From: an uncultured Modestobacter sp.
Lineage (GTDB): Bacteria; Actinomycetota; Actinomycetes; Mycobacteriales; Geodermatophilaceae
Length of the DNA stretch: 64,000 bases
Direction of reading: 5' to 3'
NCBI RefSeq assembly: GCF_947486615.1
Contig: NZ_CANKUD010000001.1
Coordinates: forward strand, 124,001-188,000
Numbering within the stretch: the first letter of the stretch is position 1; each line of letters opens with the position of its first letter. A program made the position numbers and the translations under genes. Of this stretch, positions 1 to 64,000 are shown in pieces. A model generated the notes under the pieces. That model worked only from the letters and a program-made list of their open reading frames with translations, was not told where the DNA came from and ran no database searches.

Positions 1-94
1 AGGGGTCCCGGCTGCGCAGCTCGGTGACCTCGGCGTAGGTGCTGCACCGGGGAGCCGGCGCGGCGTCGGGCAGGGTCAGGGTGGCGTCAGGCAC
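1..94 (-). CDS. Probable Cgl0159-type (beta/alpha)8 aldolase, N-terminus only (runs off window)
   Basis: About 31 codons are visible. The frame begins at a GTG that overlaps the iolC stop by 8 nt, so the two genes look translationally coupled. The visible residues (including YAEVTELRSRDP) resemble the N-terminus of the Cgl0159/DeoC-like aldolase family that commonly follows iolC in actinobacterial inositol operons. That identity comes from context plus a short match. It could instead be another iol gene. The body of the protein lies outside the window. Confidence 0.5.
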   Translation of the reverse strand, partial: MPDATLTLPDAAPAPRCSTYAEVTELRSRDP

Positions 95-1061
95 GGGTGC
101 CCTCCAGGCGGGTGAGGGTGTGCGCGGCGACGTGCGCGGCGACCTCGGATGCGGTCGGCATGGCGGTCGAGCACTCGAGCCGGGAGGCGACGATCGCCCC
201 GGCGGCGTTGGCCCGCTGGAGCATCTGCTCGAGCGGCTGTCCGGTCAGCAGGCCGTGGACCAGGGAGCCGCCGAACGCGTCCCCGGCGCCCAGGCCGTTC
301 ACGACGTCGACCGGCGTGGCCGGCACCACCACCCGCTCGGTCCTCGTCTTGCCGAGGACGCCGCGGGGCCCCTGCTTGACCACCGCGAGCTCCACGCCGG
401 CATCGAGCAGGGCGTCGGCGGCACGGTCGGGATCAGTCTCCCCGACCGCCACCGCGCACTCCTCGCGGTTGCCGACGGCCACGGTCACGTGCGGGAGGGC
501 TGCCTGGACCTGCGCCGACGCCTCTTCGCGGGAGGACCAGAACATCGGCCGGTAGTCGAGGTCCAGGACGGTGTGCCGGCGCCGTCCCCGCGCCGCCCAG
601 GCGGCGTGGTGGGCCGACCGGCTCGGCTCCTCCGACAACCCGGTCACCGTCGCCCAGAAGAGCTCTGCCTCCCGAACGGCGCCGAGGTCGAGGTCCTCGG
701 GGCGTACCTGGAGGTCGGGGGCCGTGGGGCGACGGTAGAACCACAGCGGGAAGTCGTCCGGCGGGAAGATCTCGCAGAAGGTCACCGGGGTCAGGTGGTC
801 GGGATCGACGACGACCAGGCGGTCGTCCACCCCGAGGTCGCGCAGTGCCCGGCGGACGAACCGGCCGAAGGGGTCGTCGCCCACCCCGGTGACCAGGGCG
901 GGGGAGTGGCCGAGGCGGGCCGCGGCGACGGCGACGTTCGCCGCGCTGCCGCCGAGGAACTTGCCGAAGGTCTCGACGTCCTCGAGACCGACGCCGATCT
1001 GCAGCGGGTAGAGGTCGACGCCGCTGCGCCCCATCACCACCACGTCGTGCTTTCCGTCCAC
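87..1061 (-). CDS. iolC: 5-dehydro-2-deoxygluconokinase (IolC), PfkB family
   Basis: This 324-aa kinase phosphorylates 2-deoxy-5-keto-D-gluconate in cytosolic myo-inositol degradation. The PfkB N-terminal signature GGSAANVAVAAARLG sits near residues 37-51, and the C-terminal anion-hole and catalytic-base motif NGLGAGDAFGG near 256-265. The length is normal for the family. The GTG at 1061 begins the conserved part (VDGKHDVVVMGRSGVDLYP); the frame stays open further upstream but that extension is not protein-like. The gene is divergent from the GntR regulator, and an operator-like repeat lies about 75-95 bp upstream. The downstream aldolase start overlaps its stop, indicating an operon. IolC is favoured over a generic sugar kinase because of the inositol transporter and regulator nearby. 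Confidence 0.85.
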   Translation of the reverse strand: MDGKHDVVVMGRSGVDLYPLQIGVGLEDVETFGKFLGGSAANVAVAAARLGHSPALVTGVGDDPFGRFVRRALRDLGVDDRLVVVDPDHLTPVTFCEIFPPDDFPLWFYRRPTAPDLQVRPEDLDLGAVREAELFWATVTGLSEEPSRSAHHAAWAARGRRRHTVLDLDYRPMFWSSREEASAQVQAALPHVTVAVGNREECAVAVGETDPDRAADALLDAGVELAVVKQGPRGVLGKTRTERVVVPATPVDVVNGLGAGDAFGGSLVHGLLTGQPLEQMLQRANAAGAIVASRLECSTAMPTASEVAAHVAAHTLTRLEGTRA

Positions 1062-1132
1062 GCTGCGCTCCGTCCTGTCCTTGGTCTGGCTCGCATCGAG
1101 ACTGTGCTCCACGACACTCGAACCCGTCAAGA

Positions 1133-1155
1133 CTTTGTCAGGACATCTAGACAAA
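1133..1155. promoter_or_regulatory. Operator-like site upstream of iolC
   Basis: CTTTGTCAGGACAT (1133-1146) is followed by GACAAA at 1150-1155. TTTGTC and GACAAA form an inverted repeat with a 10-bp gap. The 14-mer recurs on the opposite strand at 2048-2061 with one mismatch. The likely ligand is the adjacent GntR protein. Its role as an operator is inferred from the repetition and position. Confidence 0.5.
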
Positions 1156-1274
1156 AGAACGTCAGGCGGACCAGATGACCCGTCCAGGGGAGGTCGGGAC
1201 CGGCGTCCGGTGCGATCATGAAGCCGGCGCCGCTGCCGGGCGTCGTCCCGCTGCGCCAGGACGAGGAGGACCAG

Positions 1275-2012
1275 GTGGCCGTCACGCCCACTTTCGACAT
1301 CGACCGTTCCAGCCCCACGCCGCTGTACTTCCAGCTGTCCCAGGCCATCGAGAGGGCCATCACGGAGGGCGCGCTCTCGCCGGGGTCGAGGCTGGAGAAC
1401 GAGCTGCTGCTGGCGCAGCGCTACGGGTTGTCCCGCCCGACCGTGCGGCGCGCGGTCCAGGAGCTCGTCGACAAGGGGCTGCTCGTCCGCAAGCGCGGGG
1501 TGGGTACGCAGGTCATCCAGCCGCACGTCCACCGGTCCGTGGAGCTGGCCAGCCTCTACGACGACCTCGCCCGCGCCGGTGGGCAGCCGTCCACCGAGGT
1601 CCTCTCGCTCGAGCGCGTGGCGTCACCGGCCGACGTGGCAGAGGAGCTGGACATCGCCCCGGGCGCCGAGGTCGTCGTGCTCTCCCGGCTCCGCCGGACG
1701 CGGGGTGAGCCGCTGGCGCTGATGACCAACTACCTGCCCGGCCGGTTCGAGCCCGGACTCCACGAGCTCGCGGACCGCGGGCTCTACCAGTACCTGCGCG
1801 GACAGGGCGTGCACCTGCGGGTGGCGCACCAGCGGATCGGTGCGCGGCTGGCCCGCGCGGACGAGGCCCGGTTGCTCGGCGAGCCCCCGCGGTCAGCGCT
1901 GCTGACCATGCAGCGGACGGCCTTCGACGACAAGGGGTCGCCGGTGGAGCACGGCCGGCACGTCTACCGCGCGTCGCGCTACGACTTCGAGACGACCCTC
2001 GTGGGCCGCTGA
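1275..2012 (+). CDS. GntR/HutC-family transcriptional regulator, probable inositol operon regulator
   Basis: This 245-aa protein has an N-terminal winged helix (LYFQLSQAIERAITEG, then PGSRLENE and SRPTVRRAVQELVDKGLL) followed by a UTRA ligand domain (ELASLYDDLARAGGQPS through YRASRYDFET), which is the HutC/FadR-UTRA layout. The GTG at 1275 is preferred over ATG 1218 because GAGGAGG lies a few bases upstream of it. It is divergent from iolC. Matching operator-like sequences sit in both flanking intergenic regions, which fits a regulator controlling iolC and the downstream tautomerase. The effector is probably an inositol intermediate, but nothing in the sequence shows this. Confidence 0.8.
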   Translation: MAVTPTFDIDRSSPTPLYFQLSQAIERAITEGALSPGSRLENELLLAQRYGLSRPTVRRAVQELVDKGLLVRKRGVGTQVIQPHVHRSVELASLYDDLARAGGQPSTEVLSLERVASPADVAEELDIAPGAEVVVLSRLRRTRGEPLALMTNYLPGRFEPGLHELADRGLYQYLRGQGVHLRVAHQRIGARLARADEARLLGEPPRSALLTMQRTAFDDKGSPVEHGRHVYRASRYDFETTLVGR

Positions 2013-2035
2013 CCGGTGGATCGAACAGGCGCCTC

Positions 2036-2061
2036 GACAAAGTCCTAATGTCCTGACATAG
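2036..2061. promoter_or_regulatory. Operator-like site downstream of the GntR gene, upstream of the tautomerase
   Basis: GACAAAGTCC at 2036-2045 is followed by ATGTCCTGACATAG (2048-2061). The reverse complement of the latter matches the iolC-promoter site at 1133-1146 in 13 of 14 positions. It lies about 60 bp before the tautomerase start, where an operator for that gene would be expected. Confidence 0.5.
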
Positions 2062-2119
2062 TCCCTCGACGTGTGGCCGGAGTCACTCCGGTCGATCCGT
2101 CGTCGAGGGAGTCCGAGTC

Positions 2120-2512
2120 ATGCCCCTGGTCCGCATCGACGTCGTCGCGGGACGGCGAACCCCCGAGCAGCTGCGACTGCTGGCCGACACGGTCCAGGAG
2201 GTGATGCTCGATGTCTTCGCCGCACCGCCCCGGGACCGCTACCAGGTGGTCACCGAGCACCCCCCCGGCCAGCTGATCTGCGAGGACACCGGGCTCGGCA
2301 TCGAGCGCACCGACGACCTCGTCGTCCTGCAGGTGTTCCAGCAGGGCCGGTCGGAGGAGCAGAAGCGCGCGCTGTACGCCGAGCTGTCCCGGCGGCTGGG
2401 TGAGGCGTCCGGCCTCCCCGCCGGCGACCTGATCGTGTCGGTCATGGGCAACACCCGCGAGGACTGGTCCTTCGGCCTCGGGCGCGCCCAGTTCCTCGAC
2501 GGCGACCTCTGA
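2120..2512 (+). CDS. Tautomerase family protein
   Basis: This 130-aa protein belongs to the larger tautomerase type (Tautomerase_2-like) rather than the 60-80 aa 4-oxalocrotonate form. It begins MPLVRIDV, giving the catalytic-type N-terminal proline (Pro2) after Met removal. The C-terminal NTREDWSFGLGRAQFLDGDL is typical of the long tautomerases near sugar-acid pathways. The substrate is unknown; the location beside an inositol regulator suggests a keto/enol intermediate of sugar or polyol breakdown. An operator-like site lies about 60 bp upstream. Confidence 0.75.
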   Translation: MPLVRIDVVAGRRTPEQLRLLADTVQEVMLDVFAAPPRDRYQVVTEHPPGQLICEDTGLGIERTDDLVVLQVFQQGRSEEQKRALYAELSRRLGEASGLPAGDLIVSVMGNTREDWSFGLGRAQFLDGDL

Positions 2513-2580
2513 CCGCCAGCTCCCACGCGGCTGCTGGCCGCGCGCCCCTGCCCATGCGTCTGTCTGTCCGGAGGACCGAC

Positions 2581-2697
2581 ATGTCAGCACCGACCCGGAG
2601 CCGGCCCCGTCCGGCTCTCTCCGACCCCCCGGGTGACCGGCTCACCCCGCGACTCCGACGGCCGGCGCCCGTGCCGCCGCCGAGGTGGCCGTCATGA
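2581..2697 (+). CDS. Possible 38-aa small protein, unrecognised
   Basis: A short frame opens with ATG at 2581, behind a well-spaced GGAGG (2570-2574), and ends at 2697. The product is Arg/Pro-rich (starts MSAPTRSRPRPALSD) with no recognisable motif. The strong ribosome-binding site is the only positive evidence. It could be a truncated gene start left after a deletion, or chance. It is convergent with the FUSC gene. Confidence 0.25.
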   Translation: MSAPTRSRPRPALSDPPGDRLTPRLRRPAPVPPPRWPS

Positions 2698-2714
2698 CCG
2701 CCGGACCGCCCTCC

Positions 2715-3953
2715 TCAGGGAGCGCGTCGGCCGAGCCGCAGCCGTTGCGCCGCCTGCAGAGCGGCCCGGCGGGCGTGCACGGAGCCGGCCACAGCGGCCT
2801 CGGTGGGACCGGGACCCAGCTCGTCGAGCATCCGGTCGACGGTCGTGAGCAGCGCGGAGTTCAACTCCCAGAGCCCGCTCCGACTGCGCGGGTCGCTGAT
2901 CAACAGGTCCACGACGAGGGCGCGTCCGCTCCGCAGCGCGTCCAGGGCGCCGGCCAGCCGGTCCGCGTGCCCGGCGCGCTCGCTCGCGGGGCCGGTGAGC
3001 AGGCGCCCGAACTCGCGGACGACGGTGGCCATGCGCTCGAGCAGGCTGGCGGTGGTGCCCCGGATCGTGTCGGCGTAGACCGCGTCGTCGTCGATGCCGG
3101 TCCGCTCCACCGTCGCGTCGTCGACGGCCCGGAAGAGCGTCCGCAGCGACACCGACGTGTACTCCAGCGCGTCCAGCCCGGTGCGTATCCCGGCGGTCAC
3201 CTGCGGAGCCCGCAGGGCGCGCAGGTTGAGCCGGCGGCTCTCCTCGGCGTGGGAGAGGGCGCGGTCCACCCGGGGCACGTGCCGGTTGAGCCGCCGGGCG
3301 TCCTGCAACCAGCGTCCGGACTGCTCGGCCGTCACCGGCCCGGCGCGCAGCGTGCCCGCTGCGTCGTCGAGCAGCCGGGCGATCTCGCCAGCGAACTCCT
3401 CGACCGCCCGGGCCGCGTAGCGGGTCTGCACCGCGGGCGGGAAGACCACGTTGACGAGCATGCCGACGGCGGCGCCGATGAGCGTCTCGACGACCCGGCC
3501 GGCACCGACGACCTCCGCTCCGGAGGCGCCCACCCCGAGGACCAGCATCGCGCTGATCGGCACCTCGACCAGGTGCGGTCCCAGCCGGAGCAGCTGGCCG
3601 ACGACGATGGACGCCGCCACCAGCGCCGCCAGGCTCCACCAGGTGAGCCCCACCACGGCGACGAACAGCACGGCCAGGGCCACACCGGACACGACACTGA
3701 GCACCCGTTGGACGCCGTTGACCAGGGTGCTGGTGAGCGTCGCCTGCACGACCAGCAGTGCGGTGAGCGCGGCGATGATCGGCGGCGGGGTGTGCAGCCC
3801 GACCAACTGCGCGATCAGGTAGGCGGCCACCGTGGCGCCCGTCAGCCGGAGGGCGCGGGAGAGCGCGGACCGGCCACGGCGCTGCAGCAGGTCGACGAAC
3901 CGGGCGACCGGTGCCGGCCGGCGCGGTGTCCCAGCTCGTCGCCCCCGGCTCAC
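2715..3953 (-). CDS. FUSC/aromatic acid exporter family membrane protein
   Basis: This 412-aa protein has an N-terminal block of about six hydrophobic segments (LTGATVAAYLIAQLVGL, IIAALTALLVVQ, VLSVVSGVALAVLFVAVVGLT, SLAALVAASIVVGQLL, and others) and a long soluble helical C-terminal half. This is the half-size layout of the FUSC/ArAE group thought to export aromatic or weak acids. The GTG at 3953 is chosen because GGGGAGG lies just upstream; the frame continues open to about 4115 with low-complexity residues. It is divergent from the sugar porter. The substrate is unknown. Confidence 0.7.
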   Translation of the reverse strand: MSRGRRAGTPRRPAPVARFVDLLQRRGRSALSRALRLTGATVAAYLIAQLVGLHTPPPIIAALTALLVVQATLTSTLVNGVQRVLSVVSGVALAVLFVAVVGLTWWSLAALVAASIVVGQLLRLGPHLVEVPISAMLVLGVGASGAEVVGAGRVVETLIGAAVGMLVNVVFPPAVQTRYAARAVEEFAGEIARLLDDAAGTLRAGPVTAEQSGRWLQDARRLNRHVPRVDRALSHAEESRRLNLRALRAPQVTAGIRTGLDALEYTSVSLRTLFRAVDDATVERTGIDDDAVYADTIRGTTASLLERMATVVREFGRLLTGPASERAGHADRLAGALDALRSGRALVVDLLISDPRSRSGLWELNSALLTTVDRMLDELGPGPTEAAVAGSVHARRAALQAAQRLRLGRRAP

Positions 3954-4263
3954 CGGGTCATCCTCCCCGGCGGAGGCGTGCTCGGGCGGAGCACGCGCCG
4001 ACGGCTGGGAGTGACGTCCCCGACGGAGTGCCGTGCCCCACGACGTGTGGTGGAGCCGGTCCTCCGCACCCGCGTCGTCTTCCGTCGCCGTGCTCCCTGA
4101 GAGCGGTGCCGACACCCGTGCGCGCTGCGGCGTAGCTCTGCTCGCCAGCGGTCAGGAACGAACGCTCAGCACACCCGGGGTCCCGTCCTGAGACGGCCGG
4201 CCCCACCTCCGTTCCCCCTCCACATCCCGGGCCACGATCGGCCTCCTCCTGAAACGAGGCGTC

Positions 4264-5739
4264 ATGTCGGCGATCCACTCCAGTTCCGGCGCTCCCCCCG
4301 GCGGTACGGCCGCCGGGGAGAAGCGTTCCCCGGCGCACAACCGGTTCCTCATCAAGCTGACGGTCATCTCGACCCTCGGTGGCCTGCTGTTCGGCTACGA
4401 CACCGGGGTCATCTCCGGTGCCCTGCTGTACATGCAGGACGACCTGGAGCTGACGACGGTCTCCGAGGCCGTGGTCGTGAGTTCCCTGCTTTTCCCCGGT
4501 GCAGCCTTCGGTGCACTCCTCGGCGGCAGGCTCGCCGACAAGCTCGGCCGGAAGGGCAGCCTCCTGGTCTGCGCGGGGCTGTTCTTCTTCGGGGCACTGA
4601 TCTGCGCGATCGCGCCCACCGTCGCCATCATGACCGCCGGCCGGATCCTGCTCGGCTTCGGTGTCGGGGCTGCGGCGGTCACCTGCCCGCTGTACCTCGC
4701 CGAGATGGCGCCCGCCGACCGGCGGGGGCGCATGGTCACCATCAACGAGCTGATGATCGTGACCGGGCAGTTCCTGGCCTTCTCCATGAACGCGCTCCTG
4801 GACGCACTGATCCAGGACCCGCAGGTCTGGCGCTGGATGCTCGGCGTCGCAACGATCCCGGCGATCGCCCTCTTCATCGGGATGTTCTTCCTGCCGGAGT
4901 CGCCGCGCTGGTATGCCGTGCGCGGGCGGTTCGACGAGACCAAGGGCGTCCTGAACCTGAGCCGTCACCCGGCGGAGGCGTCCGAGGAGTTCAACGTCAT
5001 CACCCAGCACGCCAAGCGGGACGTCGCCGAGGACAAGGGCGCGGCGATGCGCGACCTTCGGGCCTTCCCGTGGATGCGCCGGATCCTCTACATCGGGTGC
5101 GGTCTGGCGACGGTGCAGCAGGCCACCGGCATCAACACGGTGAACTACTACGCCCCGACCATCCTCAGGTCGACGGGGCTGGGAGCCAGCGCCTCGCTGA
5201 TCCTGACCATCACCGTCGGCATCGTGGCCATCGTCGGCACGATCTTCGGCATCTGGCTCATCGGGCGGATCAACCGCCGGCCGCTGCTGTTCACCGGGTT
5301 CTCCGGGGTCGCGGCCGGGCACGCGGTGCTGGCGTTGTCGTTCCTGCTGCCGGAGACGAGCTTCCGGAGCTACCTGATCCTCGCCGCGATGCTGTTCGTC
5401 GTCTTCTTCGTGCAGACGTTCATCGGCACGCTGGTGTGGCTGCTGCTCTCGGAGATCTTCCCGATGACCATCCGCGGCTTCGCGATGGGGATCGCGGTGT
5501 TCGTCCTCTGGACGGTCAACGCCGCCATCTCCTTCGCCTTCCCGCCCCTGGTCGAGGCGCTCGGCTCCACCTTGACCTTCGGGTTGTTCGCGGTGGTGAA
5601 CGTCGGCTCGCTGGTCTTCGTGGTGAAGTTCGCTCCGGAGACCCGGGGGCGCTCGCTCGAGGAGCTCGAGGACAACTTCCGGACGCACGACTCGGACAAC
5701 TTCGTCAAGGAGGCCCCGGCCGGGGTCCACGGGGGCTGA
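4264..5739 (+). CDS. MFS sugar porter, probable myo-inositol transporter (IolT-like)
   Basis: This 491-aa twelve-helix transporter carries the sugar-porter signatures GGLLFGYDTGVISGALL (about residues 39-55), the RLADKLGRKG loop 2-3 motif, PESPRW after TM6 and PETRGRSLEELE at the end. Probable function is proton-coupled uptake of myo-inositol or another polyol across the cytoplasmic membrane, inferred from the iolC neighbourhood and from QQATGINTVNYYAPTIL, a motif of the inositol/hexose branch. A 16-bp perfect hairpin follows 26 bp after the stop. Confidence 0.8.
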   Translation: MSAIHSSSGAPPGGTAAGEKRSPAHNRFLIKLTVISTLGGLLFGYDTGVISGALLYMQDDLELTTVSEAVVVSSLLFPGAAFGALLGGRLADKLGRKGSLLVCAGLFFFGALICAIAPTVAIMTAGRILLGFGVGAAAVTCPLYLAEMAPADRRGRMVTINELMIVTGQFLAFSMNALLDALIQDPQVWRWMLGVATIPAIALFIGMFFLPESPRWYAVRGRFDETKGVLNLSRHPAEASEEFNVITQHAKRDVAEDKGAAMRDLRAFPWMRRILYIGCGLATVQQATGINTVNYYAPTILRSTGLGASASLILTITVGIVAIVGTIFGIWLIGRINRRPLLFTGFSGVAAGHAVLALSFLLPETSFRSYLILAAMLFVVFFVQTFIGTLVWLLLSEIFPMTIRGFAMGIAVFVLWTVNAAISFAFPPLVEALGSTLTFGLFAVVNVGSLVFVVKFAPETRGRSLEELEDNFRTHDSDNFVKEAPAGVHGG

Positions 5740-5764
5740 CCGGCCCACGTCCCGACTGCCCCGT

Positions 5765-5800
5765 GCCCCTGCCCCGGCTCAGACGAGCCGGGGCAGGGGC
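5765..5800. terminator. Perfect 16-bp hairpin between convergent genes
   Basis: GCCCCTGCCCCGGCTC (5765-5780), loop AGAC, then the exact reverse complement to 5800. There is no U tract, as is usual for GC-rich actinobacterial terminators. It can serve the sugar porter and, on the other strand, overlaps the last codons of the interrupted minus-strand frame. Confidence 0.75.
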
Positions 5801-6210
5801 CGGACGACGAATCGCTCCTCGACGGTGCTGCCGTCGACGACCAGGCGGGCCCGCCACACACCGGACGACTGCAGCGGTGTGACGGGATCGCCCTTCAGCA
5901 GGCTGCGAAAGCTCTCGCCGGCCGCCTACGGCGTGGGGTGGGACTCCCAGCGGGGAACCCGCTGCAGCGGGCCGAGGCACTCGATCCGGTGCGGCGCGGT
6001 GGCGTCGTCCGGGGGCGGTCCCGGGTCTTCGGGGACGACGGCCGACAGCCGCGGCCGGCCCAGCACGTACTTGCCGTTCCGGCGCACCCCGAGCCAGTCG
6101 TAGTGGCCGGTCGACAGCTTGGCCCAGAGGACCTCCGGCTTCCGGCACTGCTCGAGGACCGCGTACAACTGCTGCCCGAGCTGGACCTGGGTGTGCGACC
6201 GCCGCGTCAT
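5779..6210 (-). pseudogene. Hypothetical gene interrupted by an in-frame amber codon
   Basis: A minus-strand frame starts at ATG 6210 and reads 94 codons (begins MTRRSHTQVQLGQQLY, ends WESHPTP) to a TAG at 5926-5928. The same frame then stays open for 48 more codons (about 5925-5779) with protein-like sequence (ESFRSLLKGDPV, SGVWRARLVVDGS) to a TGA. Either a roughly 143-aa protein has been cut by a nonsense mutation, or the 94-aa protein is intact and the second piece is a remnant of another gene. I do not recognise the family. Conserved tryptophans and aromatic residues suggest the first part is, or was, a real protein. Confidence 0.4.
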
Positions 6211-6514
6211 CGCGCCGATCGTAGAGCGTCAAGGGGTGCCAGTCGGGCCAACGCGCACGCGGGTCTGCCCCGCCACCACCCGGTCCGCGGACGTGGACGA
6301 GTTCCTGCTCCGTCCGGTGGCGCAGCGGTGAGTGCGACCCGAGACGCGCGCAGGTGGGCGGAGGGCGGTCGCGCGGGATGCTCACCCCCGAGCTCGCTCT
6401 CCTCTGCAACGACGCGGAAGCTGTTCAGCGGGTCGCGCTGCCTGCGGCGGGGAGGGACCGCGTGTGCGTAGCGCTGGTTCCGCTGGGTGGACCCAGAGCA
6501 GGTAGCGTTCTCGA

Positions 6515-6765
6515 ACCGCTCTCGTGGTGGCGGCCACCAGGTGTTGGGCGGTGCCGCGGCTCTGCTCGGGGGTGCCGATGACCAGCCGCCGCCGTGGATC
6601 CACAGCACCCCGGGCACGTCGTTGCGAGGTACGGCGGGACGGACGAGCAGCAGGCGCAACGGGGAGCCGTCGCGGCGGGTGGTCCCAGCGCTGGGTGGTC
6701 TCGATGTCGCCCCCGACCCGGCTGGACGACCGTCCGGGCCGACGGGGCCTCCGGGCGAGGGCGTT
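6515..6765 (-). pseudogene. Alpha/beta-hydrolase (esterase/lipase) N-terminal remnant
   Basis: One frame encodes RLLLVRPAVPRNDVPGVLWI followed by the HGGGW oxyanion-hole motif. Immediately after the Trp the homologous continuation (VIGTPEQSRGTAQHLVAATT) is found one base out of frame. The nucleophile and acid region of the hydrolase is missing. This is a decayed, frameshifted N-terminal piece of an HSL-type esterase. Confidence 0.6.
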
Positions 6766-7163
6766 CATGACCCGGGTCTGTCGGCGGTAGCCCTCCGGCG
6801 TGCGGGGGCGTGACCCGGGCCAGCACCCGCGCAGCGCGACGAAGACCGGATTCGACCTGCTGCAGCGGTCAACCCGACCTCGCGCTCGTCCAAAATGTGC
6901 CGGACTCTGCGAGGGAGCAGCTTCCCCTGTGCCACCGGGTGGCCAGCGTCCCCCTGCCCGGGGCCGTGCCCCGATGCGGCGGACGACGGGGCACCGCCAG
7001 GACGTGGCCGTCCGTCGGTTGTGATCGTCTGCTGGGTCGTCCGCTGCCTCGAGCAGACCAGTGGTGCTCTCGCTCCGGTCGACGCCCCGGTCCAGTCATC
7101 GTGCCGCTTGCCTGGATGACTGGAACGGGCACGCCCGTCCCCTGCGCCAGGTGGGCCCGTCGG
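6766..7163. other. Stretch without a recognisable gene
   Basis: No frame in this segment shows recognisable motifs or a convincing ribosome-binding site. ACGGGC at 7125-7130 and GCCCGT at 7133-7138 form a short inverted repeat just past the mftD stop and could contribute to termination. Confidence 0.4.
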
Positions 7164-8375
7164 TCAGCTGGTGGCGACGGGCGCGTCCGGCCCGTCGACG
7201 CCGAGCCGGCGCTCGAAGCCCGGCGGGATCACCAGGTCCGAGCGGGTCAGCTGGTCGATCGACTCGTGGCCCAGACCGATCAGGGCGGAGCCGAGGCCGT
7301 CGCGGAGGAGGTCCAGGACGTTCTCAACCCCGGCCTGCCCGTTGGCCGCGAGTCCCCAGAGGTAGGCGCGGCCGATCATCACGGCCTTCGCGCCCAGGGC
7401 GAGGGCCTTGGCGACGTCGGAGCCGCGGCGGATGCCGCCGTCCAGCAGCACCTCGACCTGGTCACCGACCGCCTCAGCGACCGCGGGTAGAGCGCGGATG
7501 GAGGCGGGGGTGCCGTCGAGGTTGTTGCCGCCGTGGTTGGAGACGGAGATGGCGGTGACCCCGGCGTCGACGGCGCGCTTGGCGTCGTCGACGCGCATGA
7601 CGCCCTTGAGCATGAACGGCCGGTCATCGCCCCACAGCTCGCGAAGCCAGGCGACGTCCTCCCACGTGGGCATGGGCGAGGCCATCCACATGCCGTAGGC
7701 CTCGAAGAAGGTGGGCGCCGGGTCGCCGGGGGTGGCGACCATGTTGGGCACGGTCAGGTCGGGCAGCTGTCCGGTTCTGGCGAAGTCCCACAGCCAGCGC
7801 GGCTTGAGGGCGACCTGCGGGGCGTACCGACGCACGGCCTCGAGGTTGATCCGCTCGGGGATGAACGGGCTGCCCCAGTCGCGGCCGTAGGAGAACGACC
7901 AGTCCAGGGTGGCGATCACGCCAGCGGCGCCGGCCCGGCGGGCCCGCTCGACCTTGGCGGCCATGGTGTCGCGGTCCCCGACCCAGTACAGCTGGAAGAA
8001 AGTCTGGGGGTTGGCCCCGATGACCTCCTCCATCGGCTTGCTGGCCATCGACGACAGTCCCATCGCCGTACCGCGTGCGGCGGCGGCGCGGGCGACGGCG
8101 ACCTCGCCGTCGGGGTTGACCGCCTGGACACCGGTCGGGCTGATCAGCACCGGCAGGGAGATCTCTTGCCCCATGACGGTCGTGGACATCCGCTTGTCGT
8201 TGGCCAGGCCCGCGGTGTGCGGGGCGAACCCCAGCTCGGCGAACGCCGCGGTGTTGTCATCGACCGTGGCACCGCGCTCGGAACCGGCGACGAGCGCCCC
8301 GTACACGCCCCTGGGCAGCCGCTTCCTGGCCCGCCGCTGGGCTTCGGCCACGGTCTCGAACCATGCGTTCGCCAT
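7164..8375 (-). CDS. mftD: Pre-mycofactocin synthase MftD (FMN-dependent alpha-hydroxyacid dehydrogenase family)
   Basis: This 403-aa flavoenzyme converts the MftC/MftE product AHDP to pre-mycofactocin by oxidative deamination. The sequence shows the lactate-oxidase/glycolate-oxidase fold: PVLISPTGVQAVNPDGEVAV near the N-terminus, the active-site SNHGGNNLDG with His about 281, and the FMN phosphate motif LDGGIRRGSD near 311-320. The lead MANAWFETVAEAQRRARKR is typical of MftD. The ATG at 8375 is backed by AGGAGGAG; the frame is open further upstream. It lies outside the mftABC unit, transcribed leftward, with an MftR-type operator candidate about 68 bp upstream. Lactate 2-monooxygenase is the nearest alternative, but the context decides for MftD. 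Confidence 0.9.
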   Translation of the reverse strand: MANAWFETVAEAQRRARKRLPRGVYGALVAGSERGATVDDNTAAFAELGFAPHTAGLANDKRMSTTVMGQEISLPVLISPTGVQAVNPDGEVAVARAAAARGTAMGLSSMASKPMEEVIGANPQTFFQLYWVGDRDTMAAKVERARRAGAAGVIATLDWSFSYGRDWGSPFIPERINLEAVRRYAPQVALKPRWLWDFARTGQLPDLTVPNMVATPGDPAPTFFEAYGMWMASPMPTWEDVAWLRELWGDDRPFMLKGVMRVDDAKRAVDAGVTAISVSNHGGNNLDGTPASIRALPAVAEAVGDQVEVLLDGGIRRGSDVAKALALGAKAVMIGRAYLWGLAANGQAGVENVLDLLRDGLGSALIGLGHESIDQLTRSDLVIPPGFERRLGVDGPDAPVATS

Positions 8376-8442
8376 CTGTGCTCTCCTCCTGCGCTCTCCG
8401 CCCGGACCGGCGCCGGGACCGTCCACCTGTTCTGGACGCATA

Positions 8443-8459
8443 GTGGCACTGAGTGCCAC
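8443..8459. promoter_or_regulatory. Inverted-repeat operator upstream of mftD
   Basis: GTGGCACTGAGTGCCAC is an 8-bp inverted repeat around a central G. It is one of four related sites in the window (also near 9330, 16751 and 22430), each next to a TetR gene or a gene of the mycofactocin island. The likely binder is MftR. Confidence 0.6.
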
Positions 8460-8502
8460 CATACGGCGCGAGTGGGGATGGTCACATCTCCACGCGTGGC
8501 GG

Positions 8503-8640
8503 ATGGGGCACACCTTCATCGACCCGCCCTACGCCGAGGCCGACCAGATAGCCGACGCGGTGGCCTTCCTGGTCTCCGACGAGGCCCGCTTCATCACCGC
8601 CGAGCACCTCTCGGTGGATGGCGGCGCGCAGTACTTCTGA
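8503..8640 (+). pseudogene. C-terminal remnant of a mycofactocin-type SDR
   Basis: The last 45 codons of a short-chain dehydrogenase remain (IADAVAFLVSDEARFITAEH, then LSVDGGAQYF). This is the conserved C-terminal beta-strand and helix of the SDR fold, and it resembles the ends of the four intact SDRs downstream. The Rossmann motif and the Ser-Tyr-Lys site are absent. The end of mftR on the other strand runs through this remnant, so mftR appears to have acquired its tail by fusion into the antisense of the broken gene. Confidence 0.7.
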
Positions 8641-9271
8641 CCGCGACGGACGGGTGGGCGGTCAGTCGGCTGCCCGCCCACCCACCGAGGAGAAGCCCGG
8701 CCGCCAGCTCGTCGAAGGCGCCGTGCAGGGCGTTGGCCAATCCCAAGTCCCGCCGGGTCGGCCAGACCTCGAAGGCGGTCATCGCGGCCGCGCGCGTGGT
8801 GGTCGCGACCAGACGCGGCAGCAGGTCCGACGGTGCTCCGCGGGTTCGCCGGGCGACGTGCTCGGCGACCACCCGGTCGACGTCGGCGTAGCGAACCTGC
8901 GAGTGCGCCTGCAGCGCCGGCTCGGTGAGAATCAGCTGCATCCGCTGCCGCAGCAGCTCCTGCCGGTCCGCCGGGTAGGCGTTCGCCTCCACGTAGGCCG
9001 CACAGATCGCGCGGAGCACCGGCTGCGCCGGGTCGGCGGCCTCGAGCAGTTGGGCCAGGTGTCGGACGTGGCCGGCGAAGTCACCCCACACCGCGTCGGC
9101 CTTGGCGGCGAAGCAACGGAAGAAGGTGCGGCGGCTGATGCCGGCGGCGTCGGTGACCTCGTCGGAGGTCACCACATCGAAGCCGCGCTCGCTGAACAGG
9201 TCCAGTGCGGCCTGCTCGACCCGGGCGTGCACCGCGTCGCCGAGAGGCCCCCCGACTGCTGTCCCGGCCAC
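8594..9271 (-). CDS. mftR: Mycofactocin system TetR regulator MftR
   Basis: This 225-aa TetR protein has its helix-turn-helix near residues 20-60 (ALDLFSERGFDVVTSDEVTD, then AAGISRRTFFRCFAAKADAV). The GISRRTFFRxF stretch followed by WGDF is characteristic of MftR. Published work on mycobacteria shows MftR is an acyl-CoA-responsive repressor of the mft operon. It is divergent from mftA with an inverted-repeat operator between them. The GTG at 9271 is the first usable start. The last roughly 25 residues (Arg/His-rich) lie antisense to the SDR remnant and are probably a non-native extension. Confidence 0.85.
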   Translation of the reverse strand: MAGTAVGGPLGDAVHARVEQAALDLFSERGFDVVTSDEVTDAAGISRRTFFRCFAAKADAVWGDFAGHVRHLAQLLEAADPAQPVLRAICAAYVEANAYPADRQELLRQRMQLILTEPALQAHSQVRYADVDRVVAEHVARRTRGAPSDLLPRLVATTTRAAAMTAFEVWPTRRDLGLANALHGAFDELAAGLLLGGWAGSRLTAHPSVAVRSTARRHPPRGARR

Positions 9272-9329
9272 CGGCCCATCCTGCTAGGGACGGCTACCGG
9301 CGGTGCGGTTCGATCTCGGACCTTGCCTC

Positions 9330-9345
9330 TGGCACTGGGTGCCAC
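9330..9345. promoter_or_regulatory. Operator between mftR and mftA
   Basis: TGGCACTGGGTGCCAC contains TGGCA and TGCCA half-sites separated by 5 bp. It lies 59 bp from the mftR start and 61 bp from the mftA start, a position suited to control both. It matches the site at 8443-8459 in all outer half-site bases except the first. Confidence 0.65.
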
Positions 9346-9405
9346 TAGCGTCCCCGGACATCCGTTGTCGTGACTCATCTCACGACCTACGCCCCGGGAG
9401 GCACC

Positions 9406-9522
9406 ATGGCCGAGACCGTGCAGGACGACGTCCGCAGCCAGTCGTCCACCCAGGAGGATCCGCTCGTCGAGGAGTCCCTCGTCGAGGAGGTCTCCATCGA
9501 CGGCATGTGCGGGGTGTACTGA
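9406..9522 (+). CDS. mftA: Mycofactocin precursor peptide MftA
   Basis: This 38-aa ribosomally made precursor of the redox cofactor mycofactocin ends in the diagnostic IDGMCGVY, whose terminal Val-Tyr is decarboxylated and cross-linked by MftC. The acidic leader (residues about 1-28; EDPLVEESLVEE) is the part recognised by MftB. The ATG at 9406 is preceded by GGGAGG at 9396-9401. mftB begins inside its last codons and mftC follows, giving a compact mftABC unit. Confidence 0.95.
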   Translation: MAETVQDDVRSQSSTQEDPLVEESLVEEVSIDGMCGVY

Positions 9523-9854
9523 TCACCGCCGTCCATTCAGGTTCCCCGGCCGGAACCGCGCCGGCAGGGGAACCCGACACCCGGCAGTTCGACCCCGAGC
9601 TCGCCTGGCAGCGTGCTCGCTCGGTGGCACTGCGCCCCGAGCCGTTCGGGGCGCTGGTCTACCACTTCGGCACCCGGAAGCTGTCCTTCCTGAAGTCGAA
9701 GACGCTGGTCCGGGTCGTGGAGACCCTCGCCGACCACCCCACCGCCACGGCCGCCCTTCTGGCCTGCGAGGTGCCCGAGGCCCAGCGCCCGACCTACGTC
9801 AGGGCGCTGGCCGACCTGGCCCGTTCCCAGATGATCGAGAGGCGTCCAGCATGA
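9507..9854 (+). CDS. mftB: Mycofactocin peptide chaperone MftB
   Basis: This 115-aa protein is a RiPP recognition element that binds the MftA leader and presents it to MftC. The conserved core RPEPFGALVYHFGTRKLSFL identifies it (about residues 40-62). The only plausible start in frame before the core is GTG 9507, which overlaps the end of mftA, so the first roughly 20 residues are less certain. Its stop overlaps the mftC start (ATGA). Confidence 0.9.
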   Translation: MRGVLITAVHSGSPAGTAPAGEPDTRQFDPELAWQRARSVALRPEPFGALVYHFGTRKLSFLKSKTLVRVVETLADHPTATAALLACEVPEAQRPTYVRALADLARSQMIERRPA

Positions 9855-11083
9855 CCGCCGTCCTCCCCTCCCGCCCCGCCGTGGAACGCCCGACCGGTGG
9901 GCGGCTGATCGACCAGTTCGAGTACGGCCTGGACGCCCCGATCTGCCTGACCTGGGAGCTCACCTACGCCTGCAACCTGGCGTGCGTTCACTGCCTGTCC
10001 TCCTCCGGGCGGCGGGATCCCCGGGAGCTGTCCACCGCCGAGGCGGAGGCGGTGATCGACGAGTTGCAGCGGATGCAGGTCTTCTACGTCAACGTCGGGG
10101 GCGGGGAGCCCACGGTGCGGCCGGACTTCTGGCACCTGCTGGACTACGCGATCGGGCACGACGTCGGGGTCAAGTTCTCCACCAACGGCGTGAAGCTGGA
10201 CAAGGCGCGCGCCGCGCAGTTGGCCCGCACCGACTACGTCGACGTGCAGATCTCCCTGGACGGGGCCACCGCCGAGGTCAACGACCGGGTCCGTGGCGCC
10301 GGCTCGTTCGCCACCGCCAGGAAGGCGCTGGAGAACCTGGCCGAGGCGGGGATGAAGGACTTCAAGGTCTCCGTCGTCGTCACCCGGGAGAACGCCGGGC
10401 AGCTGGACGAGTTCAAGGCGCTCACCGACTCCTACGGCGCCCAGCTGCGGATCACCCGGTTGCGGCCCTCGGGCCGCGGGGCCGACGTCTGGGAGCAGCT
10501 GCACCCCACGATGGCCCAGCAGAAGGACCTGTACTCCTGGCTCCTGGCCAACGGCGACAACGTGCTCACCGGCGACTCGTTCTTCCACCTGTCCGCGTTC
10601 GGGGAGGCCCTGCCGGGGTTGAACCTGTGCGGCGCGGGCCGGGTCGTCTGCCTGATCGACCCGGTCGGTGACGTCTACGCCTGCCCGTTCGCCATCCACG
10701 AGGACTTCCTGGCCGGCAACGTCCGCTCACCCGGCGGGTTCCAGCAGGTCTGGCAGCAGTCGGAGCTCTTCGCCGACCTGCGCAGCCCGCAGACCGGCGG
10801 CGCTTGCACCAAGTGCCAGCACTTCGACTCCTGCCGCGGCGGGTGCATGGCGGCGAAGTTCTTCACCGGCCTGCCGCTGGACGGCCCCGACCCCGAGTGC
10901 GTGCAGGGCTACGGGGAGACCGCGCTGGCCGCCCGCGACACCGAGCTGGTCACGCCCCGCAGCCATCTGGACCACTCGCACACCGGCCCGGTGCGGGGTC
11001 AGCCCACGCTGCTGGGCATGCCCGCCGTCCCGCCGGCGAAGATCTGCGACGAGTCGCCGCTCGCCGGGCTGCAGCTGGGTTGA
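9851..11083 (+). CDS. mftC: Mycofactocin radical SAM maturase MftC
   Basis: This 410-aa radical SAM enzyme decarboxylates the C-terminal tyrosine of MftA and forms the Val-Tyr lactam. The SAM-cluster motif CNLACVHC is at Cys41/45/48, the glycine-rich GGGEP near 80, and a SPASM/twitch C-terminal domain carries further cysteines (CGAGRVVC, DVYAC, CTKCQHFDSCRGGC, ending near AKICDESP). Length and domain order match MftC exactly. It overlaps mftB by 4 nt. The creatininase-family peptidase mftE, which acts next in the pathway, is not adjacent. Confidence 0.95.
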   Translation: MTAVLPSRPAVERPTGGRLIDQFEYGLDAPICLTWELTYACNLACVHCLSSSGRRDPRELSTAEAEAVIDELQRMQVFYVNVGGGEPTVRPDFWHLLDYAIGHDVGVKFSTNGVKLDKARAAQLARTDYVDVQISLDGATAEVNDRVRGAGSFATARKALENLAEAGMKDFKVSVVVTRENAGQLDEFKALTDSYGAQLRITRLRPSGRGADVWEQLHPTMAQQKDLYSWLLANGDNVLTGDSFFHLSAFGEALPGLNLCGAGRVVCLIDPVGDVYACPFAIHEDFLAGNVRSPGGFQQVWQQSELFADLRSPQTGGACTKCQHFDSCRGGCMAAKFFTGLPLDGPDPECVQGYGETALAARDTELVTPRSHLDHSHTGPVRGQPTLLGMPAVPPAKICDESPLAGLQLG

Positions 11084-11207
11084 TCGGCACCGCCCGGCAA
11101 CCGCGCCGGGCCCCACGAACTCGACCCCGTCCGGGGTCGGGGATCGATCCCCCGCCCGATGCGGCGAGAGACCGGATCCGAGACGACGACGTCTGAGGAG
11201 AAGGACG

Positions 11208-12023
11208 ATGGGAAAGCTCGAGGGAAAGGTCGCCTTCATCACCGGTGCGGCGCGCGGCCAGGGCCGCAGCCACGCCATCCGGCTGGCGCAGGAGGGCGCT
11301 GACGTGATCGCCGTCGACCTGTGCGAGCAGATCGACTCGGTGGCCTACGACATGGCGACGCCGGAGGACCTGCAGCAGACGGTCAAGGAGGTGGAGGCGC
11401 TCGACCGGCGGATTGTCGCCAGCCGGGCCGACGTCCGCGACCGGGCCGCGCTGGACGCAGCGGTCCGTGACGGGGTCGCGCAGCTGGGGCGGCTGGACAT
11501 CGTGCTGGCGAACGCGGGCATCGCGCCGATGGGCGAGGGCAGCGAGACTCCCCAGGCCTGGCAGGACGTCATCGACGTCAACCTCACCGGGGTCTGGAAC
11601 ACCGTGCAGGCGGCCGTCCCGACGATGATCGAGCAGGGGGACGGCGGGGCGATCGTGATCACCAGCTCCACCGCCGGGCTCAAGGGGATCGGCGGGGACA
11701 GCCCGGGTGGGCAGGGCTACACCGCGGCCAAGCACGGCGTGGTCGGGCTGATGCGCACCTTCGCCAACACGCTGGGCCAGCACCGGATCCGGGTGAACAC
11801 CGTGCACCCGACCGGGGTCAACACCCCGATGGTCGTCAACCCGGTGATGGAGAAGTTCCTCGCCGAGGACCCGTCCATCGCCAACGCCCTGTCCAACCTG
11901 CTGCCGGTGGACATGATCGAGGCGGTCGACATCTCCAACGCGATCCTCTTCCTGGTGTCCGACGACGGCCGCTACGTCACCGGCGTCACCCTGCCCGTCG
12001 ATGCCGGGATCCTGGCCAAGTGA
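11208..12023 (+). CDS. Mycofactocin-coupled SDR family oxidoreductase (copy 1)
   Basis: This 271-aa enzyme has the nucleotide motif TGAARGQGRSHA near residues 13-24, NAG, catalytic Ser in ITSSTAG and YTAAKHG (Tyr/Lys), and a C-terminal GVTLPVDAGILAK. The roughly 20-residue insert after the first strand-helix (YDMATPEDLQQTVKEVEALD) is the hallmark of mycofactocin-dependent SDRs, which hold NAD(H) non-exchangeably and use mycofactocin as electron acceptor. The ATG at 11208 follows GAGGAGAAGG. The substrate is unknown; relatives include carveol dehydrogenases. The next SDR starts inside its stop codon. Confidence 0.88.
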   Translation: MGKLEGKVAFITGAARGQGRSHAIRLAQEGADVIAVDLCEQIDSVAYDMATPEDLQQTVKEVEALDRRIVASRADVRDRAALDAAVRDGVAQLGRLDIVLANAGIAPMGEGSETPQAWQDVIDVNLTGVWNTVQAAVPTMIEQGDGGAIVITSSTAGLKGIGGDSPGGQGYTAAKHGVVGLMRTFANTLGQHRIRVNTVHPTGVNTPMVVNPVMEKFLAEDPSIANALSNLLPVDMIEAVDISNAILFLVSDDGRYVTGVTLPVDAGILAK

Positions 12024-12853
12024 GCGGCCGGGTCGAGGGGAAGGTCGCGTTCATCACCGGTGCGGCCCGCAGCCAGGGCCGCAGCCACGCGGTGCGGCTG
12101 GCCCAGGAGGGCGCCGACATCATCGCGGTCGACCTCGCCGGCCCGGTGGAGTCCATCCAGATGTACCCGCCGGCCACCGAGGACGACCTCGCCGAAACGG
12201 TGCGGCAGGTCGAGGCGCTGGACCGGCGGATCGTCGCGACGAAGGCCGACGTCCGTGACTCCGGGGTGCTGAAGGCCGCGGTGGACGAGGGCGTCGCCCA
12301 GCTCGGCCGGCTGGACATCGTGCTGGCCAACGCCGGGGTCTTCGAGATCCAGCCCGCGCTGGAGCTCACCGACGACGCGTGGCGGGAGATGATCGACATC
12401 AACCTGACCGGCGTGTGGAACACCTGCAAGGCCGCGCTGCCGCACCTGATCGACAGCGGTGGCGGGGCGATGGTGCTGACCAGCTCCACGGCGGGGCTGA
12501 AGGGGACGCCGAACACGATCCACTACACGGCGGCCAAGCACGGCGTCGTGGGGATCATGCGGACGCTGGCCAACGAGTTCGCGCAGCACTCGATCCGGGT
12601 CAACACCGTGCACCCCACGGGAGTGGACACGGTGATGATCCAGAACCCGAAGACGTGGGGGCTGTTCAACCCGGAGGACCCGAGCCCCAGCCGTGAGGCT
12701 GCGGCGCCCGTCTTCCAGTCGACCAACGCACTGCCCGTCCCGTGGGTGGAGCCGGTCGACATCAGCAACGCGATCCTGTTCCTGGTCTCCGACGAGGCTC
12801 GCTACATCACCGGCGTGACCCTCCCGGTCGACGCCGGGTACACCGTCAAGTGA
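12020..12853 (+). CDS. Mycofactocin-coupled SDR family oxidoreductase (copy 2)
   Basis: This 277-aa SDR is closely similar to copy 1: TGAARSQGRSHA (one change in the glycine motif), YTAAKHGVVG active site and GVTLPVDAGYTVK terminus. It carries the same mycofactocin-type insert (MYPPATEDDLAETVRQVEALD). It starts at GTG 12020, overlapping the stop of copy 1 (GTGA), so the two are co-translated, and the similarity suggests tandem duplication. A long hairpin follows at once. Confidence 0.88.
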   Translation: MSGRVEGKVAFITGAARSQGRSHAVRLAQEGADIIAVDLAGPVESIQMYPPATEDDLAETVRQVEALDRRIVATKADVRDSGVLKAAVDEGVAQLGRLDIVLANAGVFEIQPALELTDDAWREMIDINLTGVWNTCKAALPHLIDSGGGAMVLTSSTAGLKGTPNTIHYTAAKHGVVGIMRTLANEFAQHSIRVNTVHPTGVDTVMIQNPKTWGLFNPEDPSPSREAAAPVFQSTNALPVPWVEPVDISNAILFLVSDEARYITGVTLPVDAGYTVK

Positions 12854-12857
12854 GCAC

Positions 12858-12890
12858 CGTGGGGCGAGGTCGGGCCGACCCCGCCCCACG
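12858..12890. terminator. Hairpin after the SDR pair
   Basis: CGTGGGGCGAGGTCGG (12858-12873) pairs with CCGACCCCGCCCCACG (12875-12890) with one A-C mismatch. It begins 5 bp after the SDR stop and probably ends the mftABC-SDR transcript. Confidence 0.65.
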
Positions 12891-12962
12891 GCACGCCCGG
12901 CGCCGGGGGCGCCGTCTCCCGAGGGGGCAGAGCTGAACGAGCACGTTTTCAACGAGGACATC

Positions 12963-13922
12963 ATGGTGACCGGCAGCCGGGTGACCGGCGACGACGCCGC
13001 GTCGGTCCGGGAGGTCCGCGGTCGGGTGGCCCGGCACCTGGTCGGCCGCACCCGCGAGCTGGACCTGCTGCTGGCAGCCGTCGCTGCCGGACGCGACGTG
13101 CTCATCGAGGGCCCGCCCGGGACGTCCAAGTCGACCCTGCTCCGTGCGATCACCGCCGAGTGGGGCATCCCGCTGGTGTTCGTGGAGGGCAACGCCGACC
13201 TCACGCCCACCCGGCTGGTCGGGCACCACGACCCCGCGCGGGTGCTGCGCGAGGACTACTCGCCGGACAACTTCGTGCCCGGCCCGCTGGTCGAGGCGAT
13301 GCGCACCGGGGCGTTCCTCTACGTCGAGGAGTTCAACCGGGCGCCGGAGGACACCCTCAACACGCTGCTCACCGCGATGGCCGAGCGGCGGATCGCGCTC
13401 CCACGGGTGGGCACCGTCGAAGCGCTGCCGACGTTCCGGGTGATCGCGTCGATGAACCCCTACGACAACGTCGGCACCACCCGGCTGTCCAGTTCGGTGT
13501 ACGACCGGCTCTGCCGGCTGGCCATCGGCTACCAGGACGCCGAGTCCGAGCGCGGGATCGTCGGCCGGCGCACCGTCGTCGAGTCGCCCCGGCTCATCGC
13601 CGACGCCGTCGCGCTCACCCGGGCCACCCGAGAGCGGGACGACGTCCGGCAGGGCAGCAGTGTCCGCGGCGCGATCGACGTGACCCTGGTCGCGGCCCAG
13701 CTCGCCGCGATGCGTGGGGTGCCGATCCCCGACGAGCCGTCGGTGGCGCCGCCGCGCGGGCTCCCGCAGGAGTACACCGATGTGGTGCTGGACGCGGTGC
13801 TGCTGGCGCTGTCCGGGCGGATCTTCCTGGACGAGACGGTGCAGACCACTCCGGAGGCGGTGCTGCGGGAGATCTGGGAGGACCACTTCCTGCTGCAGCC
13901 CGCCGCGGCCGAACCAGGTTGA
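12963..13922 (+). CDS. MoxR-type AAA ATPase
   Basis: This 319-aa ATPase has Walker A GPPGTSKST near residues 46-54, Walker B FLYVEEFNRAPEDTLNTLL near 116-134, and sensor-1 ASMNPYDN near 163-170. MoxR ATPases act with VWA-domain partners as chaperones that insert metals or cofactors into enzymes, for example methanol dehydrogenase or CO dehydrogenase. The partner VWA gene follows directly. Their place inside a mycofactocin island suggests a role in maturing a mycofactocin-linked dehydrogenase; that is inference. Confidence 0.85.
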   Translation: MVTGSRVTGDDAASVREVRGRVARHLVGRTRELDLLLAAVAAGRDVLIEGPPGTSKSTLLRAITAEWGIPLVFVEGNADLTPTRLVGHHDPARVLREDYSPDNFVPGPLVEAMRTGAFLYVEEFNRAPEDTLNTLLTAMAERRIALPRVGTVEALPTFRVIASMNPYDNVGTTRLSSSVYDRLCRLAIGYQDAESERGIVGRRTVVESPRLIADAVALTRATRERDDVRQGSSVRGAIDVTLVAAQLAAMRGVPIPDEPSVAPPRGLPQEYTDVVLDAVLLALSGRIFLDETVQTTPEAVLREIWEDHFLLQPAAAEPG

Positions 13923-14921
13923 AGAGCCGTCGAGGCCGACTCGCCGGTCACTCGGCGGGACCGCCCCGGCTCCAGTCGCAGCCGGGGGACGCGGCCGCTG
14001 CGGCGCAAGCCCAAAAACCTGACCGAGCGACCGTCGCTCTACCAGCCCTCGCGGGGTGGGGGCGGCCTGGCGCTGTCCTCGGGTGACCGGCGCAGAGACC
14101 GCAGCGGTGCTGCACGCCCCGGCGGCACGGCCTCGGGGACGTCGGATGAGCCGGCCGACCTCATCGCGCTGGCCGACCTGACCACCGAGAGCGCCGCCGA
14201 CCAGCTGACGCGCCAGCGGGCCCGCGAGATCGCCCGCCGGTTGGCCGTGCCCCGCCCACCGCAGGACCGCCGCAGCCGGCGCGGGGTCGGCGACCTGGTG
14301 ACCCTGCCGTGGAGCGGGGGTTCCGACGAGCTGGACCTGGAGCGCACCCTCGAGTCCATCGCGGGCAACCCGTTCCCCGAGGAGACGGACGTCGCCGTCC
14401 GGGAGCGGGTACGCCAGCGCCGCTCCGTGGTGCTGGTGGTCGACGTCTCGGGGTCGATGAAGGGCGAGCGACTGCGGACGGCGGCGGCCACCGTGGGTGC
14501 GCTGACCGGGGAGCTGGCCCGCGACCAGCTGTCGGTCGTCGCCTTCTGGTCCGATGCCGCGGTGCTGGTGCGACTGGGGGAGCAGGTCGCGCCGCTGACC
14601 GTGCTCGACCTGCTGCTGCGCGTGCCGACCCAGGGGTTGACCAACGTGACCTTCGCGCTGGAAACGGCGGCGCGGCAACTGGCCGGGGTGCCGCCGCGGG
14701 ATGCCCGGGTGCTGTTGCTGAGCGACTGCGTGCACAACGCCGGCCCCGACCCACGGTTGACCGCCGCGCGGCTGCCCCGGCTGGACGTCCTGCTGGACAC
14801 CTCGGGTGAGCGTGACGTCGAACTCGGCCGGGACCTGGCCCGGGTGGGACGGGGCCGGCTGCGGCTGGTGCGCGACCACCGGGACGTCGCGGTCGCGCTG
14901 ACCGCGGTCTTCACCGACTGA
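13923..14921 (+). CDS. VWA-domain protein, MoxR partner (start uncertain)
   Basis: The VWA domain carries the MIDAS motif DVSGSMKGE (DxSxS) in VVLVVDVSGSMKGERLRTAA, the threonine strand region GLTNVTFALETAA and the later aspartate in LLLSDCVHNAGPDP. The frame is open from the codon after the MoxR TGA (13920-13922) to 14921 with strong coding character, including IALADLTTESAADQLTRQRA, but contains no ATG, GTG or TTG before TTG 14241. That TTG gives a 226-aa product and cuts off helical sequence that looks genuine. A TTG at 13919 overlapping the MoxR stop lies in another frame. The start is therefore unresolved; the coordinates give the open frame. Confidence 0.65.
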   Translation, partial: RAVEADSPVTRRDRPGSSRSRGTRPLRRKPKNLTERPSLYQPSRGGGGLALSSGDRRRDRSGAARPGGTASGTSDEPADLIALADLTTESAADQLTRQRAREIARRLAVPRPPQDRRSRRGVGDLVTLPWSGGSDELDLERTLESIAGNPFPEETDVAVRERVRQRRSVVLVVDVSGSMKGERLRTAAATVGALTGELARDQLSVVAFWSDAAVLVRLGEQVAPLTVLDLLLRVPTQGLTNVTFALETAARQLAGVPPRDARVLLLSDCVHNAGPDPRLTAARLPRLDVLLDTSGERDVELGRDLARVGRGRLRLVRDHRDVAVALTAVFTD

Positions 14922-14927
14922 GCCGAA

Positions 14928-14961
14928 GGCCCACCCCGCGCCGGTGGGTACGGGGTGGGCC
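14928..14961. terminator. Hairpin between convergent VWA and SDR genes
   Basis: GGCCCACCCCG (14928-14938) pairs perfectly with CGGGGTGGGCC (14951-14961). The location between two converging stops fits a bidirectional terminator. Confidence 0.7.
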
Positions 14962-14967
14962 GACCAA

Positions 14968-15822
14968 TCAGCGGACCGGGGTCGCGTTCACCCCGGGCAT
15001 CAGCAGGTGGCCGGCGTCGACCGGGATGGTCACCCCGGTGACGTTGGCGGCCAGCGCAGAGTTCAGGTACAGCGCGGTGTTGGCGATGGCTTCCGGCGGC
15101 AGCCACGTGGTGCCCTTGAGGGCGCCGTAGTGATAGCCACCTTCGATCATGTCGGCCTCGGTGCCGCCCGGATGCCCGGCGAACATGTCCCACGCGTCCT
15201 GGTGGTCGGTCATCGGGGTCAGGATCGCACCGGGGTTGATGGAGTTGCACCGGATGCCGTGCGGTGCGAGCTCCAGGGCGATGTTCTTCATCAGCCCGAT
15301 GACCCCGTGCTTGGCGGCGACGTAGTGGGCGAAGTTCATCCCCGCCTCGAGGCCGTTCACCGACGAGGTGATGACGATCGAGCCGGTCTGGCGCTCGATC
15401 ATGTGCGGTGCGACCGCCTTTGCCGACCGCCACACCCCGCTCAGGTTGACGTCCGTCATGTCGGTCCACTGCGCCTCGGTCAGCTCCCAGAACGGTGCCG
15501 TCGTCCAGATGCCCGCGTTGGCGATCAGCACATCGATCTGGCCGAACTCGGCGAGGCCGCGCTGCACCGCTGCGTCCAGCTGCTCCTGGGAGCGGACGTC
15601 GGCGACCGCGGCGATCGCCCGGCGGTCCAGCGCCTCGACCTGGCGCACCGTCTCGTCGAGGTCTTCCTGGCGGGCCATCGTGTACTTCACGGTGTCGATC
15701 TGGTCGGCGATGTCGACGAGGACGACGTCCGCGCCCTCCCGGGCGGAGACCACGGCGTGGGCGCGGCCCTGGCCGCGGGCACCGCCGGTGATGAGGACGA
15801 CCTTGCCGTCGAGCAGTCCCAT
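14968..15822 (-). CDS. Mycofactocin-coupled SDR family oxidoreductase (copy 3)
   Basis: This 284-aa SDR has TGGARGQGRAHA near residues 12-23, NAGIW, ITSSVNGLEAG and YVAAKHGVIG (Tyr/Lys), and the mycofactocin-type insert (MARQEDLDETVRQVEALD). It is more divergent than the other three copies: it has a longer C-terminus (DAGHLLMPGVNATPVR) and an insert before it (MFAGHPGGTEADMIEGGYHY) resembling carveol-dehydrogenase-like members. It is transcribed leftward, 48 bp downstream of copy 4, probably from the same promoter. Confidence 0.87.
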   Translation of the reverse strand: MGLLDGKVVLITGGARGQGRAHAVVSAREGADVVLVDIADQIDTVKYTMARQEDLDETVRQVEALDRRAIAAVADVRSQEQLDAAVQRGLAEFGQIDVLIANAGIWTTAPFWELTEAQWTDMTDVNLSGVWRSAKAVAPHMIERQTGSIVITSSVNGLEAGMNFAHYVAAKHGVIGLMKNIALELAPHGIRCNSINPGAILTPMTDHQDAWDMFAGHPGGTEADMIEGGYHYGALKGTTWLPPEAIANTALYLNSALAANVTGVTIPVDAGHLLMPGVNATPVR

Positions 15823-15870
15823 GTCCGTCTCCTCAGGTCAGCGATGCGGGCGAGATGAGCGGGTGCTCGG

Positions 15871-16698
15871 TCACAGCTGGCCCCCGGCGTCCACCACGAA
15901 CGTGGTGCCGGTGACGTAGCGGCCGTCGTCGGAGACCAGGTAGAGGACGGCGTTGGAGATGTCCACCGGCTCCACCATGGGGATGGGCAGCTTGTTCAGC
16001 GTCCGGGCGGCTTCCTCGAAGTCCGCCTGCGTCGGGTTCTCCAGGTCGGGCCGGAACAGCTGGTAGGTCGCGTCGTTGAGGATCATGTCGGTGGCCACCG
16101 TGGTGGGGTGGATGGTGTTCAGCCGAATGCTCTGCGGCGCCAGCTCCTTGGCCATCACCTTCATCATCATCACGAGTCCGGCCTTGGCCGCTCCGTAGTG
16201 GGCGGTGCCGGCGTTCGCGTAGATCGCGGCCAGCGAGCTGGTGATGACCACTGAGCCGCCGCGGCCGCCGGCGATGATGTGCGGCACGGCGGCCTTGATG
16301 GTCTTCCACTGGCCGGTCAGGTTGATGTCGATCATCGTCTGCCAGGTCTCCTCGTCCATCTCCAGCGAGGAGGCGGGGGTGGAGATGCCGGCGTTGGCCA
16401 GCACGATGTCGAGCCGTCCCAGTTGCGCGACCCCGTCGTAGACAGCCGCCTTGAGCGCTCCGAGGTCCCGGACGTCGGCCTCGGTGGCGATGATGCGGCG
16501 GTCGAGCGCCTCGATCATGCGGACCGTCTCGGCCATGTCCTCAGCGGTGGCCGTCGGGTACGGCACGGTCTCCACCTGCCGCGTCACGTCCACGGCGATG
16601 ATGTCCGCCCCCTCCTCGGCCAGTCGTACCGCGTGGCTGCGGCCCTGCCCGCGCGCTGCTCCGGTGATGAAGGCGACCTTGCCCTCGACTCGACCCAT
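15871..16698 (-). CDS. Mycofactocin-coupled SDR family oxidoreductase (copy 4)
   Basis: This 275-aa SDR has TGAARGQGRSHA, NAGIS, ITSSLAA and YGAAKAGLVMM (Tyr/Lys), the family insert (YPTATAEDMAETVRMIEALD) and a TTFVVDAGGQL terminus. The ATG at 16698 is chosen by alignment with copies 1 and 2. It is divergent from the TetR gene at 16847, with a TGGCA-N5-TGCCG site between them, suggesting local control by that regulator. Confidence 0.88.
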   Translation of the reverse strand: MGRVEGKVAFITGAARGQGRSHAVRLAEEGADIIAVDVTRQVETVPYPTATAEDMAETVRMIEALDRRIIATEADVRDLGALKAAVYDGVAQLGRLDIVLANAGISTPASSLEMDEETWQTMIDINLTGQWKTIKAAVPHIIAGGRGGSVVITSSLAAIYANAGTAHYGAAKAGLVMMMKVMAKELAPQSIRLNTIHPTTVATDMILNDATYQLFRPDLENPTQADFEEAARTLNKLPIPMVEPVDISNAVLYLVSDDGRYVTGTTFVVDAGGQL

Positions 16699-16750
16699 CT
16701 CGACCTCCGTTGTCGTCGTCCGCCCAGGATGTGAGCTGCGCAACACGTTA

Positions 16751-16765
16751 TGGCACCGAGTGCCG
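16751..16765. promoter_or_regulatory. Operator-like site between SDR copy 4 and the second MftR-like gene
   Basis: TGGCACCGAGTGCCG has half-sites TGGCA and TGCCG separated by 5 bp. It keeps the geometry of the sites at 8443 and 9330 but has one outer mismatch. Confidence 0.5.
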
Positions 16766-16846
16766 CAGAGGAAGGAGTCGCGCCGCCGGCCGGTGCCGCA
16801 GGAAAAGGAGCGAGACGTCGGCCGCGCCATGCGGCAGGATCGTCGT

Positions 16847-17449
16847 GTGCCGGGACGCGACATGCGGAGTGGGCCGGGGGACCGCGGCGGGCGACCGGCG
16901 GTGACCACGCCGCATGAGTTGGCCAAGGTGGCGCAGCGACTGTTCGTCGAGACGGGGTTCGAGGCCACGAGCGTCGACGACATCGCCCTGGCCGCCGGGA
17001 TCGGCCGGCGGACCTTCTTCCGCTACTTCCCGGCCAAGGCCGACGCGCTGTTCGCCGACTCGCCGGCAGAGCTGGACCGGTTGCGCACGGGGCTCGAGGC
17101 CGGCGAGCCGGAGGAGTCCTACCGGCCGGTGGTGACGCGGGCGGTTATCGCGGCGCTGGCCTTCGCACCGGGTGACCGGGAGTGGGCGCTCCAACGGGCC
17201 CGGCTCGTCCTTGCCGAGCCGGTCCTCCTGGCGCACGCCGCGGTCGTCTTCGCCCAGTGGCGGGGCATCGCGACCGACTTCGCTCGCCGCTCGGTGCGGG
17301 ACGACGAGTTCTTCGCCCGCGCCGTGGGGCATGCGGTGCTCGCGGCGACCCTGGCGGCGCACGAGCAGTGGATCGCCCACCCCGACGGCGAACTGGCCGA
17401 CGCGCTGGTCGGCATGTTGGAGTTGTTGCTGCCGCCCGAGCCGCCGTGA
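16847..17449 (+). CDS. TetR regulator, MftR-like paralogue
   Basis: This protein of about 200 aa has its TetR helix-turn-helix in RLFVETGFEATSVDDIALAA, GIGRRTFFRYFPAKADALF, and an MftR-like effector domain (VLLAHAAVVFAQWRGIATDF, VGHAVLAATLAAHEQWIAHP). GIGRRTFFRYFPxK and the AHEQW block are closer to canonical MftR than the copy next to mftA. GTG 16847, with AGGAT 6 bp upstream, is preferred; ATG 16829 and ATG 16862 are possible. It probably controls the divergent SDR genes through the site at 16751. Confidence 0.78.
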   Translation: MPGRDMRSGPGDRGGRPAVTTPHELAKVAQRLFVETGFEATSVDDIALAAGIGRRTFFRYFPAKADALFADSPAELDRLRTGLEAGEPEESYRPVVTRAVIAALAFAPGDREWALQRARLVLAEPVLLAHAAVVFAQWRGIATDFARRSVRDDEFFARAVGHAVLAATLAAHEQWIAHPDGELADALVGMLELLLPPEPP

Positions 17450-17593
17450 GCGTGGGATCACTCGGCCCCCGAGTACAGCAACCGGTACAGCAACGCGACG
17501 CGGACCACGACGTACCGGGACGGACGCCTGCGGACACAGCGGGCGTCTGACCTGCACGATCAGCACCGGGACGGACGACAGCGGACCCCGCGC

Positions 17594-17641
17594 CCGTACC
17601 TGGGGGTCAAGGGGTCGCAGGTTCAAATCCTGTCAGCCCGA
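17594..17641 (+). other. 3' fragment of tRNA-Pro(GGG): probable attachment-site scar
   Basis: From the anticodon loop onward (loop CTGGGGG, anticodon GGG) the sequence is tRNA-like: anticodon-stem half TCAAG, then T-arm GCAGG-TTCAAAT-CCTGT and acceptor 3' strand with discriminator to about 17641. The matching 5' acceptor strand, D-arm and 5' anticodon strand are absent upstream, so no complete tRNA can form. Such 3' halves are duplicated when an integrative element inserts into a tRNA gene. No integrase gene is left here. Confidence 0.7.
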
Positions 17642-17660
17642 CAGAAGAAGTCGCAGGTGA

Positions 17661-17692
17661 GGGGCCGTTCCCGGGACACCGGGGACGGCCCC
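17661..17692. terminator. 14-bp hairpin beside the tRNA fragment
   Basis: GGGGCCGTTCCCGG (17661-17674), loop GACA, CCGGGGACGGCCCC to 17692, with a single T-G wobble. In the donor tRNA locus this would be the tRNA terminator. Its retention supports a transferred tRNA 3' end. Confidence 0.6.
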
Positions 17693-17769
17693 TGCTGCTG
17701 TTCCGAGTGGTTCGGCCACCGGCTGCCGGGTTCGAGCCGGTCGGGGCGGCGCCCCGGGAGTCGTCGGGC

Positions 17770-18125
17770 TCACGGGGATGGACCGGTGCCCGAGGCCGCT
17801 GCCGGCGTCTCCAGAGCGAGTCGGTGCGCCGTGGCCACAGCGCGGACGTCGGTGACGGCGAAGCCCGGTCTCGGCACCAGGGGAGCGCGTGGGCCAGGAG
17901 CATGCGAACGGTCTCCAGCGAGGCGTTCGCCGTGCTGGGCTGGACCGGGCCGAGCACGAGGCCGGGGTCGATGGTGACGAGTTCGAGGTCGGTGTCCCGC
18001 ACGAGGTCCCAGGCGGTGCGTTCGGCCAGCGTCCGGCTCTCGGCGTACGCGGGAGCGCCGTCGAGGACGGTCCAGCGGTCTCGGAGCGCCGGGTCAGGTG
18101 CCGTCGGCGTCGCGTCCTCGACGCC
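17770..18125 (-). pseudogene. NAD-dependent epimerase/dehydratase remnant (extended SDR), frameshifted
   Basis: One frame encodes RWTVLDGAPAYAESRTLAER then TAWDLVRDTDLELVTIDPGL and VLGPVQ, with the Tyr-x3-Lys site changed to YAESR. After LLAHALPW the frame shifts to PRPGFAVTDVRAVATAHRLA and ends at a stop. The N-terminal Rossmann half is missing. The match is to the dihydroflavonol-4-reductase-like group. With a deletion, a frameshift and a lost Lys it cannot be functional. Confidence 0.7.
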
Positions 18126-18245
18126 CGGACGAGCGGGCCCGGCACCTCCTGCACCATGCTCGACCGCGGGGCCCCGCCCAACAGCGCGCCCCGCACCGCA
18201 CACCGACCAGCGGGACCCCGGTCCCGGGACGACAGAGGAACGGAA

Positions 18246-20480
18246 GTGGCAAGCGTGAGCGATGCAACGGGAACCGGGGGACTGCAGGTCGACCGGGCAC
18301 TGCGGGACTTCGTGGCCGAGGAGCTGCTGGCCGGGCTGGACCTGGAGCCGTCGCGGTTCTGGCAGGTCGTGGCGGACCTGCAGGAGCGGTTCGGCGGGCG
18401 GGTCACGGAGCTGCTGAGCCGCCGCGACGAGCTGCAGGAGCAGATCGACGCCTGGCACCGGGAGCACGGTGCCGGCGACGTGGCGGCGCTGGAGGCGTTC
18501 CTGACCGAGATCGGGTACCTGCTGCCGCAGGAGGAGCCGACCGTCCGGGTCGAGCGCGTCGACCGGGAGATCGCCGAGGTGGCCGGCCCGCAGCTCGTCG
18601 TCCCCGCAACCGTGCCGCGGTACGCGCTCAACGCCGCGAACGCCCGCTGGGGATCGCTGTTCGACGCCCTCTACGGCACCGACGCGCTGCCCCGGGAGCA
18701 CGAGCTCGCGCGCGGCTACGACGAGCGTCGCGGCGGCCAGGTCATCGCCGAGGTCGACCGGCTGCTCGACCTGCACTTCCCGCTCGCCGAGGGCAGCCAC
18801 GCCACCGTCGTGGCCTACCGGGTGCCGGCGCCGGGACAGCTCGTCGCCGAGACCGACGGCGGTACGACCGGGCTGGCCGACCCCGCCCAGTTCGCCGGCC
18901 ACCGGCCGGGGGAGGGGGACCGGGCCGCAGCGGTGCTGCTGCGCCGCAACGGCCTGCACCTGGAGCTGACGGTCGACCCGTCCACGCAGGTGGGCGGTCA
19001 GCACCACGCCGGCGTGGCCGACGCCGTGCTCGAGTCCGCGGTCAGCACCATCGTCGACCTCGAGGACTCGGTCGCCACCGTCGACGGCCCGGACAAGGTG
19101 GGTGCCTACCGGACCTGGCTCGGGTTGCGCACCGGTGAGCTGAGCGCGACCTTCGGCAAGCAGGGGCGCGAGGTGACGCGCACCCTGCACGGGGACCGCA
19201 GCTACGTCGGCGCGGACGGTGCGGAGCTGGTGCTCCCCGGCCGCTCGCTGCTGCTGGTCCGCAACGTCGGGCACCACATGCGCCTGGACGCCGTCCGCAC
19301 CCCCGACGGCCAGCCGGTGCTGGAGGAGGTCCTGGACGTCCTGGTCTCCGCGGTCGCCGCCCTGTACGACCTGCGCGGGCTGTCGCGGTACACCCACACC
19401 CGGGCCGGCAGCGTCTACATCGTCAAGCCGAAGATGCACGGCCCCGACGAGGTGTCGCTCTCGGTGGAGCTGTTCACCGCGGTGGAGGAGGCGCTGGGCC
19501 TGGAGCCGAGGACCCTCAAGATCGGCATCATGGACGAGGAGAAGCGGACCTCGGTCAACCTGGAGGCCTGCATCGCCCGCGCCGCCGACCGGGTCATCTT
19601 CGTCAACACCGGCTTCCTGGACCGCACCGGGGACGAGATCCACACCGACTTCGAGGCCGGGCCGGTCGTGCCCAAGGGGGACCAGAAGACCTCGACCTGG
19701 CTGACCACCTACGAGGACCGCAACGTCGACGTGGCGCTGCGCGCCGGGTTCGCCGGCCAGGCGCAGATCGGCAAGGGCATGTGGGCCAAGCCCGCGGCCA
19801 TGCGGGAGATGCTGGACGCCAAGGGCGGCCACCCGCGGGCCGGGGCGAACACCGCCTGGGTGCCCTCGCCGACCGCGGCCACCCTGCACGCGCTGCACTA
19901 CCTGGAGACCGACGTCCGCGCGGTGCAGCAGGAGCTCAGCGGGCGGGCGCTCGCCGACCGGCGCGACCTGCTGGTGCCGCCGGTGCTGGCCGACCGGGCC
20001 GACCTGCCGGCCGAGCAGCGGGACCACGAGCTGGAGACCAACGCCCAGTCGATCCTCGGCTACGTCGTCCGCTGGGTGGGTCTGGGGATCGGGTGCTCCA
20101 CCGTGCCCGACCTGGAGGGCGCCGGGCTGATGGAGGACCGGGCCACGCTGCGGATCTCCAGCCAGCAGATCGCGAACTGGCTGCACCACGGGATCATCGA
20201 GGAGGCCCAGGTCCGGGAGACCTTCGCCCGGATGGCCGGGCTGGTCGACGAGCAGAACGCCGGGGAACCGGGCTACCAGCCGATGACCGCCGACCTGGAC
20301 GCCAGCCCGTCCTTCCAGGCGGCGCTGGACCTGGTGTTCTCCGGCCGTCGGGAGCCCAACGGCTACACCGAGCGGGCGCTGACCACCTGGCGGCAGCGGG
20401 CCAAGCAGGCCGACGCCGGCCAGGAGGCCACCACCCGTGGCGCCGTGCTGGCGGACCAGGCGCCGAGCCCGACGCCCTGA
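18246..20480 (+). CDS. glcB: Malate synthase G
   Basis: This 744-aa monomeric malate synthase condenses glyoxylate with acetyl-CoA in the glyoxylate shunt or glycolate use. Family features seen: the Mg-site and substrate region STIVDLEDSVATVD, RSLLLVRNVGHHM, KPKMHGPDEV, IGIMDEEKRTSVNL and GKGMWAKPAAM (active-site loop). Length is normal. GTG 18246 is preferred because AGAGGAA lies 5 bp before it; GTG 18255 is an alternative. Two very stable hairpins follow the stop. It has no partner isocitrate lyase in the window; the remnant of a tartronate-semialdehyde reductase downstream suggests a former glycolate/glyoxylate locus. Confidence 0.95.
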   Translation: MASVSDATGTGGLQVDRALRDFVAEELLAGLDLEPSRFWQVVADLQERFGGRVTELLSRRDELQEQIDAWHREHGAGDVAALEAFLTEIGYLLPQEEPTVRVERVDREIAEVAGPQLVVPATVPRYALNAANARWGSLFDALYGTDALPREHELARGYDERRGGQVIAEVDRLLDLHFPLAEGSHATVVAYRVPAPGQLVAETDGGTTGLADPAQFAGHRPGEGDRAAAVLLRRNGLHLELTVDPSTQVGGQHHAGVADAVLESAVSTIVDLEDSVATVDGPDKVGAYRTWLGLRTGELSATFGKQGREVTRTLHGDRSYVGADGAELVLPGRSLLLVRNVGHHMRLDAVRTPDGQPVLEEVLDVLVSAVAALYDLRGLSRYTHTRAGSVYIVKPKMHGPDEVSLSVELFTAVEEALGLEPRTLKIGIMDEEKRTSVNLEACIARAADRVIFVNTGFLDRTGDEIHTDFEAGPVVPKGDQKTSTWLTTYEDRNVDVALRAGFAGQAQIGKGMWAKPAAMREMLDAKGGHPRAGANTAWVPSPTAATLHALHYLETDVRAVQQELSGRALADRRDLLVPPVLADRADLPAEQRDHELETNAQSILGYVVRWVGLGIGCSTVPDLEGAGLMEDRATLRISSQQIANWLHHGIIEEAQVRETFARMAGLVDEQNAGEPGYQPMTADLDASPSFQAALDLVFSGRREPNGYTERALTTWRQRAKQADAGQEATTRGAVLADQAPSPTP

Positions 20481-20486
20481 TCTGCG

Positions 20487-20514
20487 GCCCGCCCGTCCCC
20501 CGGGACGGGCGGGC
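20487..20514. terminator. 13-bp hairpin after glcB
   Basis: GCCCGCCCGTCCC (20487-20499) and GGGACGGGCGGGC (20502-20514) are exact complements with a 2-nt gap (effective 4-nt loop). It begins 7 bp after the glcB stop. Confidence 0.75.
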
Positions 20515-20535
20515 ACGCGGGTCGGCCGGACCGCC

Positions 20536-20576
20536 GCAGGGGCCGGGCGCGGACACCGTCCGCGCCCGGCCCCTGC
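20536..20576. terminator. 19-bp perfect hairpin, second terminator after glcB
   Basis: GCAGGGGCCGGGCGCGGAC (20536-20554), loop ACC, then its exact reverse complement to 20576. It is the longest perfect stem noticed in the window. It separates glcB from the reductase remnant and may have ended transcription from both sides. Confidence 0.75.
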
Positions 20577-20582
20577 GCTGCG

Positions 20583-20830
20583 TCAGCCGTCGGTGCTGCG
20601 GTGCTGCCCGTTCAGCTCCTCGGCGAGCTCGAGCAGCGCCGAGTGGTCCAGCTCGCCGTCGCCCCACGCGACTGGTCGGCCGCCTTCACCAGCTCCCCGG
20701 AGCCCACCGGGCCCAGTGGACGATGGTCTTCCCCATCGCCTCGAACAGCGGCCGGGCCCCTCCAGGTCGGCCGCGTCGCCGCCGACCATGATCGACAGGA
20801 CGCCGTGGATCGCACCGGCCCCTCCCGCGC
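20583..20830 (-). pseudogene. Tartronate-semialdehyde reductase (GarR/GlxR-type) remnant
   Basis: Three frames hold successive pieces of the beta-hydroxyacid dehydrogenase family: GAGAIHGVLSIMVGGDAADL, then RPLFEAMGKTIVH, then GPVGSGELVKAADQ and finally DHSALLELAEELNG. The N-terminal NAD domain and much of the C-terminal helical domain are gone. There are at least two or three frameshifts and an internal deletion. It lies downstream of the MFS gene on the same strand. Confidence 0.7.
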
Positions 20831-20882
20831 GGCCCGGCGCCGACGCCGCGGCCTGGCGGTCATGGACCGGTCGCCGGCCCGC

Positions 20883-22364
20883 TCACGCCGCGTGGGCGTG
20901 CGCCGGGGCAGGCGCGGCGTCCTGCTCGGCGGTGGGGATGACCAGCGCGATGAGCGCGCCGAGCAGCGCCGCACCGGCGCACAACCCGAAGAGCAGCCGG
21001 TAGGAGCTCAGCGAGGGCAGCTCGAAGGCGCCGAGCGCGACGGTGGACGCGGCGAGGACGGTGCCGCCGATGGCGCTGGCCAGCGAGCTGCCGAAGCTGC
21101 GGGCCAGGGCGTTGAGGCCGTTGGCCGCGGCGAGCTCGGAGCGGGGGGCCGCACGGAGGACGAGCGCGGGCATGGCGGCGTAGGCGATGCCCGTGCCGGC
21201 TCCGACCACCGTCGTCCCGATGACGATCTGGGTGAACGAGCCGGTGAACACGATGCGGGCGAGGAAGCCCAGCGCGACCACGCCGGCGCCCAGCGCGAGC
21301 GTGATCTTGGGCCCGAACCGCTCGGAGAGCTTCGCCGAGACCGGCGACAGCAGCAGCATGGCGACACCGCTGGGCAGCATCGCCAGCCCGCTGGCCAGCA
21401 CCGAGGAGCCGAAGCCGTAGCCGGAGGCCTCGGGCGCCTGCACGTAGGAGGCGGTGCCGATCAGCATGGCGAACAGGGCGAACCCGACGCAGACCGAGGC
21501 GATGTTGGTCAGCAGGAGGGACGGGCGGGCGTTGACCACCACGTCCACCAGCGGCGAGGCCACCTTCTTCTCCACCAGCACGAACACCACCAGCAGGACG
21601 GCGGCGACCGCCAGCAGGCCGATGGTCCTGGGGTCGTCCCAGCCCCAGGTGGTGGCCTGGGCGAGGGGGTAGAGCAGGCAGACGAGCGCGGCGGCGAGCA
21701 GGACGCCGCCGAGGTAGTCCATCCGCCCGGAGGCGATCCGCGGGGGCTCCTTCACCGCGAGCAGCACACCGACCACGGCGATGACGCCGCCGGCGACGCA
21801 GATCCAGAACAGGGCGTGGTAGTCGGCGTTCTCGGCGACGAGTGCGGCCAGCGGCAGCCCGAGCGCGCCGCCGATGCCCAGCGTGGCGCTGACCAGGGCG
21901 ATGCCGGCGCCGGCGCGGTGGGCCGGCAGCACCGACCCGATGAGGCTGATGCCCAGCGGGATGGCGGCGGCGGACATGCCGGTGATGGCGCGACCCACGA
22001 TCAGCCAGCCGAGGGAGTCGCTGAAGGCGCAGACCAGCGAGCCGACGGTCAGTGCACCGCCGGCGACGGTGAGCATCAGCCGCTTGCCGTAGAGGTCGCC
22101 CAGCCGTCCGAACACCGGGACGGCGACCGCGGCGACCAGCAGGGTGGAGGTCAGCAGCCACTGGGTCCCGCTGGTGGAGCTGCCCAGGTCCCGCTGGATC
22201 TCCGGCAGCACCGGCACCAGCAGCGACTGGGTCAGCGAGACCAGCACGCCGCAGACCGCCACGATGGCGACCGCGGTGACCTGGCGGGCGTCCCAGCCGT
22301 CGTCCGGGGGAGTGGCGGCGTCGCGGGACGCGGCCCGGGCAGCCGTGGTCGAGGCGTGGGACAT
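20883..22364 (-). CDS. MFS drug/proton antiporter (DHA2-like)
   Basis: This 493-aa transporter has about 14 hydrophobic segments, beginning VTAVAIVAVCGVLVSLTQSL, with motif A-like FGRLGDLYGKR near residue 94 and an antiporter-type GIALVSATLGIGGALGLPLA segment. Length and layout fit 14-TMS exporters of the DHA2 group. It is divergent from a TetR gene, with an operator between, the usual arrangement of an inducible efflux pump. ATG 22364 is chosen as the first Met before the cytosolic lead. The substrate is unknown. Confidence 0.85.
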   Translation of the reverse strand: MSHASTTAARAASRDAATPPDDGWDARQVTAVAIVAVCGVLVSLTQSLLVPVLPEIQRDLGSSTSGTQWLLTSTLLVAAVAVPVFGRLGDLYGKRLMLTVAGGALTVGSLVCAFSDSLGWLIVGRAITGMSAAAIPLGISLIGSVLPAHRAGAGIALVSATLGIGGALGLPLAALVAENADYHALFWICVAGGVIAVVGVLLAVKEPPRIASGRMDYLGGVLLAAALVCLLYPLAQATTWGWDDPRTIGLLAVAAVLLVVFVLVEKKVASPLVDVVVNARPSLLLTNIASVCVGFALFAMLIGTASYVQAPEASGYGFGSSVLASGLAMLPSGVAMLLLSPVSAKLSERFGPKITLALGAGVVALGFLARIVFTGSFTQIVIGTTVVGAGTGIAYAAMPALVLRAAPRSELAAANGLNALARSFGSSLASAIGGTVLAASTVALGAFELPSLSSYRLLFGLCAGAALLGALIALVIPTAEQDAAPAPAHAHAA

Positions 22365-22429
22365 GGGTTCTCCGTCGCGGGGAAGGGTGCGAGGTGCGGG
22401 TGGTGGCAGCGTCGACACCCGGCGATCTC

Positions 22430-22446
22430 GTGGCAGTCTGTGCCAC
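22430..22446. promoter_or_regulatory. TetR operator between the MFS pump and its regulator
   Basis: GTGGCAGTCTGTGCCAC is a 6-bp inverted repeat with a 5-bp spacer. Its half-sites GTGGCA/TGCCAC are identical to those at 8443-8459 upstream of mftD; only the spacer differs. Confidence 0.6.
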
Positions 22447-22566
22447 GAGCGACACTAGGGCGCCGTGGGCACGACGACCAGGCCGATCTGCCGACTGCGG
22501 CTGTGTGGTTGGTCACTACAACTAATGATGCGTCGAGGCGGTCGCACGGTGGAAGGCGGGAGCGGG

Positions 22567-23160
22567 ATGGCAGCAGCCGACGGCGCTGTGGGCACCGAGG
22601 GCGTGCGGGAACGCAAGCGGGCACACAGCCGCGCGGCCACCGTCGACGCGGCGCTGGCGCTGTTCGCCGTGCGCGGCTACGACCAGGTGACCGTCGCCGA
22701 CATCTGCGAGGCTGCCCAGATCGCTCCCCGCACCTTCTTCCGGTACTTCCCCAGCAGGGAGGACGTGCTCGCCGAGCCCGCGCGGGAGATGGCCGGCCGG
22801 CTGAGCGCGGCCATCACGGCGGCTCCGGCGGAGCTGGATGACGCCGACGCACTCGACCACGCGCTGCGCGCACTCGCCGGCTACGTGGTCGAGCACCGGG
22901 AACGGCTGTCGCTGTTCCGTCGGGCCGCGGTCGGCTCCGCGGCTGTCCGGCCGAGCCCGTTCCTGCACCTGGCCGACCGGGAGCGGGACGTGGCCGAGCG
23001 GCTGCTCGCCCGGCGCGGGGTGGAGCCCCCGGTGGACTGGCGCACCCGGGTGGTCGTCGCCCGTGCCACGGCCGCCTTCCGGGTCTGGCTCGACGACGTC
23101 GTCGGCGGCCAGCTGCCCGATCCGTTCGGTCACCTCGACGAGGTGCTCGCCGCCCGGTGA
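22567..23160 (+). CDS. TetR family transcriptional regulator of the MFS pump
   Basis: This 197-aa protein has the TetR N-terminal helix-turn-helix (RAATVDAALALFAVRGYDQV, TVADICEAAQIAPRTFFRYF PSREDV). ATG 22567 follows GGAAGGCGGGAG; an in-frame ATG at 22525 has no such site. It is divergent from the MFS gene with one palindrome between. The recognition helix (IAPRTFFRYF) resembles those of the two MftR-type proteins (ISRRTFFRCF, IGRRTFFRYF), which fits the shared operator half-sites. Confidence 0.8.
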   Translation: MAAADGAVGTEGVRERKRAHSRAATVDAALALFAVRGYDQVTVADICEAAQIAPRTFFRYFPSREDVLAEPAREMAGRLSAAITAAPAELDDADALDHALRALAGYVVEHRERLSLFRRAAVGSAAVRPSPFLHLADRERDVAERLLARRGVEPPVDWRTRVVVARATAAFRVWLDDVVGGQLPDPFGHLDEVLAAR

Positions 23161-23363
23161 GCCGACCGCGCGACGACCGGCTCCCCGGGCGGCGGGTCCC
23201 GTGGCCGCCCGTGGGGTGGGTGGACAGGACGTCGCCGTACGGTGCCGGGGACACCGAGGTCCGGCTCGGGCGCCCGTCCCCGCGGACGGCGTCCGCGTCC
23301 GGCCCACCGAGGAGGTGCGGGCCACGCCGTGGCCTCCGCACCCGGACGGAGAGGACGCCGCGC

Positions 23364-23579
23364 ATGCCCCACACCGCCACCCGGCTGATGCAGCAAGGGA
23401 CGGAGCCGGACCCCCAGTACCCCCCGCTGAACCCGACCGAGCCGGTGCCGGCCGATCCAGGCCCCCTGCTCCCGGACACCCCCGACGACCTGCCGCCGGC
23501 CCCGGCCGAGCCGGCCCTCCCGCCGGCGCCGATCGTCCCGCCGGACGACCCGGAGGACCCGCAGCCGGTTCCCGCCTGA
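23364..23579 (+). CDS. Proline-rich hypothetical protein, 71 aa
   Basis: The predicted product is about one-third proline with many acidic residues (LPPAPAEPALPPAPIVPPDD), with no signal peptide, membrane segment or recognised domain. ATG 23364 has GGAGAGG about 9 bp upstream. Such acidic Pro-rich short proteins are frequent in this lineage and probably disordered. The frame is open further upstream, so the start may be earlier. It could be non-coding. Confidence 0.4.
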   Translation: MPHTATRLMQQGTEPDPQYPPLNPTEPVPADPGPLLPDTPDDLPPAPAEPALPPAPIVPPDDPEDPQPVPA

Positions 23580-23681
23580 GCCCGTTCGCGGTCGGTGAGC
23601 GGCCCACCGCACCCGGTGTGGACCGGGGAGGAAGCGGTGGTCGGTGGGCCGGTCGCGGGCCGGATGGTGGACACCGGGCAC

Positions 23682-23687
23682 TAGCCT
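23682..23687 (+). promoter_or_regulatory. -10 element for the pgsA transcript
   Basis: TAGCCT lies 8 nt before GTG 23696, which opens an 8-codon frame that ends inside the pgsA start. The spacing predicts a transcript beginning at or next to that GTG. Confidence 0.45.
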
Positions 23688-23695
23688 GGCCCGCG

Positions 23696-23722
23696 GTGGA
23701 CGGCGAGGTGGAGCGGCGATGA
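23696..23722 (+). other. Putative 8-codon leader ORF coupled to the phosphatidyltransferase start
   Basis: GTG 23696 opens a frame of 8 codons whose TGA (23720-23722) overlaps the ATG of the next gene (ATGA). The frame begins where a leaderless transcript from TAGCCT would start. No strong ribosome-binding site precedes ATG 23719, so re-initiation from this mini-frame may deliver ribosomes. Confidence 0.4.
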
Positions 23723-24387
23723 CGACGGCGGACGGTCGGGCGACCGACGTCCCGGCGGACGGACCCCGGGGGAGTGCTGCTCCGGCGTCCCCGGTGAACC
23801 GCGACGACCTCGGCGACCGGGTGCTCACCCTGCCCAACGTGCTGTCGGTGGTGCGGCTGCTCGGCGTCCCACTGTTCCTCTGGCTGCTGCTGGGACCGCA
23901 CGCCGACGGCTGGGCGATCGTCGTGCTGGCGCTGTCCGGGGTCACCGACTGGGCCGACGGGAAGCTGGCCCGTGCGCTGGGGCAGTCCAGCCGGCTGGGG
24001 GCGCTGCTGGACCCGGCGGCGGACCGGCTCTACATCGTCGCGACGCTGGTCGCCTTCGTCATCCGCGACGTGATCCCGGTCTGGGTGGTCGCGGTGCTGC
24101 TCGGGCGCGAGCTGGTGCTCGGGGTGACCCTGCTGGTGCTGCGCCGGGCCGGCTGGCCGCCCCTGCAGGTCCACTACCTGGGCAAGGCGGCGACGTTCCT
24201 GCTGCTGTACGCCTTCCCGCTGCTGCTGCTGGCCGACGGCGGCGGCACCGCCGCGGCCGTCGCCGCCCCGATCGCCTACGCGCTCACCGTGTGGGGCGCT
24301 GCGCTGTACGTCCTCGCCGGGGCCTTCTACGTGGTCCAGGCGGCCCGGCTGCTGTCCGGTGCCGACCAGGCCGGAGCCGGTCGGTGA
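23719..24387 (+). CDS. CDP-alcohol phosphatidyltransferase (PgsA2-type)
   Basis: This 222-aa membrane enzyme has the full CDP-OH-P signature D-x2-DG-x2-AR-x8-G-x3-D-x3-D in DWADGKLARALGQSSRLGAL then LDPAADR (about residues 76-102), with about five hydrophobic helices. It makes a phosphatidyl lipid (phosphatidylglycerol-phosphate or cardiolipin type) in the membrane. Its place before DUF881-SBP-DUF881-gcvH matches M. tuberculosis pgsA2 (Rv1822). The substrate alcohol cannot be read from the sequence. The next gene overlaps its stop (GTGA). Confidence 0.85.
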   Translation: MTTADGRATDVPADGPRGSAAPASPVNRDDLGDRVLTLPNVLSVVRLLGVPLFLWLLLGPHADGWAIVVLALSGVTDWADGKLARALGQSSRLGALLDPAADRLYIVATLVAFVIRDVIPVWVVAVLLGRELVLGVTLLVLRRAGWPPLQVHYLGKAATFLLLYAFPLLLLADGGGTAAAVAAPIAYALTVWGAALYVLAGAFYVVQAARLLSGADQAGAGR

Positions 24388-25319
24388 GCGGCCCGCCGCC
24401 GGGGCAGCAGCGCTCGCTGGGTGCCTCGCTGCTGGACCAGGTGCTCGCCGAGACCGTCGACCCGGCCTACCGGCAGGCGGCGGAGGCCCGGGCCGCCCGC
24501 CGTGCCCGCGCCGCGGCATCGGGCGAGCCGCCCGCGCCGCGACCGTGGCTGCGGCGCAACCGCGGGCAGCTGCTGGTCGCGCTGACGCTGCTGCTGACCG
24601 GCCTGCTCGCCGCGATCACCTACCGCGAGGCCGCCGCCGGCGCGCAGGGCCGGGAGCAGGCCCGTGAGGCGCTGCGCGAGGACGTGGTGGAGGAGACCGA
24701 CGCCAACGCCGCCCTGGTCACCCAGCTCGAGGAGCTGACCGCCGAGGTGGCCGGCACCCGCGAGGACGCGCTGGCCCGCAGCGTCGTGGGTCAGCGTGCA
24801 CTCGAGCAGCTGACCGCCGCCGAGCTGGGGGCCGCCGTGCAGCCGGTCTCCGGGCCCGGCATCCGCATCACCCTGGGCAACGCACCCCCGGCAGCCGACA
24901 GCGACCCGGTCGGTGGCTCCGACCAGGTCGCCCTCGCCGGCATCGTCCAGGACGGCGACCTGCAGCTGGCGGTCAACGCACTCTGGGCGTCCGGGGCCGA
25001 GGCGATCAGCATCAACGGCCAGCGGATCGGTGCCACCACCGCCATCCGCCAGGCCGGTGACGCGATCCTGGTCGACTTCCGGCCGGTGCTCAGCCCGTAC
25101 GAGATCGAGGCGATCGGCGACTCCGAGGACCTGGCGCGACGGTTCGTGACCAGTCCGGAGGCCGACGCCCTGGCCGGGCTCACCAAGAACTTCGGTGTCG
25201 TGTTCGACTACGCGCGGTCCGACGACCTCGACCTGCCGGCCGGCACGAGCGCGGAGCTGGGCCACGCCGCGCCGCTGACCGAGGACCCCACCACCGACCC
25301 GCCCACCGACGGAGGCTGA
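24384..25319 (+). CDS. DUF881 family membrane-anchored protein (Rv1823-like)
   Basis: This 311-aa protein has a cytosolic N-terminus, one membrane helix (QLLVALTLLLTGLLAAITY, about residues 61-79), a short coiled coil (EETDANAALVTQLEELTAEV) and the extracytoplasmic DUF881 domain (GPGIRITLGNAPP, VNALWASGAEAISINGQRI, VDFRPVLSPYEIEAIGD). DUF881 proteins flank the small basic protein in many Gram-positives, in division and envelope loci; the function is unknown. It starts at GTG 24384, coupled to the gene before. Confidence 0.85.
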   Translation: MSGPPPGQQRSLGASLLDQVLAETVDPAYRQAAEARAARRARAAASGEPPAPRPWLRRNRGQLLVALTLLLTGLLAAITYREAAAGAQGREQAREALREDVVEETDANAALVTQLEELTAEVAGTREDALARSVVGQRALEQLTAAELGAAVQPVSGPGIRITLGNAPPAADSDPVGGSDQVALAGIVQDGDLQLAVNALWASGAEAISINGQRIGATTAIRQAGDAILVDFRPVLSPYEIEAIGDSEDLARRFVTSPEADALAGLTKNFGVVFDYARSDDLDLPAGTSAELGHAAPLTEDPTTDPPTDGG

Positions 25320-25322
25320 CGC

Positions 25323-25655
25323 GTGATCCCGATCCTCGGACTCGCGGTCGGTGTGGTGCTGGGGCTCCTGCTCGACCCCAGCGTGCCGCTCTGGCTGCAG
25401 CCGTACCTGCCGATCGCGGTGGTGGCCGCCCTCGACGCGGTCTTCGGCGGGGTGCGCGCCCGGTTCGACGGCATCTTCGACGCCAAGGTCTTCGTCGTGT
25501 CGTTCGTGTCCAACGTGGTGGTCGCCGCGCTCATCGTGTTCCTGGGCGACCAGCTCGGGGTGGGGGCCCAGCTGTCCACCGCGGTCGTCGTCGTCCTCGG
25601 CATCCGGATCTTCGGCAACGCGGCCGCGATCCGCCGGCACCTGTTCCGCGCATGA
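25323..25655 (+). CDS. Small basic membrane protein (DUF1290/SbpA family, Rv1824-like)
   Basis: This 110-aa protein has three hydrophobic segments (ILGLAVGVVLGLLLDP, LPIAVVAALDAVFGGVRARF, and VSFVSNVVVAALIVFLGDQL) and ends in a basic RIFGNAAAIRRHLFRA. The LDAVFGGVRARFDGIFD stretch is diagnostic for the small basic protein family. It sits between two DUF881 genes with 3-nt and 4-nt junctions, so the three are surely one transcript. Confidence 0.9.
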   Translation: MIPILGLAVGVVLGLLLDPSVPLWLQPYLPIAVVAALDAVFGGVRARFDGIFDAKVFVVSFVSNVVVAALIVFLGDQLGVGAQLSTAVVVVLGIRIFGNAAAIRRHLFRA

Positions 25656-26707
25656 GCGGGGGTCAGCAGCCTGGCCGCTGGGCCGGTCAGGGCCCAGGCC
25701 ACCGGCCGGGCAGCTCGGACGACGCAGGTGCGCCCGGTCCGGCCGTGGAGCGCCCTGCGCCGGCCGGGCCCGGCGCCGACCAGCCGGCCGGACCCGCTGC
25801 CGACCAGCCGGCCGTCGAGCGACCGACCGGCCAGGAGCCGGTCGGCGACCAGCCGGATGCACGGGAGCCGGACGCCCGGGAGCCGGACGCAGGGGAGCCG
25901 GACGGCGGGTCGTCGGCCGCCGGCTGGTGGGCGCCCGGGGGAGCCACGGAGGAGCGGGTCCCCGGCACCGAGGCCTCGGACGAGTCGTCCGGCTCCGACG
26001 CCGCGGCCGCACCGCGGCGCCGGCGGGACCCGCTGGCGGCCCTGCTCATCGGCGTCCTCACCCTGCTGCTGGGCTTCGCCTTCGCCGTCCAGGTGCGCAA
26101 CACCGACACCGACCAGGCCCTGGTGGGCGCCCGCGAGGAGGACCTCGTCCGCATCCTCGACGACCTGACCGCCCAGCAGGACCGGCTCCGCCAGGAGATC
26201 GGCGACCAGCGGACGGCGCTGGAGCAGCTCGGCAACTCCGACAGTGCCGCCGCGGCCGCGCTGGCCGAGGCGCAGGAGCGGGCGGAGACGCTGGGCATCC
26301 TCAACGGCACGCTGCCGGCCCAGGGGGAGGGGCTGGTCATGACCATCCGCGACCCGCAGGACGCGGTCACCGTGGCCGACGTGCTCAACGCCATCCAGGA
26401 GCTCCGCGGGGCGGGTGCGGAGACCATGCAGATCGACGACGTCCGGATCGGGGTCAGCAGCGCGGTCACCGGGAGACCGGGGGAGCTGTCGATCGACGGG
26501 ATCCCGATCGAGTCGCCCTACGTCTTCGAGGTGATCGGCTCGCCCGGGGACATGGCGACCGCGATGAACATCCCCGGTGGGGTCTCCCCGTCGGTGGTCA
26601 ACCGGCGCCAGGGCAGCGTGGACATCGTCCAGTCCGAGCAGGTGGTGGTGGACGCGTTGCGGCCGCTGGACGAGCCTCAATACGCTGAACCCGCCGACGG
26701 GGACTGA
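25652..26707 (+). CDS. DUF881 family protein with long disordered N-terminus (Rv1825-like)
   Basis: This 351-aa protein has about 120 residues of low-complexity Pro/Ala/Asp sequence, including short repeats (EPDAREPDAGEPDGG), then a membrane helix (LAALLIGVLTLLLGFAFAVQ), a coiled coil (DDLTAQQDRLRQEIGDQRTA) and a DUF881 domain (EGLVMTIRDPQDAV, VLNAIQELRGAGAETMQIDD, ESPYVFEVIGSPGDMATAMN). It starts at ATG 25652, overlapping the previous stop. A copy of the dispersed hairpin repeat follows. Confidence 0.85.
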   Translation: MSGGQQPGRWAGQGPGHRPGSSDDAGAPGPAVERPAPAGPGADQPAGPAADQPAVERPTGQEPVGDQPDAREPDAREPDAGEPDGGSSAAGWWAPGGATEERVPGTEASDESSGSDAAAAPRRRRDPLAALLIGVLTLLLGFAFAVQVRNTDTDQALVGAREEDLVRILDDLTAQQDRLRQEIGDQRTALEQLGNSDSAAAAALAEAQERAETLGILNGTLPAQGEGLVMTIRDPQDAVTVADVLNAIQELRGAGAETMQIDDVRIGVSSAVTGRPGELSIDGIPIESPYVFEVIGSPGDMATAMNIPGGVSPSVVNRRQGSVDIVQSEQVVVDALRPLDEPQYAEPADGD

Positions 26708-26708
26708 G

Positions 26709-26768
26709 GAAGGACCTCGGTGCCCCCCACCTCTCGCTCCGCTCGATGCGGGCCCCTGCACCGAGGCC
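26709..26768. repeat. Dispersed intergenic hairpin repeat, copy A
   Basis: Begins GAAGGACC 2 bp after the DUF881 stop. CCTCGGTGC (26715-26723) pairs with GCACCGAGG (26758-26766) around a C-rich CCCCCCACCTCTCGCTCCGC loop region. It shares the AAGGACC start, the CCCCCCACC block and the closing stem layout with copies at 29450, 30273, 40919 and 42430. It is probably a terminator. Confidence 0.65.
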
Positions 26769-26806
26769 GACGCACCCGTCGGCCGGCCCCTGCGAGGGGG
26801 CCGTAC

Positions 26807-26870
26807 GAGCACTGTCCGAACCGCCACCGTCCTGACCCGAGCACCGTCCTGACCGAGCACCGTCCGAACC
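26807..26870. repeat. Tandem 16-bp repeat, four units, upstream of gcvH
   Basis: Four consecutive 16-mers: GAGCACTGTCCGAACC, GCCACCGTCCTGACCC, GAGCACCGTCCTGACC and GAGCACCGTCCGAACC, followed by a partial GAACACTGG. They end about 20 bp before the gcvH start and occupy the expected 5' leader or promoter region. Their function is unknown. Confidence 0.6.
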
Positions 26871-26889
26871 GAACACTGGAGACGCCCGC

Positions 26890-27291
26890 ATGGCCACGCC
26901 CGACGACCGCCGTTACACCGACCAGCACGAGTGGGCGCTGGTCCAGGGCACCGAGGGTGCCGACACGGTGGTCCGGGTCGGGATCACCGACCACGCCCAG
27001 GACGCCCTGGGCGACATCGTGTTCGTGCAGCTGCCCGAGGTGGGCGCCGAGGTCGCGCCCGGCGCGGCGATCGGCGAGGTCGAGTCGACCAAGTCGGTCT
27101 CGGACGTCTACTCCCCGGTGACCGGGGTGGTGACCGCCGTCAACGACGTGCTCACCGACGCCCCGGAGACGGTCAACAGCGACCCCTACGGCGCCGGCTG
27201 GCTGGTCGAGGTGCGGGTGAGCGGCGCGGCGGATCCCACCGCCGACCTGCTCGACGCCGCGGCGTACGAGGCCGTCGTCGCCGGCTCCTGA
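26890..27291 (+). CDS. gcvH: Glycine cleavage system H protein
   Basis: This 133-aa lipoyl carrier protein shuttles the aminomethyl group between GcvP and GcvT in cytosolic glycine breakdown. The lipoylation site lies in EVESTKSVSDVYSPV (Lys about 62). RYTDQHEWALV at the N-terminus and SDPYGAGWLVEV near the C-terminus are family hallmarks. The position matches Rv1826 in M. tuberculosis. gcvP is about 3 kb downstream; gcvT is not in the window. Confidence 0.95.
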   Translation: MATPDDRRYTDQHEWALVQGTEGADTVVRVGITDHAQDALGDIVFVQLPEVGAEVAPGAAIGEVESTKSVSDVYSPVTGVVTAVNDVLTDAPETVNSDPYGAGWLVEVRVSGAADPTADLLDAAAYEAVVAGS

Positions 27292-27613
27292 CCCCTCCGC
27301 CGGTGCCGGTCCCGCGTCACGGCGCCCGGTCCTCCGGCGTGCGGGCGGTCGGGCACCCCGCCGGTCGGGCGGGTGCACCGACGATCACTACTATCACCGC
27401 AGACGGTCGAGCCGTGAGTCCAGCGGCAGCACCCGACCCTCACCCTGTACGTGCGGTTGACCCTCGGGTCGGCCGCTGGTTCCATGATCCCCGGCCCGTC
27501 CGTGACCATGCGGCGGCCGACCTGCGGCGGGCCGACCGGCTCGTCGTCCGCCGGCCGACCGCGGCCGTACCACCAGGCCCGCGGCGGTGCCCCCTGCACC
27601 GGAGGAGACCGAC
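27292..27613. other. Intergenic region before garA
   Basis: About 320 bp with no convincing coding frame. A TACTAT hexamer near 27389 could be a -10 element giving a leader of about 200 nt. No glycine-riboswitch-like fold or obvious hairpin was recognised. Confidence 0.35.
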
Positions 27614-28132
27614 GTGCTCTGCACTCGATGTGGCCACCAGAACCCCGAGGGCAGCCGCTTCTGCGCGCAGTGCGGCGCCGCGCTGAGCCCTGAGCGGGTC
27701 GGTGAGTCGACCAGCATCATCCCCAAGGTCGGCGGCGAGGACTCCGGCGAGCAGGCCGAGGTCGCCGAGTCGACCGCGGACGCGCACGCCGGCGCCGTCG
27801 AGTCGCTGCCGGCCGGGTCCGCCCTGCTGGTGGTCAAGCGCGGCCCGAACGCCGGCAGCCGCTTCCTGCTCGACCAGGAGGTGACCACCGCCGGTCGGCA
27901 CCCCGACAGCGACATCTTCCTGGACGACGTGACGGTCAGCCGCCGGCACGTGGAGTTCCACCGCGAGGGCGGCGGCTTCACCGTGCACGACGTCGGCAGC
28001 CTCAACGGCACCTACGTCAACCGTGAGCCGGTCGACGTGGCCTCCCTCGCCGGTGGCGACGAGGTACAGATCGGCAAGTTCCGCCTGGTCTACCTGACCG
28101 GGCCGCGGACGGGCGAGCCGGCCGGCGCATGA
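27614..28132 (+). CDS. garA: GarA-type FHA protein with N-terminal zinc ribbon
   Basis: This 172-aa protein has an FHA domain nearly identical in core to mycobacterial GarA (GSALLVVKRGPNAGSRFLLD, TAGRHPDSDIFLDDVTVSRR, DVGSLNGTYVNREPVD). In mycobacteria GarA, switched by PknB/PknG phosphorylation, restrains 2-oxoglutarate dehydrogenase and activates glutamate synthase. The N-terminus differs: residues 1-25 form a CxxC...CxxC zinc ribbon (CTRCGHQNPEGSRFCAQC) before ESTSI, which may stand in for the mycobacterial ETTSV phosphosite. GTG 27614 follows GGAGGAG. It overlaps the downstream MerR gene (ATGA). Confidence 0.88.
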   Translation: MLCTRCGHQNPEGSRFCAQCGAALSPERVGESTSIIPKVGGEDSGEQAEVAESTADAHAGAVESLPAGSALLVVKRGPNAGSRFLLDQEVTTAGRHPDSDIFLDDVTVSRRHVEFHREGGGFTVHDVGSLNGTYVNREPVDVASLAGGDEVQIGKFRLVYLTGPRTGEPAGA

Positions 28133-28851
28133 CCGCGGTGCCCCAGCCCAGCGGCAGCGCTGACCGGGACACCGACGACACGACGCCCCGGTTCACCATC
28201 GGCGAGGTCCTCTCGCTGCTGCGCGGTGACTTCCCCGAGGTGACGATCAGCAAGATCCGTTACCTCGAGTCCGAGGAACTGGTCCACCCTCAGCGGACCC
28301 CGTCGGGCTACCGGAAGTTCTCCGGTGCCGACGTCGGCCGGCTGCGGTACGTGCTGGCCGCCCAGCGGGACCAGTACCTGCCGCTGCGGGTGATCAAGGA
28401 GCAGCTGGACGCCCGGGACCGGGGTGAGCCCGTGCCCGCCGCCGGAGAAGGCCCGGGCGGTGCCGGCGAGCTCGTCGGCACCGCCCCCGTCCCGGCGGCG
28501 GAGTTCGCCCGGGCCGCGGGCCTGACGGACGAGCAGCTGGCCGACCTCGTGCAGTTCGGGCTGGTCAGCCAGGATGCCCAGGGCCGGCTGCGCCGCGGCG
28601 ACCTGCCGGTGGCCCTGGCCGCCGCGGGTCTGGCCCGGCACGGCATCGAACCGCGCCACCTGCGGGTCCACCGCACCGCCGTGGAGCGCGAGGCGGCCCT
28701 GCTGGAGCAGCTGGTCGCCCCCGTGCTGCGGGCGAGGTCGGAGGAGGCGCACTCGCGCGCGGGCGAGCAGCTCCAGGAACTCGCCGGGCTCTCCGCCCAG
28801 CTGCACTCGGCCCTGCTCGCCGCCCGTCTCCGCGAGGTCCTCGGCGGCTGA
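28129..28851 (+). CDS. MerR-family regulator, FtsR-like (Rv1828 type)
   Basis: This 240-aa regulator has a MerR winged helix (TIGEVLSLLRGDFPEVTISK, IRYLESEELVHPQRTPSGYR, KFSGADVGRLRYVLAAQRDQ) and a C-terminal second helix-turn-helix-like region (RAAGLTDEQLADLVQFGLVS). It is the counterpart of Rv1828 and of Corynebacterium FtsR, reported to act on ftsZ expression. It is translationally coupled to garA. Confidence 0.85.
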   Translation: MTAVPQPSGSADRDTDDTTPRFTIGEVLSLLRGDFPEVTISKIRYLESEELVHPQRTPSGYRKFSGADVGRLRYVLAAQRDQYLPLRVIKEQLDARDRGEPVPAAGEGPGGAGELVGTAPVPAAEFARAAGLTDEQLADLVQFGLVSQDAQGRLRRGDLPVALAAAGLARHGIEPRHLRVHRTAVEREAALLEQLVAPVLRARSEEAHSRAGEQLQELAGLSAQLHSALLAARLREVLGG

Positions 28852-28958
28852 TCACTGGCGTACCGTTGCGCGGGCAGGGGCACGCTTGCGACGCAGACCG
28901 GCCGGGGCCGGGAGCGGACGTGCGGCCGACGGGGGAAGTCAGCGGAGGGGAGCCAGCC

Positions 28959-29447
28959 GTGCAGGAGCTCAGGGTCGTCGGCGTCCGGGTCGAGCTGCCG
29001 GGCAACCAGCCCATCCTGCTGCTCAAGGAGACCCAGGGGGAGCGCTACCTCCCCATCTGGATCGGCGCGGTCGAGGCCGCGGCCATCGCCTTCGAGCAGC
29101 AGGGCGTCCGCCCGGCCCGGCCGATGACGCACGACCTGCTGCAGGAGGTGGTCACCGCGCTGGGGGCCAGCCTCGAGGCGGTGCACATCACCGAGATGCG
29201 GGACGGGATCTACCTCGCCGAGCTGCTGTTCGGCGAGGAGCGGACCGTCAGCGCCCGCCCCTCCGACGCCGTCGCCCTCGCCGTCCGCACCGGTGCCCCG
29301 ATCTACGGGGCGGAGGCGCTGCTCGACGAGGTGGGGATCGAGATCCCCGACGAGCAGGAGGACGAGGTGGAGAAGTTCCGCGAGTTCCTCGACAACATCA
29401 GCCCGGAGGACTTCGGAGCCGGTTCCGGCTCCGGCGGCCCCGCCTGA
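28959..29447 (+). CDS. Bifunctional nuclease domain protein (DUF151, Rv1829-like)
   Basis: This 162-aa BFN-fold protein shows ERYLPIWIGAVEAAAIAFEQ, RPMTHDLLQEVVTALGA, VHITEMRDGIYLAELLF and SARPSDAVALAVRTGAPIY, the conserved DUF151 blocks, with an acidic C-terminal tail. GTG 28959, behind GGAGGGGA, is preferred to the earlier open frame. Plant and Thermotoga members have structural or nuclease reports; the actinobacterial role is unknown. The order matches the mycobacterial locus. Confidence 0.88.
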   Translation: MQELRVVGVRVELPGNQPILLLKETQGERYLPIWIGAVEAAAIAFEQQGVRPARPMTHDLLQEVVTALGASLEAVHITEMRDGIYLAELLFGEERTVSARPSDAVALAVRTGAPIYGAEALLDEVGIEIPDEQEDEVEKFREFLDNISPEDFGAGSGSGGPA

Positions 29448-29449
29448 CG

Positions 29450-29508
29450 AAGGACCCCCTCTCCCCCCACCCCTCGCAGGCTCGGGGCGGGACCCTGAGA
29501 GGGGGCCG
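29450..29508. repeat. Dispersed intergenic hairpin repeat, copy B
   Basis: AAGGA starts 3 bp after the upstream stop. CCCCCTCTC (29455-29463) pairs with GAGAGGGGG (29497-29505); between them lies CCCCCACCCCTCGCAGGCTC. It is closely similar to copy D at 40919. It is a likely terminator. Confidence 0.65.
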
Positions 29509-29699
29509 GGGGACTGAGAGCACCCCCGTTGGGGTGAGGACGGCGACACGCCGCCGCTCTCGGTTGACCGGTCATCCGAGCGCGCCTACGGTCAGCGAAT
29601 CACGTGTGTGGAACTCCCTGAGCCCCGCCTCGTGACCGTCCCGGCGACAGCGCGGGCACGGCCCAGGTGCTGGGTGCAGAACTCGAGGAGGCGCTGCCC

Positions 29700-30272
29700 A
29701 TGAGCGATCAGGACAACGGATCGCAGGGTCAGCTGTTCAGCGACGCGGCCGTGGGTGCTCCCTCCTACGACGACGTCGACACCGACGTGGTCGGTTACCG
29801 GGGCCCGACGGCGTGTGCCGCCGCGGGCATCACCTACCGGCAGCTGGACTACTGGGCCCGTACCGGCCTGGTCGCCCCCTCGGTGCGCACCGCCACCGGC
29901 TCCGGCACCCAGCGGCTCTACTCCTTCCGCGACATCCTGGTGCTCAAGGTGGTCAAGCGACTGCTGGACACCGGGGTCTCGCTGCAGAACATCCGCAAGG
30001 CCGTCGACCACCTGCGCACCCGCGGGGTCAAGGACCTGGCCAACATCACCCTGCTGTCCGACGGTGCGACGGTCTACGAGTGCACCTCCGCGGAGGAGGT
30101 CGTCGACCTGCTCGCCGGCGGTCAGGGCGTCTTCGGGATCGCCGTCTCCGGGGCGCTGCGCGAGCTCTCCGGCGAACTGGCCGAGCTCCCCGCCGAGCGG
30201 CTGGACGGCAGTGGCCCGGCCGCCGACGACGAGCTGTCCGCCCGGCGCCGTCGCCGCGCCGCCAGCGCCTGA
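29700..30272 (+). CDS. MerR-family regulator (Rv1830 type)
   Basis: This 190-aa protein has the MerR DNA-binding domain in YRGPTACAAAGITYRQLDYW, ARTGLVAPSVRTATGSGTQR, LYSFRDILVLKVVKRLLDTG, followed by a short effector region (LLSDGATVYECTSAEEVVDL) and a basic tail. ATG 29700 follows GAGGAGG. It corresponds to Rv1830, which precedes gcvB in mycobacteria. Another copy of the dispersed repeat follows the stop. Confidence 0.85.
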   Translation: MSDQDNGSQGQLFSDAAVGAPSYDDVDTDVVGYRGPTACAAAGITYRQLDYWARTGLVAPSVRTATGSGTQRLYSFRDILVLKVVKRLLDTGVSLQNIRKAVDHLRTRGVKDLANITLLSDGATVYECTSAEEVVDLLAGGQGVFGIAVSGALRELSGELAELPAERLDGSGPAADDELSARRRRRAASA

Positions 30273-30348
30273 CGAAGGACCTCCTCTCCCTGGCGCCGTC
30301 CCGAGGCTCGTCCCGAGCGTGCGGGGGACGAGGAGGGCGGGGTCCTTC
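30273..30348. repeat. Dispersed intergenic hairpin repeat, copy C
   Basis: GAAGGACC at 30274 pairs with GGTCCTTC near 30341-30348, and CTCCTC pairs with GAGGAG inside. It starts right after a stop codon. The arms differ from copies A, B and D, but the AAGGACC entry and the closing stem are kept. A second small hairpin (GGCCCCT-GAG-AGGGGCC) follows near 30360. Confidence 0.55.
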
Positions 30349-30473
30349 CACTCACGGCAGGCCCCTGAGAGGGGCCGCGCCGGGCTCGGCGGACGCGCCG
30401 GTGCGCGCCGCGGGGCCGCGCCGGCCCGCTGACCGGTCCAAATCGACCCGGCCGGGAGCCGCTGAGCCGCTGG

Positions 30474-30479
30474 TAGCGT
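30474..30479 (+). promoter_or_regulatory. -10 element of gcvP (leaderless)
   Basis: TAGCGT lies 7 nt before the GTG start at 30487, so transcription should begin at or next to the start codon. No ribosome-binding site is seen. Confidence 0.6.
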
Positions 30480-30486
30480 CGTTGCA

Positions 30487-33495
<3,009 letters not shown>

Positions 33496-33519
33496 CCTCG
33501 GCGCCCGGCGTGGGCCGGA

Positions 33520-34458
33520 TCAGGTGCCGGTGAGCACCGCCGCCGCGGCGGCGTCCAGCGCCTGGCTCGCGGTGGACCAGGTGGTGCTGCTCGGGAAGTC
33601 GCCGAGCAGCACCACCACCTGGCCGTCGGCGAGGACGGCGGCCGAGTGCAGCTGCCGCCGGGCGTCCACGCAGCACATCCAGCCCTGCTTGGCGGCGACC
33701 GCGCCGCTGGTCGGGGCGTCGGCGGCGATCAGGCCGAACTCCTGGTCGAAGCCGTCGGCGGCAGTGGCGGTGGTGGCGTGCATCCAGCCGGTGAGCGTGG
33801 CCAGGTCCGCTGCGGACAGGACGTCCTCCAGCCCGGCCAGGAAGGTCGCGTAGTCGGCGGCCGTGGTCGTCGACTCCCCCCACCGACCGGCCGTCTCCGG
33901 CGCGGCGGTGCCGGTGAGACCGGACTCCGTCGCGGCCGCGGTGACCAGCTCCGCGCCGTCGAAGCGGGTCCACAGGGTGCTCATCGCGTCGTCGTCGGAG
34001 GCGGTGACCGCGCGGCGCATCAGCGCCAGGTCGTCGTCGTCCAGGGTGAGCTCACCGGCCTCGTCCCGGGCGAGCAGCTGCTGCACGACCAGCAGCTTGA
34101 CCAGCGAGGCGGTCGGCAGGGCGTCGTCGGCCCCGGACCCGGCGACCAGGGTGGTGCCGGCGTCGTCCAGCACGACCACGGCGATCGTCCCGCCGGCGGC
34201 CGAGGCGGCGTCGTCCACCGCGGCCAGGACGGCGGTGCCGTCCACCGTCACCGGGTCGGCGGTCACCGGGTCTGCGGTGGCCGCCGACGCGCCGGCCGAT
34301 GCCGTGGCCGGCTGCGGGGTCGCCGCGCTCGCCACCGCGGTGACGGGCGGGTCACCCGCGGTCAGCGCGAGGACGCCGCCGCCGGCTAGCACCGAGGCGA
34401 TCAGCGTCGCGGCCAGCCAGTGGCGGAGGCGACGGCGGGGGACCCGGTGGTGGACCAT
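33520..34458 (-). CDS. Exported serine hydrolase, beta-lactamase/transpeptidase-like
   Basis: This 312-aa protein has a basic N-terminus and hydrophobic helix (LAATLIASVLAGGGVLALT, about residues 15-33), an Ala/Thr-rich linker and a serine-hydrolase domain. Possible class A motifs: SxxK in TASLVKLLVVQQLL, SDD in VTASDDDAMS, and a KxG-type element in AAKQGWMCC instead of KTG. The third motif and the paired cysteines are unusual for a true beta-lactamase, so it may be a PBP-like or non-lactamase hydrolase. Convergent with gcvP with only 24 bp between stops. Confidence 0.7.
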   Translation of the reverse strand: MVHHRVPRRRLRHWLAATLIASVLAGGGVLALTAGDPPVTAVASAATPQPATASAGASAATADPVTADPVTVDGTAVLAAVDDAASAAGGTIAVVVLDDAGTTLVAGSGADDALPTASLVKLLVVQQLLARDEAGELTLDDDDLALMRRAVTASDDDAMSTLWTRFDGAELVTAAATESGLTGTAAPETAGRWGESTTTAADYATFLAGLEDVLSAADLATLTGWMHATTATAADGFDQEFGLIAADAPTSGAVAAKQGWMCCVDARRQLHSAAVLADGQVVVLLGDFPSSTTWSTASQALDAAAAAVLTGT

Positions 34459-34552
34459 GCCCGGCAGCGTCGGCGGCCGGGCTGTGCCGGTGCTGTGGTC
34501 GGGCCGAGGGCAGACCCAGCATCAGCGGGTCAGGACGAGAGCAGGTCCGGGT

Positions 34553-34747
34553 TCAGGAGACCGCGGAGAGCGTCCACCGGCGGTCGAGCACGACCCGGCC
34601 GTCGGGGAGCAGCTCGCCGTCGTCGTCGAACAGCAGCACCCCGTTGCACAGCAGCGTCCAGCCCTGCTCGGGGTGCCGGCTCACCGGGACGGCGAGGACG
34701 CGGTCGTCGGCGACGGCCGCGGGGCAGCGGGTGGCGTGGGTGCACAT
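34553..34747 (-). CDS. DUF5999-like small protein
   Basis: This 64-aa protein begins MCTHATRCPAAVADD and continues HPEQGWTLLCNGVLLFDDDG ELLPDG, the conserved pattern of a small actinobacterial family (DUF5999). N-terminal Cys/His residues suggest metal binding. ATG 34747 marks the conserved start; the open frame further upstream is not similar to family members. No function is known. Confidence 0.7.
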   Translation of the reverse strand: MCTHATRCPAAVADDRVLAVPVSRHPEQGWTLLCNGVLLFDDDGELLPDGRVVLDRRWTLSAVS

Positions 34748-34873
34748 GCGGTGTCCAGTCCTGGAGCTGCGGGGACGGTGGCGCCGCGACACCGCGGCGG
34801 ACCGAGTGTGCGCGCGGTCACGGCCCCGCGGAGCGGGCGACACCTGCCCACGTCGCCGTCCGGCCTCGTCAAC

Positions 34874-34938
34874 TCGCGAGGCCGACTCGCGAGGCCGACT
34901 CGCGAGGCCGGCTCGCGAGGCGGACTCGCCAGGTCGAC
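34874..34938. repeat. Tandem 13-bp repeat, five units
   Basis: Five contiguous copies of TCGCGAGGCCGAC or close variants, with one substitution in units 3 and 4 and two in unit 5. Each of the first four units contains the palindrome TCGCGA. It lies between the DUF5999 gene and the end of coaA, with no coding role seen. Confidence 0.65.
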
Positions 34939-34982
34939 TCCCACGGGGGCAGCTCCGCGTGGCCGACTCCCGCGCGCTGAGG

Positions 34983-35945
34983 TCAGAGCTTGCGCAGCAG
35001 CACGCGGCGCACCGAGTGGTCGGCGGCCTTCTGCAGGACCAGCCGGGCGCGGGAGCGGCTGGGCGCGATGTTCAGCCGCAGGTTGGGCTCGTTGACCGCT
35101 GTCCAGATGCCCCGCGCGGTGGTCGTCGCCTCCTCGTCGGTGAGGTCGGCGAAGCGGTGGAAGTAGGCGCTGGTGTCCTGGAACGCGGTGCGGCGCAGGG
35201 CCAGGAACCGCTCGACGTACCACTGCGAGATGTCGTGCTCGGTGGCGTCGACGTAGACGGAGAAGTCGAAGAAGTCGGAGAGGAAGACCTCGGGCACCCG
35301 CCCGTCGCCCCGCCCGCCGGCCTGCAGCACGTTGAGCCCCTCGAGGACCAGGACGTCGGGGGAGTCGACCACCTGCCGCTCGCCGGGCAGCACGTCGTAG
35401 GAGGAGTGCGAGTACAGCGGGGCGCTGACCGCCGGCTTGCCGGACTTCACGTCGGCCATGAACCGCAGCAGCGCCCGCCGGTCGTAGCTCTCCGGGAAGC
35501 CCTTGCGGCCCAGCAGCCCACGGGACTCCAGGACGGCGTTGGGCAGCAGGAACCCGTCGGTGGTGACCAGGTCGACCCGCGGGGTGTCGGGTGCGGCGGC
35601 CAGCAGCGCCTGCAGCAGCCGGGCCGTGGTGCTCTTGCCGACCGCGACGCTGCCGGCGACCGCGATCACGAACGGCACCTTCTCGGTGCGGGCGCCCAGG
35701 AACTGGGTCTGCGCCGCCCAGAGCCGCCGGCTGGCGGTCACGTGCAGGTGCAGCAGCCGGGCCAGCGGCAGGTAGACGGTGGCGACCTCGTCCAGGTCGA
35801 TCCGGTCCCCGAGCGTGGCCAGTGCCCGCACGTCGGCGTCGTCCAGCGGCAGCTCGCCGCCGGCCGCCAGCGCCCGCCACGACGCACGGTCGAAGGCGGT
35901 GAAGGGCGAGACCTGGGCTCGCGTTCCGGCCGTCACGGCGCCCAT
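34983..35945 (-). CDS. coaA: Pantothenate kinase, type I
   Basis: This 320-aa kinase phosphorylates pantothenate, the first and controlled step of cytosolic coenzyme A synthesis. Walker A is GSVAVGKST (about residues 98-106). Other type I blocks: [60 protein letters not shown] and [20 protein letters not shown]. Normal length. Start ATG 35945. Divergent from the GNAT gene. Confidence 0.95.
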
Positions 35946-36024
35946 GGTGCCGCCTGCCTGCCCGGAGCCCCCCGACCGGGTGGTCCCCGGCCGGTGGGTG
36001 GGCCGTCGGCGGCGTAGGGGCGTC

Positions 36025-36030
36025 TAGGGT
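36025..36030 (+). promoter_or_regulatory. -10 element of the GNAT gene (leaderless)
   Basis: TAGGGT ends 6 nt before GTG 36037; no ribosome-binding site is visible between. Confidence 0.6.
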
Positions 36031-36036
36031 CTGGGC

Positions 36037-36864
36037 GTGTCGTCGACCGGCTTGCTGGACCGGATCGAGCGCTACTTCGCGCTCGCGCCGCTGTCGGACG
36101 CCCAGGTGCACGCCGTCGGTGCGCTCCAGGTGCCGATCGGGTCGCCGGAGTGGCCCTACCCGGCCCGGCCGCGCCCGGGCCAGGAGGCCGAGGTCACCGA
36201 GGCCGACGTGCGGGCGGCCGTGGAGCTGCAGGAGCGGTCCGGGCTGCCGGCGTCGCTGGAGTGGCTGGGCGACCGCTGCCGCGGTCTCGCCACCGTGGCG
36301 CGGGCGGCCGGCCTCCGGGTCGAGGAGCTGCCGCTGCTGGTGGCCGCCGACCCGGTGTCGCTGCTGCTGCCCAGCGAGGTGCGGTTGTTCCTGGTCGGCG
36401 CCGACGACCCCCGGCTGGGCCTCTACCAGCGGCTGATCGCGATGGCGTTCGCCGGCACCCCCGCGCCGGCTGCCGAGTCCGGTCAGGGCGTTCCGGACGT
36501 CGCGCAGGACGACCCGGGCCCGGCGGAGGTGCCGCCGACGGAGGTGCTGCGGGAGCGGGTGGCGTCGGGGCGCACGGTCATGATGGTCGCCGTCGACGAG
36601 GGCCAGCCGGTGGCGATCGGGTCGCACCAGCCGGTGGACGTCGACGGCACCGAGGTCAGCGAGGTGGTCGGCGTGGTCACCCTGCCGCGCTTCCGGGGGC
36701 GTGGGCTCGGCGCGGGGCTCACCTCCGCGCTGGTCGAGCACGCCCAGCAGACCGCGGACCTGGTCTTCCTCTCCGCCGGGGACGACGACGTCGCCCGGGT
36801 GTACGAGCGGGCCGGCTTCGCCCGGATCGCCACCAGCTGCGTCGCCGAGCGCCCCACCGGCTGA
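36037..36864 (+). CDS. GNAT-family N-acetyltransferase
   Basis: This 275-aa protein has an N-terminal helical domain and a C-terminal acetyltransferase domain with the acetyl-CoA motif A in VVTLPRFRGRGLGAGLTSAL (R/Q-x2-G-x-G/A) near residues 211-230, followed by VYERAGFARIATSC. Substrate unknown. The leaderless -10 decides for GTG 36037. Confidence 0.8.
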   Translation: MSSTGLLDRIERYFALAPLSDAQVHAVGALQVPIGSPEWPYPARPRPGQEAEVTEADVRAAVELQERSGLPASLEWLGDRCRGLATVARAAGLRVEELPLLVAADPVSLLLPSEVRLFLVGADDPRLGLYQRLIAMAFAGTPAPAAESGQGVPDVAQDDPGPAEVPPTEVLRERVASGRTVMMVAVDEGQPVAIGSHQPVDVDGTEVSEVVGVVTLPRFRGRGLGAGLTSALVEHAQQTADLVFLSAGDDDVARVYERAGFARIATSCVAERPTG

Positions 36865-36945
36865 ACCGGCTGAACCGGCCGGGACGACGCCGGTCGGCGG
36901 CGGGGCCGGCCCGGCCGGGGCGGTCGCGCACCCCGGCCGGAGGGC

Positions 36946-37485
36946 TCACTCGACGTCGAACGTGGCCACGATCGTGGCGCGGGCCAGGGTGTGGCTGAAG
37001 AGGTTGAACCCCAGGTAGGCCGGGGTCGCCTCGGCGGGGATGCCGAGGTCGGCGGTGTCCAGGGCGTGCACCACCACGTAGTAGTGGTGCGTGCCGTGCC
37101 CGGCCGGGGGAGCGGCACCGACGAAGCCGGCGAACCCGGCGTCGTTGCGCAGCTGCACCGCGCCCTGCGGCAGACCACCGTCGGCGGCGCCCCGGGGCAG
37201 GTCGGTCACCGTGGCGGGGATGCCGGCCACCGCCCAGTGCCAGAAGCCGCTGGCGGTGGGGGCGTCCGGGTCGTAGACGGTGACCGCGAAGCCCTGGGTC
37301 TCGGCGGGGAAGCCCGACCAGGACAGCTGCGGGGAGAGGTCCTCGCCACCGGGGACGCCCATCCTGCCGCTGGCGTGCGGTGCGGGGAGGCGGTCGCCGT
37401 GGCTGATGTCCGTGCTGGTCACCGTGAAGCTCGGGACCTGCGGGAGGAAGTCGTACGGGTCGGGCGGGGTCGGTCGACCGGCCAT
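36946..37485 (-). CDS. YbhB/YbcL family Raf kinase inhibitor-like (PEBP) protein
   Basis: This 179-aa protein shows the PEBP pattern: ELSPQLSW-type [33 protein letters not shown], and [13 protein letters not shown] with the ligand-pocket Asp-Pro-Asp and His residues. ATG 37485 is backed by GAGGAGG. The family binds phospholipid-like or anionic ligands; the bacterial role is mostly unknown. Confidence 0.88.
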
Positions 37486-37803
37486 GCCGGGGTCCTCCTC
37501 GGGGATCGGGGGCCTGGCCCGGAGGCCAGCTGGCGGCGGGGAGCCGTGCCTGGTCCCGACCCTAGGCAGCCGTGCCGTGCCGCGCCCGGTCACCGCCCAC
37601 CGATCGCCCGTCCGACCGTTGGTTCGACCGTTATCCCCAACAACGTCACGATCAGCCCATCCGCCGTCCCCGACTCACGGTGGCACCTGGACGGGCCCAC
37701 GCGGAAAGAGCCGCAGCGAGCGGGGGAGCGGACGGCCTCGATCCGTCCGGTGGGGTCTCGGTGGCGGGTGGGGGCTCGACGGGTCGGCGACCTGGTCTCG
37801 CCG
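37486..37803. other. Intergenic region between the PEBP and HAD genes
   Basis: Divergent promoter region with no credible coding frame. A short direct repeat (GACCGTT near 37614 and 37628) is the only structure noticed apart from the -10 at 37804. Confidence 0.35.
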
Positions 37804-37809
37804 TAGCGT
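37804..37809 (+). promoter_or_regulatory. -10 element of the HAD/GH65 operon (leaderless)
   Basis: TAGCGT ends 7 nt before GTG 37817. An upstream in-frame GTG at 37808 overlaps the -10 itself and so cannot be the start. Confidence 0.6.
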
Positions 37810-37816
37810 GTCGGGG

Positions 37817-38548
37817 GTGCTGGGACTCCCCGAAGACATCCGGGCCTGCTTGTTCGACCTCGACGGGGTCCTGACCCAGACGGCGAAGGTGCACCAGGCC
37901 GCCTGGAGACGCACCTTCGACGAGTTCCTCCTGGGCCGGGACCCGTCGGCGGCCGGGTTCAGCGGCGACGACTACAACCGCTACGTCGACGGCAAGCCCC
38001 GCAAGGACGGCGTCCGCGACTTCCTGGCCAGCCGCGGGATCACCCTGCCCGAGGGCAGCGATGGCGACCCGGCCGACGCCGCCACCGTCTCCGGCGTCGC
38101 CACCCGGAAGAACCAGCTGGTCCTGGCCGAGCTCGACGAGCACGGGGTGCAGGTCTACGAGGGCTCGATGCGGTACCTGCGCGCGGCGCGGGACGCCGGG
38201 CTGGCCACCGCCGTGGTGACCGCGTCGGCCAACGGCGAGAACGTCATCGCCGTCGCCGGCTTCGCCGACCTGATCGACACCCGGGTGGACGGCGTCGTCG
38301 CTGCCGAGCAGGGCCTGCGCGGCAAGCCGGCCCCGGACACCTTCCTCGCCGCGGCCCGCGCCCTGGGTGTCGAGCCGGCCCAGGCAGCGGTGTTCGAGGA
38401 CGCCCTCTCCGGTGTGGCCGCCGGCCGGGCCGGGGAGTTCGGCTTCGTCGTCGGCGTCGACCGGGTCGGGCAGGCCGACGGGCTGCGCGAGCAGGGCGCC
38501 GACGTCGTGGTGACCGACCTCGACGAGCTGCTGGGGGGCACGCTGTGA
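37817..38548 (+). CDS. HAD-family beta-phosphoglucomutase-like phosphatase/mutase
   Basis: This 243-aa HAD protein has motif I DLDGVLTQTAKVHQAAW (nucleophile Asp and acid Asp), motif II VVTASANG, the lysine in RGKPAPDTFLAAA and motif IV FEDALSGVAAG. The layout fits beta-phosphoglucomutase, which turns beta-glucose-1-phosphate into glucose-6-phosphate. The next gene, a GH65 phosphorylase that makes beta-glucose-1-phosphate, overlaps its stop. The pair forms a trehalose- or maltose-type disaccharide route. Confidence 0.87.
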   Translation: MLGLPEDIRACLFDLDGVLTQTAKVHQAAWRRTFDEFLLGRDPSAAGFSGDDYNRYVDGKPRKDGVRDFLASRGITLPEGSDGDPADAATVSGVATRKNQLVLAELDEHGVQVYEGSMRYLRAARDAGLATAVVTASANGENVIAVAGFADLIDTRVDGVVAAEQGLRGKPAPDTFLAAARALGVEPAQAAVFEDALSGVAAGRAGEFGFVVGVDRVGQADGLREQGADVVVTDLDELLGGTL

Positions 38549-40917
38549 CGGAGGGGCGCGCGCACTTCGTCGTCGAGCCCTGGTCGCTCACCGAGGTCGG
38601 CCTGGACCTCGCCTCGCTCGGCGTGAACGAGTCGGTGTTCGCGCTGGCCAACGGGCACATCGGGATGCGTGGCAGCCTCGACGAGGGGGAGCCGATCGTC
38701 GTCCCGGGCACGTACCTCAACGGCTTCTTCGAGGAGCGGCCGCTGCCCTACGCCGAGGCCGGCTACGGCTTCCCCGAGCAGGGGCAGACCGTCGTCAACG
38801 TGACCGACGGCAAGCTCATCCGGCTGCTGGTCGGGGACACCCCGCTGGACCTGCAGTACGGCGACGTGGTGGAGCACCGGCGCACGCTGGACCTGCGCAA
38901 CGGGGTGCTCCGCCGGGTGACCGAGTGGCGCGGGCCCAGCGGCCGCCAGGTGCGGGTGACCAGCACCCGGCTGGTGTCGCTGACCCGGCGGTCGATCGCC
39001 GCGATCGAGTACGAGGTCGAGTGCACCGACGACCAGGGCGACCTCTACATCGCCCTGCAGTCGGACCTGCTGGCCAACGAGCGGGTCACCACCACCGAGT
39101 CCGACGATCCGCGCGCCGCGGCGGCGATGACCCGGCCGCTGGAGTCCGAGCTGCACGTGGGCCGTGGCCGGCACGCCGTCCTGGTGCACCGGACCCGGCG
39201 CAGCCGGCTGCGGATGGCCGCGGGCATGGACCACGAGGTGGACATCCCCGACTCGGCCACCGAGGAGTTGGAGTCCTCACCGGACCTGGCCCGTTACACC
39301 CTCGCCGCCCGGCTGCCGGCCGGCTCGAAGCTGCGGCTGGTCAAGTACCTGGCCTACGGCTGGTCCAGTCGCCGGTCCGCCGCCGCCGTCCGGGACCAGG
39401 TGGAGGGGGCGCTGGCCACCGCCAAGCTGGCCGGCTGGGAGCGGCTGGTGCGCGAGCAGCGCGAGCTGCTGGACCGGCACTGGGACGAGGCCGACGTCGA
39501 GATCGAGGGCGACGACGAGCTGCAGCAGGCGGTGCGGGTCGGGATGTTCCACGTGCTGCAGGCGGGGCTGCGCGCCGAGCGGCAACCGATCCCGGCCAAG
39601 GGGCTCACCGGCGACGGGTACGACGGGCACACCTTCTGGGACACCGAGACCTACGTGCTGCCGGTGCTCACCTACACCGCCCCCGGCGCCGTCCGGGACG
39701 CCCTGCTGTGGCGGCACTCGATCCTGGACGCCGCCCGCGAGCGCGCCCGGCAGCTGGGCCACGACGGCGCGGCGTTCCCCTGGCGGACCATCCGCGGGGA
39801 GGAGACGTCGGGCTACTGGCCGGCCGGGACGGCGGCGTTCCACATCAACGCCGACATCGCCGATGCCGTCGCCCGGTACACCGCGGCCACCCAGGACGAC
39901 GTCTTCGACCGCGACTACGGCACCGAGCTGCTGGTGGAGACCGCCCGGCTGTGGGCCTCGCTGGGCCACTTCGACGACGGCCGGGGCTTCCGGATCGACG
40001 GGGTGACCGGCCCGGACGAGTACACCGCCGTGGTGGACAACAACGTCTACACGAACCTGATGGCGCAGCGGAACCTGCGCGAGGCCGTCGCCGCCGTCGG
40101 CCGGCAGCCCGACACCGCCGCACGGCTGCAGGTGGGGGAGGACGAGGTCGACCTCTGGACCCGGGCCGCGGACGCGATGCGGGTGCCGTTCAACGCCGAG
40201 CTCGGGGTGCACGAGCAGTCCGAGGGGTTCACCCACCACCAGGAGTGGGACTTCGAGGGCACCCGGCCCGACCAGTACCCGCTGCTGCTGAACTTCCCCT
40301 ACTTCGACATCTACCGGAAGCAGGTCGTGAAGCAGGCCGACCTGGTCATGGCCCTGCACCTGCGCGGGGACGCGTTCACCCTCGAGGAGAAGATCGCCGA
40401 CTTCGCCTACTACGAGGCGCGCACGGTGCGGGACTCCTCGCTGTCGGCGGCGGTGCAGGCGGTGATCGCCGCGGAGACCGGCCACCTGTCGCTGGCCTAC
40501 GACTACTGGGGCGAGGCGGCGCTGACCGACCTGCAGAACCTGCACGGCAACAGCGGCCACGGGCTGCACATCGCCTCGCTGGCCGGCGGCTGGATGGTCG
40601 CCGTCGGGGGCTTCGGGGGGATGCGCGACCACGGCGGCCGGCTGACCTTCGCCCCCCGGCTGCCGCCACGGCTGACCCGGCTGCGGTTCCGGGTGGCGTT
40701 CCAGGGGCGCTGCGTCTCGGTCACCATCACCCCGGAGAAGGCCACCTACCGGCTGGTGCACGGCGACGAGCCGCTGGAGATCGCCCACCACGGCAAGCCG
40801 TTCCTGGTCACCGCCGAGGGCACCGAGCTGGAGGTCCCGCCGGCGCCCGAGGTCGCCCCGGTGCACCAGCCACCGCACGCGGCACCCCGGCGCCGCCACC
40901 GCCCCACCAGCGACTGA
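38545..40917 (+). CDS. Glycoside hydrolase family 65 phosphorylase (trehalose/maltose/kojibiose type)
   Basis: This 790-aa GH65 enzyme has the N-terminal beta-sandwich (SLGVNESVFALANGHIGMRG), an alpha-barrel with the general acid Glu in RIDGVTGPDEYTAVVDNNVY, phosphate-site residues in YWPAGTAAFHINADIADAV, HQEWDFEGTRPDQYPLL and NFPYFDIYRKQVVKQADLVM, and a C-terminal sandwich (GGLTFAPRLP-like GGRLTFAPRLPP). It cleaves an alpha-glucoside with phosphate to beta-glucose-1-phosphate. The exact disaccharide cannot be set. GTG 38545 overlaps the HAD stop. A dispersed repeat follows. Confidence 0.9.
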   Translation: MTEGRAHFVVEPWSLTEVGLDLASLGVNESVFALANGHIGMRGSLDEGEPIVVPGTYLNGFFEERPLPYAEAGYGFPEQGQTVVNVTDGKLIRLLVGDTPLDLQYGDVVEHRRTLDLRNGVLRRVTEWRGPSGRQVRVTSTRLVSLTRRSIAAIEYEVECTDDQGDLYIALQSDLLANERVTTTESDDPRAAAAMTRPLESELHVGRGRHAVLVHRTRRSRLRMAAGMDHEVDIPDSATEELESSPDLARYTLAARLPAGSKLRLVKYLAYGWSSRRSAAAVRDQVEGALATAKLAGWERLVREQRELLDRHWDEADVEIEGDDELQQAVRVGMFHVLQAGLRAERQPIPAKGLTGDGYDGHTFWDTETYVLPVLTYTAPGAVRDALLWRHSILDAARERARQLGHDGAAFPWRTIRGEETSGYWPAGTAAFHINADIADAVARYTAATQDDVFDRDYGTELLVETARLWASLGHFDDGRGFRIDGVTGPDEYTAVVDNNVYTNLMAQRNLREAVAAVGRQPDTAARLQVGEDEVDLWTRAADAMRVPFNAELGVHEQSEGFTHHQEWDFEGTRPDQYPLLLNFPYFDIYRKQVVKQADLVMALHLRGDAFTLEEKIADFAYYEARTVRDSSLSAAVQAVIAAETGHLSLAYDYWGEAALTDLQNLHGNSGHGLHIASLAGGWMVAVGGFGGMRDHGGRLTFAPRLPPRLTRLRFRVAFQGRCVSVTITPEKATYRLVHGDEPLEIAHHGKPFLVTAEGTELEVPPAPEVAPVHQPPHAAPRRRHRPTSD

Positions 40918-40918
40918 A

Positions 40919-40977
40919 GAAGGACCCCCTCGCCCCCCACCCTTCGCAGGCTCAGGGCGGGGCCCTGCGAGGGGGCC
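40919..40977. repeat. Dispersed intergenic hairpin repeat, copy D
   Basis: Begins GAAGGACC 1 bp after the GH65 stop; CCCCCTCGC (40925-40933) pairs with GCGAGGGGG (40967-40975). The inner CCCCCACCCTTCGCAGGCTC is almost the same as in copy B. The arm change (TCGC here, TCTC there) is compensated on both sides. Confidence 0.65.
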
Positions 40978-41009
40978 GGTAGGGCGCCGCTCGGTATCGG
41001 GGACCGGGG

Positions 41010-41732
41010 TCAGGGGAGGACGGCGGAGGCGCGGAGGAGCCACCAGGCGCCGAGGGCGAGGGCGCCCACGTCGACCAGCAGGAAGACGCCCACCCAGGCC
41101 AGGCCCGGCAGGTCGGTGAGGCGGGCCAGCTGGTCGGCGTCGGAGTCCCGGGCCGAGCCCGACCGGCGCTTGGCCTGCAGCTCCAGCACCGTCTTCGGCG
41201 CGGCCAGCAGCAGGAACCAGGTGACGACGTGCGCGAACACCGCCTGGCCGGTGGCCGGCAGCCACCAGGTGGCGGCGAAGACCAGGGCGCCGGTGACCAG
41301 CACCGACCACAGGCCGTACCAGTTGCGGATCTGCACCAGCAGCAGGGCGAGCAACAGCAGCAGGGCCCACAGCAGGCCGATGGCGTGCCCGGCCGCCAGC
41401 AGCGCCGCGGCGCCCAGCCCGAACAGCCCCGGCCCGGTGTAGCCCGCGGCCGCGGTCAGCACCATGCCGGGCCCGGTCGGCCGCCCGGCCGAGACGGTGA
41501 CGCCGGAGGTGTCCGAGTGCAGCCGGATGCCGGCCAGCCGCCGTCCGGTGGCCAGGGCGGCCAGGCCGTGCGCGCCCTCGTGGGCGATGGTCACCGAGTG
41601 CCGGGCCCGCGACCACAGCGCCCGTGAGGACACCAGGACGGCGGCCAGCGCCGCGGTGAGGGCGAGCAGCCCGCCCGGGAGCGGGGGAGAGGACGCGGTG
41701 ACCTGGTCCCAGAAGGAGCTGACGGCGTCCAT
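41010..41732 (-). CDS. M50-family membrane metallopeptidase
   Basis: This 240-aa membrane protein has the zinc motif HEGAH (about residues 51-55) in TIAHEGAHGLAALATGRR, and a hydrophobic array of five or six helices. The GIRLHSDTSGVTV segment after the motif is typical of the short actinobacterial M50 group. ATG 41732 is the only start close to the first helix. Substrate unknown; a clear LDG-type second motif is not seen, so peptidase activity is not assured. Confidence 0.75.
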   Translation of the reverse strand: MDAVSSFWDQVTASSPPLPGGLLALTAALAAVLVSSRALWSRARHSVTIAHEGAHGLAALATGRRLAGIRLHSDTSGVTVSAGRPTGPGMVLTAAAGYTGPGLFGLGAAALLAAGHAIGLLWALLLLLALLLVQIRNWYGLWSVLVTGALVFAATWWLPATGQAVFAHVVTWFLLLAAPKTVLELQAKRRSGSARDSDADQLARLTDLPGLAWVGVFLLVDVGALALGAWWLLRASAVLP

Positions 41733-41840
41733 CCGCTGATCGTGACCACCGCAGCTGTGCACCGGCCCAGCGCCACGCCGCGGGGCCGGTGGTGAGGGAC
41801 CCGACATCCCGCCGTCATCCGGGGCAGCCATCCTGGTGGC

Positions 41841-42506
41841 ATGGAGAGCACTGCCCCGGCACCGGCGCGCGCGGAGACCCCGCAGCTGCCGGTGACCGTC
41901 TCGTTCACCCGGCGGGCCGACCCGGCCCACGCGGTGGAGATGACCGCCTGGATCCAGGCGGGACTGACGATGGCCGAGGACTTCCCCGGGTTCCTCGGCG
42001 GTGGCTGGGTCCGCCCACGCCACGACGCCGACGAGTGGCACATGCTGTGCCGCTTCGACTCCCCGGCCAGCCTGGCCGCCTGGGAGGCCAGCCCGCAGCG
42101 GCGCTGGTGGCTCGGCTCCGCCCAGGGTCTGGCCGAGATGACCCGCACCGAGCGGCGCTCCGGGATCGAGGGCTGGTTCGACCCGCCGGTGGACGCCGCC
42201 ACCGAGCTGCCGGCGGTGACCGCACCTGCCGCGCCGCCGCGGTGGAAGCAGGCGGTGACGATCTGGCTGGTCTTCTTCCCGCTGAACCTGCTGGCCACGG
42301 TCACCCTGGGCGCGCTGCTGGCCGACGTGCACGTCGTCCTGCGGGTCGCGGCGATGACGCTGACGCTCACCCCGGTGATGACCTACCTGCTGCTGCCGTG
42401 GGTGACCCGGCGGCTGGAGTGGTGGCTCCGGAAGGACCCCGTCCCCCGCACCCCTCGCACGCGCGGGCCGAGCCTCCGGACGGGGCCGAACCGGCGCGAC
42501 CGCTGA
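41841..42506 (+). CDS. ABM (antibiotic biosynthesis monooxygenase)-like domain with two membrane helices
   Basis: This 221-aa protein has an N-terminal ferredoxin-like ABM/dimeric alpha-beta domain (VTVSFTRRADPAHAVEMTAW, FPGFLGGGWVRPR, DEWHMLCRFDSPASLAAWEA) and two C-terminal helices (AVTIWLVFFPLNLLATVTLG, LRVAAMTLTLTPVMTYLLLP). The last roughly 25 residues are encoded by a copy of the dispersed repeat, so the original C-terminus may have been nearer residue 196. Function unknown. Confidence 0.75.
   Translation: MESTAPAPARAETPQLPVTVSFTRRADPAHAVEMTAWIQAGLTMAEDFPGFLGGGWVRPRHDADEWHMLCRFDSPASLAAWEASPQRRWWLGSAQGLAEMTRTERRSGIEGWFDPPVDAATELPAVTAPAAPPRWKQAVTIWLVFFPLNLLATVTLGALLADVHVVLRVAAMTLTLTPVMTYLLLPWVTRRLEWWLRKDPVPRTPRTRGPSLRTGPNRRDR
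42430..42486. repeat. Dispersed hairpin repeat, copy E, inside a coding C-terminus
   Basis: AAGGACCCCGTCC begins at 42431; CCCCGTCC (42436-42443) pairs with GGACGGGG (42477-42484). The middle CCCCGCACCCCTCGCAC matches copies B and D. Unlike the others it lies within the ABM gene frame. Confidence 0.5.
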
Positions 42507-42516
42507 GGCCCGGGCG

Positions 42517-42678
42517 TCACTCGCCCCCGGACCGCCGGTGCCACCAGGTGCCGACGACGAACACGAGGACGCCCAGGCCGACGGCGACGACCGCCTGCCA
42601 GAACGGGTCGGGGACCAGCGCGTAGAACCAGCCGAAGGTGCCGCTGCCGCCGGCGGCGCTCAGCTCGGTGCCGGGCAT
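42517..42678 (-). CDS. 53-aa single-helix membrane protein coupled to the two-component system
   Basis: The start ATG (42678-42676) overlaps the stop of the response regulator by one base (TGATG). The product begins MPGTELSAAGGSGTFGWFYA and has one strong helix (FWQAVVAVGLGVLVFVVGTW) with a basic end (HRRSGGE). The tight coupling and clean transmembrane helix argue for a real gene. It might be an accessory or feedback subunit of the kinase; I do not recognise the family. Confidence 0.6.
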   Translation of the reverse strand: MPGTELSAAGGSGTFGWFYALVPDPFWQAVVAVGLGVLVFVVGTWWHRRSGGE

Positions 42679-43349
42679 CAGACCAGGTCCGCATCGTGGG
42701 TGAGCAGCGCGATCTGCACCCGGTTGGTCAGCTCCAGCTTCACCAGCAGCCGGGAGACGTGCGCCTTGACGGTGGCGACGCTGAGGTACAGCTCGCTGCC
42801 GATCTGGGCGTTGGACAGGCCGCGGCCGATGGCGAGGGCGACCTCCCGCTCACGGTCGCTGAGCAGGTCCAGCCGCGCCCGGGCCAGGGTCCGGCGGTCG
42901 GGACCCGAGGCGGCCGGCTCGGCGGTGGCCACGTGCGCCATCAGCCGGCGGGTGACGGTGGGGGAGAGCATCGGCTCGCCGGCGGCGACCCGGCGGACGG
43001 CGTCGACGATCGTGGCCGGCGGGGTGTCCTTGAGCAGGAAGCCGCTGGCCCCGGCCCGCAGGGCACGCAGCACCTGGTCGTCGGCGTCGAAGGTGGTCAG
43101 CACGATCACCTCCGGCGCGTCCCGCTGCTGCGTCAGCTGCTCGGTCGCGGTGAGCCCGTCGGTGCGCGGCATCCGGATGTCCATCAGGACGACGTCGGGA
43201 CCGGTGCGCGCGACCGCGGCCGGGACCTCGGCGCCGTCGGCCGCCTCACCGACCAGCACCAGGTCGTCGGCACCGCCGAGCACCATCGCCAGGGCCGCGC
43301 GGACCAGCGGGTCGTCGTCCACCACGAGCACCCGGACCGGGGCGGTCAC
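42678..43349 (-). CDS. NarL/LuxR-type response regulator
   Basis: This 223-aa regulator has a receiver domain with acidic pocket VVDDDP, phospho-acceptor Asp in DVVLMDIRMPRTDG (about residue 56), and Lys in FLLKDT; the C-terminal helix-turn-helix is LSDREREVALAIGRGLSNAQ then IGSELYLSVATVKAHVSRLL. GTG 43349 overlaps the kinase stop. The pair likely controls the neighbouring ABC exporter, which starts about 140 bp from the kinase in divergent orientation; this is inference. Confidence 0.92.
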   Translation of the reverse strand: MTAPVRVLVVDDDPLVRAALAMVLGGADDLVLVGEAADGAEVPAAVARTGPDVVLMDIRMPRTDGLTATEQLTQQRDAPEVIVLTTFDADDQVLRALRAGASGFLLKDTPPATIVDAVRRVAAGEPMLSPTVTRRLMAHVATAEPAASGPDRRTLARARLDLLSDREREVALAIGRGLSNAQIGSELYLSVATVKAHVSRLLVKLELTNRVQIALLTHDADLV

Positions 43350-44686
43350 GCCTGGTGCCCGGCGGGCCAGGGCAGCTCGGCCCGCAGCCGGAACTCGCCG
43401 TCGGGGGTCCAGCCGTGCGCCAGGTGCCCGCCGGCCAGGCCGACCCGCTCCAGCAGGCCGACCAGGCCGGTGCCGCCGCCGGGCAGCGGAGCGGCGTACT
43501 CCCCGCCGGTGGGCGCGGGGTTGCGCACCTCCACGGTCAGGCCGGCGCCCGGGCCGCCCTCGAGGAGCACGGTCGCCACGGTGCCGGGCGCGTGCTTGCG
43601 CACGTTGGTCAACCCCTCCTGCACGACCCGGTAGGCGCTGCGGCCGACCCCGCTGGGGACGGCGGCGAGCTCGGGCACCCGGTACTCAGCCCGCACCCGC
43701 ACCCCGGCGCAGCGGCTCTCCTCGACCAGGGCCGGCACGTCGGCCAGCGTCGGCTGCGGCCGGGTGCCGGGATCGCCGTCCCCGCCGTGACCCTCCCCGC
43801 CGCTGCGCAGGACGCCGATCACCTCCCGCAGGTCCTCCAGCGCCTGTCGGGCGCTGGCCCGCACGACGCCGGCGGCCTGGGCGACCTCGGCCGGGGAGGC
43901 GTCGGGGCGGAACTCCAGCGCGCCGGCGTGCATGCTCAGCAGCGAGAGGCGGTGGGCGAGCACGTCGTGCATCTCCCGGGCGATCCGGGTGCGCTCGGTG
44001 TCGCGGGCCTGCTCGACCCGCAGCTGCTGCTCCTCCTCGGCGCGCACCGCGCGCTCCTGGAGCGAGAGCACCAGCTGGCGGCGGGCCCGGACGAACATGC
44101 CCCACGCGACGACGGCCGCGGTGAGCACCAGCCCGAAGCCGGCCACCACCGGCACCGACGCGTCGGGTACCGGGCGCAGCACGGAGTACGCCGCGAAGCC
44201 GGCCAGCTGGACGGCGGCCACGGCGAGCACCGTGGGCAGCCGCCGGTGCACCGCCACGGTGAACAGCGCGATCAGCACCGCCACGCCGCTCATGTCGGAG
44301 AAACAGCCGATGCCGGTCAGCAGCACCGCGATCGTCACCGGCCACCGGCGCCGCCACCAGAGCAGCAGACAGCCCACGGACCCGGCGGTGAGGTCGGCGA
44401 GCAGCAGCAGGGCCGACGGCGGGGACGGGTCGTCCATCCCGACCCCGACGAACACCAGGCCACCGGCGACGGCGAGCAGGAAGCAGGCCAGGTCGACGGC
44501 CCAGTCACGCAGCGATCGGCGGAACCGCCGCCGGCCAGGATCCGCGGTGGTGGCCCGCGGTCCGCGTCCGGGCATCCCGGGGTGCCCGAGCAGCTGGGCC
44601 GGCACCAGGGACGGGTGCTCCACGCCGGTGCCGGCGTCCGGCCGCGGTCGGCCGGCGTCCTGCCCGGGTCTGATGGCGACGCTCAC
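43346..44686 (-). CDS. Sensor histidine kinase (HisKA_3/NarX-type)
   Basis: This 446-aa kinase has an N-terminal membrane region with about five to six helices (VDLACFLLAVAGGLVFVGVG through VVAGFGLVLTAAVVAWGMFV), the dimerisation helix with phospho-His in RTRIAREMHDVLAHRLSLLS (His about 249), and an ATPase domain with VVQEGLTNVRKHAPG (N box) and GGGTGLVGLLERVGLAGG (G box). GTG 44686 has a TAGCCT hexamer 7 nt upstream, suggesting a leaderless transcript. No large extracellular sensor domain is present, as in kinases that sense envelope stress through their membrane helices. Confidence 0.92.
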   Translation of the reverse strand: MSVAIRPGQDAGRPRPDAGTGVEHPSLVPAQLLGHPGMPGRGPRATTADPGRRRFRRSLRDWAVDLACFLLAVAGGLVFVGVGMDDPSPPSALLLLADLTAGSVGCLLLWWRRRWPVTIAVLLTGIGCFSDMSGVAVLIALFTVAVHRRLPTVLAVAAVQLAGFAAYSVLRPVPDASVPVVAGFGLVLTAAVVAWGMFVRARRQLVLSLQERAVRAEEEQQLRVEQARDTERTRIAREMHDVLAHRLSLLSMHAGALEFRPDASPAEVAQAAGVVRASARQALEDLREVIGVLRSGGEGHGGDGDPGTRPQPTLADVPALVEESRCAGVRVRAEYRVPELAAVPSGVGRSAYRVVQEGLTNVRKHAPGTVATVLLEGGPGAGLTVEVRNPAPTGGEYAAPLPGGGTGLVGLLERVGLAGGHLAHGWTPDGEFRLRAELPWPAGHQA

Positions 44687-44693
44687 CCCGATG

Positions 44694-44699
44694 AGGCTA
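44694..44699 (-). promoter_or_regulatory. -10 element of the histidine kinase operon (leaderless)
   Basis: On the minus strand TAGCCT ends 7 nt before GTG 44686. Confidence 0.5.
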
Positions 44700-44826
44700 C
44701 GGACGCCGGTCGGCCACCGGAACCGACCGAAGTCGGTGGTCGCACGCCCCCGGCGGCCGGGCCGGCGGCCGGATCACCGACCGAAGACGGATGCGGCACC
44801 CCGGGGAGAGGAGGAGGGTGGTGGCC

Positions 44827-45750
44827 ATGATCACGATCGAGCACCTGACGAAGAGGTACGGCGCACAGGTCGCCGTCTCCGACGTCTCGTTCACCTGCCG
44901 ACCGGGCACGGTCACCGGCTTCCTGGGCCCGAACGGCGCGGGGAAGTCGACCACGATGCGGGCGCTGGTCGGGCTGGCCGCCCCGACCAGCGGCACGGCC
45001 ACGATCGCCGGCAAGCACTACCGGGAGCTGCCCAACGCCGGCCGCCAGGTCGGCGTCCTGCTCGACGCCGGCGCCCAGCACGCCGGCCGCACCGGGCGGG
45101 AGGTGCTGACCCTGTCGGCGATGGTCCTGGGTGTCGGCCGGGAGCGGGTCGAGGAGGTGCTCCGCCTGGTGGGCCTGGCCGGCCGCCCGGCGGGCAAGCG
45201 GCTGGGCAACTACTCCCTCGGCATGCGCCAGCGGCTCGGCCTGGCCACGGCGCTGCTGGGCGACCCGCAGGTGCTGGTGCTCGACGAGCCGGCCAACGGG
45301 CTGGATCCCGAGGGCATCTTCTGGATGCGGAGCCTGCTGCGCGGCTTCGCCGACCGCGGCGGCACGGTGCTGCTCTCCTCGCACCTGCTGCACGAGGTGG
45401 AGGCGGTCGCCGACCAGCTGGTGGTCATCGCCGGCGGGCGGATCGTGGCCCAGGGCAGCAAGTCCGAACTGCTGGCCGGCACCGGGGGCACGGTGGTGCG
45501 CGGCCCGGACCGGGCCCTGCTGGCCAAGGCGCTCGAGGTGGCCGGCATCGCCGTCTCACCTGGCCCGGAGGACGCCCTGGTGGCCGACGCCGAGGCCCTG
45601 GCCGTCGGCCAGGCGGTGGCGGCGGCCGGCGTCGTCCTCACCGAGTTGCGGCCGGCCGGGGGAGCAGGGCTGGAGGACCTCTTCCGCAAGCTCACCGGCT
45701 CGGGCTCTGGCTCCGGCGAGGGCCAGCAGGTGCAGGAGGTGCTGGCATGA
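44827..45750 (+). CDS. ABC transporter ATP-binding protein
   Basis: This 307-aa ATPase has Walker A GPNGAGKST (about residues 38-46), signature NYSLGMRQRLG, Walker B VLVLDEPANGLDPEG and switch His in LLSSHLLHEVE. It belongs to the CcmA/DrrA-like exporter group. ATG 44827 is chosen; GTG 44821, nearer GAGGAGG, is possible. The permease gene overlaps its stop (ATGA). Confidence 0.92.
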   Translation: MITIEHLTKRYGAQVAVSDVSFTCRPGTVTGFLGPNGAGKSTTMRALVGLAAPTSGTATIAGKHYRELPNAGRQVGVLLDAGAQHAGRTGREVLTLSAMVLGVGRERVEEVLRLVGLAGRPAGKRLGNYSLGMRQRLGLATALLGDPQVLVLDEPANGLDPEGIFWMRSLLRGFADRGGTVLLSSHLLHEVEAVADQLVVIAGGRIVAQGSKSELLAGTGGTVVRGPDRALLAKALEVAGIAVSPGPEDALVADAEALAVGQAVAAAGVVLTELRPAGGAGLEDLFRKLTGSGSGSGEGQQVQEVLA

Positions 45751-46532
45751 GCACCGCGACCCTGGACGCCGACCGTCCCCGCACCGGCGCAGCGCCGAGC
45801 GCACCGTCCATGCTCACCCTGACCCGGGTCGAGCTGCGCAAGTCCACCGACACCCGGGCCGGCCGCTGGCTGCTGATCGTCATCGGCCTGGCACTGCTCG
45901 GCGTCGGCGCCATCGCGCTCTTCGTCGGGAACGGCCCGGACGCCTTCGCCGACCAGTTCGCCCTCACCCAGCTGCCCATCGGCGTCCTGCTCCCGGTCCT
46001 CGGCATCCTGCTGGTCACCAGCGAGTGGTCGCAGCGCACCGCCGGGCCGACGTTCACCCTGGTGCCCCGGCGCTCCCGGGTGCTCACCGCCAAGGTGCTG
46101 GCCGCGACCGTGCTCGCCGTCCTGGGCGTGCTCGCCGCGGCGCTGGTCGCCGCACTCACGACGGCGCTGTCCCCGGTGGTCGGGAACGCGTCGGGCGACT
46201 GGGGCCTCACCGGCGCACAGCTGGGGCAGCCGCTCCTCGTTCACGTGGCGTACGTGCTGTCCGGCGTGGCGCTCGGCATGCTGCTGCTCAGCTCGCCGCT
46301 GGCCATCGTCCTGTACTTCGTGCTGCCGACGGTCTTCACCCTCGTGTCGAACCTGGTGTCGGCACTGAGCTGGGTCAGCGACTGGCTGGACCTCACCGTC
46401 ACCACCGCGCCGATGACCGCCGGCGAGCTGGCGTCCGACGGATGGCCCGGGGTCGGCACCTCCGTCCTGCTGTGGGTGGTCCTGCCGATGGCCCTGGGCT
46501 GGGCGCGGATCACCCGCACCGAGATCGCCTGA
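45747..46532 (+). CDS. ABC transporter permease (ABC-2 type)
   Basis: This 261-aa membrane protein has six hydrophobic helices (WLLIVIGLALLGVGAIALFV, LPIGVLLPVLGILLVTSEW, VLAATVLAVLGVLAAALVAA, VLSGVALGMLLLSS, and others), with the ABC-2-type sequence LVTSEWSQRTAGPTFTLVPR between helices 2 and 3. It pairs with the ATPase upstream. The likely role is export or resistance under control of the adjacent two-component system. Confidence 0.85.
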   Translation: MSTATLDADRPRTGAAPSAPSMLTLTRVELRKSTDTRAGRWLLIVIGLALLGVGAIALFVGNGPDAFADQFALTQLPIGVLLPVLGILLVTSEWSQRTAGPTFTLVPRRSRVLTAKVLAATVLAVLGVLAAALVAALTTALSPVVGNASGDWGLTGAQLGQPLLVHVAYVLSGVALGMLLLSSPLAIVLYFVLPTVFTLVSNLVSALSWVSDWLDLTVTTAPMTAGELASDGWPGVGTSVLLWVVLPMALGWARITRTEIA

Positions 46533-46537
46533 CCCTC

Positions 46538-46572
46538 CCGGTCGGCGGCGGGGGAGTCCCGCCGCCGACCGG
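46538..46572. terminator. 15-bp hairpin between convergent ABC and GH15 genes
   Basis: CCGGTCGGCGGCGGG (46538-46552), loop GGAGT, CCCGCCGCCGACCGG to 46572. It fills the whole gap between the two stops, so it can terminate both. Confidence 0.8.
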
Positions 46573-46573
46573 C

Positions 46574-48364
46574 TCAGGCGTGCTCGCCGGGCATCCGCGC
46601 CCTGCCGCTGAGGTGTCGGGCGGTGTTGACCAGGCCGACGTGGCTGAACGCCTGCGGGGTGTTGCCCAGGTGCCGGCCGGTGCGCGGGTCGTACTCCTCG
46701 CTCATCAGCCCCAGGTCGTTCGCGCAGCCCAGCAGCCGCTCGAACAGCTCCCGGGCCTCGGCGGCGCGGCCGATGCCGTTGAGCGCGTCGGCGAGCCAGA
46801 AGCTGCACAGCAGGAACGGCGCCTCCTCACCGGGCAGCCCGTCGACCCGGCCGTCGGCGTGGGTGTGGTACCTGAGCAGGAAGCCGTCGGAGGTCAGCTC
46901 GCGCCGCACCGCCTCCACGGTGCCCACCACCCGCTCGTCGTCCCAGGGCAGGAAGCCCACCTGGGGGATCAGCAGCAGCGCGGCGTCCAGGCCCTCCGAG
47001 CCGTAGAACTGGGTGAAGGTGCGCCGTTCGGCGTCGTAGCCGCGGGCGCAGACGTCGTCGTGGATGCGCTGGCGCAGCTCGCGCCACCGGTCGACCGGCC
47101 CGTCCAGGCCGTGCCGCTCCACCGCCTCGATCGCGCCGTTCACCCCGGCCCAGGCCAACACCTTGGAGTGCACGAAGTGCCGGGGCTCGCCGCGGACCTC
47201 CCACAAGCTGCTGTCCGGGGTGTCCCAGACGCCCTCCAGGAACGCCAGCAGTTCCTTCTGCACCGCCCAGGCGTCCGCGGTGGGGGAGAGGCCGGACTCC
47301 CGGGCCAGGTGCAGGCCGTCGAGCAGCTCGCCCCAGACGTCGAGCTGGAACTGCCCGGCGGCGGCGTTGCCCACCCGCACCGGGGCCGAGCCCTCGTAGC
47401 CGGGCAGCCACGGCAGCTCGTACTCTGGGATCCGCCGCGAGCCGTCCAGGGCGTACATGATCCGCAGGTCGGCCGGGTCGCCGGCGACGGCGCGCAGCAG
47501 CCACTCGCGCCAGGCCCGGGCCTCCTCCAGGTAGCCGGTGCCGAGCAGCGCCTGCAGGGTGAAGGCGGCGTCGCGCAGCCAGCAGTACCGGTAGTCCCAG
47601 TTCCGGCTGCCGCCCAGCTCCTCCGGCAGCGAGGTGGTCGCGGCGGCGACGATCCCGCCGGTGGGCCGGTAGGTGAGCGCCTTGAGGGTGATCAGCGAAC
47701 GGCGCACCGCTGGGGCCCACTCGCCGTCGTAGCTGCAGTGCCCGATCCACTCGGCCCAGAACGCCTCGGTGCCGGCCAGCGCCTCCTCGGCGTCCACCGG
47801 CCCGGGCTGCGGCAGGTGCGAGGCGTGGTGGGTGAGCACGAACGGCACCCGGTCACCGGCGGCGACCTCGAACTCCGCGGCGGTGGTGTGGTCCTGCCCG
47901 TGCAGCTCCACCGGGGTGACCAGCGAGACGGCGTCCGGGCCCGCGACGGCGACCAGGTCGCCGTCCACCGACCGCACCCACGGCACCAGGTGGCCGTAGT
48001 CGAAGCGGAGCACCAGGTCCATCCGCATCGCCACCCGGCCGGACACGCCCTGCACGATCCGGACGACGTCGGCGCTGTCGCCCCGGGGCGGCATGAGGTC
48101 GATGACCCGCACCGTCCCGGTCGGGGTCTCCCACTCGGTCTCCAGCACCAGCGAGTCACCCCGGTACTGCCGGCGGGTGCACGGACCGCCGGTGGCCGGG
48201 GCCAGCTGCCACCGGCCGTTCCGCTCGTCGCCGAGCAGCGCGGCGAAGCAGGCGGCGGAGTCGAAGGACGGCAGGCACAGCCAGTCGATCGAGCCGTCCT
48301 TGCCGACCAGCGCAGCGGTCTGCAGGTCCCCGATCAGTCCGTAGTCCTCGATCCGGCTGGGCAT
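46574..48364 (-). CDS. Glycoside hydrolase family 15 enzyme (glucoamylase/trehalase type)
   Basis: This 596-aa protein begins MPSRIEDYGLIGDLQTAALV and has GH15 blocks GSIDWLCLPSFDS, RNWDYRYCWLRDAAFTLQAL, YALDGSRRIPEYELPWLPGY and DRWRELRQRIHDDV, with C-terminal FLLCSFWLADALNGIGRAAE. Catalytic Glu residues are expected in the barrel, for example the SEGLD region, but were not assigned. Actinobacterial members of this subgroup include trehalases and glucoamylases. ATG 48364 is the conserved start. Substrate uncertain. Confidence 0.88.
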   Translation of the reverse strand: MPSRIEDYGLIGDLQTAALVGKDGSIDWLCLPSFDSAACFAALLGDERNGRWQLAPATGGPCTRRQYRGDSLVLETEWETPTGTVRVIDLMPPRGDSADVVRIVQGVSGRVAMRMDLVLRFDYGHLVPWVRSVDGDLVAVAGPDAVSLVTPVELHGQDHTTAAEFEVAAGDRVPFVLTHHASHLPQPGPVDAEEALAGTEAFWAEWIGHCSYDGEWAPAVRRSLITLKALTYRPTGGIVAAATTSLPEELGGSRNWDYRYCWLRDAAFTLQALLGTGYLEEARAWREWLLRAVAGDPADLRIMYALDGSRRIPEYELPWLPGYEGSAPVRVGNAAAGQFQLDVWGELLDGLHLARESGLSPTADAWAVQKELLAFLEGVWDTPDSSLWEVRGEPRHFVHSKVLAWAGVNGAIEAVERHGLDGPVDRWRELRQRIHDDVCARGYDAERRTFTQFYGSEGLDAALLLIPQVGFLPWDDERVVGTVEAVRRELTSDGFLLRYHTHADGRVDGLPGEEAPFLLCSFWLADALNGIGRAAEARELFERLLGCANDLGLMSEEYDPRTGRHLGNTPQAFSHVGLVNTARHLSGRARMPGEHA

Positions 48365-48573
48365 GGGCAGGTCCTCTCGGTCGGGGATGGCGCGGAGTCG
48401 GTGCCTCGTCGTCCCGGCGCCTGCTGCCCGGCGGGCACCACGGGTGGCCGCTCGGCACGACGGGGAGGAGCCCGGCAGGCAGGGCTGGCGGGCGTGCCCT
48501 CTCTGACTACCAGTGCTCGGGGGCGCCCGCACCCGCGGCCCGCAGCGCCGCACCGCCCACCGGCGCCGGTGCC
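48365..48573. other. Upstream region of the GH15 gene
   Basis: About 210 bp with no recognisable gene, rich in short GC inverted repeats. It probably holds the GH15 promoter. Confidence 0.3.
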
Positions 48574-48888
48574 AGCCGCACGGTCCGGCTGCCCGACGCG
48601 ACGTCGCTGCCGGATGAGGCGGTGATCAGCGCGGTGACGCTGGCCGAGCTGTCAGTGGGCCCACACGTCGCCCAGACGACGAGGGAACGGGTGGCCCGTC
48701 AGGCTCACCTCCAGCAGGCTGCCTCGCTGCGGGAGCGCCGGCCGGAAGCCGGCCGCCCGCGCCTACGACGCACTGATCGCTGCGGCCGCTCCGGCGGAGG
48801 GTGTGCCGCTCTGCACCTGCAACCCGGACGACCTCGCCGGGATCGACGACCTCGACGTGCGCGCCGTCCCGCATCTGGACCGTTCGTG
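48574..48888 (+). pseudogene. VapC-type PIN-domain toxin remnant
   Basis: One frame gives LPDEAVISAVTLAELSVGPH then VAQTTRERVARQAHLQQA, a core of VapC PIN toxins. After a deletion and a frameshift the C-terminal part follows (GRKPAARAYDALIAA, PLCTCNPDDLAGIDDLDVRA VPH). The N-terminal strand with the first catalytic Asp and the segment between LQQA and the second acidic cluster are missing. No vapB antitoxin is recognisable upstream. Confidence 0.75.
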
Positions 48889-48971
48889 GGCAAGGGCCGG
48901 CCGATCGTGTCGGTGGCTGCGTCTAGCGTGCGCGCTGTCGCACCAGTCGCCGACCAGCAGGGGAGACCGTC

Positions 48972-49526
48972 ATGACCACGCTGCCCGATCGACCGAACAC
49001 CGCCCTGGTCGTCATCGACGTCCAGCAGGGCGTGGTGGCCGAGGCGCCCCGGCGCGACCAGGTGGTCGGCAGCATCAGCTCGCTGGTCGACCGGGCGCGC
49101 GGCGAGGGCGTGCCGGTGGTCTGGGTGCAGCACTCCGACGACGAGCTGCTGCGGGGGAGTGACGACTGGCAGTACGTGCCCGAACTGGTCCGCGCGGAGT
49201 CCGAGCCGCTGGTGCACAAGTCCTTCGGCGACTCCTTCGAGGGCACCGACCTGGAGAGCGTGCTCGCCGCTGCCGGCGTCGGCCGGCTGGTCGTGGCCGG
49301 CGCCGAGTCCGATGCCTGCATCAGGTCGACCATCCACGGGGCGTTCACCCGCGGCTACGACGTGACGCTGGTCGGCGACGCGCACACGGCGGGGGACAAG
49401 AGCGCCTGGGGTGCGCCGCCGGCCGAGCAGGTCATCGCGCACACCAACCTGTACTGGCAGTTCCAGGCGGCTCCCGGTCGCACCGCGGCCGTCGTCGACG
49501 CCGAAGCGGTCACCTTCAGCGGCTGA
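48972..49526 (+). CDS. Isochorismatase-fold cysteine hydrolase
   Basis: This 184-aa protein has the catalytic triad pattern: Asp in ALVVIDVQQGVV (about residue 16), Lys in EPLVHKSFGDSF, and Cys in VAGAESDACIRSTIHGAF. The C-terminal HTNLYWQF is common in the nicotinamidase-like unknown-function group. ATG 48972 is preceded by AGGGGAGACC. Possible substrates include amides of nicotinamide or ureido type; none can be named. Confidence 0.87.
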   Translation: MTTLPDRPNTALVVIDVQQGVVAEAPRRDQVVGSISSLVDRARGEGVPVVWVQHSDDELLRGSDDWQYVPELVRAESEPLVHKSFGDSFEGTDLESVLAAAGVGRLVVAGAESDACIRSTIHGAFTRGYDVTLVGDAHTAGDKSAWGAPPAEQVIAHTNLYWQFQAAPGRTAAVVDAEAVTFSG

Positions 49527-49635
49527 GGGCGCCTCCCGACGCCGTCAGGGCCCAGTGCCGGTGCGGGTGGCCCGTGCCCACGCGCGAGGCTGCTCTCCGG
49601 CAGGGGAGTCGAGCCGGCGCAGGGGAGCAGGCCGG

Positions 49636-50058
49636 TCAGCGCTCGGCGAAGGCGATGCCCCAGGTCGAGGCCACGTCGGCGGGTTCGGTCACGCCGAAGA
49701 CCGGCCTGCCGTGCTCCGGTACGACCAGGTCGTCGAGCTGGTGGGCCTGGCCGTCGCAGTCGAGCACCTCGGTGATGTCGCCCAGGTCCAGCTCGATGGT
49801 CCCGCCACCGGTGCAGGCGGCGAACGTGATCAGGGTGCCGCCCGCCGGCAGGGTCGTCGACGCGGTGGACTCCGTCCGGCTGTCGCCACCCACCGCGCCC
49901 AGGAGCGTCGCGCCCGACTCCGTGAGCGCGTCGCCGGCGATGTCCATGGCCTCGTCCACGGGTGCGCTGGCGGCAGTCTCGTCGCCACCGGAACAGGCGC
50001 TCACGGAACAGCCCGCGATGAGTGCCATGAGTGCGATGAGTCGCGTGCGCCGTTGCAT
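49636..50058 (-). CDS. Putative lipoprotein, unknown function
   Basis: This 140-aa protein has a lipoprotein signal peptide: basic start (MQRRTR), hydrophobic core (LIALMALIAGCS) and lipobox SVSAC with Cys about 22, then a Ser/Glu/Asp linker and a small domain (ITFAACTGGGTIELDLGDI, VLDCDGQAHQLDDLVVPEHG) with two cysteines that may form a disulphide. It lies on the left flank of the dif-like site. Family not recognised. Confidence 0.7.
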   Translation of the reverse strand: MQRRTRLIALMALIAGCSVSACSGGDETAASAPVDEAMDIAGDALTESGATLLGAVGGDSRTESTASTTLPAGGTLITFAACTGGGTIELDLGDITEVLDCDGQAHQLDDLVVPEHGRPVFGVTEPADVASTWGIAFAER

Positions 50059-50195
50059 GCGCGCAAGGTAGCGGCGCCGGACGGCGAGGCGTCGCATCGC
50101 AACGTCGACCGGGACGGGTGTTGCGTCGCGGTGTGCGTACGTCAGCGGAGACGGGGCCGGTGGGAGATCGGTGAGCCAGTGCTCCGATCGCCACT

Positions 50196-50223
50196 ACTTG
50201 ACATAATGTCGATTATCGGCGCG
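50196..50223. other. dif: dif-like Xer recombination site (probable chromosome terminus)
   Basis: The plus strand reads arm ACTTGACATAA (50196-50206), centre TGTCGA (50207-50212), arm TTATCGGCGCG (50213-50223). The reverse complement contains CCGATAAT, CG and ACATTATGTCAAGT in series, which agrees with the actinobacterial dif consensus as I remember it. The arm and 6-bp centre layout matches E. coli dif (XerD arm ATTTAACATAA). It sits in a gene-free stretch of more than 600 bp. Confidence 0.75.
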
Positions 50224-50680
50224 CAAGGCAGCCGGCCAGAAGGGGGTCCGCCGCCTGGTCGGACGCCGTGCCGACCCGGTGGATCGCCTGGTTCCCGTGC
50301 TGCGCGGACGACTTGACGACGACTCGGGTCCGCGCCGCCCGGCGGTCGCCTGACTCGACGACGGCGCTGCGTCGCGCCATGCCAATCTGTGGGTGTCGGG
50401 CTGGTACTGGTGGCGAGCCGCCCACTGTGCCGGACGGTCACCACCGGCCCCTGGACCGGCGGCCGACTGGACCCGGGGATGATCGGGTCGTCTCCCCCAC
50501 AAGTTGATCTTGACCCTCGTGACCTGCCCCTCGGGCTCACCCCGTGCCACCGGCCTTCGGCGGCCCTGGCCGGCCCGCTGACCTCGCCCCCCGCTCCACG
50601 TCCACTGGGGTGAATACGTCACGCTGACGAAACCACCGGCCAAGGGCCTGTCTCGACGGGCGGCCGCGCCGATCCCTTCA
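50224..50680. other. Gene-free region right of the dif-like site
   Basis: No convincing coding frame. The lower GC of patches such as ACAAGTTGATCTTGA (about 50500) stands out from the surroundings. Non-coding DNA of this size around dif is expected. Confidence 0.4.
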
Positions 50681-50686
50681 TAGGGT
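50681..50686 (+). promoter_or_regulatory. -10 element of the small lipoprotein gene (leaderless)
   Basis: TAGGGT ends 6 nt before ATG 50693. Confidence 0.55.
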
Positions 50687-50692
50687 CGTGGC

Positions 50693-50935
50693 ATGAACAT
50701 CCGACGCCCGGTGACCGCCCTGCTCATCGCACTCACCCTGGCCGGCGGACCGGCGACGCTGACTGCGTGCAGCGCGGCCGGTGGCGGCGAGGACAGGAAC
50801 GACGGGACCACCGACACCGACAGCGGCAACAGCGGCGGAGACGACCCGGGTGGCGCCTCGCAGGGCAACCTGCCCGACAACTCCGACAGCGATGAGGACT
50901 CCGAGCGCGACGAGGACTCGGGGACCGACAACTGA
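50693..50935 (+). CDS. Small acidic lipoprotein, 80 aa
   Basis: The signal peptide MNIRRPVTALLIALTLAGGP ends at a lipobox LTAC (Cys about 26). The mature part is almost entirely Asp, Ser, Gly and Glu (SDSDEDSERDEDSGTDN), probably disordered and possibly cation-binding. It looks leaderless. Function unknown. Confidence 0.65.
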   Translation: MNIRRPVTALLIALTLAGGPATLTACSAAGGGEDRNDGTTDTDSGNSGGDDPGGASQGNLPDNSDSDEDSERDEDSGTDN

Positions 50936-50947
50936 GCGGTGTCGCGA

Positions 50948-50967
50948 GGGGAGCGACACCGCTCCCC
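50948..50967. terminator. 8-bp hairpin after the small lipoprotein gene
   Basis: GGGGAGCG, loop ACAC, CGCTCCCC, starting 12 bp after the stop. Confidence 0.55.
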
Positions 50968-50989
50968 CAGCGACTCTCCCACACCAGGT

Positions 50990-51014
50990 GATTTGCGTCA
51001 CTGTGACGCAAATC
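50990..51014. terminator. 11-bp inverted repeat with A/T-rich ends between convergent genes
   Basis: GATTTGCGTCA (50990-51000), CTG, TGACGCAAATC (51004-51014) form a perfect stem. On the minus strand it follows the zinc-finger gene stop. The A/T ends could give a short U tract in either direction. A transcription-factor operator is the alternative. Confidence 0.55.
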
Positions 51015-51029
51015 GAGGGGTGCGCCGGG

Positions 51030-51428
51030 TCAGCCGGCCGACCTGCCGTTCAGCCACAGCCGGTCGAGCCGGCCGGTCGACCGGATCAGGTCCTCCAGGG
51101 AGCGCTCGAGCTCGGCCTTGGTCGGCTTCTCGGTGAGCAGGGTCTGCACGTCCTCGATGGCGCAGCGCAGCTGGTAGAGCCGGTCCTGCAGGCCGTCGAG
51201 CTCTGCGCGCGTCACCAGGACGACGTCGTCCGACAGCCCGGCCTTGGCCGTCGCCGACCGCTGCTCGTAGGCCCGCTGCCGGCACGCCTGGCCGCAGTAC
51301 AGCCGCGGCCGACCCACCGACTCCTGGGCAGGCAGCACGTTGCGGCACCACCCGCACCGCCGCTCCTCGCCCGCCGCACGCCGGGTCCGGGACGCCGGAC
51401 GGGCGTGGGCACCGTGCTCTCCCGCCAC
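51030..51428 (-). CDS. Zinc-finger/coiled-coil protein, unknown function
   Basis: This 132-aa protein has a treble-clef-like cluster CGWCRNVLP...RLYCGQACRQRAYEQR (about residues 23-53; four Cys) followed by a helical region rich in Leu and Glu (LDGLQDRLYQLRCAIEDVQT, ELERSLEDLIRSTG). The pattern suggests a small nucleic-acid-binding or regulatory protein conserved in actinobacteria; I cannot name the family. GTG 51428 is chosen because a TACCGT hexamer lies 7 nt upstream, making it leaderless. Confidence 0.7.
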   Translation of the reverse strand: MAGEHGAHARPASRTRRAAGEERRCGWCRNVLPAQESVGRPRLYCGQACRQRAYEQRSATAKAGLSDDVVLVTRAELDGLQDRLYQLRCAIEDVQTLLTEKPTKAELERSLEDLIRSTGRLDRLWLNGRSAG

Positions 51429-51435
51429 GCCAGCG

Positions 51436-51441
51436 ACGGTA
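51436..51441 (-). promoter_or_regulatory. -10 element of the zinc-finger gene (leaderless)
   Basis: TACCGT on the minus strand, 7 nt before GTG 51428. Confidence 0.5.
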
Positions 51442-51533
51442 GACGTCACCTCCGACAGTCCCGGGCCGGACACGCCAGCGCCCGGGCTGGGGGCCCCTGG
51501 GGCACCCTCCGCCGGGCCCGCTGGGCGCCGCAC

Positions 51534-51539
51534 TAGCGT
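51534..51539 (+). promoter_or_regulatory. -10 element of the GDPD gene (leaderless)
   Basis: TAGCGT ends 6 nt before GTG 51546. Confidence 0.55.
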
Positions 51540-51545
51540 GGTGGT

Positions 51546-52322
51546 GTGCCGGGGTCCCGTTACGCCTTCCTCGACGGCCCGACGCCCGTGGCGATGGCCC
51601 ACCGTGGTGGCGCGATCGAGCACCTGGAGAACACCCAGCCGGCGTTCGAGGCCTGCGTCGCGCTCGGCTACCGGTACCTCGAGACCGACGTCCGGGTCAG
51701 TTACGACGGTGAGCTGGTCGTCTTCCACGACCCGACGCTGGACCGGGTCACCGACCGCACCGGCCGGGTGGAGAGCCTGCCGTGGCGAGAGATTCGGACG
51801 GCGCTGATCGGTGGACGTGAGCCGATCATGCGGCTGGAGGACCTGCTGGGGGCCTGGCCCGACGTCCGGTTCAACCTCGACATCAAGGCCGCCGGCGTGC
51901 TGGCGCCGCTGGTCCGCACCGTCCGGCGGCTGGGGGTCGAGGACCGGATCTGCCTCGGATCCTTCTCCGACGCCAGGATCGCGGCCGCGCGCCGGCTGTT
52001 CGGGCCGGAGGTCTGCACCTCCCTGGGTCCCAAGGGCGTGGCCGCCCTGCGGCTGTCCTCCTACTCGCCGCGGGCTGCGGGCCTGGTCCGCATCCAGGCC
52101 GGCTGCGCCCAGGTGCCGCTCGCGCTGGGTGGACGGCCGCTGGTGGACGAGCGGTTCATCGCCGCCGCGCACGCCCGCAGCCTGCAGGTGCACGTGTGGA
52201 CCGTCGACAGCGAGGCGGAGGCCACCGAGATGCTCGACCTGGGTGTCGACGGGGTCATGACCGACCGGCCGGCCATGCTGCGTGACCTGCTCGTCTCCAG
52301 GGGCGAGTGGACCGGGGCGTGA
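51546..52322 (+). CDS. Glycerophosphodiester phosphodiesterase
   Basis: This 258-aa GDPD has MAHRGGAIEHLENTQPAFEA (HR and E(N)T motif, residues about 17-36), LETDVRVSYDGELVVFHDPT (ExD and HD) and FNLDIKAAG, with VHVWTVDSEAEATEMLDLGV DGVMTDRP at the end. It hydrolyses glycerophosphodiesters to glycerol-3-phosphate and an alcohol. No signal peptide, so probably cytosolic. Confidence 0.92.
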   Translation: MPGSRYAFLDGPTPVAMAHRGGAIEHLENTQPAFEACVALGYRYLETDVRVSYDGELVVFHDPTLDRVTDRTGRVESLPWREIRTALIGGREPIMRLEDLLGAWPDVRFNLDIKAAGVLAPLVRTVRRLGVEDRICLGSFSDARIAAARRLFGPEVCTSLGPKGVAALRLSSYSPRAAGLVRIQAGCAQVPLALGGRPLVDERFIAAAHARSLQVHVWTVDSEAEATEMLDLGVDGVMTDRPAMLRDLLVSRGEWTGA

Positions 52323-52455
52323 CAGGGTCGGTCGACCGGGCCGGCATCCGGATCGCCGCCGCACGACGTCCGGTGACCGACTGGCCGCTGACCGGCGCGG
52401 ACGTCGTCCGGTGCCGGTGCTGGACCGGCGTCCCGGCGACTGGCACCCTGCGCCG

Positions 52456-53832
52456 GTGAGCGCCGTCCCGCAGGCCGACCAGCCCGCTGCCCCGACACCC
52501 GACCGCGCCCTGCGGCGCGAGCGGGCCGGCTGGTACTCCTACGACTGGGCGATGTCGGTGTTCAACACCTCCGTCACCACGGTCTTCCTCGCCCCGTACC
52601 TGACGTCGATCGCCGAGGCCGCCGCCGACGACGCCGGGCGGATCCACCCCCTGGGCATCAGCATCCCGCCGGGCAGCTGGTTCGGGTACGTGCTGTCGCT
52701 GTCGGTGCTGCTGCAGGTGTTCGTGCTGCCGTTCACCGGCGCCATCGCCGACCGCAGCGGGGCCAAGCGGCAGCTGCTGGCCGCCTTCGCCGCGCTGGGC
52801 TCGCTGTGCACGATGGGCCTGTTCTTCGTCGCCGACGAGCGGTACCTGCTGGGCGCCGGCCTGTTCATCGTCGCCAACCTGTCCTTCGGTGCGGCCACCG
52901 TCGTCTACTACTCGTGGCTGCCCGACCTGGCCGGCCCCGACGAGCGGGACGCCGTCTCCAGCCGCGGCTGGGCCTTCGGTTACCTCGGCGGCGCGCTGCT
53001 GCTGGCCGGCAACCTGGTGCTGTTCACCCAGTACGAGTCGCTCGGGCTCACCGAGGGCGAGGCGGTGCGGATCTGCCTGGCCTCGGCCGGGGTCTGGTGG
53101 GCCGGGTTCACCCTGGTGAGCGTCTCGCTGCTGCGCAACCGGCGGCCACGCGAGTCCGCCGTCGTCGGGGTGACCGGCTCCGGTGCGCTGACCGGCGGCT
53201 TCCGCCAGCTCGCCGCCACGCTGCGCGACCTGCGCAACTACCGGCTCACGCTGTGGTTCCTCGCCGCCTACCTGCTGTTCAACGACGGGGTGCAGACGAT
53301 CATCGGCGTCTCGGCGCAGTACGGCGCCGAGGAGCTGGACCTGTCCCAGACCACGCTGGTCTCCACGATCCTGCTGGTCCAGGTGGTGGCCTTCGTCGGG
53401 GCGATCGGGCTGGGCCGGGTCGCCGCGGTGGTCGGCGCCAAGCGCACCGTGCTGGCCAGCCTGGTCGTCTGGGTCGGCGTGCTGGTCGCCGCCTACTTCG
53501 TGCAGGCCGGTGCCGCCGTGCAGTTCTACCTGCTCGCCGTGGTCATCGGCTTCGTCCTCGGCGGCACCCAGGCGCTGTCCCGCTCGCTGTTCAGCCAGCT
53601 GATCCCGCCGGGCAAGGAGGCCGAGTACTTCGGCTTCTACGAGATCAGCGACCGGGGCACCAGCTGGCTGGGCCCCTTCCTCTTCGCCCTCACCTACCAG
53701 CTGACCGACTCCTACCGGTACGCCATCTTCAGCCTGGTGCTGTTCTTCGTCCTGGGCGGCTGGCTGCTGCTCAAGCTGGACATGCGCCAGGCCATCGTGG
53801 CGGCCGGCAACACCCCGCCGGAGCGCCTGTGA
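52456..53832 (+). CDS. MFS transporter of the UMF1/Atg22-like family
   Basis: This 458-aa membrane protein begins with the family motif GWYSYDWAMSVFNTSVTTVF (about residues 24-43) and has about twelve helices, including SLSVLLQVFVLPFTGAIADR, FSQLIPPGKEAEYFGFYEIS DRGTSWLGP. UMF1 proteins relate to yeast Atg22 vacuolar amino-acid effluxers; bacterial substrates are unknown. GTG 52456 is the first start before the motif. The thymidine kinase gene overlaps its stop. Confidence 0.87.
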   Translation: MSAVPQADQPAAPTPDRALRRERAGWYSYDWAMSVFNTSVTTVFLAPYLTSIAEAAADDAGRIHPLGISIPPGSWFGYVLSLSVLLQVFVLPFTGAIADRSGAKRQLLAAFAALGSLCTMGLFFVADERYLLGAGLFIVANLSFGAATVVYYSWLPDLAGPDERDAVSSRGWAFGYLGGALLLAGNLVLFTQYESLGLTEGEAVRICLASAGVWWAGFTLVSVSLLRNRRPRESAVVGVTGSGALTGGFRQLAATLRDLRNYRLTLWFLAAYLLFNDGVQTIIGVSAQYGAEELDLSQTTLVSTILLVQVVAFVGAIGLGRVAAVVGAKRTVLASLVVWVGVLVAAYFVQAGAAVQFYLLAVVIGFVLGGTQALSRSLFSQLIPPGKEAEYFGFYEISDRGTSWLGPFLFALTYQLTDSYRYAIFSLVLFFVLGGWLLLKLDMRQAIVAAGNTPPERL

Positions 53833-54569
53833 CCCTCTCCCCCGCCTTCTCCCCGCTGGGCCAGCCCGTCGTCGTCCCGGCGGCCGGTGACCGGCGCCGG
53901 CACCCCGCCCCGGCGCACCTGGTCTTCTTCCACGGTCCGATGGACTGCGGCAAGTCGACGCTGGCGCTGCAGGTCGACCACAACCAGAGCCGGCAGGGCC
54001 GGCACGGGCTGCTGCTGACCCAGGGCGACCGCTCGGGCAGCCCGCAGATCAGCTCCCGCGTGGGGCTGCGCCGTGACGCCCTCGAGCTGGACGGCGACAC
54101 CGACGTCCGGCTGCTGGTCCGGGACCGCTGGGCGGCCGGGCAGCGGGTCGACTACCTGATCGTGGACGAGGCGCAGTTCCTGACCGGTGCGCAGGTGGAG
54201 CAGCTGGCGGAGCTGGTCGACGAGTCGCACGTGGACGTCTACGCCTTCGGTCTCACCACCGACTTCCGCACCCGGCTGTTCCCGGGCACCCAGCGGCTGT
54301 TCGAGCTGGCCGACGACGTGCAGCGGGTGCAGGTCGAGGTGCTCTGCTGGTGCGGGCTGCGTGGTCTCCTCAACGCCCGGGTGGTCGGCGGGGAGATGGT
54401 CCGCGAGGGGGCGACCGTCGTGGTCGCCGACACCGCGCCGCCGGCTGACCCGGTGACCGCCGAGGACGGCGGCGAGGCCGTGCGCTACCAGGTGCTGTGC
54501 CGGCGGCACTACACCCGCGGCCAGCTCGGGCCGGCGCCGACCGGGCCGGGGCAGCTGGCCCTGCGCTGA
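53829..54569 (+). CDS. tdk: Thymidine kinase (type II)
   Basis: This 246-aa kinase has Walker A GPMDCGKSTLALQ (about residues 36-48), Walker B-like LIVDEAQFL, DVYAFGLTTDFRTRLFPGT and a C-terminal Cys-containing lasso (CWCGLRGLLNARVV, VLCRRHY). It phosphorylates thymidine in nucleotide salvage. It starts at GTG 53829 inside the UMF1 stop (GTGA). Slightly longer than typical, with extra N-terminal residues. Confidence 0.93.
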   Translation: MTLSPAFSPLGQPVVVPAAGDRRRHPAPAHLVFFHGPMDCGKSTLALQVDHNQSRQGRHGLLLTQGDRSGSPQISSRVGLRRDALELDGDTDVRLLVRDRWAAGQRVDYLIVDEAQFLTGAQVEQLAELVDESHVDVYAFGLTTDFRTRLFPGTQRLFELADDVQRVQVEVLCWCGLRGLLNARVVGGEMVREGATVVVADTAPPADPVTAEDGGEAVRYQVLCRRHYTRGQLGPAPTGPGQLALR

Positions 54570-54646
54570 GCGTGGGTGTGCTCACCCTTCCGGGGTGCTG
54601 CCGCCTCGATACCTCACCCCGTGCGATGATGTTGCGCTGACGACAC

Positions 54647-54672
54647 GGAATCTCTTTCCTTCATCTGTCGTT
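54647..54672 (+). promoter_or_regulatory. SigR/SigH-type promoter of rbpA
   Basis: GGAAT (54647-54651) and GTT (54670-54672) are separated by exactly 18 bp, the consensus of ECF sigma factors SigR (Streptomyces) and SigH (mycobacteria). The rbpA start is about 90 bp downstream. rbpA is a known SigR target in Streptomyces. Confidence 0.75.
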
Positions 54673-54763
54673 GACCCCTGCGACACCCCGCACCGGATGC
54701 GTGAGCATGCGGCTGCCCGGGCAGTCCAGGACTGACCACCACAGCACGAGAGGACGGTGTGCC

Positions 54764-55108
54764 ATGGGCGAGCGTTCCCTGCGCGGAAGCCGACTGGGCA
54801 GCGTGAGCTATGAGACCGAGCGCAACACCGCGCCCATCGAGCGGCAGTACGCCGAGTACCGGTGCGCCCAGGGGCACCTCGTCACGGTGCCCTTCGCCGA
54901 TGACGCGGAGCTCCCCGACACCTGGGAGTGCAAGTACGACGGTTCGGCCGCCAAGCTCGTCGGTGGCTCCGAGCCGGCTCCCAAGAAGGTCAAGCCGCCG
55001 CGCACGCACTGGGACATGCTCCTGGAGCGCCGTTCGGTCGACGACCTCGAGGAGGTCCTCGCCGAGCGCCTCGAGGTGCTCCGCGGCCGCCGTACGCGCG
55101 CGAGCTGA
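54764..55108 (+). CDS. rbpA: RNA polymerase-binding protein RbpA
   Basis: This 114-aa actinobacteria-specific protein binds the principal sigma factor and RNA polymerase and stabilises the open complex. The sequence has RGSRLGSVSYETERNTAPIE at the N-terminus, the core YRCAQGHLVTVPFADDAELP DTWEC, and the sigma-interacting C-terminal helix RTHWDMLLERRSVDDLEEVL AERL. Only part of the zinc-type Cys set is present (one CxxGH and one WEC). ATG 54764 follows GAGAGGACGG. Preceded by a SigR-type promoter and followed by a strong terminator. Confidence 0.95.
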   Translation: MGERSLRGSRLGSVSYETERNTAPIERQYAEYRCAQGHLVTVPFADDAELPDTWECKYDGSAAKLVGGSEPAPKKVKPPRTHWDMLLERRSVDDLEEVLAERLEVLRGRRTRAS

Positions 55109-55143
55109 CGTCCGGCCCCTCTGACCGAGGGGAGCCGGACACC

Positions 55144-55179
55144 CGAGAGCCCCAGCGGGACCACCCGCTGGGGCTCTCG
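55144..55179. terminator. 16-bp perfect hairpin after rbpA
   Basis: CGAGAGCCCCAGCGGG (55144-55159), loop ACCA, then exact reverse complement to 55179, followed by TGTGT. It lies between convergent rbpA and fxsA. Confidence 0.85.
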
Positions 55180-55190
55180 TGTGTCCGGGG

Positions 55191-55847
55191 TCAGCGCCGG
55201 TCGCCCGGCGTCCCCCCGTCGTCGACCACGTCAGCGTCGATGACGTCTCCCTCGACCACCTGGCCGTCGATCACCGTGCCCGAGCCCGCCCGGGACGCCG
55301 GCCCGGCGTGGAACGGGGCGTCCGGGGCGCCGACCGGCTCGGTGCGCACCGAGCGCACCCGCACCGGGCCGCGCAGGTGCGCGGGCACCCGGCGGGCGAC
55401 GAACCGGGTGATCAGCGCCCGCGGCAGTGCCCGGGTGGCCGGCAGGAGGCAGAGCAGCCCCAGCAGGTCGCCGAGGAAGCCGGGCAGCACCATCAGCAGA
55501 CCACCGGCGGCGACCAGCCCCGCGTCACCCAGCGCCCGGCCGGGGGCGCGGTGCTCCTGCGCCCGCAGCCGCAGCTCCCCCAGCGCCTTGGTGCCCTGCC
55601 GGGCGAGCAGCACCCAGCCCAGCGCACTGGTGACCAGCGTGGCGAGGATCGTCCAGCCCAGCCCGATCTGCGAGGCCACCAGCACGTAGACGGCGACCTC
55701 GGCCAGCGCGGCCAGCCCGATCGCCGTCCGCAGGCCCTGCCCCCGCCGCCCGGCGGGCCGGCCCGCCGCGGTGCGGCCGGTCGACCTGCCGCCCAGGGCC
55801 CGGTCGCCCACCGTCCCGTCGCCCACCGTCCCGCCGCCCATCGCCAT
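55191..55847 (-). CDS. FxsA family membrane protein
   Basis: This 218-aa protein has the FxsA core with four hydrophobic stretches (IGLAALAEVAVYVLVASQIG, TILATLVTSALGWVLLARQG, ALGDAGLVAAGGLLMVLPGF LGDLLGLLCLLP) and a soluble C-terminal tail. FxsA in E. coli relieves phage T7 exclusion when overexpressed; the normal role is unknown. ATG 55847 (MAMGGG) follows GAGGAGCAC. The N-terminus has a short Gly/Thr repeat (GGGTVGDGTVGDRALGG). Confidence 0.85.
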   Translation of the reverse strand: MAMGGGTVGDGTVGDRALGGRSTGRTAAGRPAGRRGQGLRTAIGLAALAEVAVYVLVASQIGLGWTILATLVTSALGWVLLARQGTKALGELRLRAQEHRAPGRALGDAGLVAAGGLLMVLPGFLGDLLGLLCLLPATRALPRALITRFVARRVPAHLRGPVRVRSVRTEPVGAPDAPFHAGPASRAGSGTVIDGQVVEGDVIDADVVDDGGTPGDRR

Positions 55848-55885
55848 CTGTGCTCCTCTTCCGCCCGATCGGTGGCGGGCCCTCC

Positions 55886-56692
55886 CTAGCGGAGGACCGT
55901 CGGTCGCCGCCCGTCGCGGGCTCGTCCCGGCACGGGACGGCGCACCCGGCCCGGCAGCCGGTCGGCCAGCCGGTCCGCGATGCCCCACCAGGTCACCCGT
56001 GCCAGTGCCTCTCCAACGATCGAACCGCTCATCTTGCTCCGGCCGGCTGTGCGTTCGCTGAAGGCGATCGGCACCTCGACCACCCGGGCGCCGCTGCGCA
56101 CCGCCCGCCAGGCCCAGTCGACCTGGAAGCAGTAGCCCTGCGAGGCCACCTCGTCGAAGGGCAGCGCGTCGATCAGCTCCATCCGCGCGGCCCGGAAACC
56201 GCCGGTGGCATCGGCCAGCGGCAACCGGAGGGCCCAGCGGGTGTAGAGGTTGCCCAGCCGGGACAGCGCCAGCCGGTGCGGTGGCCAGTCGAGCACCGAG
56301 CCGCCGGGCACGTACCGCGAACCGAGCACCAGGTCGGCGCCGGCCAGCGCGGCCAGCATCGCCGGCAGCCGGTCGGGCGGGTGTGAGCCGTCGGCGTCCA
56401 TCTCCACCACGACGCCGTAGCCGTGCTCCCGAGCCCAGCGGAAGCCGGCCACGTACGCCGGGCCCAGCCCGGCCTTGGCCGCGCGGTGCAGCACGTGCAC
56501 CCGCGGGTCGGCGGCGGCGCGGGCGTCGGCCAGCTCGCCGGTGCCGTCGGGTGAACCGTCGTCCACCACGAGGGCGTGCGCCGTCGGGACGGCGGCGTGC
56601 AGCCGGTCCAGCACGGCGCCCAGGTTGTCGACCTCGTCGTAGGTGGGGACGACGACGAGCACCGGACCGGGGACGGCCGCCGGCCCCGTCAC
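55886..56692 (-). CDS. ppm1: Polyprenol monophosphomannose synthase (dolichol-phosphate mannosyltransferase type)
   Basis: This 268-aa GT2 enzyme has VVVPTYDEVDNLGAVLDRLH, the DxD-type VVDDGSPDGTGELAD and VEMDADGSHPPDRLP, and GSRYVPGGSVLDWP plus FDEVASQGYCFQVDWAWRAV. It moves mannose from GDP-mannose to polyprenyl phosphate at the membrane for mannolipids and protein O-mannosylation. GTG 56692 overlaps the lnt stop. In mycobacteria the same two activities are joined in one Ppm1 protein; here they are separate coupled genes. Confidence 0.92.
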   Translation of the reverse strand: MTGPAAVPGPVLVVVPTYDEVDNLGAVLDRLHAAVPTAHALVVDDGSPDGTGELADARAAADPRVHVLHRAAKAGLGPAYVAGFRWAREHGYGVVVEMDADGSHPPDRLPAMLAALAGADLVLGSRYVPGGSVLDWPPHRLALSRLGNLYTRWALRLPLADATGGFRAARMELIDALPFDEVASQGYCFQVDWAWRAVRSGARVVEVPIAFSERTAGRSKMSGSIVGEALARVTWWGIADRLADRLPGRVRRPVPGRARDGRRPTVLR

Positions 56693-58272
56693 CGGGCGGC
56701 CAGCCGACGCCGGACGGCGACCGCGAGGACGGCGCCCACGCCCAGGGCGGTGAGCAGCCATTCGGGCGCGGCGTCCAGCCGCTCGGCGACGGTCCGGGAG
56801 TCGCGCTGGGCGATCTCCTCGACGAAGGTGTCCGCGGTGAACAGCTCCGAGCGCTGCACCAGCGTGCCGTCCGGGGCGACGACGGCGCTGATCCCGCTGG
56901 TCGCCGCCACGAGCACGGTGCGGCCGAACTCGACCGCCCGCAGCCGGCTCATCGCCAGCTGCTGCTCGGTCTCGTCGGTGTAGCCGAAGGTGGCGTTGTT
57001 GGTCTGCACGACGATCATCCCGGCGCCGCCGTCCACCACGTCGCCGACCAGCCCGTCGTAGGCCACCTCGAAGCAGATGACGTCGCCGACGTTGGCGCCG
57101 GCGATGGTCAGGTTGCCGTCCTGGGTGCCGTGCGCGAAGTCGGTGACCCGGTCGACCAGCGGGCTGAAGAACCGGAAGAACGACCGGGCGGGCACGTACT
57201 CGGCCAGCGGCACCGGGTGCCGTTTGACGTAGGTCTCCCCCGGCCCGGTGACCGGGTCCCAGACGATGCCGGTGTTGGAGATCTTCTCCCCCGGCCCGTC
57301 GACGACCGCGCCGACCAGGATCGGGGCGCCGATCGCGGCGGCCGCGCGGCTGATCACCCGGGCGGCGTCGGGGTTGCTGTAGGGGTCGATGTCGGAGCTG
57401 TTCTCCGGCCAGATCACCATGTCCGGCTGCTCGGCCTCGCCGCGGGCGACCGCGTCGGCCAGCTCGACGGTCTGGCCGGCATGGTTGTCCAGCACGGCCC
57501 GGCGCTGGGCGTTGAAGTCCAGCCCGGCCCGGGGCACGTTGCCCTGGACGACCGCGACGGTGCGGGTGGGCCCGCCCTCGGTCAGCGAGGAGCCGGCCAG
57601 CGGGAGGGCGACCGCGGTGCCCAGCAGCGGGAGGGCCAGTGCGGTGACCGCGGCGAGCGCGGCGGGCCGGCGACCGCGGCGGCCTCGGCCCAGGGTGAGC
57701 ACGGCGGCGGCCAGCAGCGTGCCGGTGAGCGCGACGGCGAAGCTGACCAGCGGCACCCCGCCGTAGGCGGCGAAGGCGGTGAACGGTCCCTCGGCCTGGC
57801 TGAAGCCCAGTCGGCCCCAGGGGAAGCCGCCCAGCGGCCAGCGGCCACGCAGCGCTTCCTGGGCCACCCACAGCGCCGCCGTCCAGACCGGCCAGCCCGG
57901 CAGCCGGGACACCGCGGCGGCCGCGCCGCCGAGCAGGGCCAGGTACAGCGTCTCGGCGACCGCCAGGGCGAGCCACGGGAAGGCGCCCACGTAGATGCCG
58001 GTCCAGGACAGCAGCGGGACGAAGAAGACCAGGCCGAGCACCAGCCCCAGCCACAGCCCGCCGCGGACCCGCTGCCCGTGCACGGCCACGGTCAGCGCGG
58101 CCGGACCGAGCACCGCGAGCGCCCAGACGTCGTGCCCGGGGAAGGCGAGGAACATCGCCAGGCCCCCGGCGGCGGCGAGCGCGGTGCGCCAGGGCAGCCG
58201 GCGTCGGAGCCGCGCGGGCGGGGCGCTCGGGCGCTCCGCGTCGACCGTGCCGGTCGCCACCACTGCCGGCAC
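56689..58272 (-). CDS. lnt: Apolipoprotein N-acyltransferase
   Basis: This 527-aa protein has an N-terminal region of six or so helices (GGLAMFLAFPGHDVWALAVL, LWLGLVLGLVFFVPLLSWTG) and a nitrilase-like domain with catalytic Glu in IWPENSSDIDPY, Lys in TYVKRHPVPLAEYVP and Cys in GDVICFEVAYDGLV. It adds the third acyl chain to lipoproteins. GTG 58272 is selected at the conserved start region; the frame remains open upstream. The neighbourhood with ppm1 is the standard actinobacterial pair. Confidence 0.93.
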   Translation of the reverse strand: MPAVVATGTVDAERPSAPPARLRRRLPWRTALAAAGGLAMFLAFPGHDVWALAVLGPAALTVAVHGQRVRGGLWLGLVLGLVFFVPLLSWTGIYVGAFPWLALAVAETLYLALLGGAAAAVSRLPGWPVWTAALWVAQEALRGRWPLGGFPWGRLGFSQAEGPFTAFAAYGGVPLVSFAVALTGTLLAAAVLTLGRGRRGRRPAALAAVTALALPLLGTAVALPLAGSSLTEGGPTRTVAVVQGNVPRAGLDFNAQRRAVLDNHAGQTVELADAVARGEAEQPDMVIWPENSSDIDPYSNPDAARVISRAAAAIGAPILVGAVVDGPGEKISNTGIVWDPVTGPGETYVKRHPVPLAEYVPARSFFRFFSPLVDRVTDFAHGTQDGNLTIAGANVGDVICFEVAYDGLVGDVVDGGAGMIVVQTNNATFGYTDETEQQLAMSRLRAVEFGRTVLVAATSGISAVVAPDGTLVQRSELFTADTFVEEIAQRDSRTVAERLDAAPEWLLTALGVGAVLAVAVRRRLAAR

Positions 58273-58484
58273 GCCCCACCTCCGCGCTGTCCCGGGTCGC
58301 CCCGGGTCGTCGGGGTCGAGCGCGCCGCGCCGACCCGGTCGCGCACCCGTCGTCGCGACCGCCGTCCAGCATCCCACTCGGAGCTGGGCGTCCGGCTGTG
58401 ACCGGGCCGGGGCGACCGCGCCGAGGTCCCCGGTGGCCGGGAACCGGCGAGGTCGGTCGTGCCCGACCGGGCGCGGCGCGGGGC

Positions 58485-58880
58485 TCAGTCCTGCTCGGCC
58501 GGGACCACCAGCGTGGCGACCGCCTCGACGACCCGCACCGGTGGGTCGAGCACCCGTGCCGCCGACGCGCCGCGGGAGGGTTCGGCGCGGGCGACCACTT
58601 CGGCCCAGCAGCGCAGCTCGCGGCTGCGCCGGCCCACCCGCACGACCTCGCAGGAGGCCTCCAGCACGTCCCCGGCCTGCACCGGTGCCAGGAAGCGGAC
58701 CTCCGAGTAGCCGGCCAGCAGCCCCTCGTCGCCGTCCGTGCGGATGGCCAGCTCGGTGGCCACGTCGCCGAACAGGCCGAGGGTGTACGCGCCGTCGACC
58801 AGGTCGCCGCCGTAGTGGGCGTGCGCGTAGGGCACGTAGCGGCGGTGGGTGACGGTCAGTCCGACCCGGGCGTCGGTCAT
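58485..58880 (-). CDS. kal: Hotdog-fold protein, probable 3-aminobutyryl-CoA ammonia lyase
   Basis: This 131-aa hotdog protein (RRYVPYAHAHYGGDLVDGAY, EVRFLAPVQAGDVLEASCEV) has the AHAHYGG region matching Kal, which removes ammonia from L-3-aminobutyryl-CoA in lysine fermentation. ATG 58880 overlaps the kamE stop (ATGA). A general thioesterase is the alternative, but the operon with kamDE and kdd favours Kal. Confidence 0.78.
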   Translation of the reverse strand: MTDARVGLTVTHRRYVPYAHAHYGGDLVDGAYTLGLFGDVATELAIRTDGDEGLLAGYSEVRFLAPVQAGDVLEASCEVVRVGRRSRELRCWAEVVARAEPSRGASAARVLDPPVRVVEAVATLVVPAEQD

Positions 58881-59680
58881 GCGGGCTCCTCCTGCGGGCT
58901 GGTGGGCGGGGTGGGTGCGGGCACCAGGGCGTGCACCAGGTAGCTGGCGACCTCGCCGGGCGTCGTCCCCCGGCCGAAGACCTTGTCCACGCCCAGCTCG
59001 GCGGCCATCGCGGGGTCGAAGCGGGGTCCGCCGACCACCAGCAGCGGGCGGGACTCCCCCATCGCCTCACGGAACGCCCCGGCCAGCTCGCGGGTGTTGC
59101 GCAGGTGGGCGTCCTTCTGGGTGACCACCTGGGAGACCAGCACGGCGTCGGCCTTCCGGGCGCGGGCGGCGTGCACCAGCTCGGGCACGCTGACCTGGGC
59201 GCCGAGGTTGGCCACCTGCAGCTCCCGGTAGTACTCCAGGCCCTTCTCCCCCGCGAAGCCCTTGAGGTTGAGGATCGCGTCGATGCCCACCGTGTGCGCA
59301 TCGGTGCCGATGCAGGCACCCAGGACGACGAGGCTGCGCCGCAGGCGGGTCTTCACCGCGGCGTTGACCTCGCCGGGCGACAGCAGCGGGTAGGCCCGCT
59401 CCTCGACCTGCACGGCGTCCAGGTCGACCAGGTGCCGCACGCTGCCGTACACCACGAAGAAGGTGAACCCCTCCCCGATCCCGGTGCTGTGCACGACCAT
59501 CGCCGGTTCGATGCCCATCTTCTGCGCCAGTTGCAGCGCCGCGCCGTCCGCCCTCGGCCCGGGTGGGATCGGGAGCGTGAACGAGGTCTGGACCATCCCG
59601 TCACCGGTGGTGTCCCCGTACGGCCGCACCACGCTCCCGCCCGCGCGGCCATGTTCGCCGACATGGCCGTTCTCAGGCAC
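58877..59680 (-). CDS. kamE: Lysine 5,6-aminomutase beta subunit
   Basis: This 267-aa B12-binding subunit has the cobalamin motif DxHxxG in GACIGTDAHTVGIDAILNLK (about residues 124-143), later VSQVVTQKDAHLRNTRELA and VVGGPRFDPAMAAELGVDKV FGRG. With KamD it moves the amino group of D-lysine or L-beta-lysine using adenosylcobalamin and PLP. It starts at GTG 59680, 8 nt inside the end of kamD. The N-terminal 20 residues (PENGHVGEHGRAGG) are low in complexity and the start could lie later. Confidence 0.93.
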   Translation of the reverse strand: MPENGHVGEHGRAGGSVVRPYGDTTGDGMVQTSFTLPIPPGPRADGAALQLAQKMGIEPAMVVHSTGIGEGFTFFVVYGSVRHLVDLDAVQVEERAYPLLSPGEVNAAVKTRLRRSLVVLGACIGTDAHTVGIDAILNLKGFAGEKGLEYYRELQVANLGAQVSVPELVHAARARKADAVLVSQVVTQKDAHLRNTRELAGAFREAMGESRPLLVVGGPRFDPAMAAELGVDKVFGRGTTPGEVASYLVHALVPAPTPPTSPQEEPA

Positions 59681-61250
59681 GGGCCACCTCCCGGGTGAGC
59701 AGCTCGGTGGCCGGGTCGAAGTGGTCGGCGGCCTTGGCGACGACGCCGTCCAGGCCCTTGCCGCCGTCCGGGGAGCGCTTGGTGATGCCGAAGGTGCCGT
59801 CGGCGATGGCCTGGATCAGCCCCTGCGGGTGGTCGGCGATCCGTTCCAGCAGGTCGACCGCCTCGGTGAGCACGGTGTGGGCGCGGCGGTCGATGAACCC
59901 GCCGGGCTGCGGCGCGAAGTCCTCGTGCAGGTTGCCGGCGGCCTCCAGCACGTAGCGCACGTTGCGCAGCGCCAGGTCCCGGTCGGAGAGCCACGGGGTG
60001 ACCACGGCCTCGGTCATCATCCCGACCAGCAGGATGCCCTGGCCGGTGAGCGCCCCGGCGAGGTTGAAGAAGCCGTCCAGCAGGTAGCCGCGGAACACGT
60101 CGCCGGTCATGTGCTTGGTCGGCGGCATCCACTTCAGCGGGGCGTCGGGGAAGAGGCCGCGGGCCAGCAGCGCGTGGGCCAGCTCCAGCCGGAAGGACTC
60201 CGGCACCGCCGGGTCGATCTCGAAGGCGTGCCCCAGGCCCAGCTGCCAGTCGGCGAGCCCCGCCTCGTGTGCCAGGTGCTCGTTGAGCAGCTGGCTGACC
60301 GTGACGGTGTGCGCCTCGTCGACGGCGTCGGCGGTGGTGAGGTAGTTGTCCTCGCCGGTGTTGATGATGATCCCGGCGCGGGCGTGCACCATCCGGCTGA
60401 ACCGCTGGTCGACGAAGGTGCGGCGGGGGTTGATGTCGCGGAAGAGGATCCCGTACATCGCGTCGTTGAGCATCATGTCCAGCCGCTCCAGCCCGGCCAG
60501 CACGGCGATCTCGGGCATGCACAGCCCGGAGGCGTAGTTGGTCAGCCGGACGTAGCGGCCGAGCTCCGCGCTGACGTCGTCCAGCGCGGCGCGCATGAGC
60601 CGGAAGTTCTCCTGGGTGGCGTACGTGCCGGCGTAGCCGGTGCGGGTGGCGCCCTCGGGCACGTAGTCCAGCAGCGACTGCCCGGTGGAGCGGATGACGG
60701 CGATGACGTCGGCGCCGGCCCGGGCCGCGGCCTGGGCCTGCGGGATGTCCTCGTAGATGTCGCCGGTGGCCACGATCAGGTAGATCCACGGACGGCGGGG
60801 CGGGTCGCCGTGCGTGGCCACCAGCTCCTCCCGCCGCGCGCGGTTGGCGTCGATCCGGGCGATCCCGGCACCGACGGCGGCGCGGGCGGCCTCCCGGGCC
60901 TCGTCGGCGGCGGCGCCCTCGGGGACGGTGAACCGCGCGGTGCCGGCGCCGACCTTCTCGGCGAGCTCCTGCAGCGTGCCGCCGTCGGCGAGGGCGTGCC
61001 AGACCGGCAGGGCGACGCCGTGCTCCAGCCCGACCTGGTCGCGGACGGCGTCGACCACCCGGTTGACCCAGGGCACCTCCCCCTCGCCGTCCAGCGGGTC
61101 GGTGCCGGTGAGCCCGGCCAGGCGCAGCTGCGCGCGCTCCACGGAGACGGTCGTGTACGTCGCGGCCAGGTCGACCACCGGTGCCGCGGCCCGCGCGGCC
61201 AAGGCCCGCGCCCGCGCCACCAGCGCCGGGTCGAGCGCGAGCCGGCTCAT
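59673..61250 (-). CDS. kamD: Lysine 5,6-aminomutase alpha subunit
   Basis: This 525-aa subunit forms the PLP/TIM-barrel part of the mutase. Landmarks: WVNRVVDAVRDQVGLEHGVA, RPWIYLIVATGDIYEDIPQA, GYAGTYATQENFRLMRAALD, LTNYASGLCMPEIAVLAGLE RLDMMLNDAMYGILFRDINP and PPTKHMTGDVFRGYLLDGFF. Length is as expected. Its start is preceded by two direct copies of a palindromic 11-mer (61273-61307). Confidence 0.95.
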   Translation of the reverse strand: MSRLALDPALVARARALAARAAAPVVDLAATYTTVSVERAQLRLAGLTGTDPLDGEGEVPWVNRVVDAVRDQVGLEHGVALPVWHALADGGTLQELAEKVGAGTARFTVPEGAAADEAREAARAAVGAGIARIDANRARREELVATHGDPPRRPWIYLIVATGDIYEDIPQAQAAARAGADVIAVIRSTGQSLLDYVPEGATRTGYAGTYATQENFRLMRAALDDVSAELGRYVRLTNYASGLCMPEIAVLAGLERLDMMLNDAMYGILFRDINPRRTFVDQRFSRMVHARAGIIINTGEDNYLTTADAVDEAHTVTVSQLLNEHLAHEAGLADWQLGLGHAFEIDPAVPESFRLELAHALLARGLFPDAPLKWMPPTKHMTGDVFRGYLLDGFFNLAGALTGQGILLVGMMTEAVVTPWLSDRDLALRNVRYVLEAAGNLHEDFAPQPGGFIDRRAHTVLTEAVDLLERIADHPQGLIQAIADGTFGITKRSPDGGKGLDGVVAKAADHFDPATELLTREVARA

Positions 61251-61272
61251 CGCCCTCCCCCCAGCGCACTTG

Positions 61273-61307
61273 TTCGCGCGAAAGCGCGCGTGCTCGTTCG
61301 CGCGAAA
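61273..61307. repeat. Two direct copies of palindromic TTCGCGCGAAA upstream of kamD
   Basis: TTCGCGCGAAA at 61273-61283 and again at 61297-61307, 24 bp apart, inside the 67-bp gap between kamD and the amidohydrolase. The core TTCGCGCGAA is a perfect palindrome. It may be an internal operator of the lysine operon. Confidence 0.5.
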
Positions 61308-61317
61308 CCGCGGTGGG

Positions 61318-62835
61318 TCATCGGGGGGCTCCGATCGGGTGGCCGGCGACCAGGAGGTGCCGGCAGGTGGGGCGGGTCCGGGTGGTCAGGACGGCGGAGA
61401 GCGTCAGCTCGGTGGACCACAGCGCGAGGTCGGCCGGCGCGCCGACGGCGAGCGGGCCCTCCGGGTGCTCGGCCCGGGCGGCCACCCACCCGCCGTGGGT
61501 GGCCGCGTCGAAGGCGTCGAAGGGCCGCATCCCCGATCCCGGGGTGGTGTGGTCGATGGCGGCGAACACCCCGCCCCACGGGTCCAGCGGGGTGACCGGG
61601 GCGTCGCTGCCCAGCGCGACCGGGACGTCGGCGTCGACCAGGTCGGCCAGCGGGTTGGTCGCCACCGCCCGGGCGACCCCCAGCCGCTCGGCGTACATGC
61701 CCTCGGCCCCACCCCACAGCGCGTCGAACGCGGACTGCACGCTGGCCACCATCCCCCAGCGGCGCAGCCGGTCGATCGCGTCGGGGTCGACCATCTCCAG
61801 GTGCTCGAGCCGGTGCCGGCAGGCCCGGACGGCGTCGCGGCCGAGCTCGTCGACCACGGCCCCGACGGCGGTGAGCACCTGGGCGACCGCGGCGTCGCCG
61901 ATGACGTGGAAGCCGGCCTGGACGCCGGCGAGGGTGCAGGCGCGCAGGTGCTCGACCAGCTGCCCGGTCTCGAAGCGCAGCGCGCCGGTGGTCTCCGGGC
62001 GGTCGGTGTAGGGGCTGCTCAGCGCGGCGGTGTGCGAGCCGAACGCGCCGTCGCAGAACAGGTCACCGCCGGCGCCGGCCAGGCCGAGCTCCGCGACGAC
62101 GTCCAGACCGCCGCGCTCGAACAGCTCGCCCCAGTAGCCGAGCACACGCGGCCCGGGCTGCTCGGCGGCCAGCTGCAGCAGCCCGGCGAGGTCGTCGGCG
62201 CCGGAGACCTCGGGCCCGGCCATCTCGTGCACCGTGCCGATGCCCAGCGCCGCGGCGGCGTCGAGCGTGGCGCGCTGGGCGGTGCGCCGCTGCGCCGGGT
62301 CGACCGAGCCGTAGGCGAGCACCCGGGCGGCGTGGTGCGCGTCCAGCCGCAGCCGGCCGTCGGCGGAGAAGCCGGGCAGCCCGGTCACCTCCGGCAGGCG
62401 GTCCAGCAGGGCGGTGGAGACCGTGGCCGAGTGGACGTCGATCCGGGCCAGGTACGCCGGCCGGTCCCCCACGACGACGTCCAGGTCGTGCCGGGTCAGG
62501 CCGCGCCCCTCCGGCCAGGCCGTCTCGTCCCAGCCGGTGCCCAGCAGCACGCCGGTCGGTGCGGCCGCGGCGTGCTCGGCGACCCGGGCCAGCGCCGACC
62601 GCAGGCTGTCGGCGCCGGCGAGGTCCAGGCCGGTGAGCGCCAGCCCGGTGGCGGTGGCGTGCACGTGGGCGTCGACGAACGCCGGGGTGAGCAGTGCTCC
62701 CCCACCGTCGAGCACCCGCCCGGACGACGGGGCGTCAGCGGCCGGCCCCAGCCAGGCGATCCGGTCGGCGACCACGTGCACCGCCTGCCCGGGCCGGTCA
62801 CCGATCGTCACGTCCCGCACGAGCAGGTCGGTCAC
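61318..62835 (-). CDS. Amidohydrolase family protein in the lysine operon
   Basis: This 505-aa metal-dependent hydrolase has FVDAHVHATATGLALTG (metal His pair, about residues 53-69), GFHVIGDAAVAQVL, RHRLEHLEMVDPDAIDRLRR and ALGSDAPVTPLDPWGGVFAA I, the YtcJ-like amidohydrolase pattern. It starts at GTG 62835 overlapping the kdd stop. Its place in lysine fermentation is not defined in the pathway as known; it may release a lysine intermediate or an acylated precursor. Confidence 0.87.
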   Translation of the reverse strand: MTDLLVRDVTIGDRPGQAVHVVADRIAWLGPAADAPSSGRVLDGGGALLTPAFVDAHVHATATGLALTGLDLAGADSLRSALARVAEHAAAAPTGVLLGTGWDETAWPEGRGLTRHDLDVVVGDRPAYLARIDVHSATVSTALLDRLPEVTGLPGFSADGRLRLDAHHAARVLAYGSVDPAQRRTAQRATLDAAAALGIGTVHEMAGPEVSGADDLAGLLQLAAEQPGPRVLGYWGELFERGGLDVVAELGLAGAGGDLFCDGAFGSHTAALSSPYTDRPETTGALRFETGQLVEHLRACTLAGVQAGFHVIGDAAVAQVLTAVGAVVDELGRDAVRACRHRLEHLEMVDPDAIDRLRRWGMVASVQSAFDALWGGAEGMYAERLGVARAVATNPLADLVDADVPVALGSDAPVTPLDPWGGVFAAIDHTTPGSGMRPFDAFDAATHGGWVAARAEHPEGPLAVGAPADLALWSTELTLSAVLTTRTRPTCRHLLVAGHPIGAPR

Positions 62836-63869
62836 GAGGTGTGCACCCGTGGCTCGATCAGGGCCCGCACGCCCGGCGAGCGCCGGTACAGGTCCATCGC
62901 CAGGGCCGCGTGCCCCGGCGTGTAGCCGTTGCCCACCAGCATCGTCACGTCCGCCGCCATCCCCTCAGCTCCCAGGGCCGCCGCCGAGAACGACGTGGCC
63001 ATGGAGAAGAAGACCACGGTGCCGCCGTCGGCTGTCGCGAGGACCGCCCCGTGCTCGGCACCGGGGACGTCGACGCAGACCACGGTGACGTCGACCGGGT
63101 GGCCGACGGCCGCGGCGACGGCCAGCGGGTCGGTCGCGTCGGCCACCACCACCTCGTCGGCGAGCCCGGCGGCGCGCAGCGCGGTGGCCTCCCGCTCGTC
63201 CCGGACGACGCCGACCAGCCGGCCGGCGCGGGCGTCGCGCGCGGCGGCCAGGCTCAGCGACCCGGACTTCCCGGCCGCCCCCAGGACGGCGACCGAGGGG
63301 CGGTGGCCGGACCGGTGCACGACCCGCTCGGTGGCCGCCGGCGCCCCGCACACGTCCAGTACGGCGAGGGCGATCTCCTGGGGCAGGTCGTCGGGCAGCA
63401 CCGCGGCGATCGAGCGGGCGAAGAGCACGGCGGTGCCGGCGGTGGGCACCTGCTCGCTGCGACCGTCCCAGTGCGCCAGGCCGTCGGTGACCCGCAGCGG
63501 GGTGAGGGTGAGCGAGACCAGGGTGGCCACCCGCTGACCGGGCTCCAGGCCCAGCGGGGAGTCGTCGCCCACCTCGTCGACGACGCCGATGAGCATGCCG
63601 CCGGAGCCGGTGACCGGGTTGTGCATCTTGCCCCGGCTCTCGATGATCCCGAGCACCGCGGCCCGCACCGCCTCGCCGTCCCCGTCGTGCTGCTCGGCCA
63701 GCTGGCGGTAGGAGGCGGCGTCGAGGTTGACCCGGCGCACGGCGATGCGCACCTCGTCGGGTCCGATCCGGGGGTCGGGGTCCAGCCGGTGGGCGGCCTG
63801 GGGCAGCACCCCGGCCGGTTCGAGCACCCGGTGCACCCCGAGGCTGCGGTGCAGTGCGCTGATCGCCAC
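62832..63869 (-). CDS. kdd: L-erythro-3,5-diaminohexanoate dehydrogenase
   Basis: This 345-aa NAD(P)-dependent dehydrogenase oxidises 3,5-diaminohexanoate in lysine fermentation. SHowing features: RIAVRRVNLDAASYRQLAEQ, GIIESRGKMHNPVTGSGGML, a Rossmann motif VLGAAGKSGSLSLAAARDAR (about residues 192-211), VVFFSMATSFSAAALGAEG and MLVGNGYTPGHAALAMDLYR. These match Kdd. GTG 63869 begins the operon; a TAGGTT hexamer lies 36 nt upstream. Confidence 0.92.
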   Translation of the reverse strand: MAISALHRSLGVHRVLEPAGVLPQAAHRLDPDPRIGPDEVRIAVRRVNLDAASYRQLAEQHDGDGEAVRAAVLGIIESRGKMHNPVTGSGGMLIGVVDEVGDDSPLGLEPGQRVATLVSLTLTPLRVTDGLAHWDGRSEQVPTAGTAVLFARSIAAVLPDDLPQEIALAVLDVCGAPAATERVVHRSGHRPSVAVLGAAGKSGSLSLAAARDARAGRLVGVVRDEREATALRAAGLADEVVVADATDPLAVAAAVGHPVDVTVVCVDVPGAEHGAVLATADGGTVVFFSMATSFSAAALGAEGMAADVTMLVGNGYTPGHAALAMDLYRRSPGVRALIEPRVHTS

Positions 63870-63905
63870 CGTCGTCCCTTCGTCATCTCCGGCTCGACAC
63901 CGGAG

Positions 63906-63911
63906 AACCTA
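63906..63911 (-). promoter_or_regulatory. -10 candidate for the kdd-kal operon
   Basis: TAGGTT on the minus strand, 36 nt before GTG 63869. It would start a short leader that includes the AAGGGA ribosome-binding site. Confidence 0.4.
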
Positions 63912-63945
63912 GCGTGATGTCGGCCACGAGCCGTAGTTCTTCCCG

Positions 63946-63951
63946 TAGGGT
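63946..63951 (+). promoter_or_regulatory. -10 candidate for the rightward gene at the window edge
   Basis: TAGGGT about 42 nt before GTG 63994, divergent from kdd. Confidence 0.35.
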
Positions 63952-63993
63952 CGCCGTGTCGAGGCCCGACGTCCCGGTCGCACAGGAGTGCCA

Positions 63994-64000
63994 GTGCTGG
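63994..64000 (+). CDS. Start of a rightward gene (only two codons in window)
   Basis: GTG 63994 lies 5 nt after AGGAG (63984-63988). Two codons are visible (GTG CTG). Given its divergence from kdd it might be lysine 2,3-aminomutase or a regulator, but nothing in the window shows this. Confidence 0.35.

Follow-up and report, generated by a model that had tools for sequence, protein, structure and literature searches.

Background

The closest described counterparts of the locus studied here include the dif sites of actinobacteria, known from a Frankia alni site and from predictions of the same form for 66 genomes (PMC3025954). In mycobacteria, the native XerC and XerD recombinases excise cassettes flanked by dif (PMC4789726). 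The architecture-imparting sequences G(A/T/C)GGGGGA and (T/C)GGGGGAG of Corynebacterium aurimucosum are strand-biased, with 856 leading-strand and 61 lagging-strand copies (PMC2830990). The terminus of Escherichia coli carries matS, a 13-bp target found in 23 copies over 800 kb (PMC3330122). What is said of these four papers, here and below, refers to the excerpts of them on which we drew.

We analysed a window of 64 kb, that is the whole stretch formed by bases 124001-188000 of the 705-kb contig C1, in a draft genome of 4,698,589 bases and 36 contigs. Below, f1 stands for Geodermatophilaceae and g1 for Modestobacter in family and genus labels; f2, f3, f7, f8, f13 and f14 are other families.

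Identification and conservation of the 28-bp site

Exactly where the first-pass annotation of the window had read two 11-bp arms around the centre TGTCGA, positions 50196-50223 hold the 28 bases ACTTGACATAA-TGTCGA-TTATCGGCGCG, in an 11-6-11 layout (Table 1). Which arm is of XerC type and which of XerD type we presume by analogy with E. coli dif. The annotation had also seen agreement, on the minus strand, with the actinobacterial dif consensus, and 25 of the 28 bases are indeed identical to the Frankia alni site as given in the excerpt used (PMC3025954).

Table 1 Features at and around the 28-bp site (window positions)
Feature	Position	Strand	Basis and remarks
XerD-type arm of dif, TTATGTCAAGT read on minus	50196..50206	-	sequence, conservation; arm type presumed by analogy with E. 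coli dif
6-bp dif central region, TCGACA read on minus	50207..50212	-	sequence, conservation
XerC-type arm of dif, CGCGCCGATAA read on minus	50213..50223	-	sequence, conservation; arm type presumed
Polarity-flip interval of (T/C)GGGGGAG and G(A/T/C)GGGGGA	49389..50492 (C1 173389-174492)	.	flip bounded by a + copy (49389) and a - copy (50492)
Small lipoprotein-like ORF left of dif	49636..50058	-	no Pfam match; alternative start 50097
Dif-linked palindrome 1, core CGTCACGCTGACG at 50617-50629	50613..50633	.	+421 from dif; alignment and matrix
Small lipoprotein-like ORF right of dif, between the palindromes	50693..50935	+	homologues 38-67% identical in 9/14 family loci; no Pfam match
Dif-linked palindrome 2, core CGTCACTGTGACG at 50996-51008	50992..51012	.	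+800 from dif; alignment and matrix
Small protein with Cys-rich motif and likely coiled coil (by eye), start uncertain	51030..51452	-	dif-adjacent homologue in 14/14 family loci
Conserved block on XerC-arm side: GDPD, MFS (ATG22-like), thymidine kinase, an ORF that we take to be RbpA-like, FxsA	51546..55988	.	14/14 family loci

The 28-mer has one copy in the whole genome (4,698,589 bases) when up to 3 mismatches are allowed. Several copies beside integrative elements, which the annotation had named as evidence against a dif site, were not found: there is no second copy, and the 11 tyrosine-recombinase matches of the genome all fall on contigs other than C1. Shuffling the window 100 times never yielded a match at up to 3 mismatches. 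When the 705-kb contig was shuffled base by base 20 times and one strand of each shuffle was searched, the closest site had 9-11 mismatches; the runner-up in the real contig, searched on both strands, differs at 9 of 28 bases, about the shuffled level.

The 28 bp of dif are strictly conserved inside a fast-evolving gap. Among 7 loci of the genus, identity to the majority averages 0.98 over the dif columns, 26 of the 28 being invariant, with a mean column identity of 0.55 in both 150-bp flanks (without gaps); among 15 loci of the family the corresponding values are 0.95 for dif versus 0.48 and 0.47 for the flanks. The gap had been described as gene-free over more than 600 bp. With 50058 as the start of the left ORF it measures 634 bp (50059-50692), in line with this; with 50097 as the start it falls slightly short, at 595 bp.

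The site is also present outside its own family. A complete site, at up to 3 mismatches, was found in 39 of 199 genomes of the order, always in one copy. The arm pattern, with any 6-bp centre and up to 2 mismatches, was recovered in 148 of the 199 and in all 35 genomes of the family; the reversed arm pattern, used as a control, matched 1 of 199. The 51 order genomes without a match belong mostly to family f14. A single arm pair is present in 32 of the 35 family genomes, and the other three have one extra 2-mismatch match.

Some dif-like sites of other genomes were noted in passing. About 350 bp from its dif, genome G139 carries a degenerate inverted site (C21:88301-88324) whose XerC-side half is exact. 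Five dif-like sites with four different centres occur on contigs C12, C13, C15 and C22 of G136, two of them within about 180 bases of the contig start. Two sites with exact arms and unusual centres lie 7.8 kb apart in the same orientation in G096 (locus L195, C1:4472001-4486000, at 2468 and 10307), a genome that has a site with a host-like centre elsewhere; this pair is perhaps a pdif-like module. Finally, a record titled 'UNVERIFIED_ORG: Bacillus sp. AZ43' (L080) has a Geodermatophilaceae-type dif and neighbourhood and is probably mislabelled.

Position of the site on the chromosome

In the draft genome dnaA is located on contig C14 and not on C1, so the distance between dif and dnaA was measured in relatives. 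We searched for dnaA in 11 genomes, four of which, the draft itself included, are in too many contigs (G000, G035, G073, G094). In the seven usable relatives, six of them in a single contig and one (G121) in two, with closure assumed, dif is 46.4-50.0% of the chromosome away from dnaA. As fractions of the contig, taken the shorter way, the distances are 50.0% in G194 (same genus), 49.9% in G121, 49.2% in both G133 and G074, 47.9% in G048, 47.3% in G016 and 46.4% in G159.

The first-pass annotation had named cumulative GC skew and the polarity of FtsK-orienting motifs over the whole genome as checks, and both were computed here over the 705-kb contig that contains dif. The octamer CGGGGGAG is oriented toward dif in 148 copies and away from it in 1, which makes it the most polar among octamers that occur 80 times or more on C1. 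When its letters are arranged in all 56 orderings, two others exceed 0.80 toward dif, both overlapping CGGGGGAG. The octamers converge on the site, their flip being narrowed to 1.1 kb around dif (Table 1), with a lone contrary copy within 15 kb of the flip, at 42442. The flanks of dif (about 10 kb each) in 19 relatives hold 288 octamers pointing toward it and 13 pointing away. In G194, for 100 of the 154 places of GCGGGGGAGC, the flip falls between 111,346 and 124,540, an interval that includes dif (114,973); one of these 100 places, near 928,523, is contrary. The KOPS of E. coli was rejected as such, since GGGCAGGG and GGGTAGGG have no polarity on this contig; GGGGAGGG is polar.

The skew check gave a divided answer. 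The purine skew of C1 peaks at 169751, 4.4 kb from dif, but the cumulative GC skew forms a broad plateau from about 150 to 340 kb that peaks at 258121, which puts it 84 kb or 1.8% of the genome away from dif, and the keto skew peaks at 428823, 255 kb away. Given this plateau and the distance of its maximum, GC skew was rejected as a locator of dif.

On the origin side, where dnaN and parB adjoin dnaA as usual, the octamers of G194 flip between 2,121,097 and 2,124,539, about 103 kb from dnaA (2,227,353) on the parB side, and the GC-skew minimum of that stretch is at 2,108,728. In G159 the flip lies at about 4.206-4.219 Mb, 78-92 kb from dnaA, with the GC-skew minimum at 4,202,319. The octamer picture and GC skew agree in these two genomes, and they disagree in G074 and on C14. 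The G074 flip was not bracketed in the 140 kb before dnaA, where 31 of 33 motifs share one polarity, and GC skew reaches its lowest point in the stretch 5 kb away from dnaA; on C14 all 9 motifs left of dnaA share one polarity and the GC-skew minimum is 17 kb beyond dnaA. The minimum of G048 is at dnaA, and G016, G121 and G133 show few motifs, mixed or contrary. Taking the origin-side flips as the starting point, the distance to dif comes to 47.5% of the chromosome in G194 and to about 48% in G159.

The genome encodes an XerD (335.1 bits, cut-off 329.6, in a profile search), an XerC candidate for which XerC is the best-scoring model (287.9 bits, under the cut-off of 335.15) and an FtsK with gamma domain (FtsK-gamma 87.5 bits). 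Taken together, the sequence match, single copy, strict conservation, octamer convergence, position roughly opposite dnaA in relatives and presence of genes for XerD, an XerC candidate and FtsK with gamma domain indicate that the 28-bp site is almost certainly the chromosome dimer resolution site dif of this Modestobacter (Geodermatophilaceae) chromosome. On the other side of the balance are the GC and keto skews, the below-cut-off score of the XerC candidate and the 51 order genomes with no match to the arm pattern. The terminus proposed from the letters of the window is supported by the single copy, the octamers and the dnaA distances. As dif, the site is ordinary. By analogy with the E. coli system, XerC would bind CGCGCCGATAA and XerD TTATGTCAAGT; FtsK, steered by (T/C)GGGGGAG-type octamers, would reach dif and would there trigger the recombination that splits chromosome dimers. 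The site offers a firm anchor for orienting the replichores of the draft genome, and octamer polarity gives a precision of about 1 kb where GC skew is vague.

Genes around dif

The neighbourhood was compared around dif in 14 of the 34 other genomes of the family. The genes between 51030 and 55988 keep their order and their orientation to dif in all 14, and the opposite side varies. A lipobox rule applied at the N-terminus classes both small ORFs beside dif as lipoprotein-like, in keeping with the small lipoprotein genes announced by the first-pass annotation. A decayed toxin gene, announced as well, found no support: the ORFs at 48622-48972 and 48803-49159 have no Pfam match, a 33-residue piece has no PDB match, and the two PIN family matches of the genome are both on another contig. 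Rfam and tRNA scans of the 64-kb window returned no matches.

A palindrome accompanying dif

In a gapped alignment of the genus loci, a second conserved segment of the gap stands out at 50616-50635 (0.81 versus mostly 0.1-0.6). It is a palindrome of consensus TTnCGTCACnGTGACGnAA and core CGTCA-N3-TGACG. Four such cores occur in the 705 kb of C1, and two of them are beside dif.

We looked for it in 30 of the 39 genomes with a whole site, our own included, with about 1.5 kb on each side of dif (slightly less in L026). This sample is weighted, 21 of the 30 loci coming from family f1 and 9 from six other families. In 22 of the 30 loci the exact core occurs between +150 and +850 on the XerC-arm side; the mirror position has it in 1 of 30, and each of 59 other half-site permutations was found in at most 1 of 30. 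Among the named stretches, 59 sequences that contain the 24-base dif core, the exact palindrome core is present in 23 of 50 (those with at least 900 bp on the XerC-arm side) versus 1 of 53 on the other side; identical offsets indicate that these and the order loci share several species, so that the two sets are not independent.

A 21-column matrix was then built from 50 distinct sites selected for an exact core. Its scores separate cleanly at a cut of 20, which was set after seeing them (the top score below the cut, among those listed, is 15.6). With this cut, matches were obtained in 25 of the 30 order loci (21/21 of f1 and 4/9 of the others) and in 30 of 59 named stretches. Of 84 matrix matches 81 lie on the XerC-arm side, at a median of +392, a count which leans toward that side because the matrix was trained on XerC-side sites; the exact-core count of 22 versus 1 is free of this lean. 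Elsewhere, in 1,996,933 bases comprising 1.22 Mb of our genome and origin-side stretches of five relatives, the sole two matches are the pair at this dif.

The usual arrangement is one or two copies at 0.2-0.8 kb from dif, almost always on the XerC-arm side. There are exceptions: L005 carries two copies on the opposite side plus one at +1391, and L099 and L190 have copies on both sides. Besides f1, the palindrome is held by f3 (2/2), f7 (2/2), Nocardia (8/8 stretches with enough sequence), Rhodococcus (2/2) and Mycolicibacter (1/1); f7 may be the family of the last three genera. It is absent from the loci examined of f2 (3 loci), f8 (1), f13 (2 genomes) and f14 (1), from Frankia and Protofrankia (4) and from Intrasporangiaceae-, Sinomonas- and Paenarthrobacter-type stretches. 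Five of the nine order loci from other families lack it, as do Frankia and the Micrococcales-type loci, so it is no general component of dif.

Lineages differ in the gene that lies beyond the palindrome (an MgtE/CBS protein, a solute-binding protein, a PIN toxin-antitoxin pair, or ORFs without Pfam match). In G016, the gene of the Cys-rich protein is 8.7 kb from dif and the palindrome at +397. From these two facts, together with a lipoprotein-like ORF that was not found in four genus loci keeping both palindromes and the lack of terminator features (see below), the palindrome looks tied to dif, of which it is apparently an undescribed companion element.

Possible roles of the palindrome

The fixed half-sites suggest a target for a dimeric DNA-binding protein. 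We know of no terminus-specific DNA-binding protein comparable to MatP in Actinobacteria. Searches of the open-access literature with the literal palindrome strings retrieved no relevant paper, and among the matches listed for MatP, the actinobacterial terminus and the half-sites, none was relevant by its title or the opening of its abstract. Judging from sequence, we tentatively propose that, in Geodermatophilaceae, Nocardia, Rhodococcus, Mycolicibacter and near kin, TTnCGTCACnGTGACGnAA could be the site of an undescribed protein with a role in marking the terminus or in helping Xer/FtsK at dif, which would make it a sparse, dif-anchored counterpart of MatP/matS. Within the 1.22 Mb of this genome that were scanned, the palindrome is confined to its two copies at dif; the question of a terminus protein becomes testable in this way, and for this the companion palindrome matters more than the dif site.

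The small Cys-rich protein encoded at 51030-51452 was considered as the binder and rejected, as it has no significant family match and its presence does not track that of the palindrome: its homologues lie 4-6 kb from dif in L193 and L194, both without palindrome.

The palindromes might instead be operators of a neighbouring gene, for example that of the small lipoprotein, and be inherited with it. In the window, palindrome 1 precedes the lipoprotein-like ORF by 60 bp, and the palindrome was found in 27 viral contigs versus 1 for a permuted control, several copies being close to an ORF start (simple ORF caller), which keeps this explanation alive. We nevertheless judge it unlikely, because both palindromes are kept in four genus loci (L178, L180-L182) without a detected homologue of the lipoprotein ORF, different genes follow them in different lineages, palindrome 2 lies between convergent ORFs, and the spacing from dif is steady at about 0.4 kb (median 392).

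A role as transcription terminators or RNA hairpins is highly improbable and was rejected after hairpin folding and a terminator search. Palindrome 2, between its convergent ORFs, can fold back into a stem with 11-12 base pairs (z -1.97 on one strand and -2.65 on the other), but AAA, rather than a T run, comes after this stem, that of palindrome 1 is weak (5 pairs, z -0.58), no terminator-like site was found, and a terminator need not keep one sequence that is absent elsewhere in the 2.0 Mb scanned.

That the 28-mer itself would be the attachment site of an Xer-using phage or mobile element can be dismissed as exceedingly improbable: 28 viral contigs (L137-L164) do carry both dif arms around variable, mostly non-host 6-bp centres (reversed control 1), but the 28-mer is single-copy in the genome, the same block of core genes flanks it in 14/14 family loci, octamer polarity flips at it, the contig has no tyrosine-recombinase match and the 1.2 kb around the site is unmatched in 72,556 plasmids.

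Three of the dif-carrying viral contigs were checked for their host, and two appeared actinophage-like and one proteobacterial-phage-like. In the 27 viral contigs with the palindrome (L282-L308), it occurs once per contig in mixed contexts. No dif-like site was detected in these 27 stretches with TGACATAA-N6-TTATCG; two AT-rich ones have ATAA-N6-TTAT within 50 bp.

As a whole, the locus is almost certainly best explained as a chromosomal dif with, in the loci tested of Geodermatophilaceae, f3, f7, Nocardia, Rhodococcus and Mycolicibacter, a companion palindrome that is nearly always on its XerC-arm side.

Comparison with known systems

With pdif modules and Xer-integrated mobile elements the locus shares XerC and XerD arms and a 6-bp centre; it differs from them by its single chromosomal copy, without module and without a recombinase gene on the contig. 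The matS sequence, GTGACRNYGTCAC, differs from the palindrome cores CGTCACGCTGACG and CGTCACTGTGACG. It is present in many copies over the terminus macrodomain, whereas the palindrome has two, neither of them more than 0.8 kb from dif, and the rest of the 705 kb gave no further one at the score used; and MatP binds matS, whereas no protein is known for the palindrome. What both have in common is a 13-bp target tied to the terminus (PMC3330122). The octamers are those of C. aurimucosum, strand-biased here as well and converging on dif; having been published for that species, they are not new, and the bias of 856 versus 61 compares with 148 to 1 for CGGGGGAG on this contig (PMC2830990). The likeness to actinobacterial dif/XerCD extends to the 28-bp length, the 11-6-11 layout, the 25 of 28 bases identical to Frankia, the single copy and the terminus position in relatives, with no difference in the 28 bp; what the present locus adds to the excerpts of that study, where it goes unmentioned, is the companion palindrome (PMC3025954).
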